Source of the DNA: Bolinopsis microptera | Lineage: Eukaryota; Ctenophora; Tentaculata; Lobata; Bolinopsidae | Assembly (NCBI RefSeq): GCF_026151205.1 | Contig: NC_087081.1 | Coordinates: 10,293,113-10,357,112, forward strand | DNA: 64,000 nucleotides | Direction of reading: 5' to 3' | Shown: positions 1-64,000 of the stretch, piece after piece | Layout of the letters: every line of letters begins with the position of its first letter | Numbering within the stretch: the first letter of the stretch is position 1 | Position numbers and translations under genes: made by a program | Notes under the pieces: generated by a model | What the model saw: only the letters and a program-made list of their open reading frames with translations | The model's database searches: none | Told to the model about the DNA's origin: nothing

Positions 1-1109
1 ATTTTACAATATTATTCATAGCCGATGACCTGAGACTATTTGTTATCACAATTATAATCATCTCTGAAAGTTTCAAGACCATGGAGTAATTATTAATGGA
101 GTTATTGTAAAAATGAGAAAATCGCCCATTTTGGCAGTGAAACAAAACCACCAACCAGGTTTGAACATGTCCATAGTGTATACTGAGTATACTGTGTGTA
201 TACTGTATACTGTATACTGTGGAAGAAGAACACATCGCATTTTAACACTGCTTTTAAAATGTTTTACAAGAAACAACCAATTAAAAAACAAAATCGTACG
301 CCTAACAGTCTTGATGTACACGTTAAGGGAAAAATTTTCTGATTAAAATCATCTGGAAATGAGCAGCTAGTGTCAGCTAGAAATTTGTTGAATTGGTTAT
401 TATGTTTAATCAAGTCGATGGACTTCACAACTTTGGTATGCTTCACTGATTGAACTTGGAGAAGTTGCAAACTTTAATTAGGCCTCGATTAATATTTATA
501 GGCAATTCCATACTTACTTACAGTACAAAATTGGCATTTTCAGTTCCAACATGCTTAGAAAAGTGTCCTATTTAGAGTTTAGTTGTGGACACAACAAGAA
601 AATTGAGAATAATCTTGTGCGAGGGTAGGGACCCAGATGTCGTTTCTAACCCAAATAACTTTAAGGAGGCTTCTCATCAGTAGCCGCACCTCCTTACTCG
701 GTTTCTGAACTGGAAAGAAAAAAACGCCAATTCTGTTCTGATCATGTTACAGGATACTACCGAATTGCCCATAATTTATGCGATAAGTAATAACCATATC
801 AAAATGTACATTCTTATAAGTGGCACAAAATCTCAAAGACACTAAATCAGAAATCTCAATTATCCTGTAATTGAAAGCAGAGTTTTGTTATCTCAAAACA
901 TCAACTCAACAGACATGAACGACCAATCATGATCAAGGTGTCTTAAATTTCCAAACTGTTTTGACTATACTATGAAGACAAAGCTATAATTTACTGCATA
1001 GAAATAACACAACATTAACTTGCTGACTGCCCCAAAACAAGTGAAGCAATCAACTCGTTCATATCACTTAAATATAACATAATACAAATTTGAACGCGCA
1101 TTACATGAG
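1..1109. other. Downstream flank of the BET gene, no gene seen
   Basis: AT-rich sequence, likely containing the 3' UTR of the minus-strand BET gene. A short run of TATAC-type repeats lies at about 177-221. The small open frames here have no recognisable domain or splice context. Confidence 0.5.
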
Positions 1110-3890
1110 TCACAGATGATGGCTGGTTTCAAAGGTACGCATTATTTCTGCTTGCATGTTCATGTCAATGGACGGCATCATGCTTTGCCTCTGTCTGCGC
1201 TGCTCCTCTCTAAGTTTCTCTCTTCTTTCCCTTTCTAGTTCCTGTTTTGTCTTCTCCTGCACTACAGGAGGTGGAGGAGGAAGTGGGGGAGGTGTGGGTG
1301 GTTTAACTGGTTTCCTCTCAACTATTGAGTTTAGAGCTTCCTCTTCCTCTCGCTCCCGCTGTTTTTCTTCCTCCTCAAGCTTTCTGTCAGCTTCCTGACG
1401 CTCTTTCTCCATTTTCATGTTTTCCTCCTGCTGCAGTAGAGCCTTTTGTCGTTCTAGCCTTTCTTGGGCCTGCCTCTTAAACTCCTCAAATCGGGAAGTC
1501 TTCAAAACTGGATTGGATGTGATGTTTTCTTGTGCTAAGCTACCCCAGTTGTTTAAAGATGGTTTCTTTTCTAGCTCCAACGATTTGTTCATGTCGAAGG
1601 AGATTTCATGATCATCTTCTTGCTTCTTAAGATTGTAGATCTCCTGCGCTGTTGGGTCAGCAAAGCACTTAACATCACTTTCTGATATTTCTGATGATAA
1701 TAGTTCTGATGAAATATCAGGCGATTTTAAGGGGGATGATTTCAAGGGGGATGATTTCAAGGGGGATGATTTTAAGGAGGCAGCTTTTTGTTCCTTGGTG
1801 GGAATTTCAATAGGTTTGAGCTCAGCTTGTGGTTTTGGGATGTATGGAACGGGAGGAGACAGAACTGGAGAGGGAGCTGCAGGTGGTACTACAGACGGAA
1901 CAGAGGGTGGAGCTGCTGGAGGTTGAACAGCTTTGACGGAACTCACCTCTTCTCCAGAGCTAGATCCTTCTCCAATGGAATCAGAGCTAGAACTTGAGCT
2001 GAGCCGAGACATGTTCTGAGGCTTGGGCTTCTGTTTAGCAACACTCTTTTTTGGTGGTTTTGTTTCCTTAGGACGTTGCTCAACCTCTTGACTCTTTTTC
2101 TTTTTCTCTTTAGTAGTGTGGGTAGCACCTTTTTTGATCGATGGAGCTCTTTTCATCTCTTTTTGGCAGTCAACCACATACTGCTGAAGACCTCGTAATG
2201 TTGCAGGTTTAAGAGTCTCAAAGTCAATTTCAATTTCACCAGGAGTAGCATCCTTACCTTGTAGATTAGGCTCATGAGACTGAATAATCTGGGCTACTTT
2301 GCCCAACATTCCACCTGGAAGTCCATTGATATCCATACTAAGTTGACGTATTTCATCATAGGACATAGCAATAGGTGTAGTAGATGTTACTGTTGGGACA
2401 AGAGTTTCCTGTAGCTTAGCTTTACTGGCTGTTACCTTAGTACCTTTTGGTGTAGAAATGACTTTTTGGGCTTTCTTGGAAACCTTGGGCTCTTTTGGAG
2501 TCCTAGCCTTTTTAGTTTTTGGAGTGGCCATTGAAGGTGTCCTCTTTACTTTTGAAGAGGCTTTATATGATTCCAATTCAGCAAGCTTAGCTTTAATTAC
2601 TTTCATTTGATCTTGCAGTAACTGAATGTTTTTACCATATAAATCGTCATCTGAATCAATGGCATGATCTGAGCTATCTGATGAAGGGAGAACAGGTGTT
2701 TGAAACTTTGGTTTTGCGGGAGGTAATGTAGCCAAACCATTTTTAACTGGAGTGACCTTGATAGAGGAATTGACTTTGGGTTTAGAACTTGAAATATGAT
2801 TTCCAAGAGGAATCTTAGCAAATCTTGTTTCAAATGCAACTTCAAGTTCTTTTGCCATAGCAACAACATCATGATCTGGTGGATTATACTTATAACAATT
2901 ACTGAATATTAATCTGACTTCTCTAGCAAATTCCAAAGCTGAGCTGTACTGTCCGTTTTCCAATTTAAGCTTAAGAGTACCCAAGTCCATTGGCTCTTTG
3001 ATAATAGTTAAGTAATCATGCAAACCCAAACCTTTCACATCCACAGGAGTATAAAATGGCCATGCATAATTTGAATGTTTTCGACCTACCAATTCTTTGA
3101 TTAATGTCATACAGTTCTTTAGTTCATTGTTAGAAGCTGATGAAAAGGGAACAGTGGGTGGGAGTAAAACCTTCTTGGAAGCTTTATTCTTGCCAGCTTT
3201 TGAAATTACAGGAGAATGAGTGGTGGTGCTAACTTGATCGCTGGATTCTGGGGTAGTTGTATCTGCTTTCCTCTTTACACCCTTTTTGAGCTGAGATTTA
3301 GCAGGTTTAACTGATGAAACTGATGTGCGAGCAGGAGTCAAGTCGGATGTTGTAGTTGCAGGAACAACCTTAGTGGTAGGTTTCACTCCAGCAGGAGTTT
3401 TCAAGATGCGATGTTCAGGCTCATGGTCAGGGTAATCCCTCATTTTTGACTCGAAAACAGTTTCAAGGTCCTTTGCCATTGAGTAAATATCATCATCAGG
3501 TTTATTATAAAGAAAACAATTATCAAACACAAGTCTGATATCTGTCAAAGCCTCATCCCCCATCTGATACTCAAAGTTCTCAAGTTTTCGCTTGACAGTA
3601 CCAAGGTCCATGGGATTCTTAACAACATTGTAATAATCAGGAATGCCAAGCTCATCTGCATCAACAGCTTTCTGAAATGGCCAACAGAATCTGTTTTTCC
3701 ACAACACTTTCATGATTTTGTGCTGAATGAATTGTAATCTGTTGGTTGTAAAGTCAAACGTTTTAATCACTGGATGCAGTCTTTGCTCAATTGGAACAAT
3801 GTTCCCTTCAGCAGCTTCATACTTGGATGATGAACGTTTAACACGTTTACCAGCTGCACCACTATTACCAGAGGCTTCCTCACTCATCAC
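1110..3890 (-). CDS. BET-family double-bromodomain protein (BRD2/3/4-like)
   Basis: A single uninterrupted 926-residue frame, starting at the first ATG (MMSEEASG). Bromodomain 1 spans about residues 40-150, with WPF shelf 70-72, PDYY 84-87, NPMDLGT 92-98 and the acetyl-lysine-binding Asn in YNKPDDD (about N129). Bromodomain 2 spans about 256-361, with WPF 277-279 and YNPPDHD (about N336). A short coiled coil (about 423-441) is followed by the extraterminal (NET) domain at about 507-580. Next come a serine/acidic stretch near 635-655, a SSPLK-type repeat and a charged coiled coil. The tail ends in [15 protein letters not shown], which resembles the C-terminal P-TEFb-binding motif of long BRD4. 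The family reads acetylated histones and recruits transcription elongation factors in the nucleus. The family call is secure. That this is a BRD4-like long form is inferred from the tail. The coding region has no intron, unlike vertebrate BET genes. Confidence 0.96.
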
Positions 3891-4461
3891 AAACCAAGAC
3901 GATGTTGCTTTGCTGCTGTTCAGGACATTTCAACAGGGCATGAGTTTTCAACAAACCTGCAACTGAGACAATTATCTCAATTGTGATGTATCTACTGCAA
4001 AATCATGTGTAAGTACTACCAAGAATTAAAACAATACAATTATATTTTATTATAAGTGACCAGAATTAGATATATTCAAAAATCTTATCTTTAAAATTTC
4101 TATAATCATAATTAATCGAGTTCTAAGACACAATTCACGATTGCAGGGTGTTTTCCGCCCTGTTTTGTTTTGACTTTCTTCACATTTTGTTGATTAAAAA
4201 CTAAAATACAGCCTGAACAATCAAAACAGCCAATGAATACACTAGAAGAGGCTATCTATTGATCCCTTCCCCCAATAGAAGGAATAATCAAAAGCACAAT
4301 CAGTGTACATTTGACCTGAACCTTTATAGGTGTTTCAATAACCTTGTTCTGATTGAGCAATGAAAAGCACTTCAAATTTCAGGATCCCACCTATTAATTA
4401 AGATGGCTTAACTGGGTCCTTTTTTACATCTGACAGAAAAGGTTGAAATCAAACAATATGT

Positions 4462-4610
4462 GGACACGTTCATTTGAGTTTGAGGATAATGGTAAACAAA
4501 AATAATAGCGTTTTCGATGATAGTTGATTTCATAGTGTGACAAAGTCAACTACACCATGCCTTAATAAGGCCACTAATATTTACCAATATCCTCAAACTC
4601 AAATGAACAT
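4462..4610. repeat. Fold-back (inverted repeat), MITE-like
   Basis: About 33 bp at 4465-4497 (TTCATTTGAGTTTGAGGAT core) is repeated in inverse orientation at about 4575-4610, with roughly 80 bp between. No target-site duplication was resolved. Confidence 0.6.
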
Positions 4611-6046
4611 GCCCATATATACATTCAATCAAATCAACCTGGGTCCTTAATGCAAGGCAAACAGTTTCTCCACCCAAACTCTGACCACTGTCATAGAAAG
4701 GAAAAGACTTTGCTGTACTTCCTTGGCCCGAAGTTTGATGGTGGGAAATCTGTTGAGATGTCAAAAGCATTAAAGTTCAGGAGGGTCAGACTGTCTCGTC
4801 AGAGAATGACAGTGCAGGATACCGCAAGACAGATTTAGGACAATTTACATTTCCTATCATAATGATAATAATTCAACTTATGAAATAAATATTAGATTTT
4901 GTTTGTATAGCACGACTCTGCACATTGGGAATAGGAGTCTTGAAGGAGAGCTACCAGGAGGTTTATTACAGGAACCAAGTCGAAGAACTTCATACCCATT
5001 TGGAAGCCCAATGTCGTTAACTATACGGGGAAACTACACGGAGAGAAACATAAACAAATGCTTGAAAATTTATTTCATTGAACGATTTAAGTGAATTTCA
5101 GTATATTCATCCAAATTCAAACCCAGAAACATATTTATTTCAACGTTCAACTCTGAAGAGATACCAAAGAAGGAATTTACTCTCCCTTAATACTGGCAAA
5201 AGCGTCACAAAGGTGGATTTGAAATAAAATCTTCACAGAGATCCTCAAGATTATTACACAATTTGCTGAGTACAACCGCATGGGTGGTTAAAAATGAGAA
5301 AGCTTCCTTCCAATAATTAAAAATTCGGTTAGTTGTGGTCACGTCTGCCATGTGCTGGTGTAAAATTTAAGACGATCTGGTTGGCTGAAATCGAAGAATT
5401 TACTCTAACAACATACTGAAAGCAATTTTAACTTTACAGCTCGCATTCACAACAAAGACTCGTCGGTCACAGTCAATAGTCATCACCCAAGTAGCCACAA
5501 TAGATCGCACTAATACCAAGTGAATAGGTAGAAAAGTATGCGTTTCGAAATAATTATTAAATCGACATGTTTTAAAGCCGATTTCATTGTATATCTAACA
5601 AATAAAAAGAATTCTACTGTCTGGATACCAAATGAAAGTGGATTCTACTGAATTAATGACTATTGGTTCGAATCATTAATCGTCCGATTAATATTATTTG
5701 TAACCGTCAAAATAGAGCCTAGCATGTAGTATGAACACTGCCATTTTAACAGCTATAAACATGAACCACTTCAATATTTTGAAACAAATATTGTTATATG
5801 GTTAAAAATAAAATTATTCAAACAATATACACATAATATAGCAATGACCCTATATAAAATCAAACCTTTAAGAATATAAAAAAGTCCCTAAACACTCAAA
5901 AATATGGTTAAATGCTTGTAGCGCATTGCACAACTGCGATGCACAACTGCGCATGAAAATTTTTAATTCATTATTGAAATCACACCACTAGACTGTGCAA
6001 AAAAATTGGGCCACTATGCATGCATGTAATATATAGATTATATTTG

Positions 6047-6117
6047 TAAACCTTGTAAACCTTGTAAACCTTGTAAACCTTGTAAACCTTGTAAACCTTG
6101 TAAACCTTGTAAACCTT
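6047..6117. repeat. Decamer tandem repeat
   Basis: About seven uninterrupted copies of a CTTGTAAACC-type 10-bp unit. Confidence 0.9.
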
Positions 6118-6261
6118 GCATGAACTACGAAAGATTGACATCGTCAATCAAATTAAATAAAATGGAATCAAATAAAACGAAAGAAATGCTGTTGATTTAA
6201 TTATTAAACATGTTATGTTTTGATGTTAAAATTAGATTTAACGTTTCATGCATTTGTTGAT

Positions 6262-6350
6262 TGACGATGTCAACCCATCGAGATCGTTGCTCTGCAAAGC
6301 AAAAATGCTAGTTTTCTCGGCGCGTCGAAGCGGCGAAGTCCTCCAAATGC
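6262..6350. repeat. Dispersed repeat, copy 1
   Basis: Contains GCGCGTCGAAGCGGCGAAGT followed by a TCCTCCAA string. The same string and its upstream AGATCGTTGCTCTGC recur at about 49510-49580, so this is a dispersed repeat family. Confidence 0.7.
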
Positions 6351-6874
6351 ATTTGCATTGCATATACATTGTTGTGAATTAATATACATGTAATTATCAT
6401 CACATATGATCACTGATATCTTTGCCACATGTTGTATACTTACCTCGTGCATGCGATACCGATCAAAAAGTGTTGCAGCGTGTGTCAACTCAATTGAGTG
6501 ACAATAAAAATTCACCCCAAGTTGTTGCTAAAATATTTTTACACTTTTTACACTTCACAGCGAAGCTTGGCAGTTGAATTTTTAAATAGCGCGCGCCACT
6601 TTTTATCGAAATATTGGCCCGCGGCAAAGTGCTGCAAATAATGTCCGTATTAAATAAAACATAAAATAGTAAATGCTATTACGGGCAAAAAATGCATTTA
6701 TATATATCGTCTCGTTTTATATATAGTGAAATGAATTCGAATTTCTATTACATACAAGTTGCAAAAATGGTAATTTCAAATATTCCACATTTCGTGATAA
6801 TTTTAAAATTGAATAAGTTGTTTCATGACAAGTATATCTCAGAACATGTTTGTTTTTAATAAATGGCGAAGACT

Positions 6875-6886
6875 CACAGTGGCTGC
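6875..6886 (+). repeat. Left terminal inverted repeat with CACAGTG heptamer
   Basis: CACAGTGGCTGC, immediately preceded by TSD AGACT (6870-6874). A 9-mer GCAAATTGC lies 11 bp beyond the heptamer, and AACTAAGTA starts 21 bp beyond it. Confidence 0.9.
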
Positions 6887-7865
6887 AAAAGCGCAAATTG
6901 CAAACTAAGTATTTTGCGCGTTTTCGCGCGTTTTGACAAGATATATATTATAAGCACTCTTTAAATGCTTTTCATAAATTCAAGAACAATCCTTTTAGTA
7001 TGATTTTTAATACAACACATAATTATTGGTCTAAATATCATTATCTAGCAATTTTGAAATTTCTAGCTTAACTGTAAATAGAGTTAAGTGCATTTTAAAA
7101 CAAGTAAAAGTCCTCCATTTTGTTTTGATCATAACATAGGATTTCAAGGATTTCAAAGGATTTCAAAGGATTTCAAAATAAAATGATCATTACAATAAAC
7201 ATTGTGTCGGATCTAAATTTCAAAAAATAAAGATAAAATGAAAGTCAAAAACGAAAAAACCGAAACCTGTCCTGAAAAATGCACGGTTGACGGTTATAGT
7301 CTAAAGAGTTTAAAAACCGAGCTATTCTAAAAAGGAATGTTCATGACGCGAACAACCAGTCCTTTGTGTCCATGCCTAAGATCCACACATAAATTCCACA
7401 CTAAATCAAAAGTGTGAAACGCACACGAAAAATAACACACTGTCGGATCCACGTTTCGCATGTTGAGTCCGTGAGTCATGTTGTAGGTCCTTCCTATCCT
7501 TTTCGTTTAACATATGAAATAAGTAAAACTAAATGGGCATATTTACACGAAATGATCAGAAATTTTCTAATTAACAATACAGTCAAAGTTTCAAGTATAG
7601 GCAGGAAAATATTCAGAACTAAAACGTTCATCAAAGGTACATACAAATTATACTAGATTGGTAAAATCATTGACTTTAAATTGAACAAAATGCGCGTGAC
7701 GCGCGCAATCTTATATGCGTAGGTACGTGTTTCTAACAATATAACCTACGCAAAGGTAAAGACTACCCATCTCTAAAACAAAGGAAATGTTTTAATAACT
7801 TCTACTGGCCTTAGAGCATAACTGCTCTTTCCACAAGCATGATCAAATAACTCCTTCCGCAGGAA

Positions 7866-8160
7866 ACTAACGCTCTCACAGGCTCCAAGTTTCATGATCA
7901 TGTAACCCTAAGTTTTGGTTTTGAATCGGACACTCAAAACAACGATATAAGAAGATCGGTCTACACGCTCACAGGCTACCACGTCTCGTGGGAACCCACG
8001 ATTTAATTTTGGATCGGACAATCAAAATACCGATATATATAAACAATAAAGGAGCGGCTTACACGCTCACAGGCTACCACTGACCACGTTTAGAGTAACC
8101 CAGGATTTGGTTAGGGTTCGGAAACTGAATGCAAGGATATAGGAGCGGTCTGCAGTGACG
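7866..8160. repeat. Three degenerate 95-98 bp tandem units in the transposon's left arm
   Basis: The motif CGCTC(T)CACAGGCT recurs at 7871, 7966 and 8064. Each copy is followed by a GATTT/TTGGATCGGA-type segment and a GATATA segment. The units may be subterminal repeats of the element. Confidence 0.7.
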
Positions 8161-8461
8161 TTACATGATTACAGGTATGGAAATATTCAGGAGCAGGACA
8201 TGGACACTGTGTGGTTCGAAATATAAATACTTAAGTGAGGGCCAGAGACAAGTTTCCGCTTATGACAGTACCTAGGCAACTGTGTATCCACTGTTTGATG
8301 ATTCCATTTAGCAGATTTAGAAGTAACACCCACCAGGAACACTGCATACTCCTACGAGTTGCACATAGCATGAGGCCATGATATCTCCTGGAAGTCCCTG
8401 TCTCTCCGTCTTTAACCCGACGGGGTTGCACCAGGGGTGATGGCAACAGAGCTTTCAGACT

Positions 8462-8514
8462 CTCGGAGTCTGTAGTCGATATCTATGTTTAAAGATATCG
8501 ACTATAGACTCCGA
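8462..8514. repeat. Hairpin just downstream of the RAG1-like gene
   Basis: 23-bp arms (CTCGGAGTCT start) with one mismatch and a 7-nt loop. It lies about 150 bp past the stop codon of the minus-strand gene. It could be a small fold-back insertion or an RNA-end structure, and its function is unknown. Confidence 0.75.
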
Positions 8515-8662
8515 GAAAGAAGAATGTAAAGCCCTAACCCAATTCTTAACTAAAGCATGCAATGAAATATCATATTCTTACAATATCATATCAAATCGTC
8601 GATACAGTTTTTAAAATGTTTAAATTCGAGTGTTGACTGACTTAGCACGTACATCTTCACTT

Positions 8663-11600
8663 TCAGTCATCTTCATCGCTGGATTCTGTAAATCCTCTAA
8701 TGGCCTTTTTCAAGAAATTTAGCCCGCCTAACTCCGAGGAACTTATAACGTCGGCTGGATATAAGGACTTGATCTTTTTAAGTTTACCGTTACTATGCCG
8801 TCCCTATAAAAGAATACAATTATAATCTTTGACTTGTATATAAAAATAAATGTCTATTTACAAGCGCAAAATTGTATCGTCTCAGATTTCTGTTTAGTGC
8901 TTTGGGACTAAATCGATAAATATATTAGAGAGACGCTGGAAGCTATAGATCAAAGAGTCCTTAAATTAGGGTGGAATTTATAGCTAGGTGCAGCATATTG
9001 CAACAGACTCTATGTCTGTAAGAAATTGGATTACCTCTTTTAAACTTGCTCTAGGAATTCCTTCAACAATGTGATTTAGGAACAGATCGCCACGCAAAAT
9101 CGATGTTTCTAGTGTCTGGCCCAGATTTTTGGCGTAGTTTCCAAGCCAAGACCGGGAACTCCTGTAATTTATACTGTTTATCAATTATGTAATAATCTCT
9201 GATCTACGTAATACGAAGAGAAACGAGACTTCAGAGATCTCCTGGATTATGCTGGAGCGTGAAAGAATAAATCTAGCAATTTTGGATCGGACGTACGTTA
9301 TTAAAATTTATTCTGCAATAAACGACGAAAAACGGTGATATTATTATTAATAAAAGTGCTTACCTTATATTTCGGACATCTTTTTGCATATATTCTATTC
9401 CCTCCTCCGACATATTTTTGAGGCCACGACATTTGTTGTTCTTTATAATTTCCCAGCTGTGTGCCAGAACCTGAGACAAAACTCATTTTAATAAGTTACT
9501 TAGTACTGGAAATGTAACTAAGTGTTAATTCTTAACTAAGTTATTCATTATTGGATTAGGACCAGCTACTGCTAGGAGAGCACCTGGGACTACTATGCAA
9601 TCTCCTCTGGTCCACTCAGCTAAATCATTAATAAATGATCGCGAAATCGATTGAATGTTATATGAGGAGTGACCTTGCCGAAAGACCGACGCAATTTAGA
9701 TTACACAGTAAACAAATGAACTGTTCATATCTGACTCACATCATGTAATGTTTCATTCATTCTTGCCCAGGGAAAATGATTTATTACTAGTATACCGATC
9801 GTGTGGCATAAATGTTTATAAACTGTCAGATCTATCTCTTTCCCCGTGTTAAGGACTCTAATGACTACATAGAGGAGCTCCGCGATCTTCCCCACTTTTT
9901 TTCCATCGCCTTCGTCTTTCAAAAGTGGCGGTAGGACGCTATAGGCATAACAAAGGAATTTCTTCGCGTGATTTCCTAAAATAAAATTAATTTTATCAAG
10001 AGGTTAGTGCAGTTTTGTTACATGTTTAGAATCTTAGCTCCCTTATTTCTATTTTATCGTTACATTAATTACTGTACTGCCGTTGTGCTGGTATTGCATG
10101 CTAATTATTAAAAGTAATAGTACAGGATGCTATGAATTTACAACAGCGTTTGTAAAATTAGTAATTACTAATTATGTATCTAGATTTAAACCTGTAAGAC
10201 CACTACCCGTATTCCCATGTCCAACATCCTTTAACGTCAGCCTCTGCGGTCCTTGCTTTAACTGAAGAAAGAAAACGATAACCTATTATATAGGACAAGA
10301 AAACTTATTACTATTAGTTAATGTAGGCACACAAACAAATATATGTTAAGGATGATATGGATTTAGTATGTTATTTTCGGATTGCTTAAAACTTAAAGTT
10401 TGTTAACTAATTTGTATATAATATATTTTAGTTAGCCACATTAGATTTTTATTTAATCATTAACCCGTTAACCGGCGATATAGCTTGCCAAATTAACTCA
10501 CCGCGACAAGAATTTTGTCCTCTTCAATCTTGAACTGAGCTTTTAGAAATTCTCCCCTCATCTCCCACGTTTTAGTTCCTGTATACGACTGAGTCGAATA
10601 ACTGCAAATTGTATTTTTAGCGATCATGAGTTAAGATTCTTGAACAAAACAGTAACAGCAAAATTGATAATTTGCTCGTATATCTTAGACTTAAGACGTT
10701 GTAAATCACAAAACAGTGCAGCGTGCACACACTACGCTCTTAAACATTGTTTATCAGTTATTTTGCTAATAGAAATATAATCAGGATCCAAACATTTTAG
10801 AGACGTCAATTATTTGTACAGTATCAGTGAAAAGTGCGATATAATGAAAGATACGATTAAATTCCTTCAAGCAATATACTTACATGTTTGCTTTTGTAGC
10901 AAGTTGAACCACCCATTTAGCGATATTAAGAGAAGCATGGGTAACGACCACGCCTTCCGGGAGACCATAAGGTATTTGTGTCCAACCGTCCCTTTCACCA
11001 CTTTTTTCGCTTACATCGATTAGTCCATTAGCTGCTAAATACTTTTTGTACTCCCCCATCTTTTCTTTTGTGTTGTATTCAATGAAAGAGTCCTGAAATA
11101 ATAACGACGCCCCGCGTGTGTTATTAAGATAACAGTGCCTCACAGTCACACAGACAAGGTGCCTCACACAGTAAAGGCTGATACATCCTTTGTGTAGTTT
11201 GTCGAACTTTCTTGCTTTGATACCGGACAACCCTCCGGTCACCGGCTACAGCTGCAGTTGGTCAAACTCACTGCAGTTGACTACTCGCCATCCAGATGGT
11301 CTGATATCTGATGACACTTCCGGCTCCACGGATAAACACAGCGAAGTAAGTAAATAATGAATAATTTTAGGGCATCAATAATCAAATCTTAATGATCACA
11401 GCTTAAAGTCAAAGTTTAACAAAAAATCGTACCTCAACCCTCACTCCTGCTGGGGTGTGGTAGTCTTCTATCGTGGTGCTGCAGTGGTAACAGTATGCCC
11501 CCCCTCTACCCATCATAGCCTTCCGCGACTTCCCGTCCACCATGCATGTCGAGTACTCACTGTACACTATCACCTTCCTCTCGCCCATTTTAAACGTATA

Positions 11601-14600
11601 AACTTCCTTTCCGTCGGGGTATCTGCCGATTATCATTAACACGGTTGAAATTACGGTTTGAAATATCGTTATGCCATATATGGCATCTTGGAATTGGAGT
11701 TTCATCGAATATTCAACATGCTTAATATATAAATTAAATATATTAAAATAAATAAGGATATTCAAGATAAACTAAATGACGGACATCAACAAATGTACCG
11801 ATGTACGATTGTACGCTAATGATTAAAGTTAAGTTCCTTAAGTAGATATAGCCACAAATCATATAATTATAAATTTCGATTAGATGTTGTACTAACTTCT
11901 CCATTAGGAATTTTTGGAGATCTGCAGACTCTGCTTCCATGACCAAACTTAACACCTTCATAATTTTATATGAGTTTGGTTTGGTGCATTTGTACAGCTC
12001 TTTCATGGGAGTCGCGTCATTTTTACCGTCGCCCAACTGCAAAGTAGAAACATTTAGCACTCTAGTGTTCTTAGACTTAGAGTTAGTTAGTTTACTGGGC
12101 CGCGCTCTATTTATGAACATGATAGCCTGAGGTCCCCAGGTAATTAGTTAGTATGAAATATTTTTATAGACAAGAACTAAATTCTTTCTCCGGTAATCCA
12201 ATTAAGACGTCCGCAACACTCTAATTCAGAACTTCTCCCTCAATATGCTCCCTGCTCCAAAATAAACAAATAACGCGGCATTCCTCTTCCAACAACTATT
12301 TCAGTGACCCGTAGGCTTAAAGTAAACATGAAACATAACACCTATTTAGACCGCAGGAGAAGAAAACAGGCCTAAGTGGCATAAAACTGGAGAATAAAGG
12401 GCGCCAAAGATGGTCACGTAACTATACAGGTCAACGTGGCACTAGAAGGTAGACTTTGAAATATCATTGAATCAGATTCAGAATCAAATTTAAGGAAATG
12501 ATATTATTGTAAGAATTCCTGAAACAAATAATATCATGTAGCTTACGTCATTTTCTACGGCAGTTGAACAAGTTTTTAGGACTATCGCAAATGTCTGGCA
12601 TGACTTCAGACTATGACCCACTTTTGAGAGTTTTATGGATTCTTGATCAAAAATTTGGGGATGCGAACTGGCACCATCAAATCCTGTAAAGATATCAATA
12701 TTAAAACTACAAATGATAATGATAAACCCCGCCAACCAAAGGATACACCGCCATCACCAACAACTCACTGCTGGAATGGAATTTACAGAAAGATCTGAAC
12801 CAGGAATGAATGGAGGACGTACTAGTTACTGTTGTCCAGAAGCGACCCTGCCAAACCAACCTAAAGTAAGTAAACTATACTCATGGAATGCAGCGGAATA
12901 TTAAACACTTAGAATATTGCGATTTGCAAGTATTAACTTATTAACACAAACATACCCTGATTAAATTGCATGTGAAGGATAAGATTGGTGTCTGGAGGCG
13001 TGTCCCTGACACATATCTTGTTAAGCTCGATGAGCTGTTTAATGGTAAGAAGAACCATATGCCGCCGCTTTACAAAAACCCCAACCGGCAATTTTTCTTC
13101 ATTCCCTGTGTCAATGAACCTGTAGAAATAATAAGTGATTATAAGTTAAATGCGATATTGGAATGAAATGTGATATTCAATTCTATGAGACATGCTCATG
13201 ATCATACGAGCAAAGTGCCACAAACTTTATAAACCTTAAATTAGTTTCATGATTACGGAAGGAATAGAATGTGTAGGTATCAAACGGTGTTAATGTTAGA
13301 TGCGGTCGTAAAAACCGATACTTCCTGGGAAAATTAACTTTAAAACATGTACTGTAAATATACTATAAATTGTAAGTTGACAATCGTGCTTCTATTAACC
13401 TGTCCATATGATAGCCTGGCAGGCGCCTCTTCTTTTCTTTGCGGATAACTCTTTCTCCAGGTACATACAACCCGAACTTCTTTGTAAATTTGGAGATGCC
13501 GTTCGAAGTTCGCTTGGTGGCGTTGAGTTGTACCATGTGAGCCTGTATTAAATCATTGTTTGATTTCAGCTGTGACTAAATATGTAATCCGGTTTCTTGA
13601 ATAAAGTGGGGCTCACTCGTACGACGTTCTCACGCTTATATTGAGGCTGCAAAAAGAGGAAAAAAGGCAGCGATCCTTATAACGGGAAGCATATAATCGA
13701 GTTGACAACGGTGGAACAAATACTTACAAGAGTTTCAATCCCGGATGGACCCTTTTTAATATTTTCACTGCAATACTTCTTTTTCAGCTTGAGGAATATC
13801 GTCTTCCTCACAGATCTAGGCGTTTGCTATGTTAAGAATATTGATATAATTAGTAAATTAAGTCAATGATGACATTAAATGATTGGGTAAAGCGTGACAT
13901 TCTCTTTCCTTAGTTATAAAAAAATTGGACCAACCTGAATTATAGAGTTTTGGATTCGGTCAAAACTTTTTGTTATTCGTTTTCTTTGTCCTTCACGAGT
14001 CATTTCAGAAAATTGACACCTTGGGCCACGGGAGACTACTGGATTTACATTTCCCTTCAGATCAAATACAACGTCATCCAAAGGCGGGTAGTTTTTTTTT
14101 TTTCGTTTTTAAATCACTCAGTTTCTTCCGCTAAAAATTAGGTTAACGTTAAACACAGCTCAAATTGGTGTGAGTAAGAGTCAACCACGATCATATAATT
14201 GGAAATTAGTATGCAGTACCTATAACTAACCTACTTGTCTTGTCATGATTTGGAGCAATATGGTAGCAACAGCCTTATAATTATCTGACAAAATTATCTA
14301 ACAAATGTTATGTTATGATTGTGAAAACTTACATACGCCACAATCCTGTTTTTTGCACATCTTGAGACCCTTTTGTGATCGGAATCCAATAACAAGTTCT
14401 CCTGTTCTATAAAGGCATTCATAATGTGAGTCTCCGTAACTTTCACATTGTGTCCAACTTCTTGTTTACATATTTTAATGATCGAGTTCATTCTGCCGTG
14501 AGTTAGAGCTAGGAGAGGTTTACTTATCTTACGCCTCTTCCCACTTCCATTTTTCGGGGTGCTAGCCATCCTATTCCGATTAGAGCTGCTTCCGCCTAAA

Positions 14601-17600
14601 AATGTTCTGTTATATAGGACGAATCGGCCAAAATAATAAAATACCCGGTACCATCCAATAAATCATTGTTAATTCATTAAAATGAATTTGTATTTGTGAA
14701 ACCTGTGAAATAGCGGCCTTGGTCCGTCGGAACTATAGTAAAATGCAGGGTAATTCGGTAATCTGTCGATGGTCACTTAAGGTACAGTTGGTGTTACGGC
14801 ACGGTTAACGCCGAAATAACGGAGACTCAATGCACGGTGTGTTCACGCTAGAGGCACGTTTAAGTTTTAACGCACAATATCAATATGGTTACTTAAGGAA
14901 AGGACATTTAACCGTGCATTTAATTAAGTGACCATCGATAGAATTCCAAATTGCCCTTACCTGATATCGTTTCCTCATCAGAATCAGATGAACTTTCTTC
15001 TCGATATCCATTCTGACCTAGATTCTTCAGAAATACTGGTTCTGGCGTAACATTTGTCTCAGAATTCATTGACTGACCTGATAAAATCACCAAGCTTTTA
15101 TTATTATATATTATTGAAAATTATTAAATAAATAGAGTTTCTACTAGAGTGACCTCGACTGCAAAGCCATTAATAAACCAATCGGCAGTCGGCAACTTTC
15201 CTCTCACCCGGAGTAAGCTGCAACCCTAGGGACTAGAGGATAGCAAGAAGTACAAACGGAACATTATTTTGATTATTGTACACGGCACAGTGGGCTACCA
15301 TGCTAGCATAGGCCTAAAATCGACTTTCTTAAATTTCTTTGAAAATAAGCTTTCCTTATTGTAAAACGCTAGCCCGATTTCATGCAAAAAACCGTAATTA
15401 AAAACTTTGCAAGATGCCAAAATGGCGTCGCGTGAAAAAATAGCATTTTTCACAGTCAAGAAATTTTGCCTTTTTTAGCCAAAAATTGCCTAATATTTAT
15501 TATTTTGGGCTAAAATGCTTGATCAAGGCAGTTTTTAATAATTGAAATACAGTATAGTACTTCAGAATACTCAGCCATCTAAAAAAAAATGTGTGACTTT
15601 AACATTTTCACCTGATTTTTGACCGCGCCTTTTTTATGGCGTGTATTTTAGGCAATTTTTGGGGTATTTAACGACAGAAATCGTTGTTGGTTTGCAATAG
15701 TTCGGTATAATGCATGGTATCATCAGAAAGCTTAGACAATTCCCTATCAGATGCAATAAGAATCACTTTGGGCAGTTTTGGGCAACTCTGTTTACAAAAT
15801 TAAGAAACTCAAAAATTGGGTAAAATTTGCTTCATTTTTAGATAATTTATGAGCTCAATTTTGCTATAAAATTGACATATTTTAGTTATTCTCCATGTTT
15901 GTGGCATTTTTTGCACCCTAGACCAGATGCATATGGATGAAAAATCAAAATATCACAATTATTATAGTTAAAATTGATAAAAATCCAAAAAATCGTGATT
16001 TTAAACGAAATTTTTGAAAATAACAGGAACAATTTTGGTGTTTCAGAAAATTTTGGTCATATAAATAGGCACAACTTTTGTTCTGATCAATATTTTTTCA
16101 TAATTCAAAAAGATTTGAGTTCCTAAGATAGCTGTCCTTCGTTTACAGTTCATAAAAGAGCTTTAAAATTGATTAAACCTCTAAAAAAACAACTTTTCCT
16201 GGGATCAGCCTCCTATTTTTGTACTACAAGATTGCTCAAAATCGGCCCAAAATTTTTTTCTGAGACATTTTCGGCCCTGTAAATGATTGGAATCGTATTT
16301 TTGTACCCAAATTACCTTAGAAACAAAGTTAGGGGCATGTGTGATGGTCTAAAATACCCTATGCTAGCATGACCCCCACTCACAGCCCACTGTGCACGGG
16401 CAATTCATAATCATTGTATTTTCGTTTCGTGTGTGGGACTGTCATGGGACATCTTTCATATCACGTCCGATGAAAGTGGACTCACTACTAGGCTATCCAT
16501 TATCGGTATGAAATCTTTTATCTAGATAAACAGATAAAAATTTAGGTTTTATCTAGATAAAACCGATAAAACCGATAATTTTTCTGCTGAAGGCCAAAGC
16601 CAAAATGTTTTCCAAATTTCACAAAAACTGATTGTCGACTTTTATTACTGTTTACCAGTAATCTTGCTAAAGTACAATTTCCTTTCTTTTGAAAATATTA
16701 GAGCATCAGTTTTCTTCTCCGGGGAACAATAGTGTACCAGTTCTCTTCAAAACAGTAGACCAACGGTTTGTCTTCTCCTAAGAACAGTCGTGTACCAGTT
16801 CTCTTCAAAACAGTAGATCACCGGTTTCCTTCTCCTAAAAACAGTAGTGTACCAGTTCTCTTCAAAACAGTAGACCAAGGGTTTCCTTCTCCTGAGAACA
16901 GTAACGCACTAGTTCTCTTCAAAACAGTAGACCACCGGTTTCCTTCTCCTGAGAACAGTAACGCACTAGTTCTCTTCAAAACAGTAGACCACCGGTTTCC
17001 TTCTCCTGAAAACAGTAGTGCAACAGTTCTCTTCAAAACAGTAGACCACTGGTATCCTTCTCCTGAGAACAGTAATGCACTAGTTCTCTTCAAAACATTA
17101 GACCACCGGTTTCCTTCTCCTGAGAACAGTAACGCACTAGTTCTCTTCAAAACAGTAGACCACCGGTTTCCTTCTCCTGAGAACAGTAGTGCACCAGTTC
17201 TTTTCAAAACAGTAGACCAAGGGTTTCCTTCTCCTGAGAACAGTAACGCACTAGTTCTCTTCAAAACAGTAGACCACCGGTTTCCTTCTCCTGAGAACAG
17301 TAACGCACTAGTTCTCTTCAAAACAGTAGATCACCGGTTTCCTTCTCCTGAGAACAGTAGTGCACCAGTTCTCTTCAAAACATTAGACCACCGGTTTCCT
17401 TCTCCTGAGAACAGTAGTGCACCAGTTCTCTTCAAAACAGTAGACCACCGGTTTCCTTCTCCTGAGAACAGTAGTGCACCAGTTCTCTTCAAAACATTAG
17501 ACCACCGGTTTCCTTCTCCTGAGAACAGTAGTGCACCAGTTCTCTTCAAAACAGTGGACCACCGGTATCCTTCTCTTGAGAACAGTAGTGCAACAAATAC

Positions 17601-18911
17601 CAATTCTCCTCGAAACAGTAAAACATTTAAAGTGATTCAGTGAACCGTTTCCTTATCCTGTGGATAACTTGGAGCAACAGATTCCTTCTCCTGAAGACAA
17701 TGTTTCACGCCTAGAACACTTACGGAATTTAATTGAGTGCCCTGCCGCCTGCCGGTATTTTTGACTCTTGTTAACAGTAACATGCTCGTTCCTGTCTCCA
17801 GAATGGTTCAAGTAAGGTAGAACGCCAGCACCCTAGCCTCAACTTCAAGATAACAATGTCAATAACTTTCTCTAGACTTCTACAGTTCTACAGTTCTACA
17901 GTTCTACAGTTCCATAGGTATACAAATGTAAATAAACCTCTTAAGCTCACATTTAAGTAAACTACCTCTTCTATCATACTATAAAACGTTTGGGACTGTT
18001 TCTTGGATTACTTGGGAAGGCAAAAAACACTAATATTTCTTTAAAATTTTACGGTATTGTGGCAGTTTTTTCGGTAATTTCTAGTGAATTTTTATACCGA
18101 TAAAAATATGTTTTATCTAGATAAACAGATAACCTTTTTTAACGAATTATCGGAGATAATTATCGGTAACGATTATCGGAGTGGATAGCCTACTCACTAC
18201 GAGACTCTATTTGTGAGAGATTTCACGGATTGAGTTGTCACAGTCTGATCGTACTCCATGCTTAGTATTGCCCGTAATGTTCTGACTTGACCGGTCAATT
18301 ACAAATATCTCTATTAATATTATAATCATACCTTTTGAGATAGACTGAAGTATTATATCTCTATATCCAGCTATATCGTCCACGTTAGTTTCGATTTGAT
18401 CTAGTACATTACTTTCATTAAACTCTGTATCGGATTCGGACCCAGTCGACTCTCTTTCAATATCCATTATTTCTTGTATCTCTTGATTCGCTAAACAAAA
18501 GTAGTTTCAGATGTCTAAAAAATCCATAACTAAAGAGCTTTATTAATCAAATTCGATCGAAATTTTAATTAATACTGTAATACATTGTAATTAATGCAAA
18601 TGGCATAAAAGTTAAACGGGCAACGAAATTTTTACGGCTTTTTAATCTAAAGTACCGCACGCTGGTAAGCATTTGCAGTGTAACTGTAATCCACGACCGA
18701 CCTATAAAATATTATTATTAATATTTGTGCCAAAACATATAAATATATTAAAAATAAACTATAAAGCGTGTTCTATTTACACTTCAACATTTTACTCACA
18801 AAGGATGCGTTGGGCAGTCCTACTCTTGTCTCGTAAGGAGTATTTCCTGATCTCCTTGTGAGAATTAGAAGTAGAAGTTTCTTTGGTAGAAGTCATACTC
18901 GCAGACTCCAT
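8663..18911 (-). CDS. RAG1-like / Transib-family DDE recombinase, 20 exons
   Basis: Exons (plus coordinates, transcribed right to left): 18800-18911, 18332-18490, 14961-15077, 14333-14595, 13935-14130, 13728-13826, 13617-13646, 13400-13542, 12956-13119, 12758-12821, 12547-12706, 11897-12036, 11433-11622, 10884-11092, 10502-10601, 10192-10261, 9740-9975, 9364-9470, 9035-9161, 8663-8803. All use GT-AG and their phases chain, except for one extra base in an A12 run in exon 5 (T12 on the plus strand, 14092-14103). Allowing for that base the product is about 941 residues. RAG1-like landmarks (my numbering): LPGYH (RAG1 has the same motif), first Asp in GFDGAS (459), KPNS...ES block, second Asp in MVDGK (578), zinc cysteines CYHC (593, 596), TGNHAKKFL, zinc histidines LHDVLAH (816, 821), catalytic Glu in SEEGIE (843). 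The N-terminal 150 residues are acidic and serine-rich, with a basic GKRRK stretch. I see no RING finger. Family call strong; RAG1L versus Transib subclass undecided. The exon 10/11 junction uses a 51-nt intron and is the least certain. Confidence 0.87.
9548..9690. mobile_element. Probable decayed SINE tail
   Basis: GGTCCACTCAGCTAAAT and the following GAAATCG...GTTATATGAGGAG segment resemble the 3' part of the tRNA-derived SINE at 41162-41410. It lies in an intron of the RAG1-like gene. Confidence 0.45.
12090..12143. repeat. Dispersed GGGGACCTCAGGC repeat, copy in RAG1-like intron
   Basis: The stretch from GGGCCGCGCTC to GATAGCCTGAGGTCCCCAGG matches copies at about 49228-49330, 49580-49660, 49797-49870 and 50355-50430. 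It lies in the intron between exons 12547-12706 and 11897-12036. Confidence 0.7.
15286..16394. mobile_element. Small element with CACAGTGGGCT ends and 5-bp TSD (non-autonomous RAG/Transib-like)
   Basis: Left end CACAGTGGGCT, right end its inverse complement; the flanking 5 bp are identical (CACGG at 15281-15285 and 16395-16399). A second shared block, CATGCTAGCATAGG, lies inside each end, 6 bp past the heptamer on the left and 16 bp past it on the right. The 1.1 kb interior is AT-rich with no open frame of note. CAC-initiated ends plus a 5-bp duplication match RAG/Transib transposons, and the first 8 bp match the ends of the large element that surrounds it. Mobilisation by that element's recombinase is an inference. 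Confidence 0.8.
16489..18192. mobile_element. hAT-type non-autonomous element, copy 1 (1,704 bp)
   Basis: Ends TAGGCTATCCA / TGGATAGCCTA, flanked by a perfect 8-bp duplication CTCACTAC (16481-16488, 18193-18200), the hAT hallmark. Subterminal TTTATCTAGATAAA and CCGATAA palindromes occur at both ends. The centre is a minisatellite of about 15 57-bp units. No transposase is encoded. It lies in the intron between the second and third exons of the RAG1-like gene. It is nearly identical to the copy at 27768-29471. Confidence 0.93.
16710..17600. repeat. 57-bp minisatellite inside hAT copy 1
   Basis: Units contain GGTTTCCTTCTCCTGAGAAC and TTCTCTTCAAAACAGTAGA. Because 57 is a multiple of 3, long frames stay open on both strands. 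They start at TTG rather than ATG on the plus strand and are not taken as genes. Confidence 0.95.
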
Positions 18912-19639
18912 TTTTAACTAAAAAGTACAACTTTACAAGCCGGTAACCACATAAATCAACAGTAAAAAGCGGAATATTTGTGGTTGATAAAGTAATGGTG
19001 TTAACAGGGAATAATAGAAACCTGTGGATAATTGTTAAAATACGTGACTCATAAGTCCGAAAATCCAAGAAGGGGTGTTTTAAAACTTCAGACGAATCTG
19101 AACTATTCTATGGACAAGTCTAAGCGGATGGTCTACAAAACGAAAATTATGCTGACTGCATAAGTATGTGGCCCTAAAGAACAAAGAAGAAAGTAGTATA
19201 ATGTAGCATTTATAAATTCGGAAAACGTACTGTAACAATTTAAAGCAATGCGAAAGCTTTTTATGCATTGACGTGCGACCAACATTGGTTGATCAGGCGT
19301 TGATCGCGCTTTGGAATAGTACGCAAAGAAATGACCCTAGATTGAGCTCTGGAAATCTAATTTTTGAGTGGAGCTCTTGTGGAAGAGGTATTGCAAATTA
19401 AGGCTGCCTGGCATGTGGAACTGTGGAAGAGGCAGAAAAGTTTGCGGAGAACATTGGTCCTAGCTGTTTTTTGTTTTATCAAAAATTGTGTTGAATGTGC
19501 GCGGCGTGATCGCGCATTTTAAAAATATTTGTGCAAATATGGCAAAATCATACGTTCGCGTTGTCAATGATAAATTGACGTATAAGGTCTACTTAGTTCG
19601 ACTGACGGCGGGGCGCCAAATTTGTGTGCTAGTTGCAGC

Positions 19640-19651
19640 GCAGCCACTGTG
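19640..19651 (-). repeat. Right terminal inverted repeat with CACAGTG heptamer
   Basis: Inverse complement of the left 12 bp, followed by TSD AGACT (19652-19656). Reading inward, a 9-mer ACAAATTTG lies 19 bp past the heptamer, and AACTAAGTA starts 46 bp past it. Confidence 0.9.
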
Positions 19652-20099
19652 AGACTGTATAAAATTGGAAATATTAACAGCTCTGTTAATGTACGAATTA
19701 AAAATAATGTATTTGAAAGTCAATGAAACAAGAAATTTCTATGAAACAATAAATTTAATTTTAGCACATTTTACAGAATAAAAAGATGTAAAACAATTCA
19801 TAAAATAAAATGCCCATTCGGTGTATGATTTTTTGTCCTTGACTGCTAGTTTGGTTTTGGAAGGACAGGTAACTAACGGGGTAAGGAATGCGCGTGGTGA
19901 TGATGTTTATGTTGTTATTCCTGATTTGATTTGTTACCTCAATACACAAGGTTTCAAAAAAAGGCGACTAAGCGATCAATATTTATTACTCAAGAAGTAA
20001 CCCAAAAGTAATTCAATTGGAGAACAAAAACTTCACTCACATGCTTTTCTTAACTTTTAGTTGAATTTGCATTGAATGGCTTACATGTCTCCCCATTCA

Positions 20100-20520
20100 A
20101 CAGCTAGGGTATGCTTACAGCAAGCAAGACTTCAGAGATGCTGTTCATCTCTGGTATGGTTGGGACATCCCTAACACCCCAAGATTATGTGATTGTGGAG
20201 CCAAGAATGATCACAATCACATCCTCAATTCAATAGTATGGAACTACTGTCATAATAACGTGAGATACTCAGTTGCTTAGGCTGGTGATCAAGGATGTAA
20301 GGTTTAACTGAATGCTGACAAGTCTAGGCTCGATTTATCAGCAAGAGGAGTGTGGAGCACATTTGAGAGGACTTACCTTGACGTGCGCATTTTCAATCTC
20401 AAATCGCCAACATATCAAGGAAAGACCATGACATAGCTCTACACTGTGCACGAGAATGATAAAAAGAACCAGTACATGAACCGAGTGCTACAATTGGAGA
20501 AAGGGTCATTATAATGAGGA
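20100..20520 (+). pseudogene. Decayed retroelement, C-terminal reverse-transcriptase-polyprotein remnant
   Basis: Plus-strand reading gives YSKQDFRDAVHLWYGW, a CDCG..NDHNHILN zinc-knuckle-like segment, KSRLDLSARGVWSTFERTY and LEKGSL, interrupted by several stops and frameshifts. These strings resemble the region downstream of the RT domain in retroelements common in cnidarian genomes (from memory of the family, not a search). Confidence 0.6.
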
Positions 20521-20954
20521 GTGTGCTAGTAGCAGTTAGATGTGTACCCCGGAAGGCAAAGAAGGCATGGACCGCCCCTATATCCAATGTCTCCTTCAAC
20601 CTGATACCTGAGGAGAAGAGCTACGAGGGATAGATGATATCTACTGCTCAGGATTTATGATTGCGCTCTGCCAATTGCATCACTCGATTTAATTTATTGT
20701 ATTTGCATTAAATGTCAAAAGACGCTTCGGAATGCTGGTAATTTATTCGCAATAAAAATACTTATTTTTTATGGGACATTATACAATAAAGTCCATGACG
20801 TGATCTTCAAGGGCAACTCTCCTATCTGTTAGAGGTTCCCTGGGGCCTGGAAACGTCAAGGGAACAAGCAGGCCTTTACATAGAGTGGCCTTCATCCTTA
20901 ATCCTGAGGTAGACGACCATCGGGTCAATATTTTATTACCTTAAAAGGTGTATT

Positions 20955-21303
20955 TGTTAGTTGTTACCAAGGGTCGACTGAGGGCAGGATTTGCGGCCGA
21001 GGTCGAGGAAATTTTGCTTTGATAAAACCAAGGCCAAGGACAACCGAGGTTTCATTTTGTTGGCCGAGGCCAAGGAAAAATCACTATTCCTCAGTAAAAC
21101 CGAGGCAGAGGCCGAAGACTCGGTCGACCCTTGCAACTGGGACAATTTCGCCAAGGCCGAGGAATAGCAACTTAATTTTTAACCGAGGCCAAGGCAAAGC
21201 AAGGAATTGTCCTCCTGACCAAGGCCAAGGCCAAGGAAAAATCGCTATTCCTCGGTAAAGCCGACGCCGTGACCAAGGACTCGGTCGTCCCTTGGTTGTT
21301 ACT
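20955..21303. repeat. Inverted-repeat element rich in AACCGAGGCCAAGG units
   Basis: The left border TTACCAAGGGTCGACTGAG and the inverse complement of the right border are imperfect terminal repeats of about 28 bp. The interior repeats GGCCAAGG/CCGAGG motifs in several orientations. It ends about 230 bp upstream of the AP-2 alpha start codon. Confidence 0.6.
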
Positions 21304-21531
21304 TACTGATACGTAGAGTAAAAGGTCGGATAACAGCCCAAATAGTACTCTAATGGGAAGTGCTCACTGAGCACCTTAGCCTTGCAGGACATTTGGTCTT
21401 GACTGGTGTGATTTGATACTTCATTGGTGCTGAATGAGGGCTCTCCTTTTTTACTCACAAACAGTTTGAGAACGTTATTTATCGTTGTAACATGACATCT
21501 GAGTAACATAAAATATTCTCTAGCCAGAACC

Positions 21532-24500
21532 ATGCCTCGGACAGGGGACTCCATGCGTGGTTTGGCTGTCTTTATTGCAGATATAAGAAACTGTAAGTGT
21601 GATTTTGTTCTAAAGCAATAGTCGCTTTTGAATTTTGTACAATTCAACAAGAGTTTTGGAGTAACATTGGTACAACTGGTTGATTTTCAAATGGTTATAT
21701 TGTTTTGTAATCGAGTTTACAATCTTGCTGATAGTTTTTCTTCAGGCAAATCTAGGGAGCAAGAGAAAAAGAGAATTAATAAAGAATTGGCTAATATACG
21801 CTCTAAATTTAAAGGTAAATTTAAATCAACACATTATATTGTTTAAGTTCATAATATTTTATTGGTGTGTCTCTATTGCAATTGGTCTATTATTGTTGGC
21901 TTAATTAACCAAACTTAATTTTCCAGGGGATAAACAATTAGATGGGTATCAGAAAAAGAAATACGTTTGTAAACTGTTATTTATATTTTTATTGGGGAAT
22001 GATGTGGATTTTGGACACATGGAAGCAGTAGATCTGTTAGCCTCCAACAAGTACACCGAGAAGCAGATAGTAAGTTGATTTTATTAGGCAGTGAAGATGC
22101 TCATTTCTTATTTGTAGTTCAGTAGTGTTATTTGAGACACCGTTTTTCGCTAGTGTGTAAAATAGAAATAATTTTGCTGGCTAGACTGCAGACTTCATAT
22201 TGCAATTGTTATATATATAATATTGTCAAATTCGGTCAAATTATGGAGTTTTTTGTAGGTATTATGAAAACTCCAATATTTGTTTTCCAATAATTTCACA
22301 TCAATGTTTTATTTTCAGGGCTATTTATTCATATCAGTCATGATGCATCATTCAAACGATCTCTACAAACTTGTAATCCAAGCAATTAAGAATGATCTGT
22401 CAAGCAAGGACCCAGTTCACATTTGCCTTGCTCTCACTTGCATCGCTAACATTGGAACACCCGAAATGGCAGAGGAAATCGGAGATGAAGTCCCCAAAAT
22501 CTTAACGTCCCCGTAAGTTTGCTCATTATTTTTCTACATCAAGTTCTTTATAATCTATTGTTATGATTTGTACTACATTTATAGGCCTTGTTACATCAAT
22601 AACATTCAATTAAATATCTGAGAAATATAAGTTTAAGTCATAACAATTCACTGATGCAGACGGACAAACTCACTAACAAACAAATACACCCGCACACTAA
22701 CAAACAAATACACCAGCACACTAACAAACAAGTACACCTGCACACTAACAAACAAATACACCCGCACACTAACAAACAAATACACCCGCACACTAACAAA
22801 CAAATACGCACTAACAAACAAGTACACCTGCACACTAACAAACAAATACACCCGCACACTAGAGTGGTTCATTTTACCAAAAGTCGTTCAAATAATTAGA
22901 AATCATATCTTATTAGTTGCTCTATAGGATCAGGAACGACCAAAAAATTTTTTTTGACTCTAGTGTTCCGGATATGGTCCGCACATGCCACGCCCATTTT
23001 TAGTATAATAATTTCCTTGTTCCACGAAGATATTCAATTCCTCTGGTAACCAAACCCCTTCTGGCCTACTTCTGAACATATGAAGATTCGAAAACCAAGT
23101 CTACCTAAATCTGAACTTTCTGACTGCGTTGGAGAGTGGAGAACAATCGAGAAATGATAACCAGTCTCAGGATATAATCAAAGTTCAATTTGGAATCTTT
23201 TTGTATTTTTTTATGCTGTGTGTAAGTTTGGTGTGAAGCATTATTTTCTTTTCTAAAGCTAACAGTGTTAAACTAAATTGATATCAGTTAAAGATGATAT
23301 ATTTTAACAGGTAAAATTAATATAATTGACGATTAAGTGATATAAGAATGTGTTCAGGACTCTGAAAGTGTCACACTCCTATAGTAATGGTATGAAATGG
23401 TTAACTTTAGTCAAGGTCTCATGTCTCTACGACGTTCACTTTTGGCGCAGTGAATCCCGCGCTTCAGCGCAATGCGCAAACTCCTGCAGGAACTTCCCGA
23501 CATTGTAGAGACCTGAGACCTCGACTAAAGTTAACCATTTTCTACTGTTTATATTAGAGGAGCACACATTCAGAACTCCTTCCATACTCCTTCATGACTA
23601 AATTGACGATTTAGACAATTTTACCTGTATAAGAAACGCTATAAAAATGGGCGTGGCATGTGCGGACCATATCCGGAACACTAGAGTCAAAAAAAATTTT
23701 TTGGTCGTTCCTGATCCTATAGAGCAACTAATAAGATATGATTTCTAATTATTTGAACAATTTTTGGTAAAATGAACCACTCTACGGCGCACACTAACAA
23801 ACAAATACACCTGCACACTAACAAACAAGTTCACCCGCACACTAACAAACAAATACACCCGCACACTAACAAACAAATACACCCGCACACTAACAAACAA
23901 ATACACCCGCACACTAACAAACAAGTACACCTGCACACTAACAAACAAATACACCCGCACACTAACAAACAAATACACCCGCACACTAACAAACAAATAC
24001 ACCCGCACACTAACAAACAAGTTCACCCGCACACTAACAAACAAATACACCCGCACACTAACAAACAAGTTCACCCGCACACTAACAAACAAGTACACCC
24101 GCACACTAACAAACAAATACACTCGCACACTAACAAACAAGTACACCCGCACACTAACAAACAAATACACCCGCACACTAACAAACAAGTACACCCGCAC
24201 ACTAACAAACAAATACACCCGCACACTAACAAACAAATACACCCGCACACTAACAAACAAGTTCACCCGCACACTAACAAACAAATACACCCGCACACTA
24301 ACAAACAAGTTCACCCGCACACTAACAAACAAGTACACCCGCACATTAACAAACAAATACACCCGCACACTAACAAACAAATACACCCGCACACTAACAA
24401 ACAAATACACCCGCACACTAACAAACAAGTACACCCGCACACTAACAAACAAAAATGTGACACTCACAAACACTCACAAACACACACATACAAACAGACA

Positions 24501-27500
24501 GACAACATTGCACCCCAGGATCCCCGAACTTTATCCACCTCCTGCCAGTGACACGTTACACGGGGTGAAGAAGTGCGCCGCGCTGTGCCTGCTGCGCCTC
24601 TTTGAACTAAAGAGTGACAAGTTTACCCACACAGAGCTGAGTAGCAGACTTATTGCCCTGCTTTCTGATCAACATTTGGTTAGTTTTTTAACCCCATTTT
24701 TTGGGTTTATACAGTTGGTGAAACATAATCAAGTGAATTTATCAGTTTTGTCCAAATTTAATATTATAACCATTATAGCCAAATATTCGCAAGAAACTGA
24801 ACTATTACTACCATTTCAATTACAGTTCATAAAACAGTTAGTCTTGAATCAATATTCGTGTCAAGAGTTAATCATTTTTTATGCTCATTAAAGTACAATT
24901 TCATCATTTTGAAATATGCTACAGTAGAAATATGCTAGAAATATGCTAGAAATATGCTAGAAATGTGTTAAAATATGTTAAAATATGTTATTTAAGCATC
25001 TGATAATTGATAACACAGGGCGTAGTGACGTCAGCCTGCAGTCTAATACAAGCCCTAGTGACATTTACTCCTGGGGATTACAAGGGATGCGTTTCTCTGG
25101 CAGTTTCACGGCTTTCCAGGGTGAGTTCAACGTGTCTTGTGCTTTATCAGTGACCATTATCACAGCTTATCTCGTTACCATTATCCCATCAACGATTTCA
25201 TAGGTTTTGACATTACCTCATTATTTTGCCATTTACTTGCAAATAAAAGATATAAATAATAAATAAAAAGATATAATTACAAGATAATAATAAAAGACTC
25301 GTGGTAACAGACTCGTGGACATATTTTAAAGTAACGAAATTTTCGTTGAATGTTAAACCCAAAAAATTAATTGCAAAAATTATTATCGTGATATATCATC
25401 TCATAGACTAATTAATCAATTTATATTTTTCAGATAGTATCCAGTACGGATCTGAAAGATTACATGTATTATTTCATTGCAGCCCCGTGGCTCAGTGTAA
25501 AATTACTCCGACTACTACAATCTTACAGCCAGCCTGGTAAGTGTATAGTTAGTGTATAGTAACTAGTAAGTGCGTGTATAGTATGTGTGTACCATTAGTG
25601 CGCCACATGTGAAAATTATTGTACTACACAAGTTGTACGCAACTGCGTAATTGCGGGAATTGTCTATCTTACCTACAACTAACTTTAACAGAATATAATG
25701 ATCAATCGATACAAATTCCTTGTTCAATTAATGCCAAACTTAATCAGCTTCTCCCCCAATTATGTCTGATTAACATATTCATTATCTCTAATTGACCTGT
25801 TCTCCACAGAGGATGGTGCCGTTTACGAGCGATTAAAGGAGTCACTAGAAACGATTCTCAACCGTGCAACTGATCCCCCGAAAAGCAAGAAAATCCAGCA
25901 CACTAACGCGAAAAACGCTGTTTTATTCGAGGCTATCAGCCTTATAATTCATTACGACAGGTATTTAATCCCTATAAACCAGCCTTATAATTCATTACGA
26001 CAGGTTTTTAATCGCTCTAAACCAATTAATTGCTATATATCTTCTGGTTAACGATGCTTAACCAATTTGACGTGGTTTTCATCAAGAATGTTCCACGTTT
26101 CACAATAAAGGTTACAGACCAATGAAACGTGTCCTAATTTCATCTATATTTTCAGCGATGCAGCGCTCATGGTCAGATCTTGTAATCTATTAGGAGGCTT
26201 CCTCAACTCTAAAGAAACCAATCTCAGGTAACAAACACTTGTAAAAAGAAGTTATAAATATTGCTGATACTACATCACGTGACGTCACCACTCACCCTCA
26301 CGTGACGTCACCACTCACCCTCGCGTGACGTCACCCTCTTATAATGTTTCTTCAGAAGCAATTATCAAACTCCAATTGTTAACTGTTATTAGTACAACTT
26401 TACAATCTCCGTTGTTCTGTGTTCACTATAATACTACACGGGACTAGAATATTGTATAGCTAATAATAACAATAAATTGAAGTTTAATAACCGTAATAAC
26501 ACCACTATTAAGATAAAACTTATACGCAGCAAAACTTATTAATCTAAACATTCCAGAAATGTACTTTTATAAGTTAAGTAAGGACTGGACACTTTTGCAT
26601 ATAATTTTATCGATACAATACCCCCAGAAGTCAGAACCTGTACCACTTACCCATGCTTTTAGTTTTTATACAATTATATGGTCTACAACTTTCACCCAAC
26701 GTTATGCCTCATGATGTCATGATGTCGATATCAGATATAATATGTATATTCTATGGGACAAGAGAAACCTGAGGAGAGTTCGGACTACATCATTATACCC
26801 TATTTAATAGATAATATTATATTTAATAGATAATATCATATAGTATTAGTAGATGATATTATATAGTAGAAATATCATTATCGCTTATCACTGTAACATG
26901 TTACCTAACAATGTTTAGGTGCTGCAAATTTTCGTGATTTAGTATTATACGCTTTTCACTCAGAAAGTTCTCTCGATCTTTTACTTCTCAATTAATAATT
27001 TTAAAGTTGAGACAGCCTAGCGCTGGTAATCCGAAATACCAATCATATTTTCATGGATTTGATGTATCCGATTTCAGCTTTTTATTTTATAACTTAATAA
27101 AAAATGTGTCAAGTACATCATGCAACATCTACTGTTAATAAAATGTCGAATGCGACGCGTACTACACTCATTTGATGATGACTTATTCAGCATTGGTCAC
27201 ATACGTAACAACTCGTCGTCTATAATACATAAATAGTAAAGGCTTATATTTTAAATCTAGTATATAATTTAGTGGATTCATTTATACTGTTTTAATTGGC
27301 AACGATAAGTTATATTAGTCAACTGAAAACACATGTTCATTTGTTTAGTGTTACATTTTTGTCCATGAGCGAATATTCTGGAATAAACCTTGATACGCCA
27401 TCTTAGATAATTAGAGTTGTGTAGTGCATACACTGTATGTAGTGTATAATCTATAGTATATACACTTTACGTATAGTGTAGTCTGTAGACTACAAGTTGT

Positions 27501-30500
27501 GTAAGTAGGAGCGTTTTACACTGCCTAATGTACAGTCTATAATATGTCAAACATGTCACGTATAATATTCTTTAAATAGAGTGTGGCATTTGAATTTCCT
27601 AATTATTTAAGTGACCTTAAGGGGGGGGGGGGGGGGGGGGGGGCCAATGGGTATTTTTTGTGAAACTTGATTTCGAGATAGCAAGTTGACCAACAAACTA
27701 GGACCAGTGACCGAACTTTTGAGGGGGTCCCGGACCCCAACCGCCAAACGGTGCGCGCAGGGCAGCCTAGGCTATCCATTATCGGTATGAAATCTTTTAT
27801 CTAGATAAACAGATAAAAATTTAGGTTTTATCTAGATAAAACCGATAAAACCGATAATTTTTCTGCTGAAGGCCAAAGCCAAAATGTTTTCCAAATTTCA
27901 CAAAAACTGATTGTCGACTTTTATTACTGTTTACCAGTAATCTTGCTAAAGTACAATTTCCTTTCTTTTGAAAATATTAGAGCATCAGTTTTCTTCTCCG
28001 GGGAACAATAGTGTACCAGTTCTCTTCAAAACAGTAGACCAACGGTTTGTCGTCTCCTAAGAACAGTCGTGTACCAGTTCTCTTCAAAACAGTAGATCAC
28101 CGGTTTCCTTCTCCTAAAAACAGTAGTGTACCAGTTCTCTTCAAAACAGTAGACCAAGGGTTTCCTTCTCCTGAGAACAGTAACGCACTAGTTCTCTTCA
28201 AAACAGTAGACCACCGGTTTCCTTCTCCTGAGAACAGTAACGCACTAGTTCTCTTCAAAACAGTAGACCACCGGTTTCCTTCTCCTGAAAACAGTAGTGC
28301 AACAGTTCTCTTCAAAACAGTAGACCACTGGTATCCTTCTCCTGAGAACAGTAATGCACTAGTTCTCTTCAAAACATTAGACCACCGGTTTCCTTCTCCT
28401 GAGAACAGTAACGCACTAGTTCTCTTCAAAACAGTAGACCACCGGTTTCCTTCTCCTGAGAACAGTAGTGCACCAGTTCTTTTCAAAACAGTAGACCAAG
28501 GGTTTCCTTCTCCTGAGAACAGTAACGCACTAGTTCTCTTCAAAACAGTAGACCACCGGTTTCCTTCTCCTGAGAACAGTAACGCACTAGTTCTCTTCAA
28601 AACAGTAGATCACCGGTTTCCTTCTCCTGAGAACAGTAGTGCACCAGTTCTCTTCAAAACATTAGACCACCGGTTTCCTTCTCCTGAGAACAGTAGTGCA
28701 CCAGTTCTCTTCAAAACAGTAGACCACCGGTTTCCTTCTCCTGAGAACAGTAGTGCACCAGTTCTCTTCAAAACATTAGACCACCGGTTTCCTTCTCCTG
28801 AGAACAGTAGTGCACCAGTTCTCTTCAAAACAGTGGACCACCGGTATCCTTCTCTTGAGAACAGTAGTGCAACAAATACCAATTCTCCTCGAAACAGTAA
28901 AACATTTAAAGTGATTCAGTGAACCGTTTCCTTATCCTGTGGATAACTTGGAGCAACAGATTCCTTCTCCTGAAGACAATGTTTCACGCCTAGAACACTT
29001 ACGGAATTTAATTGAGTGCCCTGCCGCCTGCCGGTATTTTTGACTCTTGTTAACAGTAACATGCTCGTTCCTGTCTCCAGAATGGTTCAAGTAAGGTAGA
29101 ACGCCAGCACCCTAGCCTCAACTTCAAGATAACAATGTCAATAACTTTCTCTAGACTTCTACAGTTCTACAGTTCTACAGTTCTACAGTTCCATAGGTAT
29201 ACAAATGTAAATAAACCTCTTAAGCTCACATTTAAGTAAACTACCTCTTCTATCATACTATAAAACGTTTGGGACTGTTTCTTGGATTACTTGGGAAGGC
29301 AAAAAACACTAATATTTCTTTAAAATTTTACGGTATTGTGGCAGTTTTTTCGGTAATTTCTAGTGAATTTTTATACCGATAAAAATATGTTTTATCTAGA
29401 TAAACAGATAACCTTTTTTAACGAATTATCGGAGATAATTATCGGTAACGATTATCGGAGTGGATAGCCTAGGGCAGCCACGCCCATATTTTGTCCAAAT
29501 TAGGTCCAATTTAGCCAAATACCCTGAACTTGCCCAAAAGCCAGGTTTATAGTGCTCTACTTGTAGCTAGTGCAGTGGTCTCCTGAACTCGTATATGAAA
29601 TTTCATCAAGATTGGACAAAAAATGACTGAGTTATGGGCCAAAAACCATATGCCCATATTTGGGCATACGCACCAAATTTGGTAGATTTTGTCCCATAAA
29701 TTGGTCACTATCAATATAAAATATGAATATCTATATAAAATATGAAAATCAAATAAAATATGAAAATCATATAAAATATGAAAATCAATATAAAATATGA
29801 AAATCATATAAAATATGAAAATCAATATAAAATATGAACCTATGTTAACATTAGATATTTATAAATATTTAATGTTAACATAAATACAAAATATGATGAC
29901 TGTCAGTTATTGTTGTATATTATGTATAATGTATATTAGTATATTGTGATAATCATCTATTAGCCAGTAATATACAGTACGCTCTCTCCCTCACTCTCCT
30001 CTGTACTTATAGAGGGAGGGAAGGTGCCGGGGGAGGGGACCACATAAAGAGGGGACCACAGAGGAGAGGGGACCGCGGGGGGATCGGGAGGAGGGCAGAT
30101 ATTTACCTCGGTGTATTTAAAGTCATTGTTGTTTTACCTGTATCTTGTAACGTAATGATTAAATCACTTTTGTTTCAGATATCTGGCGCTGGAAAGTTTA
30201 ACTAAGTTGGCTGTGTCTGATTTTAGTAGGAAAGCTGTTATGAAACATCAGGAGACCGTTGTGCAAGCTTTGAAGGTACGTTCTCAGGGGGGCTCACGTT
30301 CTCAGGGGGGGGGGGCCGGGGGGCTCACGTTCTCAGAGGGGGAGGGCTCATGTTCTACGGGGGGGGGGGGGGGGGCTCACGTTCTCAACATTGTTCCCTT
30401 TAGTAATGTAACACCCCTGTTCCATGCCCAATGAACGATGAACGAGGATGCACACGAGGATATGATTTCCATAATTTCGTCGAAAATTCATATAGGTATC

Positions 30501-33500
30501 CTCGCGGTGATCCTCGTGCGATCCTTGTGCGATCCTCGTGGGATCCTCGCGATGATACTAGGGGGTGCACGATAAAAATAAACTTGCTCGGATTTTAAAA
30601 ATTGTTGTACCACTGTTTTCTAGAGACTGTTAAAATTTTCACAATACCAAATTTGTCATACCTTTTTGGAAAGATCAGTGATTTATTCGAATTTCATCAT
30701 CGTGCGATGAGGAGAAAACCCTCGCGAGGATAGAAATGTCCAATAATTTCATCGCGAGGAAATCATCCTCGTGGGAAATTGTGCACGATGATGATTTACC
30801 CTCGCGAGGATGGGTATTTGCGCGAGGATTTGGAGGCAATATTCGACGAATTTATGGAACTCGTATCCTCGTGCCCATCCTCGTTCATCGTTCATTGGGC
30901 ATGGAACAGGGGTGTTACACGTGTCAGTTAGATTGCAATTAGATGGTCAATGTAATTATCATGTGGGATATGTGGGATATGTGGGATATGTGGGATATGT
31001 GGGATATGCAATGTAGGATATGTGGGATATGTGGGATATGTGGGATATGTGGGATATGTGGGATATGTGGGATATGTGGGATATGTGGGATATGTGGGAT
31101 ATGAGGGATATGTGGGATATGTGGGATATGTGGGATATGTGGGATATGTGGGATATGTGGGATATGTGGGATATGTGAGATATGTGGGATATGTGGGATA
31201 TGTGGGATATGTGGGATATGTGGGATATGTGGGATATGTGGGATATGTAGGATATGTGGGATATGTGGGATATGTGGGATATGTGGGATATGTGGGATAT
31301 GTGAGATATGTGGGATATGTGGGATATGTGGGATATGTGGGATATGTGGGATATGTGGGATATGTAGGATATGTGGGATATGTGGGATATGTGGGATTGT
31401 TGGGATATGTGGGATATGTGGGATATGTGGGATATGTGGGATATGTGGGATATGTGAGATATGTGGGATATGTGGGATATGTGGGATATGTGGGATATGT
31501 GGGATATGTGGGATATGTGGGATATGTAGCTACTAAGTATAAAATTCTGAGTCTAGCTTGTACTTGATGAAGTCCAGAGAGCCATGTTTAATTTCATGTT
31601 TTATACGGGCATTCAGCTGCTAAATTCACTCAAAACACAATTCTTGACAACCACAATACACTTTAAATGTAAAATGTAAACCACTTAATTACACATAACT
31701 AATTACTCGCCAGAATGAGAGGGACCTGTCGGTGCGGCAGCGCGCGGTAGACCTGCTTTACGCAATGTGTGACAGGGAACAAGCAGAGGAGATTGTTGGA
31801 GAGCTGCTGGCTTATCTGGAGAAAGCAGATTATTCCATCAGAGAGGAACTGGTATGAATACACTTTCATGAGATCGATTAATTAATTTATAAATCGATTA
31901 ATCCATCATTGAGGATTTTTAAGGAACATGTCGTAAATGATACTTATTTTCCAACTCTATTCCAATTTAATGATTTACCACGAAATTTTGGGGAATGGAT
32001 GAGAACCACGGTAAATCGGAGTTTTGTTTTTTTTTGGGCAAAAATTAGTCCAGAATGGTTGACGTGAGTCAGACACGTAGAGTTATTTCTAATAAATATT
32101 TAAAAGGTAAGGTATGTAGTCTAGTGGCAATCAAATAGGTTTTCACTTAATTAATTGCCAATAGATTGTTAAAACAATCGGTAATCACACTGTATATATT
32201 AACATACACTATATATCGATAACCTTATATCTCCATTCGATAAACGGTGTATGTAGATATACGGTGTGATTTGACACTGTATATGGACATGTGATCCTTG
32301 TTATTATCAATATAATGCACCACATGAACTCTTGTCTGTGTAGTGCCTTTGCTCCTCTACCTGTTATCAAGAGGGGATCACATCGACTGTAACAAGCGTG
32401 CTGATACGGTGGATCATCGGCAAAAAGGATCGTATCATCAATAGCCATACAACGTGCGTGTCGATATACAGTGTATGTCGATATACAGTGTGTAAATCAA
32501 AACAATCTGATATCTCTCAACTGAAGCCTGACACTTTTAATTGTATAGCGTCAATTTCAGGACAAGGCTGAAATTATGTTGAATTTGTAATTTGATTTTG
32601 TGTTACAGCAAGCTGATTGCCAAACGCTGTCATGTGTCAAAACAAATACCCCCACTTTCACTAAGTCTAACATCAGAAAACAAACATGACTCTCGTGAAC
32701 TAACCAAGTCAACTTATTAGTCAATTACCAGGTTTTAAAGATAGCGATTTTGGCGGAAAAGTTCGCCCAGGACTACAAGTGGTACGTTGACGTTGTCTTA
32801 AACTTGATAAGGATAGCGGGAGATTACATTGCTGACGAGGTATGTGCCAAATTATACCTTGCACGCTTTATAAGATTGTTGGATTCTACCTTGCTTATTT
32901 ATATTAGGTTTGCGTTAAATTCTGCCTTGCATATTTTATTAGATCGTTGTATTGACAACTCATCGGTAATATATTTTGGTAATAGCAGAGGTTTCGTGAC
33001 TTAACGACCGATGCGCGATTGTTTTTGACTGTCAGCTCTTAAAAGGAATAATAAGTTACCGATGTCATGATAACTATGACCAGAAATTGTCAATTTAGAA
33101 GTGGTTTCGCACTCGTTCATGGATCAATTCTTAGGTGTGGTACCGTGTGACGCAGATTGTGATCAACAGAGACGATATTCAAGCCTACGCTGCTAAGACG
33201 GTATTCGAGGTAAGGCGCTTCCTGCATAACTCAATATAAACAAAGCTCGTTTAGATTCCAGGTCAGATGACAGTATACAATAGGTCATTATGTAGCTATT
33301 GCTAGTTTTTAGAGAGAATATTTGATGAAAGCGCTATAAACCCAGCACTTTAAAAGTGCGCGTTCGCGCGCGCGCACGCCTCAGTTTGATTGGCAAAGAG
33401 GGCGCGACTAAAATAAAATTGAGTAATAGTGGATAAGTGTTGTGATATTGGAGATGATATATTAAACGGTTAAACAATGGAACTTCTGCCATGAGTAGAA

Positions 33501-36500
33501 TTCAGCATTTCAATAAAAAAAATTCAGTAATGGTCCTTTCAGGCACTGCAAGCACCAACGTGTCATGAAAACATGGTCAAAGTTGGGGCGTACATTTTGG
33601 GAGAATTTGGAAATCTGATAGCTGGAGATGAGAGATCAGGGTAATTTAATTTACTTTTAAACGTTCTAAAAAGCTGATAAAATGAAACCTTATCCCTTTA
33701 GCTTGAGTAAAAAACTTTTAAGGTTATTACAAAATGAAATTGATTCTGCCTGCATCAATACGACTATACGTGTATTATTGGACGAATAAGTTCGGCTTTA
33801 TTTCGTCATATGGAGTACAGCTGTGGGCGAATGTACGAATTAAAATGCTTATGAAAATTGCTCAAGTCATAAAGTTCCTTTCTTCACTATTACCGGGGTG
33901 ATTAAGATGAATAAGTTCTTTTGTCGAATGAATTTGTAAAAGTTGTCGTTCAAACCAAGATTTTGTTCTCAGGCCGATAGTACAGTTCAAGCTTCTACAC
34001 TCGATGTTCCATCTTTGCAGTAATCAGACAAAGTATATCCTTCTCTCAACTTACATCAAACTCATTAACCTGTTCCCCGAAATTAAGGGAGATATCGAAG
34101 AGGTCTGTAAAAACTCCACAATCTTAATTTTATTACTACCGTTGTACCTAGTGCATTTCGTACACTGCACAGTGCACACATACCTGTATAAACTTTATCC
34201 TATTCGTCAAGGTCAGAACAAATAATTGAACAAAAATTGATTAAAAAGCATGAGCAATGCAAATTATAAAATTTGACAGGTTCTTGGCAACGATAATCAG
34301 CTGAGGAACTCGGATGCCGAGATCCAACAAAGGGCAATGGAGTACACGAAACTGAGTCAGATTGCCTCTTCTGATCTCCTGGTTAGATCTCTCTCTCTAA
34401 ATAAATTTATACTCTCTTAGTAATTATAGTTAATTAGTAGTTCTTATTCTTGAGCAGAAATCTTCACTCTTTTAAGTGGTATCATCCAAATTTGCGGATC
34501 AATTTTTGATAATATTTACATACCAATTTATAAAACCGATCAATTGATATTAATTTCAATGCACGAATTATATTTATATATGTACTAGATACATTTTCAG
34601 ATTTAAGTATAATTTATACAATTATTGCTTCTAGATGACATGTAATCTGCAAAGTGCACAACTATAACTTTAATAACCATAATAAGTTGCTTTCCAGGCG
34701 ACTGTCCTAGAAGAAATGCCTCAGTTCACAGAACGGGAGAGTAGCCTCCTCGCTAAACTCAAGAGGAAGAGCAACACCATGGTAAAAGAGCGGGAAGTCC
34801 CGGAAGGAGACAACACTTCTACTCAGGTAGGAGTTGTTTCTTGTTTTTTTTTGTGGTTATTAGTGGGGAGGTATGCAAATTTAGCTCATTGCCTCCCCGC
34901 GAGTAACAAAAAGCACGTGTGAAGCCCATATTTGGTTTGTTTAATGTTTTTTTTACACTGTTTCTAAGAGCACTGTTTGTGTTCCGCCTCCACAAATCAC
35001 AAATGACGTCATAGCACCCCTTAATGACGTCATAACACCTCCCATGACGTCATCACTACAACTAATAACACTAGAACGGGATAACCCTGTCTGCTGTGGA
35101 GGAGCCCTGTACAATACCCACTCCGGACGTTAACCTTGTTGAACTGGTACGTTTGTCATCTCAAATACATAATATGCTGCATGCACACATACAATTTGTG
35201 AGAAGGTGTATAACGTAGTTTTTAGCGAGCTGAATCCAGTGAAAAACAAACTGTGACTGAGCAATGAAGTTGGACATTTTATCCGCTGATCAAAAATTGT
35301 ATCCAGATAAAACCTGGAAAACTACATATTACACTTCAACACTGTGCTTTAACACGCTCATAGTGATGTTTAGATACAATATAGTAACATGTCTTAATAT
35401 CAATCTGATAACAAGGTTGCAAGTATAAAATGAATGTTATCGTCGTTACCAAGACGACACATGATATCAAATTGCACACTAGAGCGTTGAATTGTCGTCG
35501 GGCGCAGCTGATAACGGAGGCGCTAGTCTCCTCGATCTAGATTCACCCGGGCCCAACGTTGTGGAACCTTCTCTGGTAAAAGCTACCCCCTTATTTATGT
35601 CAAATACCTGCGCTTTGTATCGATACATGTGCTCGTATCAATATGATGAAGATTACATGTCTACAAATTGATTGCTGCCGAATGATTCAGATCGCTTGTT
35701 AATGCTGAAATTATTTATTAAATACTTGGAAAAGAATTGATTAAAACCAAATATTAGTGATACCAATGACTGATTTACTGGCTGTTATTAATGTTAAAAG
35801 TGATGAGGTACATACATACATACATGAGAGGGAAAGGGGAGGAGGAGGGAGGGGAGGACTGAGGAGGTGGGAGGGGAGGGGGAGGAGAGTAAGAGAGGGA
35901 AAGGGGAGGAGGAGGGATGGGAGGGGGAGGAGGGATGTGAGGGGGAGGGGAGGGGGGAGGAGGGATGTGAGGGGGAGGGGAGGGGAAGGGGAGGAGGAGG
36001 AGGGATGGGGAGGGGGAGGAGGAGGGATGGGAGGGGTAGAAGGAGGGATGGTAGGGGGAGAAGGAGGGATGGGAGGGGGAGGAGGAGGGATGGTAGGGGG
36101 AGGAGGAGGGATGGTAGGGGGAGGAGGATAAGAGAGGGAAGTAAAGACCGGGGGGGGGGGGGTGTAACCCAAAAAAACCCAACTCCTACCCAAGAAAAGG
36201 TAATACTGGGATTGGGTTTTTTTGGGTTTTTTAAACAAAATTTAAACAAAATTTTAGCCATTTCATTAATTGTATTGAATGTGAATTATTTCCCACTGAG
36301 TCTTACCTACGTGTTGTTCTCATGTCTTAACTTAATAGATAGTTTACATAGTATATAAGTGTGTTTATATTGATAGTATGTTATCACGATAGCAAACAGG
36401 ATGTCTCGTTCATCGAGATATAATCCATATGAATGCACAAAGTGGAAATGTGCCAAATGTGGCAAATGTGTTCTCCTGTCATGGAAGGAGGCTATGACGA

Positions 36501-39500
36501 AGGTCAAGGCAAGTCAAAGCACATGACTTAAATTACTCGACTTAAGGCGGCTTCAGAGTCCGACTCTCGATGATGTGTCTCCAAAGCTTTCTGTCCGCCA
36601 TAAGCTCCTTAATCTCTCCAGTGTTCTTGAGTCCAGTGTCACTTATTAGGTTATCGACGAAGGTGAGCGGTGGTCTACCCCTCCCTAGGTTCCCAAAGGA
36701 GAAGTTGGTGTGCTGCCAGGTCATCATGTCGCTGGATGTGCCCAGCCAACCTCATTCTTCTGGCCTGTATCTTCGAAATAACTCTTGGGAGTGATCCAAA
36801 GACCTCCTTGTTGATGCGATGTCCTCTCCAGTCCACGTTTAGGGCCATCCGAAGCATTCTACTGTAACATCCGTCTATTCTTTTCTTCAAAGAGTCTGTT
36901 ATTGTCCACGTTTTCGTTCCATACAGGAAGATTGATTCAACCGTAGCTTGAACAGACGGATCTTTAAATCTCGGCGCAAATTGGACCTCCATATAGCCTA
37001 CATTTTGTGGTAGGCAGCCCATGCCTTGGCCTTGCGTAACCTAAAGTCGTGCTCCGTTGTACTAAAATCCTCAACTTCTTCTAAGGCATGTCCGTCCTTA
37101 GAAATTATTGTGTGTGGCTCCTCTCCTACTAAATTAACTGTAAGATCCTTGGTTTTAGACAAAAGAGATTTCCTGCCTCCTCATCAGATGAGGCTTCTGT
37201 AGGACTGTAGCATGTGATGACAGTGAGCCTGGGCTTTCCATTAAGAGACATGGTGAGGATCCTTGCGCTGTAAGATTTTATAACTTTATAAGACTTATAG
37301 CCTCATATGCTGTCCTCGTCAAGATGATTCCTACTCTCCCATTAGAAGCGCCAGCTGCGTTTCTCCACGCAGATGAGATCACTGGATGAATCCCTTTGTT
37401 CATCTTTTCTATTCTGGTATTCTCAGCAATCAGCATGCACTACCCGATGTGCAGCTTGCTTCGAGAAAATAGTTCTTCAAGTTCGATGCGTTTGTGCTGT
37501 TCTCTGGCTGTTCTTATGTTAAACGTGCCAACCTGAGCAGCCCTTTTACATGATACAATGCAATTGATGTTCATATTTTTTTGATGTTTTCTTGTTTGAC
37601 TTTCCGTAGAAATAGGTTGTCGTGTTGCATTGTGGAGACCGAGTCATCAGCTTCTGTAATAGCAGCGTAATTACCCCGGCAACCACTTCCACTAGAAAAA
37701 TAAGGGGCTTTAACCCTTAAGCTGTTGATAAACTTCATCTTGACTTTTCAGTTGGCTCACAATCCCGTGCAGTCCCCTGCACATTGGCAGTGGATTGTGT
37801 TCTTAACTCTTGCGCCACTAAAAGGTTAAGGGCATCCGCTTGAACAATAGCCATATTTAACTCTCACCATAATGTCTTGGGTATCTTGAGCATGTAATTG
37901 CACGAACATATGCTATACAAGACAAATGTGACACTTCCTTTTTCTACCCAACAGCATCAGTTGTAATCCTTACCCAATCGTCACCTGCTCCAGTGTGGGA
38001 CTTTTTATCCCAAAGCATAAAGAGGTTAGAGTGAGAACAGAGCTACACTTTAGCGGGTACTAACCCTTCCCCTGACTACCTCGTTACCCGGTACCCCGGG
38101 CATAGGAAGCCGTATCCTGACTACCAGAGTGTGGTCCAGTCTAGCTGGGTCATAGTAGACTAGGTTGAACAGGGTAACAGCCAACACCTCTTTAGCTACT
38201 GTGCAATCCACAGTAAAGATTTACGAGTCTCAAAGCCTCTTGTAGACCAAGATTTAAGGAGTCAATAGATCAAATTATTGAACTTCCAGGGCTCAATGTC
38301 TCCCGTCGACCGTCCTGCCTTTAGCTTGGACCCCCTGTCCAGTATCCAGTCTTCACCACGCGGAGGTAGTGGCTTTCATCATGCTGTCCGATGAGTGTCT
38401 GGAAGAGGGCACCAGCAGGATACCCCTTTTCAAAGTTCGGGAGCCTCACATCAGACCAGGCCTTCCACCCAGCTTGAACTATCCAGCGGTGACGCCTTGG
38501 GCCACCTAAGCTTCACACAACCATTGAAAGACCACCTGCCTACGTCTGTAAAAATTTTGATGATGCGATTATTACAGTCGAGGGTCTGATGCTGTACATT
38601 CTCAGTGTAACAGCTGACAACAGTTATCAACACTTTATGCCCTGGCTGTTTACATCCGATGCCTGCGAGCAAACTTTATGCTTTCCTGCGCATAGGCCTC
38701 CATGCAGGCATTAGAACTAATCTGTGTTCTAAGGATATGTTGGTTGGCATGGGCAAATCAAACCGTTCCCTCGAGCTTGATGCACTCTGCAAAAGTTTGA
38801 TCCCTGTAACAGTTGCCCACTCTCGCAACAAGCTTGTTATACCGCATCCGAAAGCAGAGAAACTATTTTGAGGTAAAGATACTTCAATCCCAAGATTGTT
38901 CCAAGCTATGAAGAAGGGAGTCTCAAGGGGTAGAGAACTCATTCAAGAACACTGTAACTTTGAAGGAGAGGCTTTCCAACCATCTTCTGACGGAGCAGAG
39001 AGTGACGAAGCGGAAACAGATGATGACGAAGAGGAAGTGGAGGATATTGACTCATCAGAGGAATGGGCGAAAATAGTAACTGTGTATGGTGATGCTCTGC
39101 ATCATGATACGGCTGTTGAGGTTTGCCTCAATGGAGGGCGGGATCGAATGCCATCCCAGTCAAGATTTTAGCGACTCCAGGGCCATAAACAAGCAAAGAT
39201 ATCACTTAATATCACATGTGATCATGCAGCCGATGGTAACTGCAAGATTCTCTCAGTTGGAGATAGAGCATGGTTTCTCGTTAAGCGGATGATCAGGAAA
39301 ACGGAAACAGAGATCGTGAAGGTGAGAAGAAAGGCTTTATTCCTCTCGTACCGGTTGCGGTCAGGGTTGGGGTCATCACTGAGTTGCGTCCCTACTAACT
39401 CAATTTGCCATGGCCATCGAAGTGAGCATTACAATTTACATATGGCTGATATCATATCTGGATGGCCAACTTCTTCTGAGCACATCAGTGAATAAAATAC

Positions 39501-42500
39501 TGCTTTTGGGTGATATTTAAGCGATTATATCTATTGTGATGTTGTAGTGATGAACCACAACAGTGATGTTGTACTGATAATTGTTTTGCTAGGTGCCTAC
39601 ATGATTTTATTTCCTTCAAATGAAAAATTTGTAAACAACCCAAAAAACCCAACTCCTACCCTGAAAAAGGTCATACTGGGATTGGGTTTTTTTGGGTTTT
39701 TTTGGGTTACACCCCCCCCAAGACCGAGAGGAAACAAAAGACTTTACGTTATGACGCTGAACGGCGGAATACATATAAATTATATATTTGTATCATTTTT
39801 ATCAACCCGGCCCTGCAAGCTTGCACTCCAAGAAAATGTTTATTCTTTTTTGTTAATTATGATTATGAAAAAGCTATGCTGAAAGACCTAATATATTATA
39901 GATGATCTAAATTGTACGAATAGATAAGTGCCAATACCTCTTTAGTTGCAGCAAAGACATCCTGGAAACGTCTTAAATAGAAGCATGTTTTTTGAAAGCC
40001 ATTGACATGTTCATGTTTCTTGTTTACTCGTTGATTAAAAAGCATTTCGTCCTATTGTTTATTAATTTATAATCGATCCCTGAATTATCCTAGATTATCC
40101 TCAGTTACACTCAATTACCTGGTGTTTACACCCCTGGTTCTTAAACCCCCCCCCCCCCCTCCTTACACCCCTGGATCTTACCCCCCCCCCCCCACCCCCC
40201 CCCCTTACACCCCTGGATCTTACCCCCCCCACCCCTTACACCCTTCTCCTCCAGGAAAGTGGAACCCCTGAAGACAGCCCTGTGCTCAACAACCACACGA
40301 CACTCCCTCTAGCTCAACCAGCACCGGTCACTGCCCCTGCTGCTGAGCCATCACTGCTGGACATGTTCGGTGGGGCACCACCCGCTCAGGATCCCACTAA
40401 AGTTCAGGTTTAACCTCAAACACATGGAAATGTTTTATCTAATGTTTTGTTTTAGACACGATGGTGATTATCCTGGACTCATTTCTTTAATCTACTAGAT
40501 GTGTACCAATGACAGACTCAAAAAGTTAAAAGTATAGTACACGTGTTAACATTTTATAAATATTTAGGTGGTAACTGGGTTGATAGAATGTAACGAAGCA
40601 TCTCAACCGAACTTCAACGCGTTCATCTGCTCTCGGAACAACGGGATTCTTTTTGAGAACGATATAATTCAGATCGGAGTAAAATCAGAGTTCACTGGAG
40701 TCCTGGGTATTTTATTATTTTCTTGTCGCGTTATCACGTTTCTATTATCTAAGAATGCTTGGTCAATACGACCAAACGTGTCATTTGAAAGAAAATCACG
40801 AAAAGGAAGGCCAACATATACATAAATGTTGGCCTTCCTTTTATACATAAAAAAGAGCCCTGTACCCCAAAAATTACCAAATTTCCTAACGTTTTACCAG
40901 AATTATACGTCAGGTAAGCTGCAGGTGTTCTACGGTAACAAGTCTCCCCTTCCTCTACAAGGGTTTACTACTACTCTTTACATCTCTGGTTAGTATTTTA
41001 CTATACAATTGTCGAAACAAACGAGAGAATACTGTTGGTTGTTGGTTAATAGTATGTATTCTTGGTATTGTTATCTACAAACAACAAGAGTAAAACCACT
41101 AGAGGAAACTCACTTGGAACACCGGACCTCCCAAGTGTTAAATACGCCCGAAAATCTGACGGCTTAGTGGCTCAGTTGGTTAATCCGCCTGGTATTGCTT
41201 GAGGTACCAGGTTCGATTCCCGACTCTGTCACTAGCCGTGGGGTGAGCGTCGTCGACGCTCAGCTAAGGATCCTGAGTGGTCTATGCAGTATGCAGCCCC
41301 CCGGTCCACTCAGCCAAATACTCGAGAAATCGGGTGTGAGGGTTAAATGAGGAGCTGCCCATTGCAGCTAAGTCTCGGGCGAAGAAAGTCAGCCCTTCAT
41401 TCAAAATATGACGTTAACAGAAGTATGACCTTTTTTATCGATAATCTGAAAGATATTGAACCCACCCCTTTCAGCGGCGGATGAACCCTGCCTGCGACTT
41501 GAAGGACAAAGAGTAGCACAACTCATTGCTGCAGGAGCTCAGATCCCACAAACTATAAAAGCTACTGCTGTGTCAGCCTTCGCTGAGTGTCCTCTCATTC
41601 AGATATCATTCTCGTGAGTTGACCTTTATATTTATATTTTATTACCTATCATACAACTCGCCTAATTAGTAACCAAAAAGTGCCGAAACTAGGTTATAAA
41701 ATCACCTCTCCTCGTTAACAAGTAGTAACCAAGTAATAAAAAAGTAGTACAAATTGTGACCAAGTAGTAACCAAGTAGTATTGGTAACCGTGTAGTTACC
41801 AATTAGTAACCGCCTCTCACCCAGGGCTGCGGGAAGTGCACAAAACATGGTTCTAAGATTACCCCTCCTCGTTAACAAATTCTTCCGGGGAACCAGCATG
41901 GCAGCTGCTGACTTCTTCGTACGCTGGAAAAACCTCAGCTTGTGAGTTTTTGTCACTTTAAAATACATAGTTAACATTGTTCTATGAAAATGCATTGATA
42001 TGATTTTAATGGAATGAGTGAAGTTTAGTTTATTAAGAAATTTAATCAGTAAATTTTCTGCTGCACCAAATTTTACTGTTAGAGGTGTACTATGTATATG
42101 AAATAAGTTTAAATATTAAGATTTAAATAGCTCACCCTGTATCAGACCCGCTCAAGAATGCCAAAAAGTGTTCAAAGCAAGTAAACCCATGGATAACGAC
42201 CTGGTCAAAGGCAAGGTAAACGGGTTTGGTTTCCAAGTGCTGGACGGTGTTGATCCCAAACCTGATAATCTAGTGGGAGCAGGAATAGTTATGTGCGAAG
42301 GATCGCAGATCGGGTGTCTACTCCGACTGGAGCCCAGTAAAGCTGCTCTGGTTAGGAGAATACTGAGTTATTGTTGTCTTTAATACTTCTTAAGAGAGGA
42401 GAGAAAATACCATTAATTGAAATGATCAAGTCTCTAATTATCTTAATTAATAATTATTGTTATCTTAATTTATGCAGAGTCTGATGAAAATATAAATATA

Positions 42501-42622
42501 GTGTATCCACTATCCACCCGATTTCTACTAAAACTAAATTTCAGATGTATAGAATGACAGTTCGGTCGTCAAGGGAAGGAGTACCAGAACTTCTTGTTAA
42601 TCTCCTAGCTCAAGACTTATGA
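21532..42622 (+). CDS. AP-2 complex subunit alpha, 26 exons
   Basis: Large adaptin of the clathrin adaptor AP-2, which binds PIP2 and cargo at the plasma membrane and recruits clathrin. Exons: 21532-21592, 21746-21814, 21927-22069, 22319-22512, 24549-24678, 25019-25120, 25434-25536, 25810-25960, 26156-26227, 30179-30275, 31714-31851, 32732-32839, 33135-33209, 33543-33640, 33973-34102, 34280-34381, 34698-34826, 35075-35146, 35483-35575, 40255-40407, 40568-40706, 40914-40988, 41475-41613, 41825-41941, 42146-42350, 42545-42622. Phases agree throughout and give 990 residues (human paralogues about 940-977). The N-terminus [16 protein letters not shown] and [14 protein letters not shown] blocks, the solenoid trunk, a variable hinge (exons 17-20) and the appendage ([21 protein letters not shown]) match the family. 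Hinge exon 19 carries LLDLD, a clathrin-box-type motif. Introns are swollen by transposons and satellites. Exon 18 (24 residues) is the least certain. Confidence 0.96.
22667..22860. repeat. 24-bp minisatellite, left block (about 8 units)
   Basis: Unit of ACAAACAAATACACCCGCAC plus ACTA, in AP-2 alpha intron 4. It continues as the same repeat at 23785-24455 beyond an inserted MITE. Reading frames across it are artefacts of the 3-divisible period. Confidence 0.95.
22862..23782. mobile_element. TA-flanked MITE (Tc1/mariner-like) inserted into the minisatellite
   Basis: Terminal inverted repeats of about 150 bp start GAGTGGTTCATTTTACC and are nearly perfect (22862-23010 against 23640-23782). A TA dinucleotide lies outside each end, and minisatellite units lie on both sides. 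No transposase frame. A smaller palindrome (23397-23539) is nested within it. Confidence 0.85.
23397..23539. repeat. Nested palindromic element
   Basis: Inverted arms of about 33 bp (GGTTAACTTTAGTC...GAGGTCTCA type) enclose about 75 bp. It lies inside the TA-flanked MITE. Confidence 0.7.
23785..24455. repeat. 24-bp minisatellite, right block (about 28 units)
   Basis: Same unit as at 22667-22860, with A/G and A/T variants at fixed positions (AAATACACC, AAGTACACC, AAGTTCACC). It ends 94 bp before AP-2 alpha exon 5. Confidence 0.95.
25937..26022. repeat. 43-bp duplication spanning the exon 8 splice donor
   Basis: The last 24 bp of AP-2 alpha exon 8, its GT donor and the first bases of the intron (CAGCCTTATAATTCATTACG start) are repeated 43 bp downstream, giving a second potential donor. 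Using it would add 43 nt and shift the frame, so the first donor is taken as the real one. Confidence 0.85.
26228..27620. other. AP-2 alpha intron 9, 5' part
   Basis: No gene seen. Three units containing GTGACGTCACC lie at 26278-26335, TA-rich short repeats at about 26815-26870, and a run of 23 G at 27621-27643. Confidence 0.5.
27768..29471. mobile_element. hAT-type non-autonomous element, copy 2 (1,704 bp)
   Basis: Same length and same TAGGCTATCCA ends as copy 1, with its own 8-bp duplication GGGCAGCC (27760-27767, 29472-29479). I noticed a single base difference (T at 16769 against G at 28048). It sits in AP-2 alpha intron 9. The near identity implies recent movement or gene conversion. 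Confidence 0.94.
29709..29836. repeat. ATAAAATATGAAAATC short tandem repeat
   Basis: About seven degenerate units of 15-19 bp in AP-2 alpha intron 9. An inserted TA-rich segment follows. Confidence 0.8.
30408..30918. mobile_element. Inverted-repeat element (MITE-like), 511 bp
   Basis: The 43-bp ends starting GTAACACCCCTGTTCCATGC are inverse complements of each other. The interior repeats GCGAGGAT/ATCCTCGCG motifs. No target duplication could be fixed. In AP-2 alpha intron 10, preceded by poly-G runs (about 30280-30376). Confidence 0.8.
30962..31526. repeat. 9-bp minisatellite, about 60 units
   Basis: Nearly pure GGGATATGT array in AP-2 alpha intron 10. It yields a GYV repeat peptide frame that is not a gene. 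Confidence 0.97.
32186..32492. mobile_element. Inverted-repeat element in AP-2 alpha intron 11
   Basis: Left end CACACTGTATAT...AACATACACT and right end read as inverse complements over about 33 bp. No coding capacity recognised. Confidence 0.6.
35826..36140. repeat. GGA-rich low-complexity tract
   Basis: Purine-only GGAGGAGGGATGGGAGGG repeats in AP-2 alpha intron 19. Long frames on both strands here reflect composition only. Confidence 0.95.
36151..39719. mobile_element. 3.57 kb inverted-repeat transposon with 7-bp TSD
   Basis: The left end is a G-run followed by TGTAACCCAAAAAAACCC. The right end is the inverse complement, ending in TTACACCCCCCCC. The flanks carry an identical AAGACCG (36144-36150 and 39720-39726). 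Near each end is the same direct block, AACCCAACTCCTACCC...TACTGGGATTGGG (36176-36230 and 39645-39690). The interior contains a gutted LINE (36540-37575, minus) and, at about 38390-39490, open frames I do not recognise. An acidic segment (about 38995-39060) and an ADGNC string (about 39218-39232) occur there. It lies in AP-2 alpha intron 19. Superfamily not assigned. Confidence 0.75.
36540..37575 (-). pseudogene. Internally deleted LINE (endonuclease joined to RT C-terminal end)
   Basis: Minus-strand reading begins with an AP-endonuclease-like part ([21 protein letters not shown]; later [14 protein letters not shown]) up to about 37190. It then joins directly to the post-RT region ([30 protein letters not shown]). 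The central RT domain with YxDD is missing, and stops and frameshifts are present. The region resembles LINEs of the RTE or related type. Confidence 0.75.
40143..40250. repeat. C-rich tract before AP-2 alpha exon 20
   Basis: Three or four CTTACACCCCTGGATCTTAC units separated by poly-C runs, ending at the acceptor of exon 20, where they may act as the polypyrimidine tract. Confidence 0.85.
41162..41410 (+). mobile_element. tRNA-derived SINE
   Basis: A tRNA-like head with A box TGGCTCAGTTGG and B box GGTTCGATTCC in the right order and spacing (41172-41226) is followed by a non-tRNA body. It sits in AP-2 alpha intron 22 on the sense strand. The cloverleaf is incomplete, so it is not called as a functional tRNA gene. 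A decayed relative lies at 9548-9690. Confidence 0.75.
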
Positions 42623-44554
42623 GAGTGTCACGTGCTTAGAAATGAAATGATGTCATAGCATGACGTCATAGCAACCTAGTGACGTCATAGCAGCCTAGTG
42701 ACGTCATCAGATCAGGATAGAAATGCCCTTTTGTAGATGGGACACTCTTCATTGTCGATCCCATTGATTCTGTGCGTCGTTTGAATAAGTAAAATCGACG
42801 TGTTCGTTAATTCGTGATTCTATAATGATTATGTTACGAGAAAAAATGATTGTGTTGTATATTTTAGGGCATGAACACTCCTTGCTATATCGACTTGTTC
42901 TTCAGAATACACATTTTGATGTTCTTGAAAAATTGATATTTTTTTCCGAATGAGAGCGCTTAATTTTAGAGCTTTTAATCGAAAATAAGTTTTAGCTTCG
43001 TGATAGCCTGAGAAGTATAATAATAATGTTTTAGTAAAGTTAACAGGTTTAATTTTACCTAATTCTTTAATGTTTTGTTTAGTTTGTTGCGCGTGGTTTT
43101 GTATTGATTTTTTTATTTCTCACGCATGACTCCTGCGGAGGTCACACGGCAATTTGTTCATAGTCAAACTATTGGTAACCACTTTGTAACCACTTAGTAA
43201 CCATTTAGTAACCATTTAGTAACCATTTGGTTGCTACTTTGTTACCCAAACTGTGCCATTTTACTATTGAGTTTACCTAGTATTAGAAACTTTTCTGTGG
43301 TATGTCAAATTCTAATTTTATTAGCCAACCATTCACACGGCTTCTTGACTGAAACCTGGCATTATAATTAAGCCAATCAGGTGCTTCCAAACTGTCATCT
43401 TATTACTTAATAAGCCAATCAGAAGTTTTTTATCAATCATGTGATTAGAGGTATGTCACTAATAAGCTGTTGATGTTATTGAGACTAAGAGAAAAAATTC
43501 TTTTCAGCCTGCATGAAGTTGTCCATTTATCTACTCCTAAAAATTTCCGAATGTTTAATTTTAACTTAAAGCTGATTATCCGCAGAAAAAGTACCTAGGT
43601 TGTATCATTACTAATTGTATAATAGCGGGACAACGTAGAACGGTAGATGTTGTTAATGAAGGAGATGCCTACTTGTTTTTTTAACAGTAATTACATCTAG
43701 TTAGTTACTTCTAAAAACTTATATTTATGGATAAAGCCCTCATGAAAATATTTCCTTGTGTTTGAATCATGATAAGTATCTGATACATAAAGTTGAGTGG
43801 CTTGTTATCATTAACGACACCTATCGTGTGTAGGGCAGATTGGTTAACGTTATGTTTAGTTAGATCAATTGTCTTCTGTTACATGGCCTGGTGCATTTAT
43901 TAAATGTGTTAAATATGACCGAACATAGCTGTAGAATGTAGATACTGTAATCTACGTAGATGCGAATATTTTCTTTTTTTCAAATATATATGGGACATTC
44001 CTGGGAATGGCCTGATTATGTGAAGCTGGTTGGGCAGCTAATGGCTGTTCAAAACATTGTTAATAATGCTAGTAGCAAGCATCGTTCATTTCACGTGATT
44101 TTAGATTTACCGATTGAAATTTAAGAAATTTCTTAAACTCTGATTGTTTCTCAAACTGAAGATGGTCTATTTACTAATTTCGTCTCTAAGGCTAATTTTT
44201 TGTTTTTAAGTGAATTCTAGAATTGAGATGTTCTACATTGTTCTGGAGTATTCTGGAATATTTATGTAGTTATGTTTTGACTGGGTATAATTGGTCACTT
44301 CTTGAGTCAGAGTTATTACTATATAGATAATTATATTCTTTCACTTACAATACCTCTGTCCCTTCATTTGAGAGTATTGTTAAAAGCTTGTTCCATCCTT
44401 TATCAAATTAAAGAATACGATTACGAAATAAAGTCATAACCATTAATTGGTTGTTATTTTAATTAAAGATGCAACGTCAGATCAGTAATTACATGATACA
44501 TTCCTTGTTATAAATCCTGATTTTGAGAACTAACCTCTAAACTTTATGTTAAGT
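42623..44554 (+). other. AP-2 alpha 3' UTR and intergenic DNA
   Basis: No further gene seen. TGACGTCAT(A/C) units repeat at about 42650-42706, TAACCATTTAG units at 43180-43235. An AATAAA at about 44425 is a possible polyadenylation signal shortly before the next gene, but I cannot tell where the AP-2 alpha transcript ends. Confidence 0.4.
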
Positions 44555-45648
44555 ATGGCAAGAACTAAACAGACCGCTCGAAAGAGTACTGGAGGAAAGA
44601 TAGACCGGGCACGGATCTTGGAGGCTAAGAGAGGTAAATATATACACATTGTTTATTTTTTAATTATCTTATTAGTAGGTATCTGATTTTGTCGATATTA
44701 TCGCTCGTGTAGATCTGTATGTGTATGGTGTGCAGCGCTGAGTGTTTATTTATCAAATATTTATTGAATTTGTTAGTACTATCATTAAAAATAACTAGGC
44801 AAGAATGTAGGGACGAAGACCAGAAAAGGAAAGAGCAAGGGGGAGGTAGCCGGAGTCAAGAAGAAGCACAGATGGAGGTGAGTACACCCTTGTAAGGACA
44901 TCATGGCACGTGCTGTGCCCTTATAAGTTATAACACCCTGTTTTATCTTGTTTTTTGGCTTTATTTTGACATTTTACTTAATAGTTGAACGTAAGGAATA
45001 CTTTATGTTTAAACCTACAAAATCATCATTCACTTCCTATCAAAACCACGTGTTTACCGTACTAATATAAGTAAGTGGTTTCACTCATGTCACGTGGTTT
45101 AACCCTGTCACGTGGTTTAACCCTGTCACGTGGTTTAACCCTGTCACGTGGTTTCACCATGTCACGTGTTTTCACCCTGTCACGTGGTTTCACCCTGTCA
45201 CGTGGTTTCAGGCCCGGTACGGTAGCTCTGCGTGAGATCAGAAGGTTCCAGAAGTCTACGGAGCTGTTGATCCCACGATCTCCTTTCTTGAGGCTGATGA
45301 GGGAGGTGATTAACGAGGTGAAGCAGGGTCCCAGTCAGATGAGAGTGCAAGTTGGGGCTGTCGGCGCTCTGCAGGTTATTATTCTTATCATTAATTACTA
45401 ATCTACTGTATGTAAGGTTCCAATGGTTCATCCTGGGAGCTTGTTTTAGTCTAGATCATCAAAAGTTCTAAAAAACAAGAAAATACATTGGATATTTTTC
45501 AAACACAAGGATATGTTTTCAGGAGGCTGCAGAGGCGTATCTGGTGGGACTGTTTGAGGATACCAACCTGTGTGCTATCCATGCTAAACGTGTCACAATC
45601 ATGCCACGTGACATCCATCTTGCTCAACGACTACGAGGCAGAGGTTAA
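44555..45648 (+). CDS. Centromeric-type histone H3 variant (cenH3/CENP-A-like), 4 exons
   Basis: Exons 44555-44633, 44799-44877, 45212-45374, 45523-45648; phases agree and give 148 residues. The N-terminal tail starts [13 protein letters not shown], identical to canonical H3 through K4, K9 and S10, then diverges into a basic linker. The fold domain has [20 protein letters not shown], then a loop 1 of [25 protein letters not shown] type that is 3 residues longer than H3 (22 against 25 between RE and ALQ), then a helix 2/3 region almost identical to H3 ([20 protein letters not shown]). A longer loop 1 is the hallmark of CENP-A-type histones, which mark centromeric nucleosomes. Four exons also fit a variant rather than a replication-dependent H3. 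The alternative is a fast-evolving non-centromeric H3 variant. Confidence 0.85.
45083..45210. repeat. 18-bp repeat with CACGTG E-box next to a splice acceptor
   Basis: Seven units of GTCACGTGGTTTAACCCT type fill the end of cenH3 intron 2. The last unit supplies the TTTCAG acceptor of exon 3. Confidence 0.9.
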
Positions 45649-47778
45649 ATACCTCTAACATAAAACAGAGTGACTGATAACGTACTTGCTCCGGTTACTG
45701 GCGGGAGGGGTGCTATATTTATCTGACACGTGATAGCGAATAACCAATTGGCATGTAGCATCGAGCAATTTAATCCTAGAAACAATGTCACGTGTCAAAT
45801 CAAGTATGGTTCACCTCCCGATCACTATCCGGGCGTATTGTTCCGGAATTTGGTTCCAAATTGAAGGCCAAGAAGACATTTTATTACTTATGTTCTATTT
45901 AATATTCTATGTTAAATATTATGGATAATTAGCAAATTTAGCATGTTTTCGGTTATATTCTGACATTGAAATGCTATTTCGATGAGGAAACTATTTATCT
46001 TTTAATCACATCATTTGGTAGACTACTTGTTATTTGATTGTGATTCCCTGCAACTTTGCCAACCTATTTAGGGATCTACCACATATTGAGTAAGCTAGAT
46101 TATGACCTTTTCAGACTTCTTCACCTAACCCCGTAAGCCAGATTGTGACCTTTTCAGACCCATTCAGCCACTTCACTCATTAGACTTTTCCAAACCATCT
46201 TTCCTAGACTGGCTTTATAATATGTGAAAGATCCCTTTATTAATACGGCTATTATTTCGAGTTGTATTATATTTTCCAGCAGCGTCAGCAGTAACATACA
46301 TTGTTTATTAATGATTAACAAGCTGTTATGTAGTGCGAACAAAACTATTGCAATTTAGTGTTACCTTGTTAAACAGGCTATTTTTACTAAGAACAATATT
46401 TGCTAAACTGTATTTTAATTTAGAGGAATATATATTTACTAGAACAAAAGTTTTGGTAATATTTCATGTTTGAAATATTTTCGTCACGATTTCATAATTC
46501 ATACTGGCGTTTTCCAAGTAACATCTTGCACGTCATTTAACTTAGATTTACCCAACTTTTAAAGACCTAAAATAGTTAAAGTTTATTTCAATCTTCTTTC
46601 TCAGAACTATTTTAATAGTTGAAAAATGTTCACCAGTAATAATTATTTTATCGCTGCTTTATAACATATTATTTTACTTAGTTCCCCAATAATTTGAAGA
46701 CGAAACAGTGCGTATCCAAATTGAAATATATTTGTTTTGAGGCAAGGTATGGTACGTATGGCAGTGATGTTGGGTTCAGATTGGTCAATACGATCAATCA
46801 ATGATGGAAGAGTATTGATTTATACACCTCCCCGACACTAGGAGTATCCATATTTTGTTAGTGAAAACAATATACAATTTCAAATCATGAAATAATTATA
46901 AAATTGCTTTTAAAACAATCACAGAATGAGAAAGTTCATTAATATTATGATAGGGCAAAGTGCTGGGCTGTGGCCCAAACTCAAAGATATTATTTGTAAT
47001 TTTCCATGATAAAACAGCATTTAAAAATGTAAAATAAACAATACGACTATCACATTCGTGTAATAGACATCAGTTGGCGCGGTGCAGCGAGCAATAAAAC
47101 ATGCTCATGCCTATGTCATTGCCATGCTGATCTAGATTTGATTGATTGCTTTTTATGAATGGGTTAACATTCGGTGTTAAGTTCGGTGTTAAGTGCGCGA
47201 ATCTTAATTAAGCTGGATCAGCATGTGCCGTTTGGACTTTGGCGGTTGCTTTATAAATTTAAAATCTAATTTAGACAAGGTGGTAAGAATCGTTGAAACA
47301 AGAATCATTTAAATGTTGACATGTTCTTCACTTGAGTACTGCGAATATTGCACAAAAATCTTGATACGGAACAACAGGATGTAATGCCTGATCAAACCGT
47401 CTCATTTACATTTTTAGTTCATAGTTCGTATACTTCGATATAATATATAAGGGGTCGTTCACATATTACGTAATCAGCTGAGGGGAGGGGGGTTTCCAAA
47501 TGATAACGCTAGTGTAATTTAATTTTTTTTTACACAATAGTATAGCTATCGTGTAAAACTGATTACGGAGGGGGGGGGGTTAAAAATTGTTTAATATTTT
47601 GCATTTTGTTTCCCATATTACATAATGTTCTGATTTGTGCGTATAATTCTGAACGGAAATTAAATAAATCTTCGTTATACTTATAGCTAAAGCTTTAAGT
47701 ATATAGCTAGAAAGTTCTGATCGATATATAATAAAGAGTTGTCAACTGCAGCCGATCAAAGGACCAAACGCAACAAAT
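45649..47778. other. Intergenic DNA
   Basis: No gene supported. A 40-bp direct repeat (GACCTTTTCAGAC core) lies at about 46088-46160, and a dispersed repeat at 47450-47578 (AAGGGGTCGTTCACATATTA to a TTACGG poly-G end). A second copy of the latter is at 49329-49452. Confidence 0.5.
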
Positions 47779-48218
47779 TTAAGTTAATCTCTCCAGTGAG
47801 CTTGTCTCCCCTTCCAATTTATCAGCTCTAGTTTTTTCCTTTGCATAGTTATTTTTAGCTCTCCTCATCGACCTGTTGGCAATATGATTATTTTAAAACA
47901 ATAGCATTATAAAAAATCACATTTAAAGATTAACTTAATATAAAACAATAAGTAATACATTTTATTATCTTGACAAACGACATATATTGAACAATTTTCT
48001 GGACTCAAAATCGAATTATCCAATATATGATAAACTGTTCCAGCTTGTTCCTACCTGTAAGCTTTGATCCACTTGTAAAAGAAGAAAAGAGTGGTGAAGA
48101 GCAAGAATATAGCTATAGCCGTGCTGACTGCAAACTCAGTTTGGAATCTTCTGACTGATTCGCAGGAAACTGGTTCAACGAACAGTAAAGATAGTGTGGT
48201 TAAACGGGATATTGACAT
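47779..48218 (-). CDS. Small single-pass membrane protein, 2 exons
   Basis: Exons 48055-48218 and 47779-47872 (GT-AG, phase 2) give 85 residues from the ATG at 48218. A hydrophobic N-terminus ending VEPVSC looks like a signal peptide. It is followed by a short linker, one strong transmembrane segment (STAIAIFLLFTTLFFFY) and a basic then acidic cytosolic tail ending SLERLT. I do not recognise the family. An acceptor-like CCAG just before the ATG leaves room for a 5' non-coding exon. Support comes from the splice-consistent frame and the membrane topology. It could be part of a longer gene. Confidence 0.6.
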
Positions 48219-48902
48219 GCCTGGAACATATATATGCTTTTACATTAGTTTTATCAAGGATATTAGACATTGTAGCAAAGCCAAATATGTTTTAAATCAA
48301 GGATGGTGGTTAATATTATTATCAGGATCAGCACATTAACCGTGTTCATTCATTTGTCGTTGCAGATTTAGATACTTGAAACATACCAAAGACAAACTTA
48401 TAAAGAAAAATAAGTTTGTATTTTTTATAAGTCTAGTTTCAAACTTTGAACTTTCATTAAGTTAAATACTTTCAAGGTATGATGGTCGGATCTATCAAAC
48501 AACGCTAATATTGGCTGGCAAATAAAACTAAAAGGTAGAGATGAGACAAATTTTAATTTTAAATTGAAACTGAAAAAATGACTGACCATCCACTATACTA
48601 AGCAAATAGGAAAGCTGCTAAAAGTAAAATGATTCACTTTGAAGTTAATCATGCAGAAGTCCTTTACAAAAGTGATGTCAATTATGCAACACTAATACGT
48701 TCTAAAGTATAGTTTGAACCACATGAGATTCGTTCATCAGAATGCACTGTATTAGTATACTGATACATGATAGTGATACAGCACTCAAACGCTACAATCT
48801 ACATTGCTTCTAATTTAATACAGTGCTAATTAGTATAGTGGCTCCGTACTCCGTAGTCATTAGGCTCTGTAGGTTGAAACGCATGGCTCTTACATCCCAC
48901 AC

Positions 48903-49031
48903 CACAGGGGGACTATTATTATTAGTGCAAACAAACTGCTGCTGACTGCTGCTAACAATGCGACAGCAGCAGCAGTCATGTAGGAGCGGCAGCAGTTAGC
49001 AGCAGTTCCTATGTACTATAGTCCCCCTGTG
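48903..49031. mobile_element. Short MITE with CACAGGGGGACTAT ends
   Basis: 14-bp perfect terminal inverted repeats with ACAC on both sides (48899-48902, 49032-49035). The interior is GCAGCAGCAG-rich. A CACAG start with a 4-bp duplication would suit the Chapaev group, but the duplication is low in complexity. Confidence 0.6.
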
Positions 49032-49227
49032 ACACGTAGCTTAGCCTTACTAACACTGAATGTTGAAACTTGAGTTCAGAGCCTTGTTAACAATAACAAT
49101 ATTTACCTGGGGACTTGACGGATGTTACTCGTCTAAATTTCTTCGAAGTAGCGCACGCCGCTTTCTTCTCGACGGCAGGTGCTACGAAGTAGCGCGCGCC
49201 GGGCCAGACCATTAACAATGGTCAACC

Positions 49228-50430
49228 TGGGGACCCCAGATTTAATAAGTATAATGATCATAAACATAAAGAATAGAGATTCGGTGGAATGACATAACAG
49301 GCTGAGCGCCGCCCAGCTAGTAAAGTAAGGGGTTGTTCACATATTACGTAATCAGCTGAGCTAGATCGAGGGAGGCCGGGGTTCCGAATAATTACGCTAG
49401 TATAATTTTGACACAATACTAATAGCTATGTGTAAAACTGATTACGGAGGGGGGGTTGATTGACAATGTCAACCCTTCCAGTATGTTGTTGGTAAATGTC
49501 AACCCTTCCAGATCGTTGCTCTGCCATCTGCGAAGCAAGAATGCTAGTTTGCGCGGCGCGTCGAAGCGGCGAAGTCCTCCAAGGGGGGGGACCTCAAGCT
49601 ATCATGACCATGTTCATAAACATAGAATAGAGATTAGGCGGAATGACAGGCTGAGCGCGGCTCAGTAAAAGAGGCGAAGACCGGGTTCGATTATCTCAGA
49701 CTCAGTTATTTCACTTACCTGGGGACTTGCTCTAACCAGAGCCCTCTCGCTTGCAGTAGCGCGCGACCGCTTGAAACAAGCGCGTCACGCAGTACGCGTA
49801 GGCACATGGCTATGTGAACCTGGGGACCTCAGGCTATCAATAGAGATTAGGCGGAATGACAGGCTGACAGTAATTATTTCACGAGCTGCGCATATTAATA
49901 TTATATTTATATATGCTTGATTTGATTCACGTATAATTTTACGCTAATTCTAATGTTAAAATCATACTAATATAAATATATAAAGCCGCGCGCAAAAAGA
50001 GGTATTTTGTATTTGAATTTCTACTTTCTAGTGTTTTAAAGTATTTGATTTCCAGAGTAAGTTGTGTTTTTTGGACGATTATAGTTATATTTCCTTGTAT
50101 TGGAACTGTTAGATTTAGTATTTATCACGACATGTACGGCAACAAATGCAATTTTGTCATAATATACGTTTTGCATTTTGACAGTAGAACTAAACCTGCC
50201 GTGCACGAGTGCACGGCTGTTCGTGGCTTTTGGAAGGATACTAGTGACACTTAGTGACACTTAGTGACACTTAGTGACAGTGACACCTAGTGACACTTAG
50301 TGTAACGACATTGGGTTTCACGGCGGGATAAAAACAAGTATCTTCGGCCATATCTTACTGGGCCGCGCTCAGCCTGTCATTCCGCCTAATCTGTTTGTAA
50401 ACATGATTAGATAGCCTGAGGTCCCCAGGT
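49228..50430. repeat. Cluster of dispersed repeat copies
   Basis: Holds four copies of the CTGGGGACCTCAGGCTATC / GATTAGGCGGAATGACAGGC family (49228-49330, 49580-49660, 49797-49870 and, inverted, 50355-50430). It also holds the second copy of the 47450 repeat (49329-49452) and of the 6262 repeat (49480-49580), and an AGTGACACTT 11-bp array (50243-50300). No gene supported. Confidence 0.7.
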
Positions 50431-51535
50431 AAGCCATATCAGGCTAATAACAAAAAACAGCGGCTGGTCAGCTTAAGGCCACACTAAAACTCAACATGTA
50501 ACTGTAAAGGGTCTCAGAGCAGTGAATACGTTGGCACGTGACCTATACATCTGTCAAAATGATTCATTATCAATTATTCATGACTCACAGCCTCGCTCAA
50601 AGTATGAGTTTCATGAACGGATAATTAGTAAAGGCTCTTACACTTACAGGCAAAAAAGACGTGTTTTCTGCTATGATGTATGAGTTTCAGAGTTTGGAGA
50701 CCTAATTGAACACAGTAGTAACTAGTATGATGTAATTTTATTTCAATTGGAAGGGCCCAGTTCCACGAGCAGTATCAATTTCTTTTCGAACAGAACAACA
50801 AAATAATACTAAGACATAGACAAATTATTAAAAATAAATTCTATATAACATGTACATACTACATAAGAATGTATAAGAATACGTCAAAAGAATGACATAA
50901 ACAATCTATTACAGGGATATATGGATAGCAATAAAGTTAATCAAAGCACAAACAATAATTGACGCTTATCATGAGGGCACTCGCTAAAATGCACAGGTCA
51001 CAGTATCAACACTCTTTAATTACAATACTTTAAAACTGACGTATGTCACAAGAATTACGAGTTTAACTGTGTAATCTGAAGCACTAAAACTTAAAATTAA
51101 GAAGGGTGTCATATTATCATTAATTATGATTGGTGATCAGGTGATTTACATACTACACTACTGGCACTGCATATCAAAAACACGCCATTCCTATCAAGGC
51201 AGCAGATTCAAAGTTTTCTGAGATAAAATTACTATAAACTCTAAAAAAGCACCTTTTATCTGATTGTATTGTGTCCTGAACTGAAACAGTAGACTTAATA
51301 ATTATTATTAAATTATTATGATTAATAAATATAAGATCAAAATGAACAACAATATTAAAAGGGGCAGCGGATGTGTTTGCCATGAACACTGCATGATAAA
51401 ACGATAGATTTCATATTCAAAATTATTGGAATACAGGGATAATGTCTCTTAACGGTGCTCAGTGAAAGCTAAATCCTCTTTATCATTTATCAAAGAACCT
51501 TGTAAATCTGTAAATCTTCGTAAATCTATAACGGT
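50431..51535. other. 3' flank of the receptor gene
   Basis: AT-rich; probably the 3' UTR of the minus-strand receptor plus spacer. No gene seen. Confidence 0.45.
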
Positions 51536-54500
51536 CTAAATTAGCGTTTCCGTGATAATCCCGTCGGTGGGCGACATTCCCTCGCCAATATCGCCTCTCA
51601 TTTCTTCATTGATAACTTGCGTGTGTGCTGCTTGAGTAACTCGAAGCGCTCTTAAATAGCTGACACCATTTAAAAATCCAACAGCAAAACTTTGGACAAT
51701 CTTACTAAAAAATTCTATCAAAGTGTTGTCATACAGTAAAGGGTTGATGACAGAATTCAGTGGTAAAACTATCATTGCGAATGTTACGTACCAATCTGTA
51801 GCATCGATTGACCCGAGATTGTGGAGCCCGCTTATAATTATAAATGGTACCCAACAGGCAAAATCTGTTGCAATGATGATAGCAATCCTGTTTTGCATTG
51901 CCCGGCTTTTACGAAGAGCTTGTGGATTGTTGTTTAGTCCAGAACTCCTGGATGATTTCTGAGTTTTTATATTGATCAACAAGTAAGACAAAGTAATCAC
52001 CACAAAGCAAAATAGGTTGACACCCAGCATGAGCCATACTATCATATCTCCTTTCACGTCAATCATGTCCACTTCCACATCCGATGTTGTTCGGCTTCTT
52101 CTAGGATCGTCACTTCGAACAAAGTACTTAAAAAGGCACACGCCATCATTGCCGTAAAAGTGGACGGTACTTTTATTTAAGCTTCCATAACTTTGGCTGA
52201 ACATGCCATCAACCTTTTCACCGATCTCAGCCCAAGATGTATCAGCGGAGAAATTCTCATTTTTGTAGTATGCGTCAAGAATCTTTATGTGCTTTATTTT
52301 GTTCGGAAAACCGATAAATAACTTGTAGTCTGGATCATAGAACATGCCTTGCACAAAGTAGTCTTCTAAGGCGGGGATCAAGGGTACAATCGCTAATGAT
52401 AGCGAGGCAGTAACGATTCCGATCACAATCACGGCAGCTTTTGTTACTGCTCTTTTATTGACGCGGGTAGGAGCGATCATAGAACTATTCATGATTCCCC
52501 ACATCCTGATCAAACTCAACGCGGTCATCGAAAATAGCGATAGTTGTGATCCTGTAGTGCTGATCACTCCCAAAACAGAACAAGCAGTGCCTGATAACCA
52601 CTCTGCTTGCTTTGCACAGTAATCCTTTCCTAAAATGATACTGTCGAATACAGACAATATGATCAAGTAGACTCCTATAAGGAAATCCCCTAATCCGATT
52701 ATACAGACAAGCACTCTAGTGCAAAGCATACTACCTGATTCAGATTCTCTTACGGAACTTCCAACTTTGGTCACCATGATGACATTAAAAATGGCGGCCA
52801 AAAGGCCCAGCAGCCAGCAATTAAATTTCAATGCCCAATTGGCTAAGATTTCCTTACCACACGACAGGTTACATTCATCTGATAAATCAAAGCAGTCAAA
52901 TCTGCCATCGCACTTCTGGGAATGAGATATTAAGTGGTCTTTTACATCTGTCCGATTTTTCGTATCCTCACAAACTATATGGTTTGTACAAATTCGTTCA
53001 TCTGACAAGTCGCCGCAGTCATCAACCAGATTACATACTTGACTGTATTCAATACAATTATTGTTTTCACATTGGAAGTATGCATTTTCATACTCACCCT
53101 CATCGGACATTGTGACAAAAGTGAGAGCTTTGTTGTTCGCGAGAGTGTAGACTCGGTCAGGATACTGACCAGGGCATGAATCATAGTCTAGGGAAGTGTT
53201 CTGAAGAGGACAAGTAGCATTTAGACATAAACCCATGCAACTCAAGAAGACATAATATTCACCAAACTGATAACTGCAGTTAACGTTTGATGTTGGGACG
53301 TTCATTTCCATTTTGACACCAAACGCATTTCCTGCTGAACTCTCAAATTCCTGAATATGACAATTAGAATCTTCAGATTCCTCCATTGATTCGCACAAAT
53401 CTCGTACAGCACAGCTCTTGATTATAGCAGATGTATTGATGCTCGGGAAATCTCTTGAAATCATACAGATCTCGTTTTCAACTTCACAAGAATTTATACC
53501 ATCACAAAGAAAGTGAAACTCAACATAGCCGTTTTCAGACTCTCCAGGACACAGTAAAACATCCTGGCAGGTTTTGTTTCCTAAATATATTCTCTTAGTA
53601 CCTTCATCTATCTCTCCACAGTGTGTCAACTCAAAGTTCCCTTTTACATCTTCTCCATTTAAACAATCTCTTTGATTATCCAGTAACCATGCGACAGGAA
53701 TTGGCATGTTTTTATCGGCATTAAAGCTTCGACTGCAATTCAAATAACCCAACGTTGTGGAGTGACATATATCAAGAGTCTCATCACTACCATCAACACA
53801 GTCACTAAATCCATCGCAGAGTTTGTGTTTGTGAACAAGACAGTCAGCACTTAACCCAGGTGGTGAATTACATTCATTTTCTAGGTTATCATCACAAAGA
53901 TTAACTGGCTCATTGGCCAGCTTAAATTCATTACCGCAGACCACGTACTTTGAGACACTAGACATATAACCACTGATCAAGCAGTGTCCTCCCACTCTGG
54001 TCACATCAGTGCAGTTTGTCTGGTCTAGATAATTGTAACAGTACGGATATTTATCACCTGAACTGAGATCAAACACAGCACACCTAGTGTAATTAAGTAT
54101 GGGGGCTAGAATGTCGTGTCCATACGTCACTTTACTGAAGTAATGAATACAGGTGTGTATTGTGGTGTTCTCAACATCACAGTCCTTCTCATCCTCCCCG
54201 GCAGTACACTTAAATAAACCTATTCCATTACGAACCCGGGATAGAGGTACATAATACCCACTAACGCAGTTAACTCCGTACGTGTGACCACCACAGTGAC
54301 TCTCATCTTCACACCTTTTAATGTCACATTTGTCATCGCACTCAATATTTGTGCTGCTGTCCGTATAAGTGCTTAATGATGTGTTCTCACCAGAATAATT
54401 CCCACAATCCAAGTTACACGTTACAAAACTATTCACTCCTAACCCACGGAAATAACCTCCACAGAGGAAATAACTTTGTTTTGTCGGTTTTGTATTAAAA

Positions 54501-57500
54501 CCACACGCCTGATAAACATACGGATCATTTTCACACACAGAGGAGACATTTGAGAGCGTGTTACGCTCACTACCCATTACATAGCTAACATTCGAATAGG
54601 CACACATGTGAAAGTACTCTTTTCTACTCTCATCAAAACAAAGTTTCTTCAAAAATCCACCAATGTTTGTTATAGCGCAATTTTTGTGTGATACGTCCCG
54701 ATTTTCCTTTGCACATCCTGGAAAATTGCTGGGTAAAAATTGCTATTCAAAAAATTCCAATAGAACTACAAAGTTTTGAGAACTATCTGTTGCACCTTAA
54801 ATTTTTCCCTACTGATCGACAATATGAATATGACTTTTCTGTCCTGATTAATCAAAATAAAATGTTGGTGTATTACATATTAATTTACATCAAACCTGTA
54901 TTACTAAAGCAGCGGAGCCAAATGCTGTCCCGGTATTTACAGTTGTGTCTCTTAATCCTAGAATCGCAATCTGATATGGCAGTGTCATTATTTTTACAGC
55001 TTACTTCACCCAATGTTACTGGTACGTCTGTTTGGTTACGCCAATCCCTGAAAGATTTAAGAATTAAGTGCAAAATGTTCAAATGTTTAGAGTTAAAATA
55101 TGCTAATTAATTTCATAACAAGTGCAAAGAGTTGATAAACAAATTAAAACTTACTCAGGAACGTATTTCAAGTTTCTCGGGTAACTCCCCCAGTCTGAGA
55201 AGTGATGTCCGATTGACCGGCAAAAAAGTTGTGCTGAATACCAGTTAAACTCGTCCTTACAAACGATACCATTCTTTTCGTTCCCGGTCTGCTTGTTGAC
55301 AACTGTTGCTATCAGAAGACCTTCCTTATCGTTTATTCTCTTTGTTCACTCTACCAAGTTAATTAAAGTTGCTCTTTCGAATTCCCAAAGACGCTCTGAA
55401 ACGATTACGGAAAATGTTAGTAGCGACAATTGGTATTCTTAAAAATATCAAATCAAAACTACAAAACTACTTTGTACTAAGGCATTACATGACCTCCATG
55501 ATTATCCCTAGAATCTCCCGTCAAATAATAAATAAACACGAGCATGCAATGTACTATACGATAATTTATTTTACACCCTCAGCTGTATCCACTTATCAAG
55601 TATCAGACCAAACATTGCCGGGTTTTAAAATACTTCATAGTGCACCTCTTAAACCGTTTTTCTAGTCTCAGATAACTTATTAACTGCCTAATAACCAACC
55701 TATGTTAAACGAGTGAGATGCAGTGTCATGCACTGAGAACTTGATACTGTCCACATCTCGTCTCCAAATAGTGTCCCAGAGATCAGCTGGGTAGTCAGGA
55801 TTATCACACGTGTCAGATGACACTGTTGTGTTAAGTACCAGCTCTCCGTTACAGAATATTACAGTTCTATAACCATGCTTCTGTATCACCCAGTGTTTGA
55901 TATCTTTTACTGGTAGACTAGTTGGGAAGGGAGTGGAATATCGCTGGCAGTACGGCAGTGCATACTTTACAGGGGAGGAGAAATATATTTCAATACCTCC
56001 TGCAGTTGCCTTATCTTCATCATAGTACCATACCAATATATCGTTACCGCTACCCTCAGTACTGTACGTTCTTACGTGTAGATAAGACGTCTCTATATCA
56101 GCAGGGATATATGTGTCTCGTACAACAGGATTCCACATATCTGCTGAGTTGTTAGTTATTTTGAGATAAATTAAGATGAATGTATTTTGAGCTACACAAC
56201 AGACTATTAACATGTTATAACAAGGTGTTATAATATTCATTATTTCAAATGCGGACGAATCACCAAGATAAATTCAATTTTATCCTGAATCGATAATGGT
56301 ATAGTAAAAATCCATCACCTGTTCCGTTGTTGCAATTTAGCCACACGCTGTTAGTGTTACTGCAAGTGTCTGCTAGTATATTGATATTACATCCAGCTTT
56401 TTCATCTTCATTCTTGTCTTCGCAGCTCATAATACCCAATAACATAGATCCATTCTGTTGTAACAACGTTCTGGAATGTATTGTTGATGAATACAATTGT
56501 CAGAGTATTCCTCTCAGCACAACGTGTTTGAATCAATTATGTTCAACGAAAAATAGAAATAAAAGACTCACTCGGAGATGAGTTTAAAGTTGTTTGGTCT
56601 GCTGTCCCACATTCCCTGTTTGTTTCCAAAGTAGCGACAAAGGGTATTTGCTGAGCACCAGTTGAAGTTATCAGGACAAACGGTCACATTCCTCATTTCT
56701 CTGCTTTGGTTGTTTGCAAAATTTACCATAAGCAGACCATCGTTTATTGTACGAATAACTGTACCGTTCACCTCTTGAATTAGGGCCGCTTCGTAAAACT
56801 GCCAGTCTGAGGTAGTGAGCAGTATTTGAAGTGTTTCGTTTTCTTTTTTTACATAAAACAATTACGGTTGCATGAAACAATTCAATAAGCTAATATGAAA
56901 AGTAGATTTATGAAGACTCTATATTGCTAAATCACTAGATTTTATTGTTAGACACTTAAAGTTGATAACGATTAACAGTCTGATTAAAATGCTTGAGAAA
57001 ATTCTAAAGTGATTATTGATTAAACCATTAACAATTTAAAAACATTTGAAAGCTCCTTGAAACACCCTGTATGAAGACTTTTTTATTGAAGATGTATGAT
57101 TTAAACCTGACAATTGACATGTCATAGCAAGGTCGAGTCTCGAACGCTTCCCCAACACAATCAGCACCACCCTGTAACGGAAGAGGTTCGGTACAAGTTC
57201 TCATTCGAGTTTGGTTGCCTCTTCCACAAGTTACTGAACATTCTGACCAATCTCCAAATTCACTATACCCTCCATCACCTGACAAATAGAACATTATGTT
57301 GGTATCACTAGCTTCGTAGTCAAAGTAAGTAAGAATATGGTGAACCTAATTTTTGGTTTGGTTCATAAAGTCTCCATAAAAATCGTGATAAAACTAGGAA
57401 ATGATTACTTCCGTGTAGCCACGACTATGTTTGACAAAACCTTTATACAATTTAAGTAATCATCATCAGTCTATGTAAAAAGTTTACCTTCGCCACAAGT

Positions 57501-57875
57501 TAGGAAGACATCCTCGTAATGATCACAGTCATGAGTTTCACTGTAACTACAAGATGACCACTCATGATCATCAAGGCATTGCACATTATCCAGTTTGATG
57601 TTCAAATTATCCTGTAAGCTAAAATAGTATCCATTTTCCCAACTTTGTGCGCCAGGAGATCCTATTTCTTTACAAATCGTATGTGCAGCATTATAATCAA
57701 AATCATCGTCACACACTGTTCCACCCTTGTAAAGCAACAGACCTTTTTCATCCTCCGGAAGATCTTTTCCATTTTCATCAACGATTCGGAACAAGATACC
57801 AGTTCCAGTAGTTGGTGCAACATCTGAGTTGGATATATTGTCAGATTTATTAGAAGTTTTGTTGCTCAGAACCAT
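51536..57875 (-). CDS. Mosaic SRCR / TSP1 / LDLa G-protein-coupled receptor (5' end not found)
   Basis: Terminal exon 51536-54717 encodes several LDL-receptor class A repeats (for example LCDGFSDCVDGSDE, CNLVDDCGDLSDE, CDGRFDCFDLSDEC) and then a class-A-type seven-helix domain from about residue 605 of its frame. CWVP is in helix 6, NPLLY in helix 7, and a degenerate SLIRM stands where DRY would be. Upstream exons join in phase: 54896-55047 and 55155 to about 55325 (SRCR halves), 55700-56143 (beta-rich domain with GYRTVIFCNGELVLN, not identified), 56319-56470 and 56572 to about 56860 (SRCR halves), 57107-57278 (TSP1 repeat, FGDWSECSVTCGRG), 57488-57875 (full SRCR). The two second-half SRCR exons are both 152 bp, which suggests domain duplication. 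The acceptors of the 55155 and 56572 exons are unresolved, and no signal peptide exon was found, so the gene may extend upstream. The product is likely a cell-surface receptor; its ligand is unknown. Confidence 0.75.
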
Positions 57876-58083
57876 TGGTTATTGTATAGTCCAATTCGGA
57901 GTTACTAAATCTACACTGAAATGCAGGACCGAGGTAGTCTACCAAAAAAAATGGATTTTTTAAATCGGGTATCACTGATGCTTTAAGCATGAAATATTAA
58001 ATGCAGGATAACCCATTTGACGAAAATGACCTTTGATATGCTCATCAAATCCGGTCATATTTCGTATCTATTGTATTTAAACA

Positions 58084-58140
58084 ACTTTCATAATCATAGA
58101 CAATCTCCGAATTCACTATACCCTCCATCAACTGAGAAAC
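58084..58140 (-). pseudogene. Truncated TSP1 exon copy
   Basis: Minus-strand reading VDGGYSEFGD matches the start of the TSP1 exon at 57107-57278 and then runs to a stop. Intact exons end here and LINE sequence follows, so this may mark a broken duplicate. Confidence 0.55.
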
Positions 58141-58189
58141 AAAGTTTACAGTGATTTTAAATTATAAACTATTAACAAAGATAATAAAG

Positions 58190-59430
58190 ACTGCATTTTT
58201 GATAATTTCTCTGAGATAACAGCTGATGAACTCAAAGACCTGGTCTCAAAGATGTCCAACAATTTCTGCTGCTTGAAATTGGGATCCAATCCCAGCATTT
58301 CTCTTAAAAACTGTGTTGCTAAACTGACACCTTTTCTACTCCACGTTTTAAACTCATCCCAGAAGACTGGAATCTTTCCCTCAGATATGAATACAGCAGT
58401 CATCAAGCCGACTTTAAAGAAGAAAATGCTGATGTTGTTATTCTCAGTAACTATCGACCTAACATCTCTGCCTTCTCCAAGATCCTAAAGAGAATTTTAC
58501 TAAACCAGCCAAATGTCCATCTCACGAATCATAGCCTTTACTCAGTATTCTGACTCAGAAGTCCAATCTTGACATAACCGCCCTAATCACAGCTGTGAAA
58601 CATTACTTGTAAGAATGTGTGATGATCTTAACAGTTAACAAAGAAATTGAAGCTGGGAATGTTGTTATAGCTGTACTTCTCGACTTGAGTGCAGCGTATG
58701 ATACGATACCATTGACCACACAGTCGTACTGGAAAAGCTTATGAAAGACTATGGAATTACTGGAATTGGACTGCAATGGAAAAGGTCCTACCTTGAGAAA
58801 AGACATTTATGTGTTAAGATTGATGATACTCTTTCTTCTTTCTTGGAGCTTTTGTAACTGTACATCTCGTTTCAACCAAACCGTGTGGTACAGTTCACTG
58901 ATGTCTGAGACAGAAAAAACAAATGTCTCCCAGAGATAAAAGCATGGATGGTGAACAACTACATGAAACTAAACGAAACAAAGACAGAACTACTGGTGTT
59001 AGGAAAGAGCCATGTTCTAAAGAAGTGTGAACTCAATATCAGACTGCAATTTGGAAGCACCGAAATTCTACCTACGGAGTGCAAAGAAGACAGTTGGAAG
59101 CACCGCTTGAAGAGTCTAGGTGTAAAATTTGATGAAACTTTAAGTATGGAAAGACAGCTATCAATAATGTGAAAAGGAAATGTAGGAAATGTAGCTAGAT
59201 CTATCCTTAATGGGGCAGTTCGTTTAATCTATAAAATTGAAGACAGAACCACGGACTTGGTTCCCTTCTATACGACTATGCCCACATACTCCCTAGCCTA
59301 TAGACCAGCGAATCGTCTTCAAAGTTTGTCTTATATTAACCTACAGATCAGTTCACGGTACATGGTTTCAGACGGAACCGCTCATGTATTGATCAGATTT
59401 ATTCCATCCGCACCATTATTCATAACTGTA
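58190..59430 (+). pseudogene. Decayed LINE reverse transcriptase
   Basis: Reading frames with frameshifts give FPSDMNTAVIKPTLKKENAD, LSNYRPNISAFSKILKRILL, VVIAVLLDLSAAYDTI, KAWMVNNYMKLNETKTELLV and LGVKFDETLS. These are typical of a Jockey/CR1-type RT. Multiple stops; not functional. Confidence 0.75.
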
Positions 59431-59489
59431 TTGAGTTTAACATTCCACTTTATGTAAATTTCATTAATTTTAAGGTGCGTTTGATTCCA

Positions 59490-60045
59490 TCATAAGAAAG
59501 TTTATCTGGTCAAGCATGAGACACTATGGAGTATGGACTTCCTGAGAAATATGTTAGAATCTTTCAGGCATTTTTCAACGGAACCATGAGTGCTGTTATG
59601 TCAGGGTTAATGGTGAAATGTCTGATTGGTTCTCTGTCAATTCAGGCACTGGACAGGGTGATATCCAGGGCCCTCCTCTATTTAAGTTTTGTCAGAACTT
59701 TGGAATCTTTTTGGCTGAGGTTCACAAGGCAATCAGTCATGGTACTGTACTGCAAAAGGAACTGAAGGGTGCAGATTTAAAAGTTATCATGGATATTGAC
59801 TACGCTGATGATCTGGCAGTGATGGACAATACTGAAAAAGGGATGCAGGAGTCCACTGATATTATCGCTTATTACACCTCTTATGCTGGGTTAAAGATCA
59901 ACGCTATAAAAACACAGTGCATGGCAATCAGCAAGTGTGTGTCCCAGCGACCTTACACCGAAAGAGACAGTATAAAGCTAACAGTGGATGGAGAACCTGT
60001 TGAATAGGTCAGTAACTTTGTTTCTCTTGGTGTCATGCGACAAAA
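59490..60045 (+). pseudogene. Second LINE reverse transcriptase fragment
   Basis: Frames give YVRIFQAFFNGTMSAV, SGTGQGDIQGPPLF, IDYADDLAVMDNTEKGM (YADD motif) and YAGLKINAIKTQCMAISK, with a frameshift at about 59640. It is a different LINE type from the one just upstream. Confidence 0.75.
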
Positions 60046-60744
60046 ATTACCCCTTTTTACTGTTCAGCGGTTTATGGAACTAGCGTATCGCTAGCGCTTA
60101 AAATTATCATGTTTTCATGATGCAACATTTTATTTTATAATTATATGCCCCTTTTTTTGGTTTAGCGGCCCAGATCAAGCCCATTGCCGGTGCTTCAACA
60201 ATGAACATATATGGAGTTACAATTTGTAATATCCGTATTTATCCAAGTTTTTATTAGTATGAAACGTGTTGATCTAAAATCATAACAAATGAGCATAACA
60301 CTTAATTAATTAGTTTAATACTTATTCTACGCCGCTTCAGTGGCTGTAAGAAAAATATTACTCTGTGCCTACCGCAAGGGGCTTCTGAGTGTTTAGTTTG
60401 CCATCGACCATTTGTGTTCAAAATTGTCCAAATTTTAACATTGTTTCATTGTATTTTACAACAAATGAATTATTCGACCCGATAAATAGGATAAAAAGGA
60501 TTTTTAAAAGGTTCCATTGTTTTGTAATCATGACCCGTTAGTTATAAAACAGATGAAATTAAAAGTGTAGATTTTTGAATACTTTTATCTACCTTATCGG
60601 ACTTTATTTGAATGGAAATTAATTGGACGCTGGATGCCCTAACATTCATTTTAGTGTCCGTTCAAATAAATTCCGATAAGTTTATTAAACTAAATACTGA
60701 TAATAAATGCCCTCTAGTGTTCATTTTAAATTCTGTTCAAAATT
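60046..60744. other. Non-coding spacer
   Basis: No gene seen. Degenerate copies of a TGTCCGTTCAAATAA...CCGATAAG motif occur at about 60598-60690. Confidence 0.4.
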
Positions 60745-61212
60745 GTGTCCGTTCACGCAATGTCCGGTCAAATAACGTCTGATAAGGTAATTACAATGCT
60801 GGCAAGCATTACCGTCGCCCTTATATTCACAATACTATTTGCCCCCTATACTATTATATCCCCTTTATTGTTTTCCAGGCATTAAGACTCATCGAAAGTA
60901 GTTCAGCAAGTATATTTAAGTTCAAAACATTCTAATTCAATGTTAAAGATGGCAGGAATAAGAAATATTTATATGGAGGTTTTTAAGAAATTTGCGCAAA
61001 ATACGCGCCAGCATGTTATACGAAATTAGGTAAAAAACCCAAAATCGCCATATTCAGGTGCCTTAAAAACCATGATAAAATTGAGTTAGAGATCTGAAAC
61101 TTTGCAGGGCGTCTAGACCTTGTCCAAATCGACTGTAAACAAAATTTCATGTTTCAGCAGTATCGGCAAGTGGGTTTTCTGGAACCCCTGTTTTACAACA
61201 GATTGTCGGAAG

Positions 61213-61988
61213 TATCAACTTAATAACACCAGAATGTGTGTGTGTCTGTGTGTCTGTGTGTCTGTGTGTGTGTAATTTCCGAACGGTTATACAAAAAAAA
61301 CGGTAATAGTTACGGAACTGGTTTTTTCGGTATAGTGCTGACAAAACTCTGACGAAGCCCATAAGCAAATTTTATAAAAATCGGCCGTTGGTAAGTGGTT
61401 TAATTGATGATTTTGTTCCAGAAATGTGACATAAATGGATGGGAGAGAGAACGAGGAGGATAACATGTACCGTAATTAGTTTAGCCCCACGTAATACTAT
61501 AAGCTTAGAGCTCACTCTTGCGGCCGCTTTGTTTCAACTGTAGGGAGATTTCATACTTTCATAAGACATAAACAATGTAAAAGTATACAACCGCATAATA
61601 TATTTGATATCATATCACATATGTCTTATGAAAGTATGAAATCTCCCTACAGTTGAAACAAAGCGGCCGCAAGAGTGAGCTCTAAGCTTATAGTATTACG
61701 TGGGGCTAAACTAATTACGGTACATGTTATCCTCCTCGTTCTCTCTCCCATCCATTTATGTCACATTTCTGGAACAAAATCATCAATTAAACCACTTACC
61801 AACGGCCGATTTTTATAAAATTTGCTTATGGGCTTCGTCAGAGTTTTGTCAGCACTATACCGAAAAAACCAGTTCCGTAACTATTACCGTTTTTTTTGTA
61901 TAACCGTTCGGAAATTACACACACACAGACACACACACACAGACACACAGACACACAGACACACACATTCTGGTGTTATTAAGTTGAT
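61213..61988. repeat. Large fold-back with arms of about 360 bp
   Basis: Arms 61213-61569 and 61621-61988 are nearly perfect inverse complements around a 51-bp AT-rich loop. The arms contain a CA/TG microsatellite of slightly different length and a NotI-like GCGGCCGC. The matching frames on opposite strands are shadows of this symmetry. Confidence 0.95.
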
Positions 61989-63013
61989 ATATATGTATAG
62001 ACGCTTTGCCAGTCAATTGTAGCCTACATTTAAGTGTCCGTAGATTCAAAAGTATAAACGATACAGTCACCTCGAACCACAGGTTTTAAAGATAATCGTT
62101 TAAAATTTAGTTTATACTGTATTGAAAAATAATTTAACGTCATCATCATCACTTGATGACGTCATCAAGTTAAGTGTTTTTAAAACTTGATTTTTGACAA
62201 AGTAAGAAATCTTCAAATCGATTTTAAACCATTAAGGAGTAATTTTATTCAAAATCTGAGGACATTTTTAACTTAGATAATTGTTCAAGCATTCTGAAAA
62301 TCTACCGGAAAAGTTTCCTACCTTGCTCCTTCATAAAGATATTCGCTATTGAAGTTAGTGCTTTTTTGAAGAATAATTTTATTAAAACACAAAAGTTGTG
62401 AATTAGTATTCTCTGGTGTTGGGCCATCCCTTGGGGTGTGGAGCTCAATTGTGCTTTCTAAAGGTCTAAATTGTGTTATAAACTAGTTTTAAAGTTGAAA
62501 ATCAAAAAGTTGCACACGTGGGGACACGCCCAAATTGATTTAAAATAGCTAAAATCACTGAAAATTGTTATTTTCACGATTTTTATCAACTTTGGAGTCC
62601 CGTTGTGATCCAAGTTATTTTTGAAATCTTCTGAAACTTTGCATGCTTATCAAACTATATATTAAATACCACTATGCAAAAATTTACAGTGATTCAATAT
62701 TGTATGCGCATGCAACGTCCACTCAAAGTTTGCACGTGCGAAAGGTGAGAATTTTGCTCATTCGTGATTTCGAATATATTCTGCTTTCCACGATATTTAA
62801 ATGGCATTATATATGAATTTAATGCCAACTGGAATGAGTAAAAAGTGCCATATTCAGTCGGTTATCGACAGATATACCTACCTAAACACAAGGAAACGTT
62901 TTCAAAGGCAGAATTTCGAAATCGTCGAAATTACCTCCTTATTAATGAAGTTTCGACTGTGTAAATTATCCTGACATTATAATCAAAAAGAGATGATATT
63001 TGACCAAAACCCA

Positions 63014-63312
63014 TAATCATGGGTAGAGTGAACCGCTGCCAGTGTCTCTGATTTTTTCCAAACAAAAGGAAATGATATTAATTTGAGGAACCTTCCGCAA
63101 ATGCAAATTGATACCGAGAATGAAATCGGTCGCTCGCTTTTCCCATTTAATAAGCTTTATTACAATTCGTAAGCCGTGAATGAATGGGAAAAGCGAGCGA
63201 CCGATTTCATTCTCGGTATCAATTTGCATTTGCGGACGGTTCCTTAAATTAATATCATTTCCTTTTGGTTGGAAAAGAGAGACACTGGCAGCGGTTCACT
63301 CTACCCATGATT
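63014..63312. repeat. Hairpin with arms of about 130 bp
   Basis: Arms 63014-63147 and 63183-63312 are inverse complements with few mismatches, around a loop of about 35 bp containing AATAAGCTTTATT. Confidence 0.92.
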
Positions 63313-63594
63313 ATTGTGTCCATTCACGCAATGTCCAGTCAAATAACGTCTGATAAGGTAATATACTAAATTACAAGACTTTATATTGCTAAATCAATAT
63401 TTTATTATAAGAGAACTGTTGATAATGATTAATAGTTTGAATAAGATACTCTAGAAAGCATTGAGGACGTTACAACAGGAATTAATTTAATGTAGTCCAA
63501 TGAGTGGCATCGCTCTCCTCCCGTCCTAAGATGGCGTTTCTCTTGTCGCATATATGAGAGGCTATAGATTAAGATATTGGGGATACTGTCTTAG

Positions 63595-64000
63595 TCTAAA
63601 TAACTGTATCTAGACACATTACAGTAACAGTGTCCTGTATTAAATACATCTACTACACTAACAGTATAGTTAGTGTAGTATTACAGTAACAATGTCCTGT
63701 AGTTAGTGTAGTATTACAGTAACAATGTCCTGTCTTTAATACATCTACTACACTTGCACGGTATCTAAACATATTATAATAAAAGTGTCCTGTCTTCAAT
63801 ACGTCTACTACACTTACAGTATCTAAACACATTACAGTAACATTGTCCTGTCTTAAAGACATCTACTACACTTACAGTATCTAGAAGTATTACAGTAACA
63901 GTGTCCTGTCTTCAATACATCTACTACACTAACAGTATCTAGACACATTACAGTAACAGTGTCCTGTCTTAAATACATCTACTACACTTACAGTATCTAG
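63595..64000. repeat. 58-bp minisatellite running off the window
   Basis: Units with ACAGTAACAGTGTCCTGTCT and ACATCTACTACACTTACAGT, about seven copies, some truncated. The array continues past the window end. Confidence 0.92.

Follow-up and report, generated by a model that had tools for sequence, protein, structure and literature searches.

A probable divergent, single-gene Transib-type transposon with CACAGTG ends in a ctenophore genome

Introduction

A 12.8-kb element in Bolinopsis microptera whose ends carry the heptamer of vertebrate V(D)J recombination signals raises the question of where in the RAG1/Transib superfamily it belongs. The original prediction, made from the 64,000-nucleotide stretch of DNA analysed here (the window), read the locus as a complete RAG-like transposon in a host that looked non-bilaterian. 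The host is a ctenophore, which supports the latter inference; the RAG-like assignment fares less well, as set out below.

Results

Ends and target duplication

The element spans 12,777 bp (window 6875–19651, read directly from the window sequence) and is bounded by perfect 12-bp inverted ends, CACAGTGGCTGC, that begin with the heptamer CACAGTG; terminal inverted repeats starting with CAC are a feature of the RAG1/Transib superfamily. As predicted, direct reading gives AGACT followed by CACAGTGGCTGC at 6870–6886, and the reverse complement of CACAGTGGCTGC followed by AGACT at 19640–19656. A search of the whole window for the 12-mer with up to two mismatches returned two occurrences, both exact, against 2.28 expected at that tolerance, so the count in the window alone is not above chance. 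An Rfam search of the window gave no match. Mitochondrial cox1, sought as a marker of the host, had no match in the assembly, and patterns for miR-2022 and let-7 at up to one mismatch likewise had none, a negative that carries little weight as no positive control accompanied it. The 12.8 kb include a 1.7-kb nested hAT-like element within intron 1 of the transposase gene, which is separate from the RAG1/Transib-type element proper. The features are as follows; exons are those of the gene model, and motifs in exons 9, 10, 11, 14 and 16 were placed by alignment.

6870–6874, no strand: left 5-bp target-site duplication AGACT (direct reading)
6875–6886, plus: left terminal inverted repeat CACAGTGGCTGC with heptamer CACAGTG (direct reading, 12-mer search)
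8663–8803, minus: exon 18 with stop; acidic C-terminus without the Cx2Cx3GHx4C motif
9035–9161, minus: exon 17; 99% identity over 118 bp in L011 and L012
9364–9470, minus: exon 16; SEEGIEY motif and second zinc-ligand His region
9740–9975, minus: exon 15
10192–10261, minus: exon 14; GNTGSGLTG, like GSGTTxxGN of HzTransib
10502–10601, minus: exon 13
10884–11092, minus: exon 12; segment between ZnC2 and the conserved His, of RAG1L-like length
11433–11622, minus: exon 11; ZnC2-like motif GRGGAYCYHC
11897–12036, minus: exon 10; MEAES, aligned to KET (Transib) and DES (RAG1)
12547–12683, minus: exon 9; motif GFDGASSH
12956–13119, minus: exon 8
13400–13542, minus: exon 7
13617–13646, minus: exon 6, then a 74-nt intron
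13728–13826, minus: exon 5
13935–14130, minus: exon 4; carries the sole frame break (run of A)
14333–14595, minus: exon 3; basic region
14961–15077, minus: exon 2; acidic region (weaker support)
16489–18192, no strand: nested hAT-like element in intron 1, with terminal inverted repeat TAGGCTATCC, 8-bp duplication CTCACTAC and 57-bp tandem array
18332–18467, minus: exon 1 with start codon (weaker support)
19640–19651, minus: right terminal inverted repeat CACAGTGGCTGC (direct reading, 12-mer search)
19652–19656, no strand: right 5-bp target-site duplication AGACT (direct reading)

Copies across the genome

The exact 12-mer occurs 55 times genome-wide against 3 for a reversed-pattern control; a single cluster on contig C8 accounts for 9 of the 55. 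The eleven exact pairs that are correctly oriented, spaced 4.1–12.8 kb apart and scored by script, all have identical 5-bp flanks (11/11), and none has a 6-bp duplication (0/11); two further pairs with one imperfect end each have identical flanks, GGACG and TGATA, when compared by eye. Perfect 5-bp duplications are present at all 13 correctly oriented pairs, the window copy counted, which bears out both the anticipated further copies and the anticipated duplication length of RAG and Transib transposition. The left 263 bp of the window element have matches at 17 further genomic sites, two of which are partial, and six copies with a common 5.3-kb body are 99.73–99.94% identical. Identity of 99.7–99.9% among copies at different sites indicates that the family moved recently. 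The empty sites proposed as a further check did not turn up for the window copy in a joined-flank search that scored 40 out of 617 first-look candidates. This search has little weight: it returned two half-matches, both from the locus of the element itself, and the right flank contains a high-copy repeat.

The transposase gene

An 18-exon gene for a RAG1/Transib-type transposase of ~868 codons can be modelled on the minus strand; it is the only gene of its own recognised inside the element, in keeping with the prediction. Together with the paired ends, the 5-bp duplications and the several near-identical copies at different sites, this transposase with its homologous motifs makes the element a complete transposon, as had been proposed. 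GFDGASSH in exon 9 presumably marks the region of the first catalytic Asp, and SEEGIEY in exon 16 aligns with the SEGNE region of RAG1, which we take to be the site of the last catalytic acidic residue of that enzyme. The excess at third codon positions is modest for the gene as a whole, and exons 1 and 2 show none. Sequence matching exon 1 is present in L016, L021 and L061, though the alignment contains 21 gap columns.

The frame break in exon 4 means that the window copy may not make the full protein, and one must consider whether this is a non-autonomous or dead element with nothing but a decayed transposase gene. Most of the gene is missing from the other copies examined and Pfam is silent on the window protein, both as decay would have it. 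However, all 17 introns are GT-AG, alignment with L014 puts no gaps in the exons but 158 gap columns in the remainder of the same stretch, and the break is the only one in ~868 codons and lies in a homopolymer, which may have been misassembled. We therefore treat a dead element as a possibility of some substance but not the likely one.

Homology and phylogeny

Homology to the RAG1/Transib core emerges from tblastn, genome search and profile, although the Pfam RAG1 model is silent: the assembled window protein has no match to any Pfam model, and seven separate window ORFs have no RAG1 match. Core identity to each of five references is 20–24% (~21% to HzTransib, 20–21% to the RAGL/RAG1 references), and is highest to L009 and L010, relatives within the same genome (28–29% to the L010 transposase over the C-terminal half). 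The idea that a catalytic residue is missing from L009 and L010 was given up, since HzTransib likewise has KET at that position. By itself the window protein (773 aa) matches HzTransib at E 1.1e-6 and RAG1L at E 0.16, with no RAG1 match up to E 10, and the insect Transib transposase is its only significant solved-structure match. With L009 and L010 added, one profile scores HzTransib at 107 bits, amphioxus RAG1L at 83 and zebrafish RAG1 at 57, and another nearly ties Transib (70.8 bits) with RAG1L (68.5), both being driven partly by L009 and L010. In the alignment GFDGAS, AES/KET and GSGLTGN are closer to HzTransib than to RAG1, and the segment from ZnC2 to the conserved His is 68 residues long, compared with 61 in amphioxus RAG1L and ~30 in HzTransib.

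A core phylogeny of the sort that the prediction called for, a tree of six rows of which two are RAG, places the protein outside the BbRAG1L+RAG1 pair (support 100/99). For the enzyme first described as RAG1-family, membership in the RAG1/Transib superfamily holds, but a place in the RAG1/RAG1L branch is not supported. Its union with HzTransib reaches 54/47, the AU test does not reject a placement as sister to RAG1+RAG1L (p 0.357), and with six rows and long branches the tree does not separate a place beside Transib from one beside L009/L010 or one as sister to RAG1+RAG1L. No bacterial or viral relative that could serve as an outgroup emerged from searches of genome contigs, viral contigs and plasmids. 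A separate, deeply branching lineage within the superfamily, as the sister group either of RAG1/RAG1L or of Transibs as a whole, would accord with the near-equal distance to the five references and with a protein that has neither CTT1 nor the short zinc domain of HzTransib. Such a lineage seems rather unlikely to us given the long branch, the few references in the tree and the top identity to L009/L010.

A second family and the RAG-specific features

The genome holds a second RAG1/Transib-type family, that of L010 (transposase at C3:4783385-4784602, element at L055:4664-8590), with an open, two-exon transposase, the CTT1 motif, a 5-bp duplication (TATCT) and bipartite ends in which the position of a 15-bp second block differs by 10 bp from one end to the other. 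NCBIfam has no match for L010 or L009. The heptamer match first pointed out is real, but because this family has CACAGTG as well, it does not argue for any particular tie to V(D)J recombination.

Similarity between the left and right inner ends is clear in L010, weak and gapped in the window copy (p 0.001) and p 0.175 in L014. A bipartite asymmetric end is not claimed for the window family, as L014 shows none and the signal of other copies is weak. No nonamer lies 12 or 23 bp from the heptamer at the element ends when these are read by eye against the consensus in PMC8289069, and CTT1 (Cx2Cx3GHx4C) is absent from the modelled C-terminus of the window transposase.

ORF lists, Pfam on 10 element ORFs and genome-wide RAG2 models reveal a single transposase gene and no RAG2L, adjacent and convergent or otherwise: PF03089 has no match genome-wide, nor in its controls, PF13341 has only matches below cut-off genome-wide, and the 10 element ORFs outside the transposase gene contain no kelch match. 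The RAG-like reading of the locus has no RAG2L, CTT1 or nonamer behind it, and membership in the RAG1/RAG1L branch is not supported in view of the 100/99 split and the Transib rather than RAG1 matches. A true RAGL element of the RAG1L lineage that has lost its RAG2L gene could still account for the length of the zinc segment, the heptamer, the near-tie in one profile and the AU result. With RAG1+RAG1L set apart from all other rows, no CTT1, no RAG2-type gene found, and Transib-like motifs and better Transib matches, we consider it improbable.

Discussion

The element is likely a cut-and-paste RAG1/Transib-superfamily transposon of a divergent, single-gene Transib type with a zinc segment of RAG1L-like length, and not a RAG1L-RAG2L element. 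Within the Transib superfamily its retention of such a segment recalls the 'subgroup I' Transibs. Several results weigh against this reading: the Pfam silence, the profile that barely separates Transib from RAG1L, a tree that leaves competing placements undistinguished, the frame break, the absence of CTT1, a subgroup I mark, and the modest third-position signal.

By analogy with the family, the 18-exon gene would encode a transposase that binds the CACAGTGGCTGC ends and cleaves next to their CAC, and the excised DNA would be inserted at staggered cuts 5 bp apart. The 4–5-kb derivatives may be mobilised in trans by an autonomous copy of the window kind.

These data describe a clean, recently mobile RAG1/Transib family in an animal of the lineage placed as sister to all other animals (PMC10232365). 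Many of its copies have intact ends, and its transposase gene is rich in introns and nearly complete; the second family adds an open transposase and end blocks displaced by roughly one helical turn. Taken together, the two families make the ancestral status of the heptamer, spacer asymmetry, RAG2-docking segment and CTT directly testable. It is a doubtful proposition that ctenophores carry a so far undescribed, recently mobile deep RAG1/Transib lineage, possibly sister to RAG1/RAG1L, with CACAGTG and a RAG1L-sized zinc domain and without RAG2 or CTT1; if true, both the RSS heptamer and the RAG2-docking segment would be older than RAG2 and date from the base of the animal tree. Earlier publication of ctenophore Transibs (PMC9435367) limits any claim of novelty.

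Comparison with known systems

RAGL transposons (ProtoRAG and others) and vertebrate RAG1/RSS resemble the window element in heptamer, 5-bp duplications and conserved core motifs; the window element differs in having no RAG2L found, no CTT1, no 12/23 nonamer and 20–21% identity, and in falling outside the RAG1+RAG1L pair. HzTransib, an insect Transib of subgroup II (PMC9435367), shares the single transposase gene, CAC-type ends and 5-bp duplications (the last two per the literature), and its motifs GFDGAS, KET/AES and GSGTTxxGN are matched by the window transposase, which differs in ~21% identity, 68 rather than ~30 residues in the zinc-domain segment, and 18 exons. Subgroup I Transibs, known from bacteria, cnidarians and the ctenophores Mnemiopsis and Pleurobrachia (PMC9435367) and compared here by description, differ from the window element in CTT1 and in its weakly alike inner left and right ends; they share the non-bilaterian host, the lack of a detected RAG2L and, by length, the zinc-domain segment, their alpha11-alpha12 feature being fitted by the window segment in a length comparison only (68 vs 61 vs ~30). 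The L010 family differs in its 24–29% identity (alignment-dependent), two exons, CTT1 and offset 15-bp end block, and shares the CACAGTG heptamer, the 5-bp duplication and a homologous transposase.

Ends, target duplication and related copies

Both ends of the transposon were read directly in the window:

6870–6886, left end: AGACT followed by CACAGTGGCTGC
19640–19656, right end: mirrored CACAGTGGCTGC followed by AGACT

The perfect 12-bp inverted ends and identical outer AGACT of the original prediction are thus present as claimed. The two mirrored ends enclose 12,777 bp, are alike over 12 bp and weakly beyond that, and are the only sites in the whole window matching CACAGTGGCTGC with up to two mismatches.

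Genome-wide searches covered the host assembly of 264.65 Mb in 232 scaffolds, where 13 contigs of 15.2–26.2 Mb make up 258.07 Mb (97.5%) and the next contig has 0.2 Mb; copy counts are lower bounds. The exact 12-mer CACAGTGGCTGC occurs 55 times versus 3 for a reversed control. Nine of the 55 form a single cluster on a single strand of contig C8 (7095696–7096829) at spacings that are multiples of 17 bp, and from these positions the cluster is probably a tandem array rather than a set of transposon ends. Among eight loci cut at CACAGTGGCTGC sites, four (L004, L005, L006 and L008) show homology to the window element and four show none. Eleven facing pairs, separated by 4.1–12.8 kb, all carry identical 5-bp flanks, and a 6-bp duplication was seen in 0/11. 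The left 263 bp of the element, used as query, identified 18 places: the 11 pairs, two further pairs with 5-bp duplications (GGACG and TGATA), three full-length left ends with no partner found, and two diverged fragments lacking the terminus. Other copies with the same ends, which the original prediction had proposed looking for, exist: counting the window copy there are at least 13 pairs, and 13 of 13 have the 5-bp duplication. The empty site lacking the 12.8 kb, sought alongside them, was not found in the assembly (40 of 617 first-look candidates scored). The right flank contains, at ~19720–19896, a high-copy interspersed repeat, 92–97% identical at 38 or more places.

Six loci (L011–L015, and L018 with an insert) are 99.73–99.94% identical over ~5.3 kb and each lies at a different duplication, which indicates recent movement. 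Their overlap with the window copy is mainly ~2.2 kb at one end plus 0.35 kb at the opposite end, which gives them the look of non-autonomous relatives.

The transposase gene

An 18-exon model fits the minus strand from 18467 to 8663, with GT...AG borders at all 17 introns. Exons 1–3 join in phase without a stop, as do exons 5–18 up to the last codon; exon 4 contains a single frame break inside an A-run, which could reflect decay or an assembly error. In a comparison with L014 over a stretch that takes in parts of three exons, exon sequence matches at 93.3% and is free of gap columns, and the remainder matches at 89.3% with 158 of them. Against L057, differences at codon positions 1, 2 and 3 number 12, 20 and 27 of ~219 each, with 28 gap columns, and one exon gives 6/0/11 of 53 (L058) and 6/0/10 (L059). 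The model is weakest at exons 1 and 2, because an excess of third-position differences is absent from both and each of three copies has 21 gap columns in exon 1.

The C-terminus (8663–8803) closes in an acidic stretch. Vertebrate RAG1 tails are described as acidic too (PMC7204232), and the resemblance is possibly a coincidence. A hAT-like 1.7-kb element is present twice, at 16489–18192 and 27768–29471 (99.94% identical; TIR TAGGCTATCC, 8-bp duplications CTCACTAC and GGGCAGCC, 57-bp tandem array), with one copy inside intron 1 of the transposase gene. The window also has long tandem arrays, built from units of 24 bp and 9 bp, at 22671–24453 and 30961–31527.

Relationship to RAG1 and Transib

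The assembled protein gave no match in Pfam. Searched alone against solved structures (773 aa, exons 1 and 2 omitted, up to E 10), it matched the insect Transib transposase HzTransib at E 1.1e-6 and amphioxus RAG1L marginally at E 0.16. A full three-sequence profile scored HzTransib, RAG1L and zebrafish RAG1 at 107, 83 and 57 bits; for the C-terminal half the scores were 70.8, 68.5 and 50.1, the first two nearly tied. The core alignment contains the motifs GFDGAS, MEAES, CYHC, LHDVLAH and SEEGIEY, with MEAES aligning to Transib KET and RAG1 DES. Core identity is 21.1% to HzTransib, 20.6% to RAG1L and 20.1% to RAG1, and 37.7% between RAG1L and RAG1. Two other transposases of the genome, L009 and L010, both match Pfam RAG1. 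The window protein shares 28% identity with L010 in the C-terminal half, 24% when the two are aligned at full length and 23.8% across 520 core columns, and in a genome search it reached L010 at 29% over query residues 424–702 (E 1.1e-12).

In a core tree of six rows only, amphioxus RAG1L and zebrafish RAG1 split from the remaining rows with support 100/99, and the window transposase grouped with HzTransib at support 54/47, a placement flagged for long branches. The AU test rejected neither a sister position to RAG1+RAG1L (p 0.357) nor one to L009/L010 (p 0.293). On this tree, the window transposase is outside the RAG1+RAG1L pair. What stands of the predicted RAG1-family recombinase is RAG1/Transib homology; membership in the RAG1/RAG1L branch is not supported by the structure search or by the core phylogeny proposed as its check.

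No RAG2-like gene was found. In the assembly, PF03089 gave no match, its controls being equally silent, and PF13341 matched 56 times, at best with E 0.0113 and never above its cut-off. Outside the transposase gene 24 ORFs were listed in the element (12 of at least 45 aa and 12 of at least 60 aa, some overlapping exons or the nested element), and the ten scanned against Pfam contained no kelch or other convincing match.

A second family in the genome

L010 represents a second RAG1/Transib-type family, with a complete element:

L055:4664–8590 (contig C3), L010 element: 3,927 bp, TATCT duplications, CACAGTGGGCT ends

Its transposase is open, in two exons, and carries the CTT1 tail motif Cx2Cx3GHx4C as CKHCDMRGHSRRWC. 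With the L010 protein as query, 41 matches were listed in the assembly, of which many were fragmentary or broken. The L009 transposase ORF (L053:6384–9517, contig C2) lacks the CTT1 tail; nearby on the opposite strand, past a CACAGTGGGCC end, is a CTT1-like exon, CEECKIKGHSYRYC. A 388-aa open frame on contig C6 (5382032–5383024), 30% identical to the L010 transposase, is probably a further family.

Comparison with known systems

Of the window element, the footprints and the gene are shown here; it is likely to be cut and pasted at its CAC ends by its own transposase and likely to insert at a 5-bp stagger. Such cut-and-paste with 5-bp staggered insertion is described for Transib and RAG (PMC9435367, PMC7204232 and PMC4411706); RAGL pairs of cnidarians (PMC7204232) and TransibSU (PMC4411706) are described as well. 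No description of the window family was found among the matches listed in open-licence literature on Transib, RAG1-like and ctenophore DNA transposons.

Transibs have already been reported from ctenophores, and two subgroups are distinguished: subgroup I has the alpha11-alpha12 segment, CTT1 and asymmetric ends, and subgroup II has lost that segment and has CTT2 (PMC9435367). The stretch from ZnC2 to the conserved His spans 68 residues in the window protein, similar to the 61 of RAG1L and unlike HzTransib, where printed chain numbers give ~30. However, the window protein lacks CTT1, a mark of subgroup I. As the window element mixes subgroup features, we term it a variant. The L010 element has a 15-bp second block whose distance from the terminus is 13 bp at one end and 23 bp at the other; this 10-bp offset recalls both the spacer difference of the 12/23 RSS of vertebrate V(D)J recombination and the spacers of AanRAGL, reported as 4/13 bp (PMC9435367).
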